The notes beneath the pieces were generated by a model. That model was not told where the DNA came from. It made no database searches and was given only the letters and a program-made list of their open reading frames with translations. The position numbers and the translations under genes were made by a program. Shown here one piece after another: positions 1 through 40,345 of a stretch of DNA of 40,345 nt; within the stretch, counting starts at the first letter, position 1; each line of letters opens with the position of its first letter. The stretch spans positions 71,811 to 112,155 of the forward strand of contig JAGOPD010000003.1 of the NCBI GenBank assembly GCA_017992175.1. Reading direction: 5' to 3'. This stretch comes from Candidatus Saccharicenans sp. (lineage in GTDB: Bacteria; Acidobacteriota; Aminicenantia; Aminicenantales; Saccharicenantaceae).

Positions 1-1
1 A

Positions 2-295
2 CTATCGGCCAGGTTATCATCCGAGCCAAAACCTTCTATCTGGGCTGCGGTTGAAAAGTGGTCTGCCAGGGCGATTCCAGTCTTCCTGGTTACGGCTACC
101 CTGCTGGTCGGCCTGCTGTTCCTCTTGCAGCCGGCGAAACCAGAGCTAAGCCAGTCGGAAATGCTGCTTTTCCAGAATCAGAGCCCGCTCAAAGAAATGC
201 AGACTTTTTTTGATGAGGAAAAGCCAGAGAACCGGCAATTAAAGCTATTGTTTGCCGGGCTGGAAAACCTGGATAGTTATCAGAAAGGTCAATGA
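2..295 (+). CDS. C-terminal part of a single-pass membrane protein, unidentified (5' end outside window)
   Basis: An open frame enters from the left edge and stops at the TGA at 293-295, giving about 97 residues. The visible part has a polar stretch ending in EKWSARAIP, one hydrophobic segment (VFLVTATLLVGLLFLLQ, roughly residues 29-45 of the fragment), then an acidic, Gln/Leu-rich soluble tail. The topology, one central TM with a polar segment on each side, and the position just before a Spy-like gene resemble anti-sigma-factor-like proteins, but I see no diagnostic motif and do not assign a function. The stop overlaps the upstream ATG of the next gene, so the two are probably co-transcribed and translationally coupled. 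Confidence 0.6.
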   Translation, partial: LSARLSSEPKPSIWAAVEKWSARAIPVFLVTATLLVGLLFLLQPAKPELSQSEMLLFQNQSPLKEMQTFFDEEKPENRQLKLLFAGLENLDSYQKGQ

Positions 296-303
296 GGTCA
301 ATA

Positions 304-753
304 ATGAAAAATAAATATAAACTCTGGGTTGCTTTATCAATGATTGTAGTCTTCGGCCTGGGAATTGCGGTCGGAGTCTTTGGCGACAGAGCCTATCTCA
401 AGAAAAACAGGCCCAAGCCAGGTCAAAGGCCAGAACCGTTTCCAACAGTCGAAGTCATGGCCCGGGAGCTTCAACTAACGCCTGAACAGAAAGCCAGACT
501 CAAAGAGGTTTTCAAACAGAGCGAAATGCGTTTTGAAGCCTTCGGGAAAGAAATCCATAGCCATCTACAGGAGCTGCGCGGCCAGTTGAAAACCGACATT
601 GATAGTGTCCTGACACCTGAACAGCAGAAAAAGATGCAGGAGATGATGGACCGCTATATGGAGCGGAGAAAAAAAGCCTCTCCGGATCGGCGCCGTGAAA
701 AAACTAATGATCAAATGCCACCCAATGAGGAGAATAAAGGAGATAGAAGATGA
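304..753 (+). CDS. Spy/CpxP-like LTxxQ-motif periplasmic protein
   Basis: A small protein of about 149 residues with an N-terminal hydrophobic segment (LWVALSMIVVFGLGIAVGVFG) that is probably an uncleaved signal anchor. A Lys/Pro-rich linker follows, then a helical domain with two LTPEQ motifs (LQLTPEQKARLKEVF and VLTPEQQKKMQEMM). This repeat layout is that of the Spy/CpxP/metal-resistance family, periplasmic chaperone-like or metal-sensing helical proteins. The tail is very basic and then acidic. The ATG at 304 is preceded by GAGG with a 6-nt spacer; the ATG at 292, which overlaps the upstream stop, is possible but less well placed. It precedes the efflux genes directly and overlaps macA by 4 nt, which suggests an envelope-stress role for the operon. 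Exact function is inferred. Confidence 0.75.
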   Translation: MKNKYKLWVALSMIVVFGLGIAVGVFGDRAYLKKNRPKPGQRPEPFPTVEVMARELQLTPEQKARLKEVFKQSEMRFEAFGKEIHSHLQELRGQLKTDIDSVLTPEQQKKMQEMMDRYMERRKKASPDRRREKTNDQMPPNEENKGDRR

Positions 754-2093
754 AAAAGAGGAATCTAATCATCATCGCGATTGTGGCGATCGCAGTTTTA
801 GTTGTTGGCTTTACCCTGATTGGTAAGAGCTCTAACAACAAGCCAAAATACCGTCTGGAAAAGGTAGCCCGCGGAGACATAGAAATGGTGGTGACTGCCA
901 CCGGCACTTTGAATCCGGTCATCCTGGTTGATGTGGGTAGCCAGGTTTCAGGCAAAATAGAAAAAATTTATGTGGATTTTAACTCGAAAGTCAAGCAGGG
1001 CGATATCCTGGCTGAACTTGACCAGTCGCAGATTGAGGCCCAAATCGAGCAAAATCAGGCCAATTACCAGAGTTCAGTAGCTTCGGTGGAAAGATCCAAA
1101 GTATCCTTAGAGATAGCGCAAAAAAATTATGAAAGAGCCCTGAGCCTGTATGAGAAGAATCTGATTGCTTCCCAGGAAAAAGATACAGCCGAAGCCAATT
1201 ATCTTCAGGCTAAAGCTGATTTGACCTCAGCGGAAGCCAGAGCATCTCAAGCTAAATACCAGCTCGATGCCAGTAAGGTCAACCTTGGTTATACTATTAT
1301 CAAGTCCCCGATTGATGGGGTGGTTGTGGCCAGAAACATCAACGTCGGACAGACGGTGGCGGCCAGCTTTCAGGCGCCTGTTCTTTTTCAAATTGCTAAT
1401 GATCTGGCCAAAATGCAGGTCGAATGCCTGGTAGATGAAGCGGATGTGGGCAGTGTTAAGGAAGGCCAGAAAGTCAAATTTACAGTTGAAGCTTATCCTA
1501 ACGATGTGTTCTGGGGAACAGTCAGACAGGTTAGATATGCAGCCCTGGTTCAGTCCAATGTGGTCTCTTATACAGCTGTTCTGGATGTTGATAATTCAAG
1601 TCTGAAACTCCTGCCAGGGATGACGGCCACCTGCTCGATTATCGTCGAGGAGGCTAAGAATATCCTGCGGGTTCCCAATACCGCTTTACGCTTTACCCCC
1701 AGCTTGAAGCAAGAGGAATTACAGAAACTGATGAAGGCAGCTTTTGAGGAAATGGCGGCTACCCGGCAGCAGTCAGGACAGGGCAGGCCAGCGGCTGGCG
1801 GCAGCCAGGGCCAAATGGGACAAAGGACAGGCACAGGTACGGGTACAGGCCTGGGTATGCCCGGAGCTTCTGGCCAGCAGGCCCAGAGAAGAACTCCGCC
1901 CAAAGTCTGGGCCCTCGATCAAAAGGGAAACTTAAAAGTTATATTTATCAGAACCGGCATGACTGACACTAGCTATACTGAAGTCGTCGGAGGCGGCCTC
2001 AAAGAGGGCGATGAGGTGATTGTCGGCTTGCTGACCGCTTCTTCCACCACCCAGCAGGGTCAGCGTCCAGGCGGCCCGATGTTCAGATTTTAA
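750..2093 (+). CDS. macA: MacA-type periplasmic adaptor of a tripartite ABC efflux system
   Basis: A membrane-fusion protein of 447 residues. It has an N-terminal membrane anchor (NLIIIAIVAIAVLVVGFTLI), a first lipoyl half (TGTLNPVILVDVGSQVSGKIEKIYVDFNSKVKQGDILAELD), a long alpha-helical hairpin (about residues 95-165), a second lipoyl half (IIKSPIDGVVVARNINVGQTV), a beta-barrel domain and a C-terminal membrane-proximal domain. It would link the inner-membrane ABC transporter (next two genes) to the TolC-like channel. A Gly/Gln/Thr-rich low-complexity insert of about 40 residues (roughly 338-380) sits before the last domain and is not typical of MacA. GGAG lies 7 nt before the ATG, which overlaps the preceding stop. 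Substrate cannot be told from sequence. Confidence 0.9.
   Translation: MKKRNLIIIAIVAIAVLVVGFTLIGKSSNNKPKYRLEKVARGDIEMVVTATGTLNPVILVDVGSQVSGKIEKIYVDFNSKVKQGDILAELDQSQIEAQIEQNQANYQSSVASVERSKVSLEIAQKNYERALSLYEKNLIASQEKDTAEANYLQAKADLTSAEARASQAKYQLDASKVNLGYTIIKSPIDGVVVARNINVGQTVAASFQAPVLFQIANDLAKMQVECLVDEADVGSVKEGQKVKFTVEAYPNDVFWGTVRQVRYAALVQSNVVSYTAVLDVDNSSLKLLPGMTATCSIIVEEAKNILRVPNTALRFTPSLKQEELQKLMKAAFEEMAATRQQSGQGRPAAGGSQGQMGQRTGTGTGTGLGMPGASGQQAQRRTPPKVWALDQKGNLKVIFIRTGMTDTSYTEVVGGGLKEGDEVIVGLLTASSTTQQGQRPGGPMFRF
1827..1850 (+). repeat. Four tandem hexamers (ACRGGY) inside macA
   Basis: The units ACAGGC, ACAGGT, ACGGGT and ACAGGC follow one another and encode the Thr-Gly repeat of the low-complexity insert of the adaptor. 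The unit length is a multiple of three, so copy-number change would keep the frame. Confidence 0.7.
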
Positions 2094-2127
2094 AGGTTAA
2101 ATTTGTCTGGAGTTAACAGGAAATAAA

Positions 2128-2853
2128 ATGGACGAAAAGATAATTGTCTTAGAGAATATCGTCAGAATTTATCAGATCGGTGAAGTGGAGGTTCAAGCCC
2201 TGAAGGGTATTTCCTACAGCATAGACCGATCCGAATTCCTGGCGATTATGGGGCCCTCAGGCTCAGGGAAAACCACCTTAATGAGCATCCTGGGCCTCCT
2301 TGACCGGCCGACTGCTGGCCAGTATCTTCTGGAAGGCGAAGATGTTTCTTCGCTCAGCCCGGACAGAATGGCTGCCATTCGAAACAGGAAAATTGGTTTT
2401 GTTTTCCAGAACTTTAACCTCCTGTCGAGAACTACTGCTCTTGAAAATGTAGAATTACCTTTGCTCTACAGCAACATTAACAGCCGGGAATCAAAGGAAC
2501 GAGCTCTGGCCGCTCTGGCCAACGTCGGGCTTAAAGGCTGGGAATATCACCGGACCAATCAACTGTCTGGTGGCCAGATGCAAAGAGTGGCGATTGCCCG
2601 GGCTCTGGTTAATGAACCTTCCATCATCCTGGCCGATGAGCCTACCGGTAACCTTGATTCCAGGAATGGCGCTGAGATCATGGACATTTTTACCAGGCTC
2701 AACAAGGAACAGAAAATTACCCTGGTTATGGTCACTCATGACCCGGTCATTGCTTCTTACGCCAGAAGGAGGCTTTATCTCAAAGATGGCCTGATTATCA
2801 GAGAAGAAGTCAATGGCCAAGCTGACAGCCAGGCCTCAGTTCAAGGAGGATAA
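2128..2853 (+). CDS. ABC transporter ATP-binding protein (MacB/LolD/YknY type)
   Basis: A 241-residue ABC ATPase with Walker [10 protein letters not shown] (about residues 42-50), Q-loop VFQNFNLL, signature LSGGQMQR (about 145-152), Walker [13 protein letters not shown] with the catalytic Glu, and switch His in MVTHD. The sequence around the Q-loop and the NLDS after Walker B are typical of the MacB/LolD subgroup, which powers mechanotransmission-type export rather than classical transmembrane transport. In E. coli MacB the ATPase and permease are one chain; here they are separate genes, as in YknYZ. AGGA precedes the ATG, 34 nt after macA, and the permease starts 2 nt after the stop, so one operon is clear. 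Confidence 0.93.
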
Positions 2854-2855
2854 TT

Positions 2856-4082
2856 GTGAAGATTTTACGAATATTACAGGTCTCTTTTCGGGCCCTGACC
2901 CGCAATAAAATGAGGTCTTTTCTAACGATCCTGGGTATCATTATCGGGGTGGCGGCTGTTATTGCTATGGTCAGTGTCGGCGAAGGTGCTAAGAAAGGGA
3001 TTCAGGAAAGATTTGCCTCGATGGGCACTAATCTTTTGTTTGTTCAGCCGGGTAGCCGCCAGTTCCGCGGAGTTCAGACCGGGGCTGGTGGTTATGTTAC
3101 TTTAAAACCGGAAGATGCGGTGGCTATTGAACAAAACTGTGATGCCGTAGCGGCTGTCTCTCCCTCCATCAATACCAGGGCTCAGGTAGTTTATGCCAAC
3201 AAAAACTGGAATACCCAGATTCAGGGCACAGGTGAAAAGTTCCCTGAAGTCAGATCATGGAATGTATCTGAAGGCAACTATTTTGACGAAACTCAAGTGG
3301 CGGCTGCGGCTAAAGTCTGTGTTCTGGGCAGTCTGGTCAAGCAGAACCTGTTTGAAGATGAAGACCCGATTGGCAAAACGATTAGAATCAATAAAATTCC
3401 CTTTAAAGTCATCGGAGTGCTGGAAAGTAAAGGTGAACAGGGCGGCTTTTTTAACCGGGATGATATGATTGCTGCCCCTTATACCACTGTTATGAAAAGA
3501 TTGCGGGGTGTTGATTATATTAGTTCTATTGATGTTGAAGCCATTTCGGCCGACATGACTGGAGAAGCTCAAACCCAGATAACAGAGCTTATGCGGGAAA
3601 GGCACAGGATCGCTCCAGGAGCTGATGATGACTTTCAGGTTAGAAATATGACTGATGTGGCCGAGAGTGCAGCTGAATCAAGCCAGATTATGACCATCCT
3701 GCTGGGATCAATTGCCGGCATCTCCCTGATCGTGGGCGGCATCGGCATTATGAACATTATGTTAGTTTCAGTCACAGAAAGAATCCGGGAAATTGGCATC
3801 CGTCTGGCGGTTGGAGCCCGGGAAAAAGATATCCTGTTGCAGTTCTTGATTGAAGCTGTTGCTCTGAGTGTTGGCGGCGGTTTAATTGGTATTATTATCG
3901 GGATTGGCGTTTCCAGGCTGATGAAGTATGTTCCCTCTTTCCAGGGGATTACCACCGTGGTTACTCCCGGCTCAATTCTTTTAGCCTTCCTGTTTTCAGC
4001 TTCGGTCGGTATCTTTTTTGGCTATTACCCGGCGAGAAAAGCCAGCCGGCTCGATCCTATCGAAGCGCTTCGCTATGAATAA
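2856..4082 (+). CDS. MacB/FtsX-family ABC transporter permease
   Basis: A 408-residue permease with the MacB family plan: TM1 after the N-terminal amphipathic stretch (RSFLTILGIIIGVAAVIAMVSVGEGAK), a large periplasmic domain (about residues 45-270) with the family phrases GTNLLFVQPG and VLGSLVKQNLF, then three C-terminal TMs. The FtsX signature lies around the second TM (GSIAGISLIVGGIGIMNIMLVSVTER, quoted in part: GGIGIMNIM; then REIGIRLAVGAR), and the chain ends in YYPARKASRLDPIEALRYE (the ARKA..dPieALR motif). The start is a GTG at 2856 with AAGGAGG 7 nt upstream, overlapping the end of the ATPase gene. It forms the inner-membrane half of the pump with the ATPase and MacA. Confidence 0.93.
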   Translation: MKILRILQVSFRALTRNKMRSFLTILGIIIGVAAVIAMVSVGEGAKKGIQERFASMGTNLLFVQPGSRQFRGVQTGAGGYVTLKPEDAVAIEQNCDAVAAVSPSINTRAQVVYANKNWNTQIQGTGEKFPEVRSWNVSEGNYFDETQVAAAAKVCVLGSLVKQNLFEDEDPIGKTIRINKIPFKVIGVLESKGEQGGFFNRDDMIAAPYTTVMKRLRGVDYISSIDVEAISADMTGEAQTQITELMRERHRIAPGADDDFQVRNMTDVAESAAESSQIMTILLGSIAGISLIVGGIGIMNIMLVSVTERIREIGIRLAVGAREKDILLQFLIEAVALSVGGGLIGIIIGIGVSRLMKYVPSFQGITTVVTPGSILLAFLFSASVGIFFGYYPARKASRLDPIEALRYE

Positions 4083-4141
4083 AACCGGGAAAATTTTGAA
4101 TAGCCCGAGATAATGTGTACCCGAAAAGTGGAGGATCAGAA

Positions 4142-5713
4142 ATGAAGAAAGTAATCAAAGTTATAGGTTTGTTTCTCTGGCTGGCTCTGGCTGGCAGCCT
4201 GCTGGTCTGGGCCCAGGAAGCACAGCCATTGAAGTTGACCCTGGAAGACTGTATCCTGCGGACGATGCAAAACAATCTTGGCGTTACTATCCAGAAACTC
4301 AGTCCGGAAATTTCGGCAGCAGCCCTGTCGAAATCAAAAGAAAAATTTTATCCAACCATGCAGTTTGGTTATACGAGGAGGAGTAATCAGAATCCTTCCT
4401 ATTCTGGCCTGGAAGCGGTGGAGAGTTATAAGACTGATTATAATGACCTCAACGGCCAGGTATCTCAGTTTATTCCTTTCGGCGGAACTTTGAATGTCAG
4501 CCTTGATACTTATAAAAGTTCCACCACCCAGAATTATCAGACCTGGAATCCACGCTATTACAGCACCCTGCGCTTTGATTTTAGCCAGCCCCTGCTGCAA
4601 AATTTTGGCCTGGATATAAGCAAAAAGGAAATTATTATTGCTCAAAGAGGACTTGAGTCTTCCTGGGCTCAAACTGAATCATCGCTGATGAACACCATTT
4701 ATTCAGCTGAACAAGCCTACTGGAACCTGGTCTATGCGATTGAAGATTTAAAGGTGAAGCAGGAATCATTGAAACTGGCTAAGGAACTCCTGGACAAGAA
4801 TCAGAGGTCAGTAGAGATCGGCACACTGGCCCCTCTTGATGTCCTCAGCGCCGAATCAGAAGTAGCGACCAGAGAAGCTGATATTATTAAGGCTGAGGTA
4901 GCAGTCAGAAATGCTGAAGACCAGCTCTGGGTCTTGATGAATATAGCCGATGATGAAAAGAAGCAATATACGACCATAGAGCCAGTTGATCTGCCAAAGT
5001 ATGAACAAAAAGTTATGTCATTGGATGAAGCTGTTGCGGCAGCCCTGGAGAACCGGCCAGACCTGCGGAATCTCAGAATTAGTGCTGATACCCAGATGTT
5101 CAATCTGAAAGTAGCCAAAAATCAGTTGCTGCCGGCTCTAAATCTGGTAGCTTCTTATTATAGCCCCGGCCTTTCCGGTACCCAGCTGATTTATCAGGAT
5201 AATAACCCGCTAACCGGGATCATCGTTGGCACCATCCCCGGGCCGAGAAGCCAGTCATTAAAGGATTCCTTCAAGCTCAAGTATGACAACTGGTCTGTTG
5301 GACTGACTCTGAATATACCTCTTAGTAATGCTATCTCCAGGGCCAGTGTTGCTCAGGCCCGCTTAAATTTCCAGCAAGCCTCCCTCAATCTGAAACAACA
5401 GGAGCAGCAGGCCATGCTGGAAGTCAAAACTGCTTTGAGAACAGTTGAAGCCAATATGAAAGGTGTTCAGGCCTATAAATCCGCCCGGGAATTGCAGGCC
5501 CAAAAACTGGCGGCCGAGGAAGAAAAGCTTAAGGTTGGGCAGAGCACTAATTATACCGTGCTGCAATATCAACGGGATCTGGCTGCGGCCCAGAGCTCAG
5601 AGCTTAAAGCGATCATTGATTATAATGTGTCAGTGGCTAATCTGGAAAAAGCCCTGGGCTTAAGCCTCAAGAACCGCAATATTAAACTGACTGAAATGGC
5701 AAGCTCTAACTGA
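4142..5713 (+). CDS. TolC-family outer-membrane efflux protein
   Basis: About 523 residues. A signal peptide (MKKVIKVIGLFLWLALAGSLLVWAQ, cleavage near the Ala-Gln) is followed by two structural repeats, each opening with an OEP-type helix (LTLEDCILRTMQNNLGV and MSLDEAVAAALENRPDLRNL). The long Ala/Gln/Glu-rich helices and the internal duplication are diagnostic of trimeric TolC channels. I chose the ATG at 4142 because GGAGG stands 8 nt before it and the signal peptide starts there; an in-frame ATG at 4115 would add nine polar residues. It is the last gene of the macA-ABC operon, 59 nt after the permease, and a terminator follows at once, so it very likely supplies the exit duct for that pump. 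Confidence 0.9.
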   Translation: MKKVIKVIGLFLWLALAGSLLVWAQEAQPLKLTLEDCILRTMQNNLGVTIQKLSPEISAAALSKSKEKFYPTMQFGYTRRSNQNPSYSGLEAVESYKTDYNDLNGQVSQFIPFGGTLNVSLDTYKSSTTQNYQTWNPRYYSTLRFDFSQPLLQNFGLDISKKEIIIAQRGLESSWAQTESSLMNTIYSAEQAYWNLVYAIEDLKVKQESLKLAKELLDKNQRSVEIGTLAPLDVLSAESEVATREADIIKAEVAVRNAEDQLWVLMNIADDEKKQYTTIEPVDLPKYEQKVMSLDEAVAAALENRPDLRNLRISADTQMFNLKVAKNQLLPALNLVASYYSPGLSGTQLIYQDNNPLTGIIVGTIPGPRSQSLKDSFKLKYDNWSVGLTLNIPLSNAISRASVAQARLNFQQASLNLKQQEQQAMLEVKTALRTVEANMKGVQAYKSARELQAQKLAAEEEKLKVGQSTNYTVLQYQRDLAAAQSSELKAIIDYNVSVANLEKALGLSLKNRNIKLTEMASSN

Positions 5714-5744
5714 GACAGCTCTGCCTGTAAATTCTCTGATAGAA

Positions 5745-5787
5745 GGCCAGCCGGATCAATGGTTATTGATCAGGCTGGCCTTTTTTT
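5745..5787 (+). terminator. Rho-independent terminator of the macA-ABC-tolC operon
   Basis: The arms GGCCAGCCGGATCAAT and ATTGATCAGGCTGGCC form a long stem with one bulge and a 4-nt loop, followed by seven T. The hairpin overlaps the last codons and stop of the convergent RND transporter gene (from 5763), so that gene ends within the structure. Confidence 0.9.
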
Positions 5788-8700
5788 ATTACCTGTTTTC
5801 TCATCAGCCATTGATAAAAAACAGGCAGGACAAGCATGGTCAGGATGGTGGAGGTAACCAGTCCGCCGATCACCACAATAGCTAAGGGCCGCTGAATCTC
5901 AGCCCCGGGGCCCTGAGCGAAGATCAGAGGAACTAAGCCGAGAAAAGTGGTGGTGGCGGTCATCAACACTGGCCTGAGCCTTTTCTGGGCGCCGGTGATG
6001 ATGGCTTCCTGGAGAGGCCGGCCTTCGGCCAGTAGCTGCTGAAAATAACTGATAAGAACTACACCGTTTAATACTGCTATCCCCATCAAAGCTATAAAGC
6101 CAACCGAAGCCGGGACTGATAAATATGAGCCGGATAGCCACAAAGAGAACACTCCGCCAATCAAAGCAAAAGGCAGGTTGAGCAGCACCAGTCCCGCCAG
6201 TTTAAAAGAATCAAAAGTCGAAAAAAGCAGAAAGAAGACGAGACAGATGGTTAAAGGCACAATTATGGCCAGCCGCCTCATGGCCCTTTGCTGGTTCTCA
6301 AACTGGCCGCCCCATTCCAGCCGGTAGCCTTCTGGCAGGCTGACTTTTTCTTTAATCTTCTGTTTAGCCTCAGTGACGAATCCGCCCAGATCCCGGTCGG
6401 AAACATTAACTTCGATGCCAGTTCTCCGGAAACCAGCCTCCCGGCTGATTTCCGCCGGGCCTTCTTCAATGCCGATTCTGGCCAGCTCACCGAGGGGAAT
6501 CCGGTAGCCAGCCGGGGCATCAACCAGCAGGTTTTTTAAATTGTCAATCGAATTTCTCTTATCTTCAGGGTAGCGAATGACGAGATCATACATCCTTTCG
6601 CCTTCATAGATGGTGGTAGCAGCCTTACCGCCGACAGCGATCTCGACCAGATTAAGGACGTCAGCTGCCCGCAAACCATATTTTTTTAAACTGTTCCTGT
6701 CGATATCAATTATCATGTAGGGCTGCCCGGATATCCTTTCTACCACCAGGTCCGTAGCTCCCCTGGTTTGAGCTACTATCCTGGCGATTTCCTCGGCTTT
6801 GTTCTTCAGGATGTCAAGGTCATCGCCGAAAAGCTTGATGATCAACTGGGCCCTGGTCCCGGCCACCAGTTCATCTATCCGGCAGGCGATTGGCTGGCTG
6901 AAAGCAAAAGAAATACCTGGTATGTCGGAAATGGCCTCTCTCATCTTATCAGTTAATTCTTCCCGGCTTCGGGCTGAAACCCACTCCGACCTCGGCCGGA
7001 GAGAACCAACAAAGCCGGTTTTTTCCACTCCCCTGGCCTCTAAGGCAATGCCAGTCTGGCCGGTTCTGGAAACAATTGTTTCCAGCTCTGGAAACTTTTT
7101 TAATCTTTTCTCTATCTCACCGGTCGTGGCCATAGCCTGACTCAATGAAACTCCAGGCAGCATCTGAAAATCCATATCAAAGGCACCTTCATCCATGATC
7201 GGCATGAATTCCCGGCCAAGGTGAGGGCCAAGATAAATAGCTGCTCCCAGCAGGCAGAGCATCGCCACGACAACCAACCGGCCATGCTTAAGGGCAAACC
7301 TGACAAGAGGAGTATAGAGCCGGTTTAACCAGGTTATTAAACCATCTTCTTTCCCCCGCCCGGGTCTTAGCAGAAGATAGGCAAGTCCCGGGATGATCAG
7401 CAGGGAAATGGTCAAAGAGCATAAGATGGCAATAGATAACGACAGGGCTAAAGGAGAAAACATTTTTCCCTCTATTCCCTGCAGGCTTAATAGAGGAAGA
7501 AAAGTTAGAGCGATGATTAATTCGCCAAAGATACTTGGTTTCCGGACTTCGATAATGGCTTTGAAAAAAGTTCGTTCATCTTTTAACCCCGTTTCAGCCA
7601 GATGGCGCTGGATATTTTCAACCTGAATAATAGCGGCATCAATCATCATGCCGATTGAAATGGCTAATCCCCCGAGCGTCATCAAATTAGCGGTCAGCCC
7701 GGCTTGTTTCATGACGACGAAGGTCAGAAGAACAGTTAAGGGCAGAGCCAGGACGGCGACCAAAGAGCTGCGAAAACTCCGGAGAAATACGAATAAGATC
7801 AGAACAACGAGAAGAGCCCCAATGAGCAAGGCCTCGACGATCGTCCTGACGCTGGCGGTGACAATATCGGTCCTTTTGTAAAATGGAACTATTTTCAACC
7901 CGTCCGGCAGCAACTGACTGGAGTTAATCTCTTCGACCTTTTTCTCAATTCTTCTGGTCACTTCCTGACTATTTTCTCCAGCCAGCATCAAGACAATACC
8001 GCCCACAGCTTCAGTTTCTCCATTTTTTATGGCTCCCCCCTGGCGGATAGCCTGTCCTTCTTCGACCTGAGCCACATCCCGAAGGACAACCTGGGCTCCG
8101 TGGTCTGTTTTTAGAATGGTTTCATTAATATCTTCCAGCCGGCGGAAAAGGCCGGTGCCGCGGACGATGAATTGCTGCTCTCCCCTTTCCACTATGTTGC
8201 CGCCAGTGTTTAAATTATTGCTCTGAATAGCTTCAACAATATCTTCTAAGGTCAGATCATATTTGACCAATTTTTCGGGCTGCACTTTTACCAGATATTG
8301 CTTAATATAACCGCCGAAGGAATTAACTTCGCTTACTCCCTCCAGGCTCTTAAAAAAAGGAGAAACCACCCAGTCCTGAACCGTTCTTAATTCGGTCAGA
8401 TATTTAATCTGGTCCTGGTCATTAGCCGGGACCTTTCCCTCCAGAGTATATTGATAGATTTCACCCATGGGTGTGGCAATCGGCCCCAGGGTAATTTTTA
8501 CCTGCTCGGGTACTTTTTCCTTAGCCTCGGTTAATCTTTCAAAAGCTTGCTGGCGGGCAAAATAAAGGTCAGTCTTATCTTCAAAAACAGCGGTCACCAC
8601 TGATAATCCAAACCTGGAGATCGAACGTAGCTGCTTTAGTCTGGGCAGGCCGCGGAGGGTGGTTTCAAGGGGAAAGGTGACAAACTTTTCGACTTCATAG

Positions 8701-8873
8701 GGCGAATAACCAGGGGCTGAAGCCAGTATTTCTACCTGGACACTGGTTATGTCGGGGAAAGCATCAACCGGGATAGTAAGAAAAGAATAAATTCCGGCAC
8801 CCGTAATAAGCAGGATGAGAATTACGACCAGCAGGCGCTCTCTTAAAGAAAAACTTATCAGCTTGTCAATCAT
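5763..8873 (-). CDS. CusA/CzcA-family heavy-metal efflux RND transporter
   Basis: A proton-driven inner-membrane pump of 1036 residues with the standard RND plan: TM1, a large periplasmic loop, TM2-6, TM7 (near 540), a second periplasmic loop and TM8-12. The TM4 motif at about residues 401-420 reads AISIGMMIDAAIIQVEN: Asp412 and Glu419 are kept, but the first Asp of the DFG found in zinc/cobalt CzcA pumps is Ser406. That IG...DAA pattern is closer to CusA-type (Cu/Ag) pumps. DEGAFDMDFQMLPG in the second loop supplies extra Met residues near the region where CusA binds metal, though I cannot align them safely. It is the last gene of its operon, 8 nt after the adaptor. Metal specificity is inference. 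Confidence 0.93.
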   Translation of the reverse strand: MIDKLISFSLRERLLVVILILLITGAGIYSFLTIPVDAFPDITSVQVEILASAPGYSPYEVEKFVTFPLETTLRGLPRLKQLRSISRFGLSVVTAVFEDKTDLYFARQQAFERLTEAKEKVPEQVKITLGPIATPMGEIYQYTLEGKVPANDQDQIKYLTELRTVQDWVVSPFFKSLEGVSEVNSFGGYIKQYLVKVQPEKLVKYDLTLEDIVEAIQSNNLNTGGNIVERGEQQFIVRGTGLFRRLEDINETILKTDHGAQVVLRDVAQVEEGQAIRQGGAIKNGETEAVGGIVLMLAGENSQEVTRRIEKKVEEINSSQLLPDGLKIVPFYKRTDIVTASVRTIVEALLIGALLVVLILFVFLRSFRSSLVAVLALPLTVLLTFVVMKQAGLTANLMTLGGLAISIGMMIDAAIIQVENIQRHLAETGLKDERTFFKAIIEVRKPSIFGELIIALTFLPLLSLQGIEGKMFSPLALSLSIAILCSLTISLLIIPGLAYLLLRPGRGKEDGLITWLNRLYTPLVRFALKHGRLVVVAMLCLLGAAIYLGPHLGREFMPIMDEGAFDMDFQMLPGVSLSQAMATTGEIEKRLKKFPELETIVSRTGQTGIALEARGVEKTGFVGSLRPRSEWVSARSREELTDKMREAISDIPGISFAFSQPIACRIDELVAGTRAQLIIKLFGDDLDILKNKAEEIARIVAQTRGATDLVVERISGQPYMIIDIDRNSLKKYGLRAADVLNLVEIAVGGKAATTIYEGERMYDLVIRYPEDKRNSIDNLKNLLVDAPAGYRIPLGELARIGIEEGPAEISREAGFRRTGIEVNVSDRDLGGFVTEAKQKIKEKVSLPEGYRLEWGGQFENQQRAMRRLAIIVPLTICLVFFLLFSTFDSFKLAGLVLLNLPFALIGGVFSLWLSGSYLSVPASVGFIALMGIAVLNGVVLISYFQQLLAEGRPLQEAIITGAQKRLRPVLMTATTTFLGLVPLIFAQGPGAEIQRPLAIVVIGGLVTSTILTMLVLPVFYQWLMRKQVIKKGQPDQ

Positions 8874-8881
8874 CTGGTGTC

Positions 8882-10024
8882 TTACTCCTCGCCAAAGGTG
8901 TTCTTAAGAAGCTCTGATTTCAAAATAAAGGATCCACGGGAAACATAGCGGTCGCCAGCGGCCAGGCCCTTGACGACTGGCCTCCAGCCATTGACCGGAC
9001 TGCCTGCCTCTATTTGTTTAATAACAAAAACACCTTGAGTCTCAGGAACGAAGACCACTGTCTGGCCTGAAATGGTCTGAACCGCTTCTTCCGGCACGGC
9101 TAAAGCCTCAAGGCCGGGTAAAAGAATAGTAATGTCAGCAAACATACCCGGCCGGAGCTCCCCTTTTTCATTCTTGACCTCCAGTCTGGCTTTAACTGTT
9201 CTGGTTGAAGTTTCGATGACCGGGGCCAGAAAGGTAATTTGGCCCTGATAGGAACGTCCGGGAAAAGCACTGACCTCAACTACTGCTGGCTGGCCGGGTT
9301 GGATAAGCTCTATATCCTTTTCCTGAACCCTGGCTTCTACCCAGAGCCGGTCGAGGCTGGCCACTTCCATCAGGAGAGTTCCTTCTTCCACCCTGTCCCC
9401 CTTGAGAATTTCGCATTTTATTATCTGGCCGGAGAGCGGAGAAGTGACAGGCAGGAGATTGTCCTCATTCTGGCTCGAATTCAAAGCCTCAATTTGATCT
9501 TCGGTTAGTCCCAGCAATTTAAGCTTTTTCCGGGCTGAGCTGACCAGGGTTCTGGCTGCTGCCTGGACCTCTGAATTTTGCCCGATGAGTCTTTCATATC
9601 TTTCCTCTGCCAGTTTTAGCTCTGAAGCCGCTTCGATAAATTGAAGGCTGAAAAGCCTCAAGACGGTCTGTCCGCTTCTAACCGGATAGCCTTCATAGAC
9701 CAGCAGATCATCCACCCGGCCGGCTGTCCTGGCGGTTAGCCGGACATAAGACCGGGGATTGAACTGGATTTCACCCGGAACTCTGAGCTCCTGATTTATT
9801 TTGATCGGTTTTAGTTCAGATATTTCCAGGCCGGAGGTCTGGATGGCAGCCTCCGACAGCCGGACTCTGTCGCCTGACGGAAGCCGGGTGCTGTCAGCCT
9901 CAGACTCTGCCCTGTCCTGGGCCGGTCCAGAACAGGCAGGATAAATAATCAAGGCGCCCGCCAGGAGCAAAACAGCTGATATAATTTTTATTTTTTTACT
10001 TGCTATATTTTTAAAGCTCATCAT
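8882..10024 (-). CDS. CusB/CzcB-type RND efflux adaptor, probable lipoprotein
   Basis: A membrane-fusion protein of about 380 residues. After a basic N-terminus and a hydrophobic stretch comes a cysteine (LIIYPACSG) that could be lipidated, although Tyr at -3 makes the lipobox weak. Then follow a beta-barrel/lipoyl half (VRLTARTAGRVDDLLVYEGYPVRSGQ), a helical hairpin (about 125-185), the second lipoyl half (LPVTSPLSGQIIKCEILKGDRVEEGT), a beta-barrel (VQEKDIELIQPGQPAVVEV) and a membrane-proximal domain. AAGGTG lies just before tandem ATGs at 10024 and 10021, so I start there; an ATG at 10045 has no ribosome binding site. It bridges the pump to the outer-membrane factor encoded just upstream. 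There is no N-terminal CusF-like metal domain. Confidence 0.9.
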   Translation of the reverse strand: MMSFKNIASKKIKIISAVLLLAGALIIYPACSGPAQDRAESEADSTRLPSGDRVRLSEAAIQTSGLEISELKPIKINQELRVPGEIQFNPRSYVRLTARTAGRVDDLLVYEGYPVRSGQTVLRLFSLQFIEAASELKLAEERYERLIGQNSEVQAAARTLVSSARKKLKLLGLTEDQIEALNSSQNEDNLLPVTSPLSGQIIKCEILKGDRVEEGTLLMEVASLDRLWVEARVQEKDIELIQPGQPAVVEVSAFPGRSYQGQITFLAPVIETSTRTVKARLEVKNEKGELRPGMFADITILLPGLEALAVPEEAVQTISGQTVVFVPETQGVFVIKQIEAGSPVNGWRPVVKGLAAGDRYVSRGSFILKSELLKNTFGEE

Positions 10025-10065
10025 GGTCACCTTTAGTTTTTTCATTCTGAAAATAGATAGCGGTG

Positions 10066-11295
10066 TTATTCATAATCTTCTCCAGCCGAATAAAAGTCAG
10101 CCAGAGCGCAGAGATAAAAATAGAGAGCCCGCTGATATTCGAAATTCATCTCCCGGGTAGCCTGGAACAGATCGAGTAAATGGAGTGAATCCAGTTGCCC
10201 GAGACGGTAGGCGTTAAGAGCTTTTTCCAGCTCAGCCTTTGAATCTTCGAGCAGGCTTTCTTCAAAAATTTTGACCTGCTGACGGGTCTGATCAAGGCCA
10301 GCCAGGGCCAGCTTTTTCTGACTTTCAAAGAATCTTTCGGCTGCTTTCTGGCTGAGAGAAGCTTTCTGCTTTTCAGACTCGGCCAGCAGTTTTTCTCCTT
10401 TGAGGTTTTTTCTTGAAAAAAGGGGAAAATTGACGCCCAGGCTGAAGCCGGCAGCTCCCCAGCGGCGGCTGGGGGCAAAAACACTCAAGGAGAAGTCCGG
10501 CCATCTGTCCTTCAGGGCGAGTTTGCTCAAGAGTTCCGACCGGTCTTTTTTCACCCTGGCCAGTTTGAGAGCCGGGCTGGACAGCCTGGCCTTTTCCACT
10601 AAAACTTCAGGCTTGTCCGGTAGATCCTGAAAGGCCAGCGTCGAAGTTAAATGGATGACTGTTTCCTCTTCGAGTCCGACCAGGAGCTTTAAACGGGAGA
10701 GATCGGCCGCCAGCTCCTGCCTGGCTGCATACAGGTCGTTCTGGCTGCGGGCCATTTCCATTTTGAGGCGCAGGACTTCAGCGTAGGGCACTGCACCCAG
10801 CGAGTAGCGAGCCAGAGCATTTTCCTGGATATCGGCCAGAACCTCAAGACTCTGACCGAGGAAATAAACAGCTTGCTGGCCCAGGAGGCATTTTAAATAA
10901 GCTTTTTTGACCTGAGTGGCCAGCAAGATTTTTCCCCGTTCGAGCCGCAGGCTGGCTTCCTGTTCATAAGTCTCCCCGATGTTTGATTTAAGACTCAATT
11001 TGCCCGGAAAAGGCAGAGGCTGAGTTAAGCCGAGACTGTATTCAGGGTCATTCTGCTTGGCCCGCTCGGTAAAACCGAGACCCTCAACCGAGACACCCGC
11101 CTCAGCCGCTGGCCAGGCTGATTCAATCAGGGTTGAAGCCCTGGCACTTTGCCTCTGCTCCTTTAGCAATTTTAATCCTGGCTCATGGTCAAAGGCGACC
11201 GCCACCGCTTCCTCCAGGCTCAAATTCACCTCATTAATGGCGGCTGCCTGGGGCCAGGATAGGACTATAGATAAAAATATGATTAAAAAAGGCAT
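10066..11295 (-). CDS. TolC/CusC-family outer-membrane factor of the heavy-metal RND system
   Basis: About 409 residues. A signal peptide (MPFLIIFLSIVLSWPQAAA) precedes an outer-membrane-efflux repeat (NLSLEEAVAVAFDHEPGLKLLKEQ) and long Ala/Leu/Glu-rich helices; a second repeat begins near PEVLVEKARLSSPALKLARVKK. The ATG at 11295 is preceded by GGTGGAGG at a proper distance; an in-frame TTG at 11313 lies upstream of that ribosome binding site and is unlikely. It is somewhat short for a TolC protein, as is common for CzcC-like members. It lies second in the operon, between the small membrane protein and the adaptor. Confidence 0.88.
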   Translation of the reverse strand: MPFLIIFLSIVLSWPQAAAINEVNLSLEEAVAVAFDHEPGLKLLKEQRQSARASTLIESAWPAAEAGVSVEGLGFTERAKQNDPEYSLGLTQPLPFPGKLSLKSNIGETYEQEASLRLERGKILLATQVKKAYLKCLLGQQAVYFLGQSLEVLADIQENALARYSLGAVPYAEVLRLKMEMARSQNDLYAARQELAADLSRLKLLVGLEEETVIHLTSTLAFQDLPDKPEVLVEKARLSSPALKLARVKKDRSELLSKLALKDRWPDFSLSVFAPSRRWGAAGFSLGVNFPLFSRKNLKGEKLLAESEKQKASLSQKAAERFFESQKKLALAGLDQTRQQVKIFEESLLEDSKAELEKALNAYRLGQLDSLHLLDLFQATREMNFEYQRALYFYLCALADFYSAGEDYE

Positions 11296-11340
11296 AGCTA
11301 CCTCCACCGGCAAGTTATTGGGGGGACAAAGAAAAAAGGT

Positions 11341-11607
11341 TTAATCCGGTGGATGAAAAATGGCCGGAATGAAGTCGGCCGGCAGGAGAGCGCTCTGTTC
11401 TAAGTAAATCATCTGCCGCCCGCTGCCAGCTGGCTGAGTTAAATCGAGCCAGCTAAAAACGGGCTGGCCTACAGCCTGATGGATGGGGCTTAACAGATGA
11501 TGAAACTCTTCATGGCAGAAAAAGTCATGAACGACAATATGACTTAAAGAAAAAGCAGCCAGCAACATGAATAGAAGGAAAATCCAGGTCGTCCGGCTGG
11601 CTTGCAT
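11341..11607 (-). CDS. Small His/Cys-rich membrane-anchored protein, first gene of the heavy-metal efflux operon
   Basis: An 88-residue protein I do not recognise. The N-terminal hydrophobic segment TTWIFLLFMLLAAFSLSHIVV is a signal peptide or TM. Directly after it comes a cluster of potential metal ligands, HDFFCHEEFHHLLSPIH, with one Cys and five His in 17 residues plus a His just before. The rest is soluble and ends in FIPAIFHPPD. The frame is open to 11688, but the stretch upstream of the ATG at 11607 is occupied by a near-perfect promoter whose -10 ends 7 nt before this ATG, so 11607 is the likely start, on a leaderless mRNA. A metal-binding accessory or chaperone role is inferred from the ligands and the operon. 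Confidence 0.6.
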   Translation of the reverse strand: MQASRTTWIFLLFMLLAAFSLSHIVVHDFFCHEEFHHLLSPIHQAVGQPVFSWLDLTQPAGSGRQMIYLEQSALLPADFIPAIFHPPD

Positions 11608-11614
11608 AGAAAAG

Positions 11615-11643
11615 ATTTTAGACTTTAGTCTTAAATATGTCAA
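11615..11643 (-). promoter_or_regulatory. Promoter of the heavy-metal efflux operon with an operator-like dyad in its spacer
   Basis: On the minus strand the -35 is TTGACA (11643-11638), the spacer 17 bp and the -10 TAAAAT (11620-11615). The arms ATTTAAGACT and AGTCTAAAAT, separated by AA, form a dyad with 9 of 10 positions matching; it covers most of the spacer and overlaps the -10. The ATG at 11607 is 7 nt past the -10, so transcription should start at or next to the start codon. A repressor bound to the dyad would block RNA polymerase. A MerR-type activator is less likely because its promoters have 19-20 bp spacers. No regulator gene lies nearby. Confidence 0.75.
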
Positions 11644-11767
11644 AAATATTTTGCCTTCTAAAGATTCAGCTCCGGCTGGCCGGAACAAACTTTTTTATTG
11701 CAAATCAATTTTTATCGTGTTAGCATTTAAATAATAAATATCGCTGATCACATTAAGTGAGGGATCA

Positions 11768-12142
11768 ATGCAAAGAAGACTGATGCGTCCTAATCTTTCT
11801 GAAGTCAAGGAAAAAATGAACAGAGAAGCTAAGGAAGCGGCTGAAGCTAAAAAGAAAATACCGCCGCCGACCGATACTCATGCTGAAAATTATTATTTTC
11901 TAAAACAGATGAACAAAAAAACGCTGATGGCGGTAGCCCTGGCTGATGGGGAGCAGGTTGAAGGTTATATAGAATGGTATGACCGGAATTGTTTTAAGCT
12001 CAACCGCCGGGACGCCCCCAATCTCCTTATTTATAAACGTCAGGTAAAGTACCTTTATAAGCTGGAAGCTGAAGCGGAACCAGAATCTGAAAAAGGGCCA
12101 AAGAACAGGGCTGAAAGTACGGACGCCAGAAAAAATAAATGA
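11768..12142 (+). CDS. Hfq-like Sm-fold protein with N- and C-terminal extensions
   Basis: A 124-residue protein with a central domain (about residues 38-100) that follows the Hfq/Sm pattern: an N-terminal helix (AENYYFLKQMNKKTLMAVA), then VALADGEQVEGYIEWYDRNCFKL, matching the Sm1 phrase V.L.nG..l.G.i..fD.f.i.L, then LLIYKRQVKYLYK, matching Sm2 around the YKHAIS of Hfq. The second catalytic-looking His of YKH is Arg here, so the uridine-binding pocket may differ. The flanks are long, charged and probably disordered (Lys/Ala/Glu-rich at the N-terminus, acidic then basic at the C-terminus). GAGGG precedes the ATG. Its stop overlaps the pdxA start (ATGA). RNA binding is inferred from fold resemblance only. 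Confidence 0.6.
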   Translation: MQRRLMRPNLSEVKEKMNREAKEAAEAKKKIPPPTDTHAENYYFLKQMNKKTLMAVALADGEQVEGYIEWYDRNCFKLNRRDAPNLLIYKRQVKYLYKLEAEAEPESEKGPKNRAESTDARKNK

Positions 12143-13107
12143 CTTCATTTAAAATTGGCCTGACTCTGGGGGACCCCGGAGGCATCGGGCCGGAACTCCT
12201 TCTCAAACTCTTAGCGGAGCCGTCAAATCTTCCCCCGGCTGAGTTTATAATTTACGGACAGGCAGCTATTCTTGATTTCTGGGCCAGGAAATTAAATTTC
12301 CAGCCGGGCTGGCCAGATTGGAGAGAGGCTGGGCGGCTAGTATTTTTACAGGAGACAGGTCAAGCCCTGAAAACAATCACCATTGGCCAGCCTTCAGCTG
12401 AGAACGGTCTGGTTTCTTTCTCCTTTTTCGAGGCTGCGGTCAAAGCCGCCAGAGAAAGAGAAATTCAAGCCGTGGTAACCGCCCCGGTTTCCAAGACTGC
12501 CTGGAGCCAGGCCGGCCTGTCTTATAAAGGCCATACTGAGTACCTGGAAAAATTCTATCCGGAAGCCATCATGAGTTTCTGGTCAGACAGGTTGAGAGTG
12601 GCTCTTTTTACCCATCACCTGTCTCTCCGGGAAGCAATAGACAGGGTTAAGAAGGGCAACCTGATCAAATTTTTTAAAAATCTCAAGCAAGCTCTGGAGG
12701 CTGCCCGAACGGGGGTAAGAGAAATTCTGGTCTGTGGCCTTAACCCTCATGCCGGCGAAGAGGGCACTATCGGTCAGGAAGAACAGGAAGAAATAATTCC
12801 AGCCTTAGTGGAATTGAAGAAAACAGGGCTGGAGATCAATGGGCCATTTCCGGCTGATACTATTTATCTTCAGGCTATTGATCATCCAGAGAAGCTGGTG
12901 GTCAGCCTGTATCATGATCAGGGCTTGATAGCCTTTAAGCTCCTCTCTTTTGAGCGAGGGGTTAACCTGACTCTTGGCTTGCCCTTCATCCGTACCTCGC
13001 CAGACCATGGAACAGCCTTTGATTTAGCTGGTTGCGGACAGGCTTCGCCGGCCAGCCTGAAACAGGCTATCTGGCTGGCCTGGGACTTTGGTCAGAAAAG
13101 AAATTAG
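12139..13107 (+). CDS. pdxA: 4-hydroxythreonine-4-phosphate dehydrogenase PdxA
   Basis: This NAD-dependent enzyme of the DXP-dependent pyridoxal phosphate pathway oxidises and decarboxylates 4-phosphohydroxy-threonine. The 322 residues show the family phrases in order: LGDPGGIGPELLLK (residues 10-23), VVTAPVSKTAW, YKGHTEYLEK (the metal/substrate His), LNPHAGEEGTIG, GPFPADTIY, LYHDQGLIAFKLL (metal His-Asp) and RTSPDHGTAFDLAG near the C-terminus. The length is normal for the family. Translation is coupled to the Hfq-like gene through a 4-nt ATGA overlap, an unusual partner for pdxA, which elsewhere often sits with rsmA or surA. No other vitamin B6 gene is present in the window. Confidence 0.95.
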   Translation: MTSFKIGLTLGDPGGIGPELLLKLLAEPSNLPPAEFIIYGQAAILDFWARKLNFQPGWPDWREAGRLVFLQETGQALKTITIGQPSAENGLVSFSFFEAAVKAAREREIQAVVTAPVSKTAWSQAGLSYKGHTEYLEKFYPEAIMSFWSDRLRVALFTHHLSLREAIDRVKKGNLIKFFKNLKQALEAARTGVREILVCGLNPHAGEEGTIGQEEQEEIIPALVELKKTGLEINGPFPADTIYLQAIDHPEKLVVSLYHDQGLIAFKLLSFERGVNLTLGLPFIRTSPDHGTAFDLAGCGQASPASLKQAIWLAWDFGQKRN

Positions 13108-13138
13108 AATAGCAGCGGGCTTCTATCCATAGCCTTCT

Positions 13139-13591
13139 TTAATGGAATCTTTTTTTCATTTCAGCTCTGATTTCTCTTTCGACATCCCGTTTCTTAATAG
13201 TTTCGCGCTTTTCATAAGTTTTCTTGCCCCGGGCCAGGGCCAGTTCGATTTTGATCAGCCCTCGTTCGTTCAGATAAACTTTGGTCGGGACCAGAGTCAA
13301 GCCTTTTTCCTGCACCTTGCCAGCCAGTCTCTTTAGTTCTCTCTGGTGGAGCAGAAGCTTCCTGGGACGCAAAGGCTCATGGTTAAAGATGCTGGCTGCG
13401 TAATAAGGGCTGATATTACAGTCAAAAAGATAAAGCTCTCCCTGGTTGAAATCGGCATAGCTTTCCTTTAAACTGATCCGGCCTTCTCTAATGGATTTAA
13501 CTTCGCTCCCGGTCAGGGCCAGCCCGGCCTCGAGGGTTTCCAGTATTTCATAATCGTGATAAGCATTTTTGTTAGTGGCCATTATTTTCAT
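13139..13591 (-). CDS. smpB: SsrA-binding protein SmpB
   Basis: SmpB binds tmRNA and delivers it to stalled ribosomes for trans-translation. The roughly 150 residues carry the family core YHDYEILETLEAGLALTGSEVKSIREG (residues 11-37), NHEPLRPRKLLLHQREL, the GLTLVPTKVYLNERGLIKIELALARGKK segment, and a basic C-terminal tail (KRETIKKRDVEREIRAEMKKRFH) that enters the mRNA channel. I start at the ATG at 13591, which has GGGGA 5 nt upstream; the ATG at 13582 gives a more usual N-terminus (MATNKNAYHDY). Either start overlaps the 3' end of the CorC-type gene, so the two are translationally linked. The tmRNA gene itself is not in the window. Confidence 0.93.
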   Translation of the reverse strand: MKIMATNKNAYHDYEILETLEAGLALTGSEVKSIREGRISLKESYADFNQGELYLFDCNISPYYAASIFNHEPLRPRKLLLHQRELKRLAGKVQEKGLTLVPTKVYLNERGLIKIELALARGKKTYEKRETIKKRDVEREIRAEMKKRFH

Positions 13592-14855
13592 TGATTTCCC
13601 CATCGGCCGCGGAGCCAAACTTTTTTATCCGGACCAGCGAAATCCGCCTCTTATTCATTTTGATCACGGTAAATTCAAGATGATCAATTATAATTGAGGA
13701 ATTTTCGGCTGGCAGGTGTCCGTAATGATAGAGGAAAAAGCCAGCTAAGGTTGTATAATCCTTTTTCTCCGGTATGTCCAGCCCCAGCAGTTCATTTATC
13801 TCTTTAACTGAGACCAGACCCTGGATTAGATATTCATTATCGCCAATTTTATGGTACCAGCTTTCAGCCTTCTGGTCATATTCATCGCGAATGTCACCGA
13901 CAATTTCTTCCATGATATCTTCGAGAGAAACAATTCCTTCAAAACTGCCGAATTCATCGACTAGAAAAGCTAAATGAACAGCTCTGGCCTGCATCTGCAG
14001 TAAAACCTGTTCAATACTGGCTAATTCAGGCACAAACAGGGGCTTCCTCAGATAGGGCTGAAGCCCAAAAGGCTGATGGCTATTAAGGAAAGGCAGGATG
14101 TCCTTAGCATGAAACAGCCCAACGACATTATCAATCGTCTGATTATAAACTGGATAGCGGGAGAAACCGGATTCCTGGATGGTTTTTAAGACTTCTGCCA
14201 GAGAAGAATCCAGGGGCAGGGCCCGGACTTCAGTCCTGGGAATCATTATTTCTTTGACTGGTCTCAGGCTTAAATCCATTATGCCTGACAGCATTTTCTT
14301 TTTAAGCTTGGATAATCCGGCCGCTCCGGAGCCGATGACTATCTTTATTTCTTCTTCGCTTAACCGCCGGGAAAAGATTGATCCGCCCTTCCCTTCTTTT
14401 CCGAGCAGGAGCTGTGGCAAAAAAGAGAAAAGCCGGCTCAGCGGATAAAGCAGCACATAGAAAAATCTAATGGGATAAATGAAGAGGGAAGAAACCTTAA
14501 CCGGACGGTGAGCAGCAATGATTTTTGGATTAATTTCCGCCACCACCAGAATAAGAATAGTGGTGGTCAGGGTGGCCAGCAGGATCGCCTGGTTTTGATC
14601 AGGATAAAAGCTGGCAAAAATGGAGGTGGCTACGGCTGAAGCTGCCACATTAACCAGAGTATTACCGATGAGAATGGTCGAGAGGAGATCATTTAACTGC
14701 CCGAGAGCCTGCCGGACCTGCCGGGCCCTTTTTGAACCCTTTTTCTCTAAATATTCGAGTGTATAGGGATTAACGGAGATAAAAGCCGTTTCGGAGGAAG
14801 AAAAAAAAGCACTCAAGACCAGAAATAAGAAAAATATACCTATCCTGCTTATCAT
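13572..14855 (-). CDS. CorC/HlyC-type (DUF21 plus CBS pair) membrane protein
   Basis: A 427-residue protein with an N-terminal DUF21 (CNNM) membrane domain with about four hydrophobic segments (MISRIGIFFLFLVLSAFFSSSETAFISVNPY carries the SSSETA motif). It is followed by two CBS motifs (about 205-330; VKEIMIPRTEVRALP and LVDEFGSFEGIVSLEDIMEEIVGDIRDEYD) and a C-terminal CorC_HlyC domain (about 345-420; VSVKEINELLGLDIP...DYTTLAGFFLYHYGHLP). Family members are linked to magnesium efflux or cobalt/magnesium resistance; they are not haemolysins. CBS domains suggest nucleotide control. It lies 11 nt after carD and overlaps smpB. No clear Shine-Dalgarno is visible, so it may depend on coupling to carD. 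Confidence 0.9.
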   Translation of the reverse strand: MISRIGIFFLFLVLSAFFSSSETAFISVNPYTLEYLEKKGSKRARQVRQALGQLNDLLSTILIGNTLVNVAASAVATSIFASFYPDQNQAILLATLTTTILILVVAEINPKIIAAHRPVKVSSLFIYPIRFFYVLLYPLSRLFSFLPQLLLGKEGKGGSIFSRRLSEEEIKIVIGSGAAGLSKLKKKMLSGIMDLSLRPVKEIMIPRTEVRALPLDSSLAEVLKTIQESGFSRYPVYNQTIDNVVGLFHAKDILPFLNSHQPFGLQPYLRKPLFVPELASIEQVLLQMQARAVHLAFLVDEFGSFEGIVSLEDIMEEIVGDIRDEYDQKAESWYHKIGDNEYLIQGLVSVKEINELLGLDIPEKKDYTTLAGFFLYHYGHLPAENSSIIIDHLEFTVIKMNKRRISLVRIKKFGSAADGEINENNGH

Positions 14856-14866
14856 CGGGGGAAATC

Positions 14867-15385
14867 TTAAAATTCCCGGTTCTCTTTAAGTTCCTTCAGG
14901 TTGCTGGACAAAATATGATCAAGCCTCTGGCTGATTTTTTCCGGGCAACTAAGAGAAGAAGCGGCGAGCTCGCTGACAATAAGTTCGCGGGCTTTTTCCA
15001 GCATCTTCTTTTCCCGGAAAGACAGCGGTTTGGCCTGGCTCAAAAAATATAGTGTTTTGTAAACAATAGCAATATCTTGAAGCTGTCCTGATTTCATCAG
15101 ATCAAAGTTCTCTTTATACCGGTCTTTCCAGTCAGCACTGATATCAACCGAACAATCCTTAAAAAAATGGAAAAAACGGTTGACCTGTTTCTGGGAAATT
15201 GGTTTCCGCAAACCAATTTCAGCCGCGGAGCTGCTGGGAATGACGACCAGAGTATTGCTGCCGGCCAGGCGAATATGCAGAATCCGGGCTGTCTGGCCAT
15301 CGACGGTTTCCTGGGTGATTTCCTCGATGATCCCGATGCCCTGAGCAGGATAGATTATTTTGTCACCGACTTTAAGTGAATCCAT
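14867..15385 (-). CDS. carD: CarD-family transcriptional regulator
   Basis: A 172-residue protein. The N-terminal Tudor-like RNA-polymerase interaction domain (LKVGDKIIYPAQGIGIIEEITQETVDG, residues 4-30, then ARILHIRLAGSNTLVVIPSSSAAEIGLRKPIS) binds the beta subunit in known homologues. The helical C-terminal DNA-binding domain contains DWKDRYKENFDLMKSGQLQDIAIVYKTLYFL, the characteristic W.dRy.en..klksGd..diA.vvr.L phrase. CarD stabilises open complexes at rRNA and other promoters. The gene has a near-consensus promoter that places the transcription start at the ATG, so the mRNA is probably leaderless. It is transcribed away from rpmH across a 146-bp shared control region. Confidence 0.92.
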   Translation of the reverse strand: MDSLKVGDKIIYPAQGIGIIEEITQETVDGQTARILHIRLAGSNTLVVIPSSSAAEIGLRKPISQKQVNRFFHFFKDCSVDISADWKDRYKENFDLMKSGQLQDIAIVYKTLYFLSQAKPLSFREKKMLEKARELIVSELAASSLSCPEKISQRLDHILSSNLKELKENREF

Positions 15386-15392
15386 TGATTAA

Positions 15393-15421
15393 ATTATAGT
15401 TTACCTGCCTTTTTTAGTCAA
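15393..15421 (-). promoter_or_regulatory. carD promoter, predicted leaderless start
   Basis: On the minus strand the -35 is TTGACT (15421-15416), the spacer 17 bp and the -10 a perfect TATAAT (15398-15393). Only 7 nt (TTAATCA) separate the -10 from the carD ATG at 15385, and there is no Shine-Dalgarno sequence. Confidence 0.8.
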
Positions 15422-15426
15422 ACAGG

Positions 15427-15445
15427 CCAGAGGCCTTAACTCTGG
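15427..15445. promoter_or_regulatory. Inverted repeat between the divergent carD and rpmH promoters
   Basis: CCAGAG and CTCTGG are separated by 7 nt; with the next two bases on each side the arms match at 7 of 8. The repeat sits between the carD -35 (15416-15421) and the rpmH -35 (15465-15470), a good place for a shared operator. No regulator is known to me for this site. Confidence 0.35.
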
Positions 15446-15464
15446 TCAAATAAACTGAGGGCAC

Positions 15465-15494
15465 TTGACAGAACTGCTTGTCTTCGTTTAAGAT
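15465..15494 (+). promoter_or_regulatory. Promoter of the rpmH-rnpA operon
   Basis: TTGACA (15465-15470), an 18-bp spacer and TAAGAT (15489-15494) predict a start near 15501 and a leader of about 30 nt before rpmH. Confidence 0.65.
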
Positions 15495-15531
15495 ACAAGC
15501 TTAAATCTAATAGAAAAAGTGAGCCTGGAAC

Positions 15532-15666
15532 ATGAAGAGAACATTTCAGCCTAATAACCGCCGGAGAAAAAAAACCCACGGTTTTCTGGTCAGGATGAGC
15601 AGCCCGGGCGGCCAGAAAGTTATCAAAAACAGGCGGACCAAAGGCAGGAAAAGACTATCTGCTTGA
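15532..15666 (+). CDS. rpmH: Large ribosomal subunit protein bL34
   Basis: The 44 residues begin [20 protein letters not shown] and end with GRKRLSA, the universal bL34 pattern (KRTyQPn.rrRkrthGFr.RM.t..Gr.vl..RR.kGRkrLsa). It is an extremely basic protein of the 50S subunit and is often first in the operon with rnpA. The stop codon shares one base with the rnpA start (TGATG), so translation of the two is coupled. The ribosome binding site is weak (AGTGAG about 9 nt upstream). Confidence 0.96.
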
Positions 15667-16010
15667 TGGATGAGCGTCTTAGGCCAGTTGAAAGAATAAG
15701 AAACAAGAAAGATTTTAACGCAATATACAGGAAGGGCCGCCGGTTTAAAGGCCAATTTTTTCATCTGGTGTTTCAACCGAACGGATTGAATTATTCCAGG
15801 GTGGGCGTGGTAGTTAGTAAAAAGGTTGGACAGGCCACGGTTAGAAACAGGGTAAAGAGAAGACTTAGAGAGCTCTTCAGGCGGAACAAGCAGTTGCTGC
15901 CCGGGCACTTCGATCTGGTCTTCATCGCCAGACCGGAAATTGTCCAGCTCGACTGGGACAGGCTGAAGGAAGAGTACCGGTCAATGATTAGCCGGCTGGT
16001 CTCTTATTAG
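15666..16010 (+). CDS. rnpA: Ribonuclease P protein component
   Basis: This is the basic protein subunit that helps the RNase P RNA cleave 5' leaders from pre-tRNAs. Its 114 residues contain the RNR signature [14 protein letters not shown] (about residues 60-73), the N-terminal [17 protein letters not shown] with the family's F.....G.r, and the closing [19 protein letters not shown]. The ATG at 15666 overlaps the rpmH stop; a TTG at 15663 would add one residue. The gene for the RNase P RNA is not in the window. Confidence 0.96.
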
Positions 16011-16033
16011 ATTTTGAAAAAACGGAGCAGTTA

Positions 16034-16243
16034 GTGAGATATATTGCCCTCGGGCTAATTCGGCTTTATCAGTTTCTGGTTTCGCCTCTTCTTGGCCGCC
16101 ATTGCCGCTATTATCCTACCTGTTCAGAATATACCCATCAGGCCATCATGAAATATGGCCTGATTAAAGGCGGCTGGCTCGGGGGGAAAAGAATCCTCAG
16201 ATGCCATCCGTTCCACCAAGGGGGAGTCGATCCCGTGCCCTGA
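16034..16243 (+). CDS. yidD: Membrane protein insertion efficiency factor YidD
   Basis: A 69-residue amphipathic, membrane-associated protein that aids YidC-dependent insertion. The sequence [62 protein letters not shown] (quoted family anchors: [22 protein letters not shown]) is a full match to the YidD family, including the conserved cysteines. The start is a GTG at 16034 preceded by GGAG. It lies between rnpA and yidC, its standard position. Confidence 0.95.
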
Positions 16244-16253
16244 CGAGGAAAAC

Positions 16254-17951
16254 ATGGAAAAACGCTTAATTTTGGCTATTGTCCTTTCTTTTTTAATTCT
16301 TTTTCTTTTCCAGCTGATTTTTGTCAAACCTCAACCAGCGCCTCCTGTCCCGGCTGAGACAGGAACAGAAACAGCGGCCGTGGAAAGCCAGCCGGCCGGC
16401 GGCGAGCGACAAGAGAATGAAAAATCACTGCCTCCCGGACAAATGGCAGGAACGGGTGAGGTTATAACTTCTGACCGGGAGCAGGAAATTACTATTGATA
16501 CTCCACTCTATGCTGCCACCTGGAGTAATAAGGGCGGAGTCCTCAAAAGCTGGAAATTGAAAAATCAGCTGAAAAAAATTCCCAGCCAAAAGAATCCGGA
16601 AAGGGAGCCCCTGGATCTGGTCCCGGACTCAGCTTTGGCCACCGGGTTATTTCCATTTTCGCTGCAGCTGGCTGCCGAGGATTTAAACAACCTGGCTAAT
16701 AACAGCCTTTACCGGGTCAACACTCAACGGCTGGAGTTAGCCGCGGATCAAAAAGGAGAGCTCATACTTGAGTATTCCGATGGGAATAGAGTAAAAATCA
16801 AAAAACATTTAACTTTTGAGGGACAGAATTATAATTTCAAGACCCAGCTGACCGTGGAAGTTGATGGGCGCCAGATTGAGCCCGTCATTCTGTGGGGGCC
16901 CGGAATCGGTACCCTGAGTCCCGAGGAAATGAAGGAAAAATTCAGTGCTAACCGGGGTGCGGTTTTTCTGGTTAACCATAAGGCTCAGAGGTTAAATGAG
17001 AAAAAAATCAAGCCTTTATCTGAGTCAATCCGTTATAGCGGAGTTGGCTGGTCAGCTTATGAGGAAAACTATTTTGCGGCTATTTTCCTTCTGGACCAGG
17101 TGAAAAGCCAGTCTTATGCTTTCCGTCTGGATCACCAGGAAACGAAGCCCGATGGCCAGAAGGCGGCTGTCCCCTATTATTATCTGGCTTTTACCCAGCC
17201 GTCTGAAGCCTATCTCGGTCCAAAAGAATATGACCGGCTGACTGCCTATGGTCACGAAGTTAAGAAGGTCATCAATTTTGGCTTCTTGGGATTTATCGCT
17301 GAATATTTACTGGTCGCTACCAAGTATATCTATAAATTTTTCCCCAACTGGGGTATAGCCATCATCATTATGACCTTTATCATCAAGATACTGCTTTTCC
17401 CCCTGACTTACAGTTCGACCAAGTCGATGGCCAAAATGCAGGAACTTCAGCCCAAGATCAAAGCTTTGCAGGCCAAATATAAAAAAGCCAAGCAGGATAT
17501 GGGACAAAGACAGAAGATGAACGAAGAGATGATGAAGCTCTATAAAGAGCACGGCATAAACCCGGCCGGCGGTTGTTTACCTCTTCTGGTTCAGCTTCCT
17601 ATTTTCTGGGGATTTTTCCGGATGCTGGTGGTAGCAGTCGAATTGAGGCAAAGCCCATTTGTTTTCTGGATTAAGGATCTATCGGTCAAAGACCCTTATT
17701 ATATAACCCCGGTATTGATGGGTATCACTCAGTATATATCGCAGAAAATGACCCCGTCTACGGCTGATCCAGCTCAGCAAAGAATCATGCTGCTTATGCC
17801 CTTTATTTTCACCATTTTCTTCATGAATTTTCAGGCCGGGCTGGTTCTTTACTGGTTGACCAGCAATGTTCTCCAAATAGCTCAGCAGGCCATTATGAAT
17901 AAAATGATGGCCAGCAAGAGGGGAAAAAATGGCAAAAGAAACAAAAAATAA
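16254..17951 (+). CDS. yidC: Membrane protein insertase YidC
   Basis: A 565-residue Oxa1/YidC/Alb3 insertase of the diderm type. TM1 (RLILAIVLSFLILFLFQLIFV, residues 3-23) is followed by a Gln/Glu/Pro-rich linker, a large periplasmic P1 domain of beta-supersandwich type (about 75-345) and a C-terminal insertase core with five TMs in total. The core includes FFPNWGIAIIIMTFIIKILLFPLTYSS, with the conserved cytoplasmic hairpin (MQELQPKIKALQAKYK...MNEEMMKLYKEHGINPAGGCLP). The positively charged tail KRGKNGKRNKK can contact ribosomes. GAGG lies 5 nt before the ATG. It overlaps khpB by 23 nt. Confidence 0.96.
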   Translation: MEKRLILAIVLSFLILFLFQLIFVKPQPAPPVPAETGTETAAVESQPAGGERQENEKSLPPGQMAGTGEVITSDREQEITIDTPLYAATWSNKGGVLKSWKLKNQLKKIPSQKNPEREPLDLVPDSALATGLFPFSLQLAAEDLNNLANNSLYRVNTQRLELAADQKGELILEYSDGNRVKIKKHLTFEGQNYNFKTQLTVEVDGRQIEPVILWGPGIGTLSPEEMKEKFSANRGAVFLVNHKAQRLNEKKIKPLSESIRYSGVGWSAYEENYFAAIFLLDQVKSQSYAFRLDHQETKPDGQKAAVPYYYLAFTQPSEAYLGPKEYDRLTAYGHEVKKVINFGFLGFIAEYLLVATKYIYKFFPNWGIAIIIMTFIIKILLFPLTYSSTKSMAKMQELQPKIKALQAKYKKAKQDMGQRQKMNEEMMKLYKEHGINPAGGCLPLLVQLPIFWGFFRMLVVAVELRQSPFVFWIKDLSVKDPYYITPVLMGITQYISQKMTPSTADPAQQRIMLLMPFIFTIFFMNFQAGLVLYWLTSNVLQIAQQAIMNKMMASKRGKNGKRNKK

Positions 17952-18609
17952 TCACCCCGTTGGTCAGCAACCTGTTGAAAAGAAAGAGTTTACCGGCAGG
18001 AGCCTGGAAGATGTGCTCAGCCTGGCCGAGCATGTTTTGAAAGCTGCCCGGGAAGAAATGGACTATGAAATTGTCACTGAAAAGACCAGACTTTTTGGTT
18101 TAAAGAACAAGGAAATTGTTATCAGAGCCTGGCCGCGCCAGGTAAATGAAATTAATTTAGTGGACAATTTTTTGAAACAGCTTCTGAGCCTTTTACCTTT
18201 TAATCTGACCTTTGAGGTTAAGAAGAGAGAGCAGCTAGTTTATGTGATCTTCGGAGGGGAAGATAAACACTGGCTGCTTAAAGACGATGGAGCTTTACTC
18301 CTGGCTATTCAGCACCTCCTAAATAAGATTTCGCCGGTCAAGGTTCAGGTCGACTGCGAATTTTTCCGGCGACGGAAAGAAAAACAGCTCAAGGAATTTG
18401 CAGCTGAGATAGCTCAAAAAGTTAAAGAGACCGGTCAGGAAGAAATCCTCGATTTTATGAATCCTTATGAACGCCGGATCGTCCATATTGCTGTTAATCA
18501 GATACCAGGACTGACCACTGAAAGCCTGGGCGAGGGCTTTTTAAAAAAGGTCAGGGTTTTTAAAATTAATGGCCCCGGTCAAAAAAAGCATTTCGATCAG
18601 GAAGGATAG
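17929..18609 (+). CDS. khpB: RNA-binding protein KhpB (Jag/EloR)
   Basis: 226 residues with three domains: an N-terminal Jag_N region (FTGRSLEDVLSLAEHVLKAAREEMDYEIVTEKTRLFGLKNKEIVIRA; about 18-68), a KH domain (about 80-155) and a C-terminal R3H domain (NPYERRIVHIAVNQIPGLTTESLGEG; Arg and His of RxxxH visible). In Gram-positives it forms a complex with KhpA and influences cell elongation and mRNA levels. The start lies inside yidC, with GAGGGG 5 nt upstream. The KH part lacks an obvious GxxG loop (GGEDKHW stands near it), so RNA contact may rest mainly on R3H. Confidence 0.9.
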   Translation: MAKETKNNHPVGQQPVEKKEFTGRSLEDVLSLAEHVLKAAREEMDYEIVTEKTRLFGLKNKEIVIRAWPRQVNEINLVDNFLKQLLSLLPFNLTFEVKKREQLVYVIFGGEDKHWLLKDDGALLLAIQHLLNKISPVKVQVDCEFFRRRKEKQLKEFAAEIAQKVKETGQEEILDFMNPYERRIVHIAVNQIPGLTTESLGEGFLKKVRVFKINGPGQKKHFDQEG

Positions 18610-18626
18610 GGCCGGGTATCTGCCTA

Positions 18627-18655
18627 TTTACTATCTAACTCCGTCCGGATAAAAT
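18627..18655 (+). promoter_or_regulatory. mnmE promoter, predicted leaderless start
   Basis: TTTACT (18627-18632), a 17-bp spacer and TAAAAT (18650-18655). Six nt (TAGAAT) separate the -10 from the mnmE ATG at 18662, and no Shine-Dalgarno is present in the 52-bp gap after khpB. Confidence 0.6.
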
Positions 18656-18661
18656 TAGAAT

Positions 18662-20038
18662 ATGAACGAGAGCCTGGATGATACTATTATCGCTATTTCC
18701 ACTCCTCAGGGGACAGGTGGCCTGGGCCTGATCAGGCTCAGCGGGCAGCAGGCTCTGGCAATAAGTCAAAAAATCTTCCTTTCTAAAAAATTGAACCCGG
18801 CTGACCACCCGGGCTTGATGTGTTTTGGTTATCTGGTTGATTCTGATAAAAATGAGCAGCTTGATGCCGGCTATATATGTTATTTTAGACCTGAAGTGTC
18901 TTATACCCGGGAAGAAGTAGTGGAAATCAGCCTTCACGGTTCCCCGGTAATTCTGGAAGAGGCAGTGAAGCAGGGAATCAAACACGGCGCGCGTCTGGCC
19001 CGTCCTGGAGAGTTCACACTTAGAGCTTATCTTCACGGCCGGATTGATATTGTCCAGGCTGAAGCTATCAATGATCTAATTAGAGCTGTCTCTGTCGAGC
19101 AGGCCAGGATATCTTTTCGCCAGGCGGAGGGAAGCCTGTCCGGCAAGATACAGAAAATAAGGCAGGAGATAGTTGAAGTTCTGGCCAGTATCGAAGCCAG
19201 TCTGGAGTTTCCAGAAGATGATCTCGACCTGAACCAGAACGAAATAAACGGCCGGCTGGAGAAACTAATTAAAGAGTTGCAAAAAGTTATCTGGAGCTAT
19301 GAGCAGGGCAGAGCCAGGCTGGAAGGCTTGACTATCGCTCTGGTAGGTAAAACCAACGCTGGTAAGTCAACTCTTTTTAATGCTCTGCTGGAGGAAGACA
19401 GGGCTATTGTAACGCCTTATCCGGGGACGACCAGGGATTTTATCAGAGAGAATCTGCTATTAGATGGAATCTTGATGAAACTCATCGATACGGCTGGTTT
19501 TGGCCCGGCCGGCAATCAGGCCGAAGAAGCAGGTATTAACCGGGCGCAAGATATAGCTGCCAGAGCCGACGGCTTGTTGATTGTCCTGGATTCTTCCCGC
19601 CCGGCCAGCCAGGAAGATTTTTATCTACTGGACAGGTTTCAGGGGAAAAAAAGAATTATTGTCTTTAATAAGAGCGATCTTGAGCGGGTAATTGACCGCG
19701 ACCAGATTATTTCCGAAAATAAGGAACAGCTGTGGCTTGAGGTCTCAGCCCTGACTGGAGAGAATGTTGATCGGCTGAAAAAGCTGATGCTGGCAGCTTT
19801 TGCTCCTACAGAAAAAATGCCAGATGAAATCGTCCTCCACGAACGGCAGAAAATATTAATAGAGCAGATGGCAGGCCACTTAGAAGAGGCCAGGCTAAAG
19901 CTGCAGTCAGGCTATGGGCTGGAAATAGTGGCTGAAGAGATCAAAGAAGTCTTACCGGTCATTGGCGAATTTACGGGTGAGATAAAATCGGCTGAAGTTA
20001 TTGAGGCCATTTTTGGCCGTTTCTGCCTGGGAAAATGA
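18662..20038 (+). CDS. mnmE: tRNA modification GTPase MnmE
   Basis: With MnmG it installs the carboxymethylaminomethyl group on wobble uridine 34 of certain tRNAs. The 458 residues contain the N-terminal folate-binding domain ([34 protein letters not shown]), the helical domain and the G domain: P-loop GKTNAGKST (229-237, with Lys-Thr where most have a Gly-x-Pro), PGTTRDF switch, DTAGFG (276-281) and NKSD. It ends in the invariant C-terminal CxGK as CLGK, with the catalytic Cys at 455. The start is immediately downstream of a -10 box, implying a leaderless message. The stop overlaps mnmG. Confidence 0.96.
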
Positions 20039-21918
20039 AGATGGCCAGTTTTGATGAAGAATTTGAGGTGGTGGTGGTCGGAGCCGGACATGCCGGTTGC
20101 GAAGCAGCGGTGGCCGCGGCCAGAATGGGGGCTAAGACCTGTCTCTTTACCATTCATCTGGAGACTATAGCCCAGATGTCCTGCAATCCAGCCATTGGCG
20201 GACTGGCCAAAGGCCAGCTGGTCAGGGAAATTGATGCTCTGGGGGGATTGATGGGCCTCCTGGCTGATGAAACCGGCCTGCACTTCCGCCTGCTAAATCG
20301 CAGCCGGGGAGCAGCCGTCCAGGGTCCAAGAGCCCAGTGTGATAAAGCTGCCTACCGGCTGACCATGAAAAAATGGCTGGAAGAGGTGCCAGGTTTAAGG
20401 ATCTGGCAGGCAATAATAACTGGGCTCATTATTGATAATGGTCAGATAAAAGGGGTGATCACTAAGGATGACAGCCGGATTAAAGCTGGCTCAGTTATTC
20501 TTACCCCTGGGACTTTTCTTAATGGCCTTATCCATATCGGACTTGAACATTATCCGGCTGGCCGGGCTAATGAGCCGCCAGCTACGGAACTGGCTGAAGC
20601 CTTAAAGGCTGCTGGTCTCAGAGTATTAAGGCTTAAGACCGGGACGCCAATGAGGCTGGCTAAGGATTCGATTGACTGGACCAAATTCCAGGGCCAGCCG
20701 GGCGACGATCAGCCGGTAGCCCTGTCTTTCCGAACAAAGAAAAAATTGGAGAACCGGGTCATCTGTTATATTGGCTATACCAATGAAAGAACCCATGAAG
20801 TTATTAAAAATAATTTAGGACAATCCCCTCTTTATAGCGGGAAGATTAAGGGCATAGGCCCGCGCTATTGCCCGTCCATTGAGGACAAAGTAATCAAATT
20901 TCCTCATCATGCCCGCCATCAGTTTTTTTTAGAGCCGGAAGGCTTAAATACGGGCGAAATCTATGTTAATGGCCTGTCTTCCAGCCTGCCTTACCGGGTC
21001 CAGAGGGAAATTTTGCAGACCATTCCCGGGCTTGATCAGGCCGAGATGCTAAGGCCGGCCTATGGAATTGAATATGATGCGGTTTTCCCCCTTGAATTGG
21101 AACCAACTCTGGAGACCAAAAAAATAAAAGGCCTGTACTTAGCCGGTCAGATCAACGGGACGTCGGGCTACGAGGAGGCGGCTGCCCAGGGTTTGATGGC
21201 CGGGATCAATGCTGTTTTGAAACTCCGCGGCCAACCAGCTTTCGCCCTTGGCCGCCATGAGGCTTATATTGGAGTTCTTATTGATGACCTGATTTCCCAT
21301 GGGGTAGAAGAGCCATATCGCCTTTTTACCTCCAGGGCTGAATATCGTCTGAATTTGAGGCTGGATAATGCCGATGCCCGTCTATTACCATATGGTTTTC
21401 AGCTGGGATTAATTAAAGAGAATGAATACAGGGAATTTTTAGAGAAGCAGGCTAAGGCCAGGCAAGTCACGGAATTTTTTAAAACAGAAAAAATCTCTGG
21501 TGAGAATAAGGAGCCGGTAACTGCCTTCAATTATTTAAAACAGCCGGGAGTTTCTTTCGAGGAAGTGACCCGGCAATTAACTTTACCTGTACTGTTGAAC
21601 GAAGAGGAAAAAAGATATGTTGAAGCCGAAATCAAATATGAAGGTTATATTAAAAAACAAGAGAGGGAAATTAACAGGCTAAAAAAAATAGATCAGATCA
21701 ATTTGCCAGCAGGGCTTAACTTTAATGATATTCCCGGTTTAAGTTTGGAAATCACGGAAAAACTGAACAAAATTAAACCCGGGACTCTCGGAGAAGTTAA
21801 AAAAATCTCTGGAATTACGCCAGCAGCTATTTATAATATCTATTTGTATCTGGAAATATTTAAGAAAAGGCAGCCCAGGGCTGATGTTCCACGTGGAACA
21901 AATGAGGTATCTGGTTAG
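20035..21918 (+). CDS. mnmG: tRNA uridine-5-carboxymethylaminomethyl modification enzyme MnmG (GidA)
   Basis: An FAD-dependent partner of MnmE, 627 residues. It shows the dinucleotide-binding [21 protein letters not shown] (anchor [10 protein letters not shown]), [23 protein letters not shown], the catalytic-Cys region ..[32 protein letters not shown], and the C-terminal helical domain that binds MnmE. The start overlaps the mnmE stop; an ATG at 20041 is an alternative. The last dozen residues ([12 protein letters not shown]) look unlike family ends because that DNA holds a perfect parS palindrome. parA begins right after the TAG. The rsmG gene that often follows mnmG is missing. Confidence 0.96.
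21885..21900. promoter_or_regulatory. parS: parS centromere-like site
   Basis: TGTTCCACGTGGAACA is a perfect 16-bp palindrome and matches the bacterial chromosomal parS consensus TGTTnCACGTGnAACA. It lies in the mnmG coding sequence (codons for Asp-Val-Pro-Arg-Gly-Thr), 19 bp before the parA start. ParB encoded just downstream would nucleate here. It is the only copy I noticed in the window. Confidence 0.93.
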
Positions 21919-22674
21919 ATGAATAAGATCGTGGCCGTTGCCAACCAAAAAGGCGGGGTAGGTAAAACTACCACCGCTATAAATCTGGGTGCCGCCCTGG
22001 CTCTTAAAAATTACCGGGTTTTGCTGCTGGATTTTGATCCTCAGGGCATGGCCACCGTCGGCCTGGGCCAGTCCAAAGTCCGTGGTCAGGGCATTTACCA
22101 GGTGATTTTAAACGGGCAGGGAATAATGGATTGCCTGGTCAATACCGCGGTGGCCAACCTCTATCTCTGTGCCTGCTCTCCTGAACTGAGCGGGGCGGAA
22201 GCTGAATTATTTAACGCTCCTGATAGAGAAAAAAGGTTGAAACTGGCTCTGGCCGAGGTAAGGAAGCTGTTTAATTTTATCCTAATAGATTGCCCGCCTT
22301 CTCTTGGTTTCCTGACTATTAATGCTCTGGCGGCGGCTGATTCAATCCTCATTCCAGTTCAGGCAGAGTTCTTTTGCCTGGAAGGTATACCTGATTTATT
22401 TCATACACTTGATATGGTCAGGACTTATTTTAATCCTCAGCTCTATATCGAGGGTATCCTGTTGACCATGTTCGATGAGAGAACTAATCTGGCCCGCCAG
22501 GTAGCTGAGGAAATTAAAAATTCCCTGAAAGGGATTCTTTTGAACACGGTCATACCCAGAAGTATCAGGCTGGCCGAGGCACCCAGCTTTGGGCAGCCCG
22601 TTATGCTTTATGACCCGAAATCGAGAGGAGCCCAGGCCTATCTTAATTTAGCAGAGGAGTTGATAAGCAAATGA
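21919..22674 (+). CDS. parA: Chromosome-partitioning ATPase ParA (Soj)
   Basis: A 251-residue Walker-type ATPase that binds DNA non-specifically in the ATP state and moves ParB-parS complexes. The deviant Walker A is VANQKGGVGKTTTAINLG (residues 6-23, with the signature Lys of KGGVGKTT), Walker A' is LLLDFDPQGMATVGLG, and Walker B is FILIDCPPSLGFLTINAL. The C-terminal part (TVIPRSIRLAEAPSFGQPVMLYDPKSRGAQAYLNLAEEL) is typical of chromosomal Soj proteins without the N-terminal extension of plasmid ParAs. The stop overlaps parB (ATGA). Confidence 0.96.
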   Translation: MNKIVAVANQKGGVGKTTTAINLGAALALKNYRVLLLDFDPQGMATVGLGQSKVRGQGIYQVILNGQGIMDCLVNTAVANLYLCACSPELSGAEAELFNAPDREKRLKLALAEVRKLFNFILIDCPPSLGFLTINALAAADSILIPVQAEFFCLEGIPDLFHTLDMVRTYFNPQLYIEGILLTMFDERTNLARQVAEEIKNSLKGILLNTVIPRSIRLAEAPSFGQPVMLYDPKSRGAQAYLNLAEELISK

Positions 22675-23519
22675 CGAAAAAAGCACTGGGGAAAGGCCTC
22701 GGGGCGTTTATACCCGAGGAATTTGGCATTCTTAAAGAAGACCGTTATGCCGAGGTGGAAATAGAAAAAATCAGGCCTAATCCCCGGCAGCCAAGAACAG
22801 TTTTTGATGAAGCTTCCATAGATGAGCTGGCCGGGTCAATTAGAGAAACCGGGATTATCCAGCCTCTCCTGGTCGTTCCACAAGATGATTATTACCAGAT
22901 AGTGGTCGGGGAAAGAAGATGGCGGGCGGCCCAAAAAGCTGGCCTGAGGGTGGTTCCGGTCATAGTCAGAAATATGCCTGAAGATAAGCAGCTGGAAGTG
23001 TCTTTGATAGAAAATATCCACCGGGAAGATTTAAATCCTCTGGAAATTGCCGAGGCTTTTGAACATTTGGTGGCGCAGTTAGGTCTGACTCAGCAGGAAA
23101 TTGCTGACAAGGTCGGCAAAGACCGGGCCTCGGTGGCCAATTATATACGGCTCCTTAAATTGCCGGAGGACACTAAAAAGTTGATCCGGGAAGAAAAACT
23201 TTCTATGGGGCAGGCCAGAGCTATTCTGGCTCTTGAAGATGAAGAACTACAAAGAAAAATTGCCCTCCTGGCGGTAGAAAAGTCTTTATCAGTTAGAGAA
23301 ACGGAAAGGCTGGTTCAGAGATATAAGGAAAAACCTCCTCGTGCCCAGAAATCACTGGAAGATCCCGACCTGAAAGCCCTGGAGGAAGAATTGATTCGCT
23401 GGCTGGGAACCAAAGTAACAATCAGCGGCCAGCGAAACAAGGGAACAATCCGGATTTTTTATTTTTCCTTAGAGGAGCTTAACCGGATTTATGACAGGAT
23501 AAAAGGAGTTAAATTATGA
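22671..23519 (+). CDS. parB: Chromosome-partitioning protein ParB (Spo0J)
   Basis: A 282-residue parS-binding CTP-dependent clamp. It begins with a ParA-stimulating N-terminus (KKALGKGLGAFIPE), then the CTPase/ParB-N domain with IRPNPRQPRTVFDEASIDELAGSIRETGIIQPLLV and GERRWRAAQKAGL (box II), NIHREDLNPLEIAEAFEHL, a helix-turn-helix (LTQQEIADKVGKDRASVANYIRLLKLP) and a C-terminal dimerisation domain (GTIRIFYFSLEELNRIYDRI). All expected parts are present, so it should act on the parS at 21885-21900. It overlaps both neighbours by 4 nt. Confidence 0.96.
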   Translation: MTKKALGKGLGAFIPEEFGILKEDRYAEVEIEKIRPNPRQPRTVFDEASIDELAGSIRETGIIQPLLVVPQDDYYQIVVGERRWRAAQKAGLRVVPVIVRNMPEDKQLEVSLIENIHREDLNPLEIAEAFEHLVAQLGLTQQEIADKVGKDRASVANYIRLLKLPEDTKKLIREEKLSMGQARAILALEDEELQRKIALLAVEKSLSVRETERLVQRYKEKPPRAQKSLEDPDLKALEEELIRWLGTKVTISGQRNKGTIRIFYFSLEELNRIYDRIKGVKL

Positions 23520-23926
23520 AAGAAAAAGAAAAAGTCAGAGAAATTGTGGAAGAATCACATCTGGCCGGTCTGATTGACCAGGGGACGGAATTAAAAGGAG
23601 AATTGAATTTTAGGGGTTCTTTCAGAATAGAGGGCTATTTCCAGGGGAAAATAAATTCAGATTCCATGCTGATCATAGGTGAAAAAGGGAAAGTAGAAGC
23701 CGAAGTAAAAGTTGGGGAACTAATTATCAATGGTGAAATCCATGGCAACCTGCAAGCTAAAGAAAAAATAGAGGTCCATAATAAAGGCCGGGTTTATGGT
23801 ACGCTGATCACTCCCAAGCTTTTAATTGAGGAGGGATCTTATCTGGAAGCTAATTGTCAGACAGTCAAAGTTGAGGATGAAGGACCGTCCCGGGCGGCAG
23901 AGGTAAAAGAGGAAAAACCCAGTTAA
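23516..23926 (+). CDS. Bactofilin (polymer-forming cytoskeletal protein)
   Basis: 136 residues. The central bactofilin (DUF583) beta-helix runs from about 22 to 110 with repeating hydrophobic/Gly turns (GTELKGELNFRGSFRIEGYFQGKINSDSMLIIGEKGKVEAEVKVGELIINGEIHGNLQAKEKIEVHNKGRVYGTLITPKLLIEEGSYLEANC; the repeat is about 16-18 residues). Short charged tails flank it. Bactofilins assemble without nucleotide into filaments. Co-translation with ParB (4-nt overlap; AAAGGAG 8 nt upstream of the ATG) suggests a role in positioning the segregation machinery, as bactofilins do with ParABS in Myxococcus; that parallel is inference. Confidence 0.92.
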   Translation: MKEKEKVREIVEESHLAGLIDQGTELKGELNFRGSFRIEGYFQGKINSDSMLIIGEKGKVEAEVKVGELIINGEIHGNLQAKEKIEVHNKGRVYGTLITPKLLIEEGSYLEANCQTVKVEDEGPSRAAEVKEEKPS

Positions 23927-24091
23927 AATTCTGCCAGCTGAGGTTGAGATTAACCCGCCTGGCCAATCCATAGAGTAATGCTTAAAGACAGAAATTAATA
24001 TTCAGCCAGGTTTGTTATCACGGTTCTGATCATTTATTTGCTAACAGTTACAGAAATATTATATCATGTTACAAAGATAACTATCAGTCAT

Positions 24092-24119
24092 AACAAACGC
24101 AAGCGTTGTTTTTCTTCTT
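24092..24119 (+). terminator. Possible terminator of the parAB-bactofilin operon
   Basis: AACAAACG and CGTTGTT pair around the loop CAAG with one bulged A, followed by TTTCTTCTT. It lies 166 nt after the bactofilin stop. The stem is AT-rich and short, so confidence is limited. Confidence 0.4.
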
Positions 24120-24175
24120 ACCCGTTCATCAAAAATAGACGGTATTAATTTCACTGCCCGCCAGCAACCTGCCTT

Positions 24176-24204
24176 TTGGCTTTAAAGAGCAGGATATAGA
24201 TAAT
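24176..24204 (+). promoter_or_regulatory. Possible promoter of a structured RNA upstream of pyrG
   Basis: TTGGCT (24176-24181), a 17-bp spacer and GATAAT (24199-24204). The -10 is good and the -35 poor. It would start a transcript near 24211, exactly where the inverted repeats begin. Confidence 0.3.
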
Positions 24205-24210
24205 AAACGA

Positions 24211-24400
24211 TCTCACCTGATCCCTCTTAGTCCTCAAGGCAAAGGCGAACTGCCAGGTGAGTCTGTGGAGAGAGTGTGTATCCCTGGCAGGAGAGCGGCT
24301 GGGCGAAGCCAGGACGAGCCTGCTCCCTTTGGAAGTTTTCCAACCAGACTTGATACTCTGATCTGGTACTTGAGGCATGAGAGGTGATGCCGGCTTTTGT
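24211..24400 (+). ncRNA. Candidate structured RNA with competing helices, no known family
   Basis: The perfect 8-bp pair CTCACCTG (24212-24219) with CAGGTGAG (24254-24261) excludes a second perfect 8-bp pair, CTGCCAGG (24250-24257) with CCTGGCAG (24283-24290), because they share 24254-24257. Further stems are GGCT/AGCC at 24297-24310, TTGGAA/TTCCAA at 24329-24343 and GGCAT/ATGCC at 24374-24391, the last followed by GGCTTTTG. No open frame explains the region. I could not match it to RNase P, tmRNA, 6S, SRP or a riboswitch class. It may be an independent RNA or untranslated DNA with chance pairing. Confidence 0.3.
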
Positions 24401-24412
24401 CCTCCTTCATTC

Positions 24413-24441
24413 TTGAGGTTAAAAAAGCAAAGGATTATAAT
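24413..24441 (+). promoter_or_regulatory. pyrG promoter
   Basis: TTGAGG (24413-24418), a 17-bp spacer and a perfect TATAAT (24436-24441) predict a start near 24448 and a leader of about 34 nt with AAGGGA before the ATG at 24482. No GGGC-type reiterative start as in Bacillus pyrG is seen. Confidence 0.7.
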
Positions 24442-24481
24442 CAGCTTAAATTTGGTTTGGTTAGACATCAAGGGAAAAATT

Positions 24482-26095
24482 ATGAGCAAATATGTCTTTG
24501 TGACTGGAGGAGTTATTTCGGGGCTTGGTAAGGGGCTGGCGGCTGCTTCCATCGGCCTTTTGCTTGAATCTCACGGTTATAAAATAACTCTTCAAAAATT
24601 TGATCCATACCTCAATGTTGATCCCGGGACGATGAGCCCGTATCAGCACGGTGAGGTTTATGTTACAGACGACGGGGCTGAAACTGATCTGGATCTGGGC
24701 CATTATGAGAGATTTACCTCGACCAGGACCTCGAGAGATCACAACTGGACTGCAGGCAAAATTTATGAACTTATTATCAGGAAAGAAAGGCGCGGCGACT
24801 TTCTGGGCAAGACTGTTCAGGTTATCCCTCATGTAACCGATGAAATAAAAAATGCCTTTTATTCTGTCGCCGGCAATAATGAAGTGGTCATTGTGGAAAT
24901 CGGAGGTACGGTCGGCGATATTGAAAGCCAGCCTTTTCTCGAAGCTATCAGGCAAATGCGTTTATCGCTTGGCCAGGAGAACACTCTCTTTATCCATCTG
25001 ACTCTGGTGCCATTTGTCGAGACTTCCGGAGAATTGAAAACCAAACCCACCCAGCACAGTGTGAAAGAACTGAGAGCGATCGGTATTCAACCTGATATCC
25101 TGCTCTGCCGGACCAGCCGCGAATTGCCGCCGGACCTTAAGGCCAAGATAGCCTTGTTCACCAACGTTCCAGTGGAAGCGGTTATTACGGCTATGGATGC
25201 TCCTTCTATTTATGATATTCCTGTGAACTTTGCCCGGGAAAAGCTTGACTCAATAATTTTGAAAAAGCTTGGCCTGCCTCCCAGCCAGCCTGATCTCAGC
25301 CGCTGGGAAAAGCTGGTCTATACGGCTCATCACCCGAAAGACGAAGTGGCCATTGCCATCGTTGGCAAATATACTGAACTGCCTGATTCCTATCTGAGTT
25401 TAACTCAAGCCCTTGATCACGGTGGTTTGAGTAATTCCCTGCGGGTTAATCTTGACTGGATTGAAGCTGAGGATCTGGAAAAGGGTCAGTATCTCAGGCG
25501 GCTGAAAGATAAGGACGGTCTGCTGGTCCCCGGCGGTTTCGGTCAGCGGGGGATTGAAGGTAAGATAAAGGCCGTGAGATACGCCCGTGAAAATAAAATT
25601 CCTTTCTTCGGCATCTGTCTCGGGATGCAGTGCGCCACCATTGAATTTGCCCGGAATGTAGCCGGGTTAAGAAAGGCCCACAGTCAGGAATTTGCTACTG
25701 ATACACCTGACCCGATCTTCCGGCTGTGGAGAGAACTGAAACCAGACTCGAATCTGGGTGGGACGATGAGGCTTGGGGCTTATAACTGTCAGCTTAAAAA
25801 GGGGACGCTGGCCTATTCTATTTACCGGCAGCGGCTGATCAGCGAACGCCATCGCCATCGCTATGAATTCAATCCCGCCTATGAGGACTTTCTGGAGTCG
25901 GCCGGCCTGGTCATTTCGGGGAAAAATCCAGAGCATGGCCTGGTGGAGATGATTGAACTCAAGGATCATCCCTGGTTCGTAGGCTGTCAGTTTCATCCGG
26001 AGTTTAAATCGAGGCCCCTTGAGCCTCACCCTCTCTTTAAGTCATTCATTGCGGCGTCCCATAATCATAAGAAAGCCCCGGGAAGACAGGTCTGA
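24482..26095 (+). CDS. pyrG: CTP synthase
   Basis: It converts UTP to CTP with ATP and glutamine. The 537 residues contain the N-terminal synthase domain ([31 protein letters not shown], residues 3-33, with the GGVxSxLGKG loop; [43 protein letters not shown]) and the glutamine amidotransferase domain ([22 protein letters not shown] with the catalytic Cys, [12 protein letters not shown] with the catalytic His). The frame is open upstream to 24377, but the family N-terminus, the ribosome binding site and the promoter all point to 24482. CTP also loads ParB clamps, so the proximity to parB is suggestive, though pyrG has its own promoter. Confidence 0.96.
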
Positions 26096-26291
26096 ATAAC
26101 CTGAGGAAAGAAAGTATACCGGGCCGTAATGATTGATCACTTTTTTAGGTTGACCAGGTTTAAAAGAAAACAAATAGCCCTGGAAGTGGCCTGGCTAAAT
26201 CTGGGGAGCAAAGCTAAGGAAATAAAAAAAGATTTCCAAACACCCTGAGGCTGTTATAAGCTATTATTTTAGAAATTAAGGGAGGCTTAGA

Positions 26292-27686
26292 ATGGACATG
26301 AAGATAAATAAAGATATCTTCAGAGAATATGATATCAGGGGTCTAGTCGGTCAGGACCTTGATCGAAAGCTGGCTGAAATTATTGGCCGGGCGGTGGCCA
26401 CCAAGGTTCACCGGGCCGGCCGGAAGAGAGTAGCCATCGGCCGTGACTGCCGCCTCAGCTCGCCGGAGCTAATGGCTGGTTTATCTGAAGGCCTGCTGGC
26501 TTCCGGGCTGGAGGTAATTGACCTGGGTGTTATCCCGACTCCCTTAGTTTATTTTACCAGTTATTATTTCCACGAAGAGGCCGCTATGGTCATTACCGGC
26601 TCCCATAATCCGCCGGAGTTTAACGGCTTTAAGATTATGATTGGCGAGAATACTCTTTATGGAGAAGAAATTCTGGATATTTACCGGATTATCGAACAGG
26701 GAGAATTTGTGACTGCGGCTCAACGCGGCCAGTTGACCGCTTTTGATCCAGTGCCCGAATATCTTAATTATGTCTCCGGTCAAATTCATTTAAACCGTCC
26801 GGTTAAAATTGTTATTGACGCCGGTAATGGGACAGCGGGTCCGGTGGCTTCGGCCCTGTTTAAAAAACTCGGGGCGGAAGTTATTGAGCTTTATACGGAG
26901 ATGGATGGACATTTTCCTAACCATCATCCGGATCCCACCCTGCCGGAGGCCCTGAAGGATTTGGTGGCGAAAGTCAAAGAAACTGGAGCAGAAGCGGGAC
27001 TGGCCTATGACGGCGATGCCGACCGGCTGGGAGCAGTTGATGATCAGGGCCAGATAATCTGGGGTGACCAGCTGATGATCATTTTTGCCCGCGACCTTTT
27101 GCCTTCCCATCCGGGAGCAGCCATTATTTCTGAGGTCAAAGCTTCACATCTTCTTTATGATGAAATCAGCCGCCTGGGCGGCCGGGCCATTATGTGGAAA
27201 ACCGGTCACTCGCTGATTAAAGAAAAAATTAAAGAAGAAAAAGCCTTGCTGGCCGGGGAAATGAGCGGTCATCTTTTCTTTGCTGATCGCTGGTTTGGCT
27301 TTGATGATGCCATCTATGCTTCGGCCCGGCTGGTGGAAATTATGTCCAGACAGGAGAAAAAACTTTCGGCTTATTTAGCCGATCTGCGGCCTGTCTATAA
27401 CACACCTGAGATCAGGATTTATGCTTCCGACGAAGTCAAATTCAAGATAGTTGATCTGGTCAGGTTAGAACTCAGCCGCCAGCCGGAGATCAAAAAGATT
27501 ATAGATATTGATGGAGTTAGAGCGGTTTTCGAGCATGGCTGGGGATTGGTCAGGGCCTCTAACACTCAGCCGGTGCTTGTCCTGCGGTTTGAAGCTGATA
27601 GCCAGGAGGAGTTAAGCCGGATCGAACAAAAGATCAAAGGCTCACTGGAGACAGTTCTGGAAAGCTTGAATAATAAACAAAAATAA
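26292..27686 (+). CDS. Phosphomannomutase/phosphoglucomutase
   Basis: An alpha-D-phosphohexomutase of 464 residues that interconverts hexose 6- and 1-phosphates. The family sites are in order: DIFREYDIRGLVG (residues 6-18), the phosphoserine loop VITGSHNPPEFNGFK (phospho-Ser in TGSHNP), the metal loop YDGDADRLG, the sugar-specificity loop GEMSGHLFF (GEMSGH is typical of PMM/PGM of the AlgC/ManB group), and C-terminal phosphate-binding VRASNTQPVLVLRFEA. GGGAGG stands 6 nt before the ATG. It is followed at 22 nt by the mannose-1-phosphate guanylyltransferase gene, so its main product here is probably mannose 1-phosphate for GDP-mannose, with glucose 1-phosphate a possible second role. Often named manB or algC. 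Confidence 0.93.
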   Translation: MDMKINKDIFREYDIRGLVGQDLDRKLAEIIGRAVATKVHRAGRKRVAIGRDCRLSSPELMAGLSEGLLASGLEVIDLGVIPTPLVYFTSYYFHEEAAMVITGSHNPPEFNGFKIMIGENTLYGEEILDIYRIIEQGEFVTAAQRGQLTAFDPVPEYLNYVSGQIHLNRPVKIVIDAGNGTAGPVASALFKKLGAEVIELYTEMDGHFPNHHPDPTLPEALKDLVAKVKETGAEAGLAYDGDADRLGAVDDQGQIIWGDQLMIIFARDLLPSHPGAAIISEVKASHLLYDEISRLGGRAIMWKTGHSLIKEKIKEEKALLAGEMSGHLFFADRWFGFDDAIYASARLVEIMSRQEKKLSAYLADLRPVYNTPEIRIYASDEVKFKIVDLVRLELSRQPEIKKIIDIDGVRAVFEHGWGLVRASNTQPVLVLRFEADSQEELSRIEQKIKGSLETVLESLNNKQK

Positions 27687-27708
27687 ATAGCGGCGGAGGG
27701 AGGGAATC

Positions 27709-28827
27709 ATGAAGGATAAGAAAAAGCCCGGAAGAAAAAGGGGCAGCGGTCGGCTCGATTTAAGAGTGGTTATCCTGGCCGGGGGCAGCGGGACCCGCTT
27801 CTGGCCCTTAAGCCGCCAGAAAAATCCCAAGCAGTATTTGAACATAATCGGGGATAAGAATCTTATTCAACAGACCGCAGACAGAATCAAAGGCCTGGTC
27901 CCTTTTTCCAGGATTTATACTGTGGCTGTTTCAGGCCAGACCCGGAGACTTAAAAAAATTTTACCCTCCTTGCCTTCTGGAAATTTTCTAATAGAGCCAC
28001 AGGCCAGAAATACGGCCCCTTCTGTTCTATTGTCCACAGCCTGCCTTTATCTTGATAACCCTGAAGCGGTGGTGGCCTTTTTGCCTTCTGATCATTATAT
28101 CAAAGAAACTCAGCTCTTCCGTCAGAAGCTCCAGGCCGCAGCCCAGGCTGCTTATCAATTCAAAAAAATTGTGATGTTTGGCATCCCGCCTGCCTCGCCA
28201 GCCACCGGTTATGGTTATCTCCACTGTCCCGATAAAAATTTTAAGACCCTGCAAAAGGAGAAATTTTATTCGGTGACTGACTTCAAAGAAAAGCCGGATT
28301 TGCCCACTGCCCTGGACTTCATTCAATCGGGAGAATATTACTGGAATAGCGGCCTGTTTCTCTGGCGGGCTGATGTTTTTGAGGACAGCCTGAGAAAAAA
28401 TACACCGGAGCTTTTTTCAGCCTGGGTGAAGATTCTCCAGGCTTTGAAAAAAAATGACCGTCAGCAACTGGCTAAGGTTTTTCGCGAATTGCCCGCCCAG
28501 TCAATAGACTATGCCCTGATCGAGAAGGTCAAGGGTTGCCTGATGAACCGGGGTGACTTTGGCTGGTCGGATCTCGGCTCCTGGAGCTCACTGGGCGAGT
28601 TTCTTCATCAGGATGAAAATTGTATTGTTTCCCGCGGTCAGGTTATCTCGCTTGATTCCAGAAACTGCCTGGTCTTTAATCCAGGTCAACTGACTGCTCT
28701 GATTGGCCTGGAAGACCTGATTATCGTTAATTCTAAGGATGCTTTACTTGTCTGCCGCCGGGAAGCTGACCAGAGAGTCAAAGAACTGGTAGAAAAACTC
28801 GGGAAAGAACGGCCGGAGTATATCTGA
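27709..28827 (+). CDS. manC: Mannose-1-phosphate guanylyltransferase
   Basis: It makes GDP-mannose from GTP and mannose 1-phosphate. A lysine/arginine-rich N-terminus of about 17 residues precedes the nucleotidyltransferase signature VVILAGGSGTRFWPLSRQKNPKQYL (pyrophosphorylase loop GGSGTRFWPLSR). EPQARNTAPSVLL, FLPSDHYI, the FKEKPD motif and YWNSGLFLWRADVF follow, all typical of GDP-mannose pyrophosphorylases. At 372 residues it is the short form without the C-terminal cupin isomerase domain of bifunctional ManC/AlgA, so phosphomannose isomerase must come from elsewhere. GGAGGGAGGG lies just before the ATG. It is co-operonic with the mutase. Confidence 0.92.
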   Translation: MKDKKKPGRKRGSGRLDLRVVILAGGSGTRFWPLSRQKNPKQYLNIIGDKNLIQQTADRIKGLVPFSRIYTVAVSGQTRRLKKILPSLPSGNFLIEPQARNTAPSVLLSTACLYLDNPEAVVAFLPSDHYIKETQLFRQKLQAAAQAAYQFKKIVMFGIPPASPATGYGYLHCPDKNFKTLQKEKFYSVTDFKEKPDLPTALDFIQSGEYYWNSGLFLWRADVFEDSLRKNTPELFSAWVKILQALKKNDRQQLAKVFRELPAQSIDYALIEKVKGCLMNRGDFGWSDLGSWSSLGEFLHQDENCIVSRGQVISLDSRNCLVFNPGQLTALIGLEDLIIVNSKDALLVCRREADQRVKELVEKLGKERPEYI

Positions 28828-28858
28828 ATTTTATTTAATTCAGGCCGCTTGATTTCTC

Positions 28859-30250
28859 TCAATGGGCCTGGCTATAGCCGTTTCTTAATTTTGAATGGCT
28901 GACTCCATAGACAAAATAAACGGCCAGGCCAAGGCCTAACCAGACAATAAATCTCAACCAGGTGACTTTAGCCAGGCCTGACATCAGGTAAAAGCAAAAG
29001 AAAATAGTAACCAGCGGAGTAAAAGGCACTAACGGAGTTTTAAATTTTCTTTCGACTAAAGGTTGGGTATGCCTCAAGACGATGACCCCGATTGAGACCA
29101 GGATAAAAGCGAACAGGGTGCCAATATTACAGAGTTCCAGAATAATATTCAGGGGGAAAAAACCGGCAATGAGAGCAGTCAGGCCGCCAGTTATCCAGGT
29201 GCACAGAGCTGGGGTCTGGTGTTTCGGATGAATGCGGGCAAAGACTTCGGGCAGCAACCCGTCCCGGGCCATAACCATGAATATCCTGACCTGGCCATAG
29301 ACGGTAATCAGCAGAGTGGAAATCATGCCAATTATAGCCCCGGTGGCCACCAGGGCTCCGCCCCACTGAATTCCAATGCTGGCCAGAGCAGCAGGCAGGG
29401 CGTTGCCGATATCTATTTGCTTATAGGGAACGAGACCAATCAAAACGAAAGCTACTCCTAAATATAAAACAATGACCACTGTCAGGCATATCATCAATCC
29501 CAGCGGGACATCTCTTTTAGGATTAATCGTTTCTTCAGCTGCCGTCGAAACCGCATCAAAACCGATGTAAGAAAAGAAGATGATGGCTGCCCCCGACATA
29601 ATTCCATTCCAGCCCAGGGGGGCAAAAGGTGTAAAGTGACTTAAGTTAACGTGCTTGATACCAAGAAAGATGAACAGGACAATGACTGCGATCTTGATCA
29701 GAACAATTATATTATTGGTGACTGAGCTCTCTTTAATACCCACAAAAAGAACCCAGGTAATAAGCATGGTAATGAGGACGGCCGGTAAATCAATAAAGCC
29801 GCCAGAAAAAGGGCTTAAGCATAAGGCCTTGGGCAGCTTGACCCCGAGACTTTGCAGCAGTCCAAGAAAAGTTGACGACCAGCCTGAAGCCACGGCGCTG
29901 GCCGAAACCAGATATTCAAGCATCAGGTCCCAGCCGATGATCCAGGCAATGATCTCACCAAAGGCTGCATAAGAATAAGAATAGGTACTGCCGGCTACCG
30001 GAAACATGCAGGCCAGTTCAGAATAGGTCAGGGCACACAGGCCAGCGGTGATGGCAGCCAGAATAAATGAGACGATGACCCCCGGGCCGGCCAGGTGGGC
30101 CCCCTGTCCGGTGGCCACAAAAATGCCAGTACCGACGACCGAGCCGATACCCAGAGCAGCCAGATCAATGGCTTTGAGACTTTTTTTGAGCTGGCTGCGC
30201 TCGGAAGCTTCCTGCAAATCTTCAGGTCTTTTTTTAACCCAGAGATTCAT
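28859..30250 (-). CDS. APC-superfamily amino-acid permease (cationic amino-acid transporter type)
   Basis: 463 residues with about 12 TMs. The N-terminal LKKSLKAIDLAALGIGSVVGTGIFVATGQGAHLAGPGVIVSFILA contains the APC substrate-binding GxVxGTGIF loop of TM1. CALTYSELACMFPVAGSTYSYSYAAFGEIIAWIIGWDLMLEYLV and FFSYIGFDAVSTAAEETINPKRDVPLG (the FxGFD..t.aEE..NP.r..P family phrase) are typical of the YfnA/CAT group. It probably imports amino acids at the inner membrane; the substrate cannot be read from sequence. AAGGAG is present 9 nt upstream of the ATG, and a good promoter lies at 30290-30318. It converges on manC and runs divergently from the M16 operon. Confidence 0.93.
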   Translation of the reverse strand: MNLWVKKRPEDLQEASERSQLKKSLKAIDLAALGIGSVVGTGIFVATGQGAHLAGPGVIVSFILAAITAGLCALTYSELACMFPVAGSTYSYSYAAFGEIIAWIIGWDLMLEYLVSASAVASGWSSTFLGLLQSLGVKLPKALCLSPFSGGFIDLPAVLITMLITWVLFVGIKESSVTNNIIVLIKIAVIVLFIFLGIKHVNLSHFTPFAPLGWNGIMSGAAIIFFSYIGFDAVSTAAEETINPKRDVPLGLMICLTVVIVLYLGVAFVLIGLVPYKQIDIGNALPAALASIGIQWGGALVATGAIIGMISTLLITVYGQVRIFMVMARDGLLPEVFARIHPKHQTPALCTWITGGLTALIAGFFPLNIILELCNIGTLFAFILVSIGVIVLRHTQPLVERKFKTPLVPFTPLVTIFFCFYLMSGLAKVTWLRFIVWLGLGLAVYFVYGVSHSKLRNGYSQAH

Positions 30251-30289
30251 GCCTTTTTACTCCTTGCAAAAAACAAGCAATAGTTTTAA

Positions 30290-30318
30290 ATAATACTTAG
30301 CCAGACTGAAATTTACAA
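30290..30318 (-). promoter_or_regulatory. Promoter of the amino-acid permease gene
   Basis: On the minus strand TTGTAA (30318-30313), a 17-bp spacer and TATTAT (30295-30290). The start would be near 30283, giving a leader of about 33 nt with AAGGAG. Confidence 0.6.
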
Positions 30319-30466
30319 GAAAAAATTAGCTGGTAAAAAAGAAAAAGGAATGATCAAAAGCGGGAAGAAAAGCAGGCCGGCTGGCGTCAAAATTAAGAAT
30401 TGTTTTAGTTAGTTTCCTTGTCTGGCTGGCAAGAAAATACTTATTAAGATAAGAGGAGGTGGATGC

Positions 30467-31954
30467 ATGAATTTCAAGAAGCTAATGACTGTCTTCTTAA
30501 CAGGCTTCTTCCTTCTGGTCCTGGCCGGTCCGGGGCGGGCTCAGGTCCAGCTGGAGGTAAAAGAGCATGTCCTGCCCAACGGGATGAAGATTCTCATGAT
30601 TCCCAAACCAGGGGTGCCCAGGGTTGTCTGTCATATTTATTATAAGGTGGGCTCGATCAACGAGCGTCCCGGGACGACCGGTTCGGCCCACATTCATGAA
30701 CATCTGATGTTCAAGGGCACCAAAATGATGGGCGTAACTGATTATGCTGCCGATGAGGCCCTCAATCGCCAGATAGATGATTTGATGAATAAAATCTACC
30801 GGGAAAAGTACTGGAAAAGAGATGGGCATCAGGCCAAGATTGCTGACTGGCAGAAGCAGGTCGATGAACTGGCTAAAGCCGAAAAAAAATATATCATCAA
30901 AGATGACCTGTGGGGGACATATATGAAAAATGGCGGCACCGGTCTTAATGCTTCAACCTCGGACGAAGTGACCGGTTATTATGTCACCTTGCCCTCCAAC
31001 AAAGTTGAATTGCAGATGCTGCTGGAAGCGGACCGGATGATGAATGCTTATTTCCGCGAATTCTATTCAGAGAAAGATGTGATCATGGAGGAAAGGAGGC
31101 TGAGTGAAAATCAGCCCGGTTATTATTTCAATGAACAGGTCCGGGCTGCTTTTTATGCCGCTTCACCTTACCACTGGGATGTTATCGGCTGGATGGATGA
31201 TCTCAAGAAGGTGACCAAAGAGGATCTGATTGAATTTCATAATAAATATTATGTTCCCAATAATGCCATTGCCATCTATGTTGGGGATTTTAAACCTGAG
31301 GCTGTTGTGGCCTTAGCCGAAAAGTATTTTGGGGCGATCCCCCCAGGGGCCGAGGTTGAGCCGGTTAGAACAGGCGAGCCGCCTCAATATTCTGAAAAAC
31401 GAATGTATGGCCAGGGACCGGGCATGCCCAGTGTTCAGCTCTGGTTCCACATTCCGCCCGAAGGCGATCAGGATATCCCGGCTCTTAATCTTCTGGCCAG
31501 CATTCTTTCTGGAGAAACGGGCCGGCTGAATAAATCTCTGGTTAAAGAAAAGGATCTGGCCATCAGAGCCATGGCCATGAGCCGTCCTCAGTGGTATGCC
31601 GGTGCTTTTACTTTCAATATCGTCCCCAAACTCCAGAAAGGAGCCAAGCCGGAAGAAGTAGAAAAAGCCGTCTGGGAAGAAATTGACAAGGTTAAAGCTG
31701 ACGGCGTGACACCAGAAGAACTGCAAAAAGCCAAAAATAAAACCGAAGCCAGCTTTATCCGTAGCCTGGAATCACCGATGTTTCTAGCCATGAGGGTCGG
31801 CCGGGCAGAACTTAACCGGGGCTGGCGATCACTTTTAACCGACCTAGAAGATATGAAAAAAGTAACTTCAGATGATATCAAGAAAGTAGCGGCTAAGTAT
31901 TTTGTCAAAGACAATTCCCTGGTGGCCATCTATTCCCGGAGTCAGGGGAGATAA
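30467..31954 (+). CDS. Exported M16-family zinc metallopeptidase (active subunit)
   Basis: 495 residues with a signal peptide (MNFKKLMTVFLTGFFLLVLAGPGRAQ). The inverted zinc motif HxxEH is intact as H75-I-H-E78-H79 (SAHIHEHLMFKGT), and the third ligand is likely one of the glutamates in VIMEERRLSEN (208/209). The spacing to that Glu is about 130 residues rather than the usual near 76, because a charged helical insert of some 50 residues (about 93-147) follows the first helix. The C-terminal M16 domain begins near 300. GAGGAGGTG precedes the ATG. It forms a two-gene operon with an M16 homologue lacking the zinc site, so an active/inactive heterodimer that degrades peptides in the periplasm is likely. 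Confidence 0.92.
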   Translation: MNFKKLMTVFLTGFFLLVLAGPGRAQVQLEVKEHVLPNGMKILMIPKPGVPRVVCHIYYKVGSINERPGTTGSAHIHEHLMFKGTKMMGVTDYAADEALNRQIDDLMNKIYREKYWKRDGHQAKIADWQKQVDELAKAEKKYIIKDDLWGTYMKNGGTGLNASTSDEVTGYYVTLPSNKVELQMLLEADRMMNAYFREFYSEKDVIMEERRLSENQPGYYFNEQVRAAFYAASPYHWDVIGWMDDLKKVTKEDLIEFHNKYYVPNNAIAIYVGDFKPEAVVALAEKYFGAIPPGAEVEPVRTGEPPQYSEKRMYGQGPGMPSVQLWFHIPPEGDQDIPALNLLASILSGETGRLNKSLVKEKDLAIRAMAMSRPQWYAGAFTFNIVPKLQKGAKPEEVEKAVWEEIDKVKADGVTPEELQKAKNKTEASFIRSLESPMFLAMRVGRAELNRGWRSLLTDLEDMKKVTSDDIKKVAAKYFVKDNSLVAIYSRSQGR

Positions 31955-31966
31955 GGAGGGATAATC

Positions 31967-33433
31967 ATGAAAAAAACAATTATTTTGATTTTCGGATTTT
32001 TGTTCCTGTTCTCAGCGGCCAGTCTGCTCACCGCCCAGGTGACCAGGCCGGAGAATTTAAAATTCCCTCCGCTTCAATTTGAACCGCCCCAGCCTGCCAG
32101 TTTCCGGCTGGTTATGGCCAATGGGCTGCGTGGTTACATTCAGGAGCAGAGATCTCTGCCGATGGTCAATATCAGTGCCATCATCAACACCGGCAGCCTG
32201 TATGTGCCCAAGGACAAAGCCGGTCTGGAGGCTATTCTGTCTGAATGCCTGATCAAAGGCGGGACCAAAACCAGGACAGGGTCGGCTATTGAGGACAGGC
32301 TTGATTTCCTGGGCGGAACAATTAATTTTTCCGTCGGGGAAAGAACGGCTACCCTCAGCCTGTCCGTCCTGAGCAAGGACCTGGATGAAGGGCTGGATAT
32401 TTTCTTTGATTTACTGATGAATCCTGAATTCAGGGAAGATAGTCTAAAGCTGGCTAAAGGTAAAATTATTGAACAGATGCGCGGAATTAACGACAATCCC
32501 AGTCTGGTCCTCAGCCGCGAATTTGAGAAAGTTCTTTATGGTGATTGTCCTCTGACTTATGAAGCCACCAAGGCCACAGTTGAAGCTGTTAATCAGGCTG
32601 ATTTAAAGGCTTTCCACCGAAAATATTTCTTTCCGAAAAATATCATTCTGGCCGGGGCTGGTGATTTCAACCGCAATCAGTTAAAAACTAAAATCAATAA
32701 GTATGCCTCAAAATGGGCCAACCAGCCGTTGAACTTCCCGTCTATCAGCCGGAATTTTCCTCAGCCTGAACCCGGGGTGTATTTCATTCAGAAAAAAATA
32801 AATCAGGGCTATATTAATATTGGACACCTGGGCCTGGAAGATACCAATCCGGATTATTTTGCCGTGCAGGTGATGAACTTCATTCTGGGTGGCGGCAGCT
32901 TTACTTCCAGAATTACCTCCAAGGTCAGATCGGATGAAGGCCTGGCTTATAATTGCGGTAGCCGTTTCACTTACCGCTGGGGTTTCCCTGGAACTATGGC
33001 TGGCTATGTCCAGACCAAGTCATCGACCGTCGGCTATGCGATCTCTTTGATTCTTAAAGAATTTGATCGCATCCGGCAGGAACCTGTTTCTGAGGCCGAA
33101 ATGGAAACGGCTGTTAATTATTTTCTGGAAAGCTTTGCCGATTTCTTCCAGAGTCCAGCCAGAACCATGATCAATTTTGCTAACCTGGAAATGCAGGGTA
33201 AGCCGATGAATTATTACACCACCTACCGGGATAAAATTAAAGCAGTGACCAAGGACAAAGTCATGGAAGCGGCGAAAAAATACATTCATCCGGACAAAAT
33301 GGTCATTATGATTGTTGGTGACTATGAACCCTGTAACCAGGGCTCCGACAAGTTTCCCGGCCCGCTCGACAGGCTGGGCAAAGTTCACCGGGTAAAACTG
33401 CTTGATCCGCTAACCGGGCAGCTGGTGGAGTAA
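31967..33433 (+). CDS. Exported M16-family protein lacking the zinc motif (inactive partner subunit)
   Basis: 488 residues with a signal peptide (MKKTIILIFGFLFLFSAASLLTAQ). The M16 fold is clear: LVMANGLRGYIQEQRSLPMVNISAIINTGSLYVPKDKAGLEAILSECLIKGGT and, in the second half, VQVMNFILGGGSFTSRITSKVRSDEGLAYNCGSRFTYRWG (the R/Y substrate-binding segment SRI..kvRe..GLaY). At the HxxEH position the sequence reads AILSE, so zinc cannot be bound. Such chains usually supply the second half of the chamber for an active M16 subunit. GGAGGG lies 6 nt before the ATG, 12 nt after its partner, and a terminator follows. Confidence 0.92.
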   Translation: MKKTIILIFGFLFLFSAASLLTAQVTRPENLKFPPLQFEPPQPASFRLVMANGLRGYIQEQRSLPMVNISAIINTGSLYVPKDKAGLEAILSECLIKGGTKTRTGSAIEDRLDFLGGTINFSVGERTATLSLSVLSKDLDEGLDIFFDLLMNPEFREDSLKLAKGKIIEQMRGINDNPSLVLSREFEKVLYGDCPLTYEATKATVEAVNQADLKAFHRKYFFPKNIILAGAGDFNRNQLKTKINKYASKWANQPLNFPSISRNFPQPEPGVYFIQKKINQGYINIGHLGLEDTNPDYFAVQVMNFILGGGSFTSRITSKVRSDEGLAYNCGSRFTYRWGFPGTMAGYVQTKSSTVGYAISLILKEFDRIRQEPVSEAEMETAVNYFLESFADFFQSPARTMINFANLEMQGKPMNYYTTYRDKIKAVTKDKVMEAAKKYIHPDKMVIMIVGDYEPCNQGSDKFPGPLDRLGKVHRVKLLDPLTGQLVE

Positions 33434-33527
33434 GACCTGAGCGGTAGTTAGCAGTTCCTGTCGTTAGGGCTGAAACAGAAGACTCAGAAAGGATAGCCGG
33501 TCTGAACGGAAAAAAGGTGAATTAAGA

Positions 33528-33557
33528 GGGGTGGGTTTTAGAGCCTGCCCCTTTTTT
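33528..33557 (+). terminator. Rho-independent terminator of the M16 operon
   Basis: GGGGTGGG and CCTGCCCC pair (with two G-T wobbles) around an 8-9 nt loop, followed by six T. It lies 95 nt after the second M16 gene, and the rest of the 33434-33696 gap shows nothing else I can name. Confidence 0.8.
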
Positions 33558-33696
33558 GTTCCCGGGCTCCTGATTAGCATCCAGAAGAGATAGTGTCTCG
33601 CCTTTTTTATATTTAATGGTTTTGAAATAATTTGAAATAAATGGTCAGAAAAGTTTAACCCTGAGCGGAAAATCAGACTTAGATCTTAACCGGCAG

Positions 33697-35487
33697 TTAT
33701 TTAGTAGGTTTCAGGCCCAGCTCGGCCAACTGTTTTTCATCCACTTCCGAAGGCGAATCAGTCATCAAACAGAGGGCACTGGTCGTCTTGGGGAAAGGCA
33801 TGACTTCGCGGATTGAATCCAGCTGGCAGAGAAGCATGACCAGGCGGTCAAAGCCAATAGCGATTCCGCCGTGAGGTGGAGCTCCATAAGTCAGGGCTTC
33901 TAAGAAGAAACCAAATTTCTGTTTGGCCTGTTCTGGCGACAGTCCCAGAACTTTAAAAACCCTGGCTTGAATTTCAGGTTGATGAATTCTAATTGACCCG
34001 CCACCAATTTCGTAGCCGTTAAGGACAAGATCATAAGCTAAGGATTTGACCCGCAGGGGTTCCGTCTCCAGATATTCCAGGCCGGCTGGATCGGGTGAGG
34101 TAAAAGGATGATGCATCGAAACAATTTTGTGTTCTTCTTCACTCCACTCAAAGAGGGGAAAGTCAGTTACCCAGGCAAAAGCCCGGCTGTTTTTGTTAAA
34201 TTGGCCGGCCTTTATTTTTTCCTGGATAAAATTGCTGCGGAACTCACCCAGAACCCTGACCGCGATTTCCCTCGGTGAAGCCACCAGCAAAACCAGGTCT
34301 CCCTCCTCAGCTCCCAGCCTGTCCTGGAGGGCTTGTAAATTACCCTGGGAAAGCTTCAAGGAAGATTTTGTGCCACCGGCAGCCTTTTTTATCCAGATCA
34401 AGCCAGGAGCCCCCAGCGCCTTAGCCCTCTCCTGCAGTCGGTCTAAGTGCGAGCGCGAAAGTTCTCCACCGTCTTTGACCACTAAAGCCTTCAGGACTCC
34501 GTTCTTTTCCAGGGCTGATTTAATCACCTCTGAATCGAGGCCTGGGCCGAGTTCAGTCAGATCTTCTATGGCCGCGGTCTCCCGTAAGTCTGGCTTATCA
34601 GAACCATAGCAGTCCATGGCCTCCTCATAGGTCAAACGGCGGAAAGGCCGGCTTATTTTTTCGCCGGTTAGGGCAAAGATTTTTTCCATTAACTCTTCTA
34701 TTAATTCAAAAATGTTTTCCGGCTCGATAAAACTCATTTCAATATCAATTTGAGTAAATTCCGGCTGACGGTCAGCTCGCAGGTCTTCATCTCTGAAACA
34801 TCTGACTATCTGAAAATAGCGGTCGAAACCAGCTATCATCAAAATTTGCTTGAAAAGCTGAGGTGATTGGGGCAGGGCATAGAATTTGCCAGAGTGAACC
34901 CGGCTGGGCACTAAATAATCTCTGGCCCCTTCCGGCGTGCTCTTGGTTAGAAAAGGGGTTTCAATTTCAAAGAAACCCTGCCCGCTCAGGTAATTTCTGG
35001 TCACCAGGGCGGCCTGGTGCCTCAACCTGAGGTTTTTTTGCATGGCTGGACGCCTCAGGTCAAGATAGCGGTATTTAAGCCTCAAATCTTCAGCTGCCTG
35101 AGGGGGATCAGAGATAACAAAAGGCGGAGTAACCGAAGCATTGAGAATCTTAAGGCCACTGATCTCGACTTCAATTTCACCGGTTGGCATCTGCTGATTG
35201 ATGGCCGATGGTTCCCGCAGTTTCACCTGGCCTTCGACTTCGATGACATATTCACTCCGCAGTTTTCTGGCTTCATCCAGAATCTCCGGCTGGCTGCTTC
35301 TGGCTACCAGTTGGACAGTCCCTGCTCTGTCTCTTAAATCCACAAAAACCAGGCTGCCCAGGTCACGAACTCTCTGGACCCAGCCTTTTAAGATGACTTT
35401 CTGGCCGGCATCCTTAGCCTGAAGCTCTCCAGCGTAACCAGTTCTGGCCCCCGCCCGTAATCTATTATTTTTCAGGTCACTTTCCAT
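33697..35487 (-). CDS. aspS: Aspartate-tRNA ligase
   Basis: A class IIb synthetase of 596 residues. The anticodon-binding OB domain comes first (VILKGWVQRVRDLGSLVFVDLRDRAGTVQLV; about 30-60), then motif 1 (..GFFEIETPFLTKSTPEGARDYLVPSR), motif 2 (VRCFRDEDLRADRQPEFTQIDIEMSF), the bacterial GAD insertion (about 290-425) and motif 3 (GAPPHGGIAIGFDRLVMLL). RDLGS in the OB domain, rather than the RDHGG of non-discriminating enzymes, suggests it charges only tRNA-Asp; that is inference. The start overlaps the hisS ribosomal exit: AAGGA at the end of hisS serves as its ribosome binding site, 3 nt between genes. Confidence 0.96.
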   Translation of the reverse strand: MESDLKNNRLRAGARTGYAGELQAKDAGQKVILKGWVQRVRDLGSLVFVDLRDRAGTVQLVARSSQPEILDEARKLRSEYVIEVEGQVKLREPSAINQQMPTGEIEVEISGLKILNASVTPPFVISDPPQAAEDLRLKYRYLDLRRPAMQKNLRLRHQAALVTRNYLSGQGFFEIETPFLTKSTPEGARDYLVPSRVHSGKFYALPQSPQLFKQILMIAGFDRYFQIVRCFRDEDLRADRQPEFTQIDIEMSFIEPENIFELIEELMEKIFALTGEKISRPFRRLTYEEAMDCYGSDKPDLRETAAIEDLTELGPGLDSEVIKSALEKNGVLKALVVKDGGELSRSHLDRLQERAKALGAPGLIWIKKAAGGTKSSLKLSQGNLQALQDRLGAEEGDLVLLVASPREIAVRVLGEFRSNFIQEKIKAGQFNKNSRAFAWVTDFPLFEWSEEEHKIVSMHHPFTSPDPAGLEYLETEPLRVKSLAYDLVLNGYEIGGGSIRIHQPEIQARVFKVLGLSPEQAKQKFGFFLEALTYGAPPHGGIAIGFDRLVMLLCQLDSIREVMPFPKTTSALCLMTDSPSEVDEKQLAELGLKPTK

Positions 35488-35490
35488 TTG

Positions 35491-36786
35491 TTATTCCTTC
35501 ACCTGGCTGCTTTTCCCTGTCAGTCCCTTATCAAGCATAATCCGGGCCAGCTCTTCCAGGCTGCCCTTATATTGCCTGGATTCAAGCATATCCTTGAGCT
35601 GATACTGGCCCGAAGCCAGTTCGTCTTCTCCAATGATGACTGTCCAGGCTGCCCCGATTTTATTGGCCCGGCTGAAATGCGACTTCAGACTGCGCTCCTT
35701 GAATTCCAGCAAGCAGGGAATCCCGCAAGAACGGAAATACTCAGCAGCTAACAGACTGGCCTGCCTGGCCTGCTGGCCGCTATAGGCAAAGTAAGCGAAA
35801 CTCTGAGCGGCAACTTTTATTTTTGAAACCAGCAGCAGCCTTTCCAGGCCAATGGCCAGACCGGTTCCGCAGAGATCAGGCCCGCCGAATTCCTTGACCA
35901 TTTCGTCATAACGGCCGCCGCCGCCAATGGCATTCTGCGCCCCCAGATTTTCTACCACCAGTTCAAAGGTGGTTTTGGTGTAATAATCAAGGCCACGCAC
36001 CAGCCTGGGCTCTATCCTGTAGGGCAGGTGGTAGAGGTCGAGATAGCTCAAGAATTGCCTGAAATGTTCCCGGCAATCCTCACAGAGAAAATCGTTAATC
36101 AGAGGGAAAGTCTGGGCGGCCGCCTGACAGCTTTCCAATTTGCAATCAAAGATCCGCAAGGGATTGATCTCTGCTTTCCTCTGGCAATCGGGGCAGAGCT
36201 TATCCTTCACCTTGTCGGCTGCTTCCCTCAGCGCCTGCCCGTAGGCTGGCCGGCACCTTGGGCAGCCAACCGAATTGACCAGGGTCGTCACTCCTTCGAC
36301 CTTAACTGCCTGCAGAAAGCGATGGGCCATCTCTATAATTTCGGCGTCAATAGCCGGGTCTGGTTCGCCAAATACTTCAACATCTATCTGGTGGAACTGG
36401 CGGTAGCGTCCTTTCTGAGGCCGGTCATAGCGAAACATTGGACCGGTATAATAAAAACGGAGAGGCTGGGGCTGAAGGTCCAACCGGTGCTCAATAATGG
36501 CTCTGACCACCGAAGGAGTATATTCCGGCCGGAGCGTGACCGACCGCCCGCCTTTATCGGTAAAAGTATACATCTCTTTGGTCACGATATCCGAAGAGGC
36601 TCCAGTGCCCCTTTCAAAGAGCTCAGTTGGTTCGATGACCGGAGCCCTCAACTCCCGGAAGCCATAAAGCTCAAAGATTTGCCGGGCAGTGGTTTCCACC
36701 ACCTGCCACAATCTGGCTTCTTCTGGGAGGATGTCCCTGGTGCCTTTAATAGAGGAAACTGTCCGCTGATTTTGCTCGCTGCTCAT
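35491..36786 (-). CDS. hisS: Histidine-tRNA ligase
   Basis: A class II synthetase of 431 residues with IKGTRDILPEEARLWQ at the N-terminus, motif 1 (YGFRELRAPVIEPTELFERG), motif 2 (LRPEYTPSVVRAIIEH and FYYTGPMFRYDRPQKGRYRQFHQIDVEVFG), the HisA and HisB boxes (RGLDYYTKTTFE, GGGGRYDEMVKEFGG) and motif 3 (GLAIGLERLLL). The C-terminal anticodon domain starts near 335. The mid-domain holds paired CxxC motifs (CPRCRPAYG...CPDCQRK) that could bind zinc, as in many bacterial HisRS. It lies between accA (105-bp gap) and aspS (3 bp). Confidence 0.96.
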   Translation of the reverse strand: MSSEQNQRTVSSIKGTRDILPEEARLWQVVETTARQIFELYGFRELRAPVIEPTELFERGTGASSDIVTKEMYTFTDKGGRSVTLRPEYTPSVVRAIIEHRLDLQPQPLRFYYTGPMFRYDRPQKGRYRQFHQIDVEVFGEPDPAIDAEIIEMAHRFLQAVKVEGVTTLVNSVGCPRCRPAYGQALREAADKVKDKLCPDCQRKAEINPLRIFDCKLESCQAAAQTFPLINDFLCEDCREHFRQFLSYLDLYHLPYRIEPRLVRGLDYYTKTTFELVVENLGAQNAIGGGGRYDEMVKEFGGPDLCGTGLAIGLERLLLVSKIKVAAQSFAYFAYSGQQARQASLLAAEYFRSCGIPCLLEFKERSLKSHFSRANKIGAAWTVIIGEDELASGQYQLKDMLESRQYKGSLEELARIMLDKGLTGKSSQVKE

Positions 36787-36891
36787 GTTATTCTAACCTT
36801 ACTCTTCACCCTTCCCGGTAATTCCTGGCAGTGCCAAAGCTTTGGCGATGATATTTTGCCTGCTGGCCGTCAGGTTTTTACTGACTATCTA

Positions 36892-37860
36892 TTAGGTCTT
36901 TCTGGTTTCAAAAATTCCCTGCCGTCTGATCTTGCGATAACGTTCCTCGAGGAGATCCGGTATGGTTTGCTGCTGGAGCTTCTTTAAAGTCAGATGGAGC
37001 TGCTTGTCCACATTCTTAAAGGTAGTCTCATAATCCATATGAGCGGCCCCAGGTGGCTCGGGAATGAGCTTATCAATAATACCCAGCTCAAAAAGTTTCT
37101 CAGCCCGCAATCCCAGATTCTCAGCTGCCTGCTCGACGGCGGTTGGTCCTTGATCTTTCCACAGGATAGCCGCGCACCCTTCGGGCGAAATAACAGAATA
37201 AAAAGCATATTCAAGCATCAATAAAGCATCGCCAAAGCCTATTCCCAAACCGCCGCCGCTTCCCCCTTCTCCGATGATAATGTTGATGATAGGAGTTTTA
37301 AGGCGGGAAATGGTTTTAAGGTTATAGGCGATAGCCTCAGCCTGTCCTCTTTCTTCAGCTCCAATTCCAGGGTAAGCGCCAGGAGTGTCAACAAAAGTGA
37401 TAACCGGAAAGCCGAAGTTTTCGGCCATCTCCATAATCCTTAGTGCCTTGCGGTAACCTTCAGGATTCGGCTGGGCAAAGTTTCGCTCAATCCTGGCTTT
37501 GGTGGTGCGGCCTTTCTGGTGGCCAATGATGGCTACGGTCTGACCTTTATAAAAAGCCAGTCCGGCCACAATGGCCGGGTCATCGGCAAACCGGCGGTCG
37601 CCATGGAATTCCATAAAGTCCTGGAACAGGGCATTAATATAATCCAGGGTGTAAGGCCGGCGCGGATGGCGGGCGATCTGGACAATATGAACAGCCGTTA
37701 ATTTGGGAACGATCTTTTCCCATTCTTTTTCCAGCTTGTCCCTTAAGGCAGCTATTTTTTCCTTCCGGTTTGAATCATCAGTGACTTCCAGGGCATCAAT
37801 CTGCTCCTTAATTGCTACCAGGGGCTTTTCCAGGGAATAAAAATCAAGTGTTTCTTTCAT
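36892..37860 (-). CDS. accA: Acetyl-CoA carboxylase carboxyltransferase subunit alpha
   Basis: It transfers the carboxyl group from carboxybiotin to acetyl-CoA together with AccD, which is not in the window. The roughly 322 residues match AccA closely: ETLDFYSLEKPLVAIKEQID, ARHPRRPYTLDYINALFQDFMEFHGDRRFADDPAIVAGLA, GHQKGRTTKARIERNFAQPNPEGYRKALRIMEMAENFGFPVITFVDTPGAYPG and IIGEGGSGGGLGIGFGDALLMLEYAFYSVISPEGCAAILWK (anchors GAYPG and SPEGCAAILWK). I prefer the ATG at 37860: it aligns with the E. coli start and has GAGAAG upstream, whereas the ATG at 37881 falls inside a probable extended -10. Confidence 0.95.
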   Translation of the reverse strand: MKETLDFYSLEKPLVAIKEQIDALEVTDDSNRKEKIAALRDKLEKEWEKIVPKLTAVHIVQIARHPRRPYTLDYINALFQDFMEFHGDRRFADDPAIVAGLAFYKGQTVAIIGHQKGRTTKARIERNFAQPNPEGYRKALRIMEMAENFGFPVITFVDTPGAYPGIGAEERGQAEAIAYNLKTISRLKTPIINIIIGEGGSGGGLGIGFGDALLMLEYAFYSVISPEGCAAILWKDQGPTAVEQAAENLGLRAEKLFELGIIDKLIPEPPGAAHMDYETTFKNVDKQLHLTLKKLQQQTIPDLLEERYRKIRRQGIFETRKT

Positions 37861-37879
37861 CACTTCTCTCTTCTCCGCC

Positions 37880-37888
37880 ATTTTATCA
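37880..37888 (-). promoter_or_regulatory. Possible extended -10 promoter for accA
   Basis: TGATAAAAT on the minus strand is an extended -10 (TGnTAAAAT) with no convincing -35. A start near 37873 would leave a short leader with GGAGAAG before the ATG at 37860. It would let accA-hisS-aspS be expressed apart from gltX-rlmB. Confidence 0.35.
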
Positions 37889-37992
37889 GAAAACAGCAGC
37901 TGAGGGTATTCTAAAAATTAGCCTCTTTGGCTGTCAAGTGCCAGCCGGCTGTTCTGCCAGGAGCCTGATCAATGTTTAAAAAGATGAGGAAT

Positions 37993-38733
37993 TTACCCCT
38001 TCCGATTTTTAAGCTGGCGCTGGCGGACAACCTCATAGAAAAAGACAGCCGCGGCCGCCCCGACATTAAGACTTTTGACCTGACCCAGCATCGGCAAAGA
38101 CAGCAGGGTATCACATTTTTTTCTGATATTTACCCTGAGGCCTGAGCCCTCCGAACCAAGGACAATGGCTACCGGCAGGGTAAAGTCGAATTCAAACCAT
38201 TTAGACTGGCCTTCACCGGCGGCCCCTACCACCCAGATACCCTGTTCCTTTAACCAGTCAATAGCCCGGGACAGATTGGTCACCCTGGCGACTTTCAGAT
38301 GATGAATCGCTCCGGCTGAAACTGAAGCTACGGCTGAAGTTAAACCAGCTGAATGCCGCTCCTGAAGAATAAGACCAGTAGCTCCTGCTCCTTCAGCGCT
38401 GCGGACAATGGCTCCGATGTTTTGCGGGTCCTCCACTCCATCCAGGATGACGAGAAAGGCCGGCTGTCCTTCTACCACCAGATCCTCGAGCCTGAGATAT
38501 TCCTTTTCAGCGATAAAGGCCACTGCCCCCTGGTGGTGAGGGCAAAGACTATCCAGACGCTGCCGCGGAGCATAAACAACTGGAATATGATTTTCCCGGG
38601 CCAGATGGATCACTTCAGCTAACTCGTAATGCCCCCTCTCTTCCTGGACAAAAAGCTTATTGACCCGGTTGGGCGAGCCGTGCAGAAATTCAATAATGGC
38701 CTTAAGCCGGCCGAGTCGGTCTTCCTGGCTCAT
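37993..38733 (-). CDS. rlmB: SpoU-family 23S rRNA (guanosine-2'-O)-methyltransferase, RlmB type
   Basis: 246 residues with an N-terminal substrate-binding domain of L30e-like type (about 1-75; KLFVQEERGHYELAEVIHLARENHIPVVYA) and a C-terminal knotted SPOUT domain. The three SpoU motifs are seen: LDGVEDPQNIGAIVRSAEGAGA (motif 1), IVLGSEGSGLR (motif 2) and LPMLGQVKSLNVGAAAAVFFYEVVRQR (motif 3, with the SLNVxxAxxxxxYE end). RlmB methylates G2251 in E. coli numbering; a TrmH or RlmB-like paralogue cannot be excluded. The start overlaps the gltX stop by 4 nt, and a 110-bp gap to accA follows. Confidence 0.88.
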   Translation of the reverse strand: MSQEDRLGRLKAIIEFLHGSPNRVNKLFVQEERGHYELAEVIHLARENHIPVVYAPRQRLDSLCPHHQGAVAFIAEKEYLRLEDLVVEGQPAFLVILDGVEDPQNIGAIVRSAEGAGATGLILQERHSAGLTSAVASVSAGAIHHLKVARVTNLSRAIDWLKEQGIWVVGAAGEGQSKWFEFDFTLPVAIVLGSEGSGLRVNIRKKCDTLLSLPMLGQVKSLNVGAAAAVFFYEVVRQRQLKNRKG

Positions 38734-40253
38734 GCTGGTTGTCTCTCCGGCTCTAAATTCATCAGCCTGGCAAATTCTCTAATTCTCTGGAGACAGCTTT
38801 TTACCGGACGGGGAAAATTCAATTTAGCCCCGGCCTCAATAAGTGGAATAAACTTATCGAGTTCCAGCCCGGAGGCCCTGGCCGTCAACATGACCCGCAG
38901 GGGATGATATAATTCTTTGCCCTTAATCCCGGTTTCTTTTTTTATCTCTCCGGTAATTCTGGCAAACAGCTCATAGTTGAACTCGGTCAGCCCGGCTGTT
39001 TTTTCCACCAGAGCTTTGAGCACTTTCCGGGCGGAATCTGAGCTGATGATAGCGGCTGCTTCTTCCTCCAGAGATTCCGGCTGGAAATCGAAAATCAGGG
39101 AAAATTTTTGAGGGAGTTCAGAAAATTTGTTGCTGCCTTCGAGCAGCAGATCCACGGCTGTCGTCAACCACCCCTTCTCGGCTGCCGGCAATTCTTTTCC
39201 AACCAGCCCCGCCTCCTGTAAATAAGGCAAAGAGAGCTCCAGCTTTTTTTCAGGCGGCAGGAGTTTAATATGCTGACGATTTAACCAGTAAAGCTTTTCA
39301 TAATCGAAAATGGCAGCTGATCTGTTGACCCGGCTGAGATCAAAGAGCTTAATCAGCTCTTCTAAGGTCAGGACCTCTTTACCTTCCGGCGGCGACCAGC
39401 CAAGAAAAGACAGGTAATTGCAGAGAGCCTGGGGCAAAACTCCTTCCCGGCGGAACTGATCAACCGAGGTCGCCCCATGTCTTTTACTCAATCTGGTATT
39501 GTCCTGGCCCATGACCATGGATAGATGAGCAAAAACCGGTGGTTGCCAGCCGAAAGCCTGGTAAAGAAGAAGCTGGCGGGGGGTGTTGGAAATATGGTCT
39601 TCTCCGCGGATGACATGGGTTATCTGCATCAGAGCATCATCAATAACAACCGAAAAATTATAGGCCGGCATACCATTAGATCTGACAATGATCGGGTCGC
39701 CAATAAGCTTGAGGTCAAACTCCACCTCTCCCCTCACCAGATCATTGAATCTGACCAGACCTCGATCAGGGACTTTGAGCCTGATAGCCGCCTTTTCGCC
39801 AGCCTCGAGCCGGCCCAGAGCTTCCTGGAGGGAGATGTTCCGGCAGCGGCCGCTATAGACAGGCGAGCGTCCTTCCGCCAGGGCCTTCTTTCTTTCTTTT
39901 TCCAGTTCCTCCTCGGGGCAAAAACAATAATAGGCCTGGCCTCTCTCCAGAAGTTCTGTAGCATATTGATGATAAAGCTCAAGCCTTTCTGACTGACGGT
40001 ATGGTCCGAACTTCCCGCCAGTGTCTGGCCCCTCGTCCCAGTCGAGACCGAGCCAGCGGAGGTCCTCAAGAAGGTTTCTCTCAAACTCTTCTGTTGAACG
40101 TTCGAGGTCAGTGTCTTCAACTCTCAGGACAAAAACCCCGTCTTTTTGCCTGGCCAGGAGCCAGTTAAACAGGGCTGTCCTGGCATTGCCGACGTGTATA
40201 AAACCTGTCGGGCTGGGGGCAAACCGGACTCTTATGGCTTCTGTTTTTTCCAT
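38730..40253 (-). CDS. gltX: Glutamate-tRNA ligase
   Basis: A class Ib synthetase of 507 residues that charges tRNA-Glu. VRFAPSPTGFIHVGNARTALFNWLLAR holds the HIGH-like motif (HVGN, residues 19-22) and NTRLSKRHGATSVDQF the KMSKS-like motif (LSKRHG). DLVRGEVEFDLKLIGDPIIVRSNGMPAYNFSVVIDDALMQITHVIRGEDHISNTPRQLLLYQAFG is the classic GluRS core (anchors RGEDH, PAYNF). CYCFCPEEELE-type cysteines (YYCFCPEE) mark the zinc-domain position, although the full four-ligand set is not seen. The C-terminal anticodon cage begins near 330. It heads the operon, and the ATG is only 6 nt past a -10 box with no Shine-Dalgarno. Confidence 0.95.
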   Translation of the reverse strand: MEKTEAIRVRFAPSPTGFIHVGNARTALFNWLLARQKDGVFVLRVEDTDLERSTEEFERNLLEDLRWLGLDWDEGPDTGGKFGPYRQSERLELYHQYATELLERGQAYYCFCPEEELEKERKKALAEGRSPVYSGRCRNISLQEALGRLEAGEKAAIRLKVPDRGLVRFNDLVRGEVEFDLKLIGDPIIVRSNGMPAYNFSVVIDDALMQITHVIRGEDHISNTPRQLLLYQAFGWQPPVFAHLSMVMGQDNTRLSKRHGATSVDQFRREGVLPQALCNYLSFLGWSPPEGKEVLTLEELIKLFDLSRVNRSAAIFDYEKLYWLNRQHIKLLPPEKKLELSLPYLQEAGLVGKELPAAEKGWLTTAVDLLLEGSNKFSELPQKFSLIFDFQPESLEEEAAAIISSDSARKVLKALVEKTAGLTEFNYELFARITGEIKKETGIKGKELYHPLRVMLTARASGLELDKFIPLIEAGAKLNFPRPVKSCLQRIREFARLMNLEPERQPA

Positions 40254-40259
40254 AGGCTA

Positions 40260-40288
40260 AGGATAATGTGCCCGGGTCGAAAAATCAA
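40260..40288 (-). promoter_or_regulatory. gltX promoter, predicted leaderless start
   Basis: On the minus strand TTGATT (40288-40283), a 17-bp spacer and TATCCT (40265-40260), followed by six nt (TAGCCT) and the gltX ATG at 40253. Each box matches the consensus at four of six positions. Confidence 0.5.
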
Positions 40289-40345
40289 GTTAGATGGCCG
40301 GCCGGAGTCCAGGCGGGAAGAGTCAGGCTGGCCAGCTCAAAGCTT

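Follow-up and report, generated by a model that had tools for sequence, protein, structure and literature searches.

The window, by which is meant the whole 40,345-nt stretch of DNA that was analysed, contains at positions 11768–12142 of the forward strand a single open reading frame encoding a protein of 124 amino acids, referred to here as the Hfq-like protein. The chain can be divided into an N-terminal arm of the RKLIRPxLSE type, an Sm core (residues 38–98) and a variable, charged C-terminal tail. The end of the gene overlaps the start of the next gene on the same strand, pdxA (12139–13107), by 4 nt in the form of an ATGA beginning at 12139. The product of this second gene is identified as 4-hydroxythreonine-4-phosphate dehydrogenase by TIGR00557 (327 bits against a cut-off of 290.35) and by the Pfam PdxA model (302 bits), which confirms the overlap with a vitamin B6 gene that had been described in the initial annotation.

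A likely promoter is located upstream on the forward strand (11698–11726) and consists of TTGCAA (11698–11703), a 17-nt spacer and an extended −10 element, TGTTAGCAT, with the hexamer TAGCAT (11721–11726). The assignment is based on conservation, with the TTG and TGTTA elements being invariant in all 12 of the aligned close relatives, because a generic scan with the promoter consensus did not report the conserved element at 11698–11726. A likely ribosome-binding site, GAGGG (11759–11763, forward strand), was read from the sequence and is also seen 5′ of the ATG in aligned relatives. No Rfam family reached its gathering score in the 40,345-nt window.

Further upstream, a small open reading frame on the reverse strand (11341–11688) encodes a product with an HDFxCHEExH pattern and without a Pfam match, and is situated between the Hfq-like gene and an RND-type efflux set. 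Judging by the appearance of the translations, this set (4115–11313) comprises two TolC-like outer-membrane factor genes, a membrane-fusion protein and a CusA/CzcA-like RND pump. A similar small protein is encoded in 17 related loci, mostly as the opposite-strand upstream neighbour; in 38 loci, genes for related pumps are found upstream of the Hfq-like gene. The small protein may bind metal as a partner of the efflux system.

The Sm1-like and Sm2-like stretches that led the initial annotation to propose an Hfq-type protein are both present (residues 56–78 and 86–98, respectively), and several comparisons indicate that the resemblance goes beyond chance. A profile search of the Hfq-like protein produced a match above the cut-off with the Pfam family Hfq_1 (PF21979; E = 6.9e-08, 32.9 bits, cut-off 27). 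The score with the Pfam family Hfq (PF17209) was slightly below the cut-off (24.7 bits, cut-off 27), and the scores with the canonical Hfq equivalog TIGR02383 (25.3 bits, cut-off 61.7) and the cyanobacterial Hfq-related model NF047718 (25.8 bits, cut-off 52) fell far below theirs. Sequence matches in the PDB are Hfq proteins, including chain 6gwk at 5.1e-05, and all 49 members of a family alignment (A2) match both Hfq_1 and Hfq at E ≤ 0.001. A search for relatives in viral contigs found none.

An AlphaFold2 monomer calculated with the 49 family members as input shows a helix (residues 38–48) and five strands, with a pLDDT of about 91 in the core; the tails are of low confidence and the pTM over the whole chain is 0.44. 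All 50 of the Foldseek matches listed are Hfq, the best being 6gwk (1.8e-04). Alignment with Synechocystis Hfq (3hfo) using VIA-align gave a Z of 7.8 and an r.m.s.d. of 3.5 over 62 residues; a Z of less than 8 from this program is weak by itself, and both the sequence matches and the Foldseek results agree with it. The N-terminal helix, the five strands and the Sm1 and Sm2 motifs that characterize the Sm/Hfq fold superfamily are thus all present, and the predicted structure of the monomer is an Sm fold. Neither of the two outcomes named beforehand as contrary to the Hfq proposal, a fold lacking the Sm barrel or a match to a non-Sm family, was observed.

The Hfq-like gene occupies an old and stable position directly upstream of pdxA. 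Among 93 loci drawn from the class Aminicenantia and the closest named contigs (L034–L126), 92 have room downstream, and in every one of these the next gene on the same strand is pdxA; the figures refer to loci and not to independent species, since there is partial overlap between the two sets in the organisms sampled. In the seven most distant named loci (L127–L133), pdxA is next in one (L131) and absent from this position in six. The overlap is exactly 4 nt in 49 of the 68 named loci for which the start sites could be set, and the pair is retained while the flanking gene pairs change from locus to locus. The adjacency also extends to 12 of 20 other Acidobacteriota families. Several families have the genes for thymidylate kinase, the DNA polymerase III delta-prime subunit and PSP1 (RicT) upstream, as confirmed by Pfam at locus L142; this RicT neighbour of other classes is absent from the present locus. 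The present arrangements suggest an old gene order tmk–holB–ricT–hfq-like–pdxA, of which Aminicenantia would have kept the pdxA side and some other lineages the tmk–holB side. No account of the pairing was found in the open-access literature, coverage of which is incomplete, and by title and abstract none of the papers naming both hfq and pdxA appears to treat the gene pair.

The initial annotation suggested that the protein might be a divergent Hfq for this phylum. It does diverge from canonical Hfq and is widespread in Acidobacteriota, but it is not the phylum's own version of Hfq, since both types are found together in 92 of 297 genomes and the canonical gene stays beside miaA. The Hfq-like type was found in 197 of the 297 genomes using the family profile (E ≤ 1e-9), and canonical Hfq, counted as a PF17209 match of about 50 bits or more, in 143. 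Outside Aminicenantia, 75 genomes have the Hfq-like type only and 51 the canonical type only, and the two types show no association (Fisher p = 0.70, with genome lists transferred by hand); in a further 46 genomes neither type was detected at the thresholds used. Within Aminicenantia, the Hfq-like type is present in 30 of 33 genomes and a PF17209 search found canonical Hfq in none of the 33, making this the only class in which the Hfq-like protein is the sole Hfq found.

A canonical hfq gene usually, although not obligatorily, lies beside miaA. In the other Acidobacteriota, canonical hfq is near miaA in 19 of 20 families and near pdxA in none of the 20. An earlier control had given the same result for pdxA (0 of 30 canonical hfq loci), mostly with loci from one family that also lacks the Hfq-like/pdxA adjacency. 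The Hfq-like gene adjoins pdxA and not miaA. The initial annotation had pointed to the surroundings of miaA as the place to look for a canonical hfq elsewhere in the genome, and none emerged there: in 12 Aminicenantia genomes, the regions on either side of miaA contain no Hfq. The source genome, a MAG, comprises 1.38 Mb, is about 63% complete and is without miaA, and therefore cannot itself decide on a canonical hfq by this route.

In a tree of the Sm core, a branch recovered in 96% of the bootstrap trees separates the Hfq-like type from the other sequences, with the reservation that the 65 columns used give little resolution. The cyanobacterial and Staphylococcus aureus sequences lie on long branches over these columns, and thus no claim is made as to the nearest known Hfq. 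On the basis of sequence, the protein is assigned to an Hfq clade separate from canonical Hfq; its best matches in named genomes are to Candidatus Saccharicenans and other Aminicenantes, in the phylum Acidobacteriota. The simplest reading is that the Hfq-like gene and the canonical hfq, which is linked to miaA, are both old, and that the canonical gene is missing from Aminicenantia.

Comparison with Escherichia coli Hfq, the numbering of which is used here, shows that the surface of the ring known from that protein is partly retained and partly altered in the Hfq-like family. Tyr55 (Tyr or Phe in 48 of 49 members) and Lys56 (invariant) of Sm2 are kept, as are Asp40, Gly29 and Gly34. In the helix from Gln8 to Arg19, for which the register was taken from the HMMER alignment with 6gwk and the comparison is less certain than elsewhere, Gln8 is replaced by Asn, an invariant Lys that is specific to the family stands at Asn13, and Lys is found at both Arg17 and Arg19. 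Other family-specific features are a Lys or Arg at Ser60 and a Tyr at Thr61. The changed positions also include Tyr25 (Val or Ala), Ile30 (Glu), Gln33 (Glu), Phe42 (Asn) and His57 (variable), which are RNA-contacting residues in E. coli Hfq. The distal-face triad of Gram-negative Hfq (Tyr25, Ile30 and Gln33) is thereby replaced, mostly by Val, Glu and Glu.

In the canonical Sm2 signature (Y/F)KH, the His is replaced by Arg in the Hfq-like protein. The resulting YKR was originally regarded as a distinguishing mark but is not special, because the residue following YK varies within the family (Arg in 18 of the 49 members, Ser in 11, Asn in ten and His in four, with Ala, Asp and Lys also occurring). 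Long charged flanks had been cited as a second mark. This description holds for the C-terminal tail, which is charged and poorly conserved; the N-terminal tail, however, differs in kind, in that it carries the motif RKLIRPxLSE, which is conserved across Acidobacteriota, with Arg3, Leu5, Arg7 and Pro8 being invariant in the 49-member alignment.

The interpretation that we favour, with somewhat better than even confidence, is that of a hexameric RNA-binding protein of the Hfq type that has a remodelled RNA surface and is made together with PdxA in an RNase Y setting. The protein, modelled here as a monomer, would form a hexameric ring as other Hfq proteins do. RNA would be bound through the retained Tyr–Lys pair of Sm2 (Tyr89–Lys90 in the Hfq-like protein), a basic rim formed by Lys46, Lys50 and Lys51, and a family-specific basic strand (Lys94 and Lys98), with assistance from the conserved N-terminal arm. 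The distal-face site for A-rich RNA of Gram-negative Hfq would not be used, since its key residues are replaced.

The genomes of the class suggest which RNAs could be involved. RNase Y scores above the cut-off in all 40 of the Aminicenantia-class genomes searched and PSP1/RicT is present in 35, while RNase E/G reached the curated cut-off in none of the 40, with one partial strong match at 192 bits. In Bacillus, RicT is described as part of a complex with RNase Y (PMC10470536). Given the presence of RNase Y and of no recognisable RNase E, the Hfq-like protein may act on RNAs that are turned over by RNase Y, a connection that we infer from co-presence in genomes. PdxJ is found in 39 of the 40 genomes, and PdxA therefore plausibly acts in vitamin B6 synthesis. 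A single promoter would drive expression of both the Hfq-like protein and PdxA, and their translation would be coupled, so that the output of PdxA would follow that of the Hfq-like protein; any control of its own mRNA by the latter would likewise determine the level of PdxA, and an effect on vitamin B6 is conceivable. The most complete version of this picture, in which a second Hfq-type ring, ancient and with an RNA surface and N-terminal arm of its own, is the sole Hfq left in Aminicenantia, operates with RNase Y and is tied to vitamin B6 by the pdxA operon, is rather unlikely to be correct in every part.

An Hfq fold need not imply a small-RNA chaperone, since cyanobacterial Hfq works partly by binding the pilus motor protein PilB1 (PMC4390875). 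By analogy, a role as a protein scaffold is a serious alternative, which we hold as a tentative possibility: the ring could bind partner proteins through the RKLIRP arm, with RNA binding being weak or secondary. The invariance of Arg3, Leu5, Arg7 and Pro8, as might be expected of a docking motif, is consistent with such a role, as are the changes at several RNA-contact positions and the finding that Hfq_1, the best Pfam match, also picks up a cyanobacterium in the control set. However, the Sm2 Lys is invariant and Lys46, Lys51 and Lys94 are nearly so, a pattern that fits nucleic acid binding.

The conservation of the gene pair, mostly with overlapping frames, while the flanking genes changed could also indicate a dedicated vitamin B6 regulator that binds either PdxA or the pdxA segment of the shared mRNA, adjusts vitamin B6 output and has no wider role. 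This is improbable: overlapping translation is frequent in bacterial operons, and several lineages (Bryobacterales and family f15 among them) keep the Hfq-like gene without an adjacent pdxA, so that its function is independent of this neighbour. Lastly, a fast-diverged canonical Hfq filling the ordinary Hfq role would account for the same fold and motifs and for the sole Hfq found in Aminicenantia, but is very unlikely, and simple divergence from canonical Hfq was rejected as the origin of the protein, because 92 genomes contain both types, the tree places them in separate groups and each has its own conserved neighbourhood.

Comparison with the closest known systems shows what is shared and what is not. 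With Hfq_1 (PF21979) and cyanobacterial Hfq (Anabaena 3hfn and Synechocystis 3hfo; NF047718) the family shares the Sm core, a Trp in Sm1 (EWYD versus LWQD) and an Sm2 in which the Lys but not the His is kept; it differs from them in having the RKLIRPxLSE arm and in having pdxA or tmk–holB–ricT as neighbours. With canonical Hfq (TIGR02383, PF17209) it has in common the fold, both Sm motifs and the equivalents of Tyr55, Lys56, Asp40, Gly29 and Gly34, whereas the His of YKH is not kept, the distal-face residues are replaced, the N-terminal arm is long and adjacency to miaA is lacking.

This kind of protein is already known, because a published tree of 798 Hfq sequences places Acidobacteria in a group of their own (PMC7074383, Figure 3) and a Pfam model covers the core. 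As presented in that tree, the two types are not distinguished and neither gene neighbourhood nor function is given. A description of two types that coexist and occupy different conserved neighbourhoods, or of the loss of canonical Hfq in Aminicenantia, was not found in the incompletely covered open-access literature. If the protein is a working RNA-binding regulator, a large and little-studied phylum would have a second line of Hfq, which in Aminicenantia would apparently be the sole one. It would then offer a natural test both of which surfaces of Hfq are indispensable and of the role that Hfq plays in cells that have RNase Y and lack RNase E. The stable link to pdxA, which is absent at canonical hfq loci, provides a concrete lead on function.

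The genomes of family f15 (e.g. G007, G023, G073, G121, G241 and G257; locus L140) each contain at least three Hfq-type matches: one canonical, one of the Hfq-like type and one further, which is sometimes a short frame of about 91–95 amino acids.
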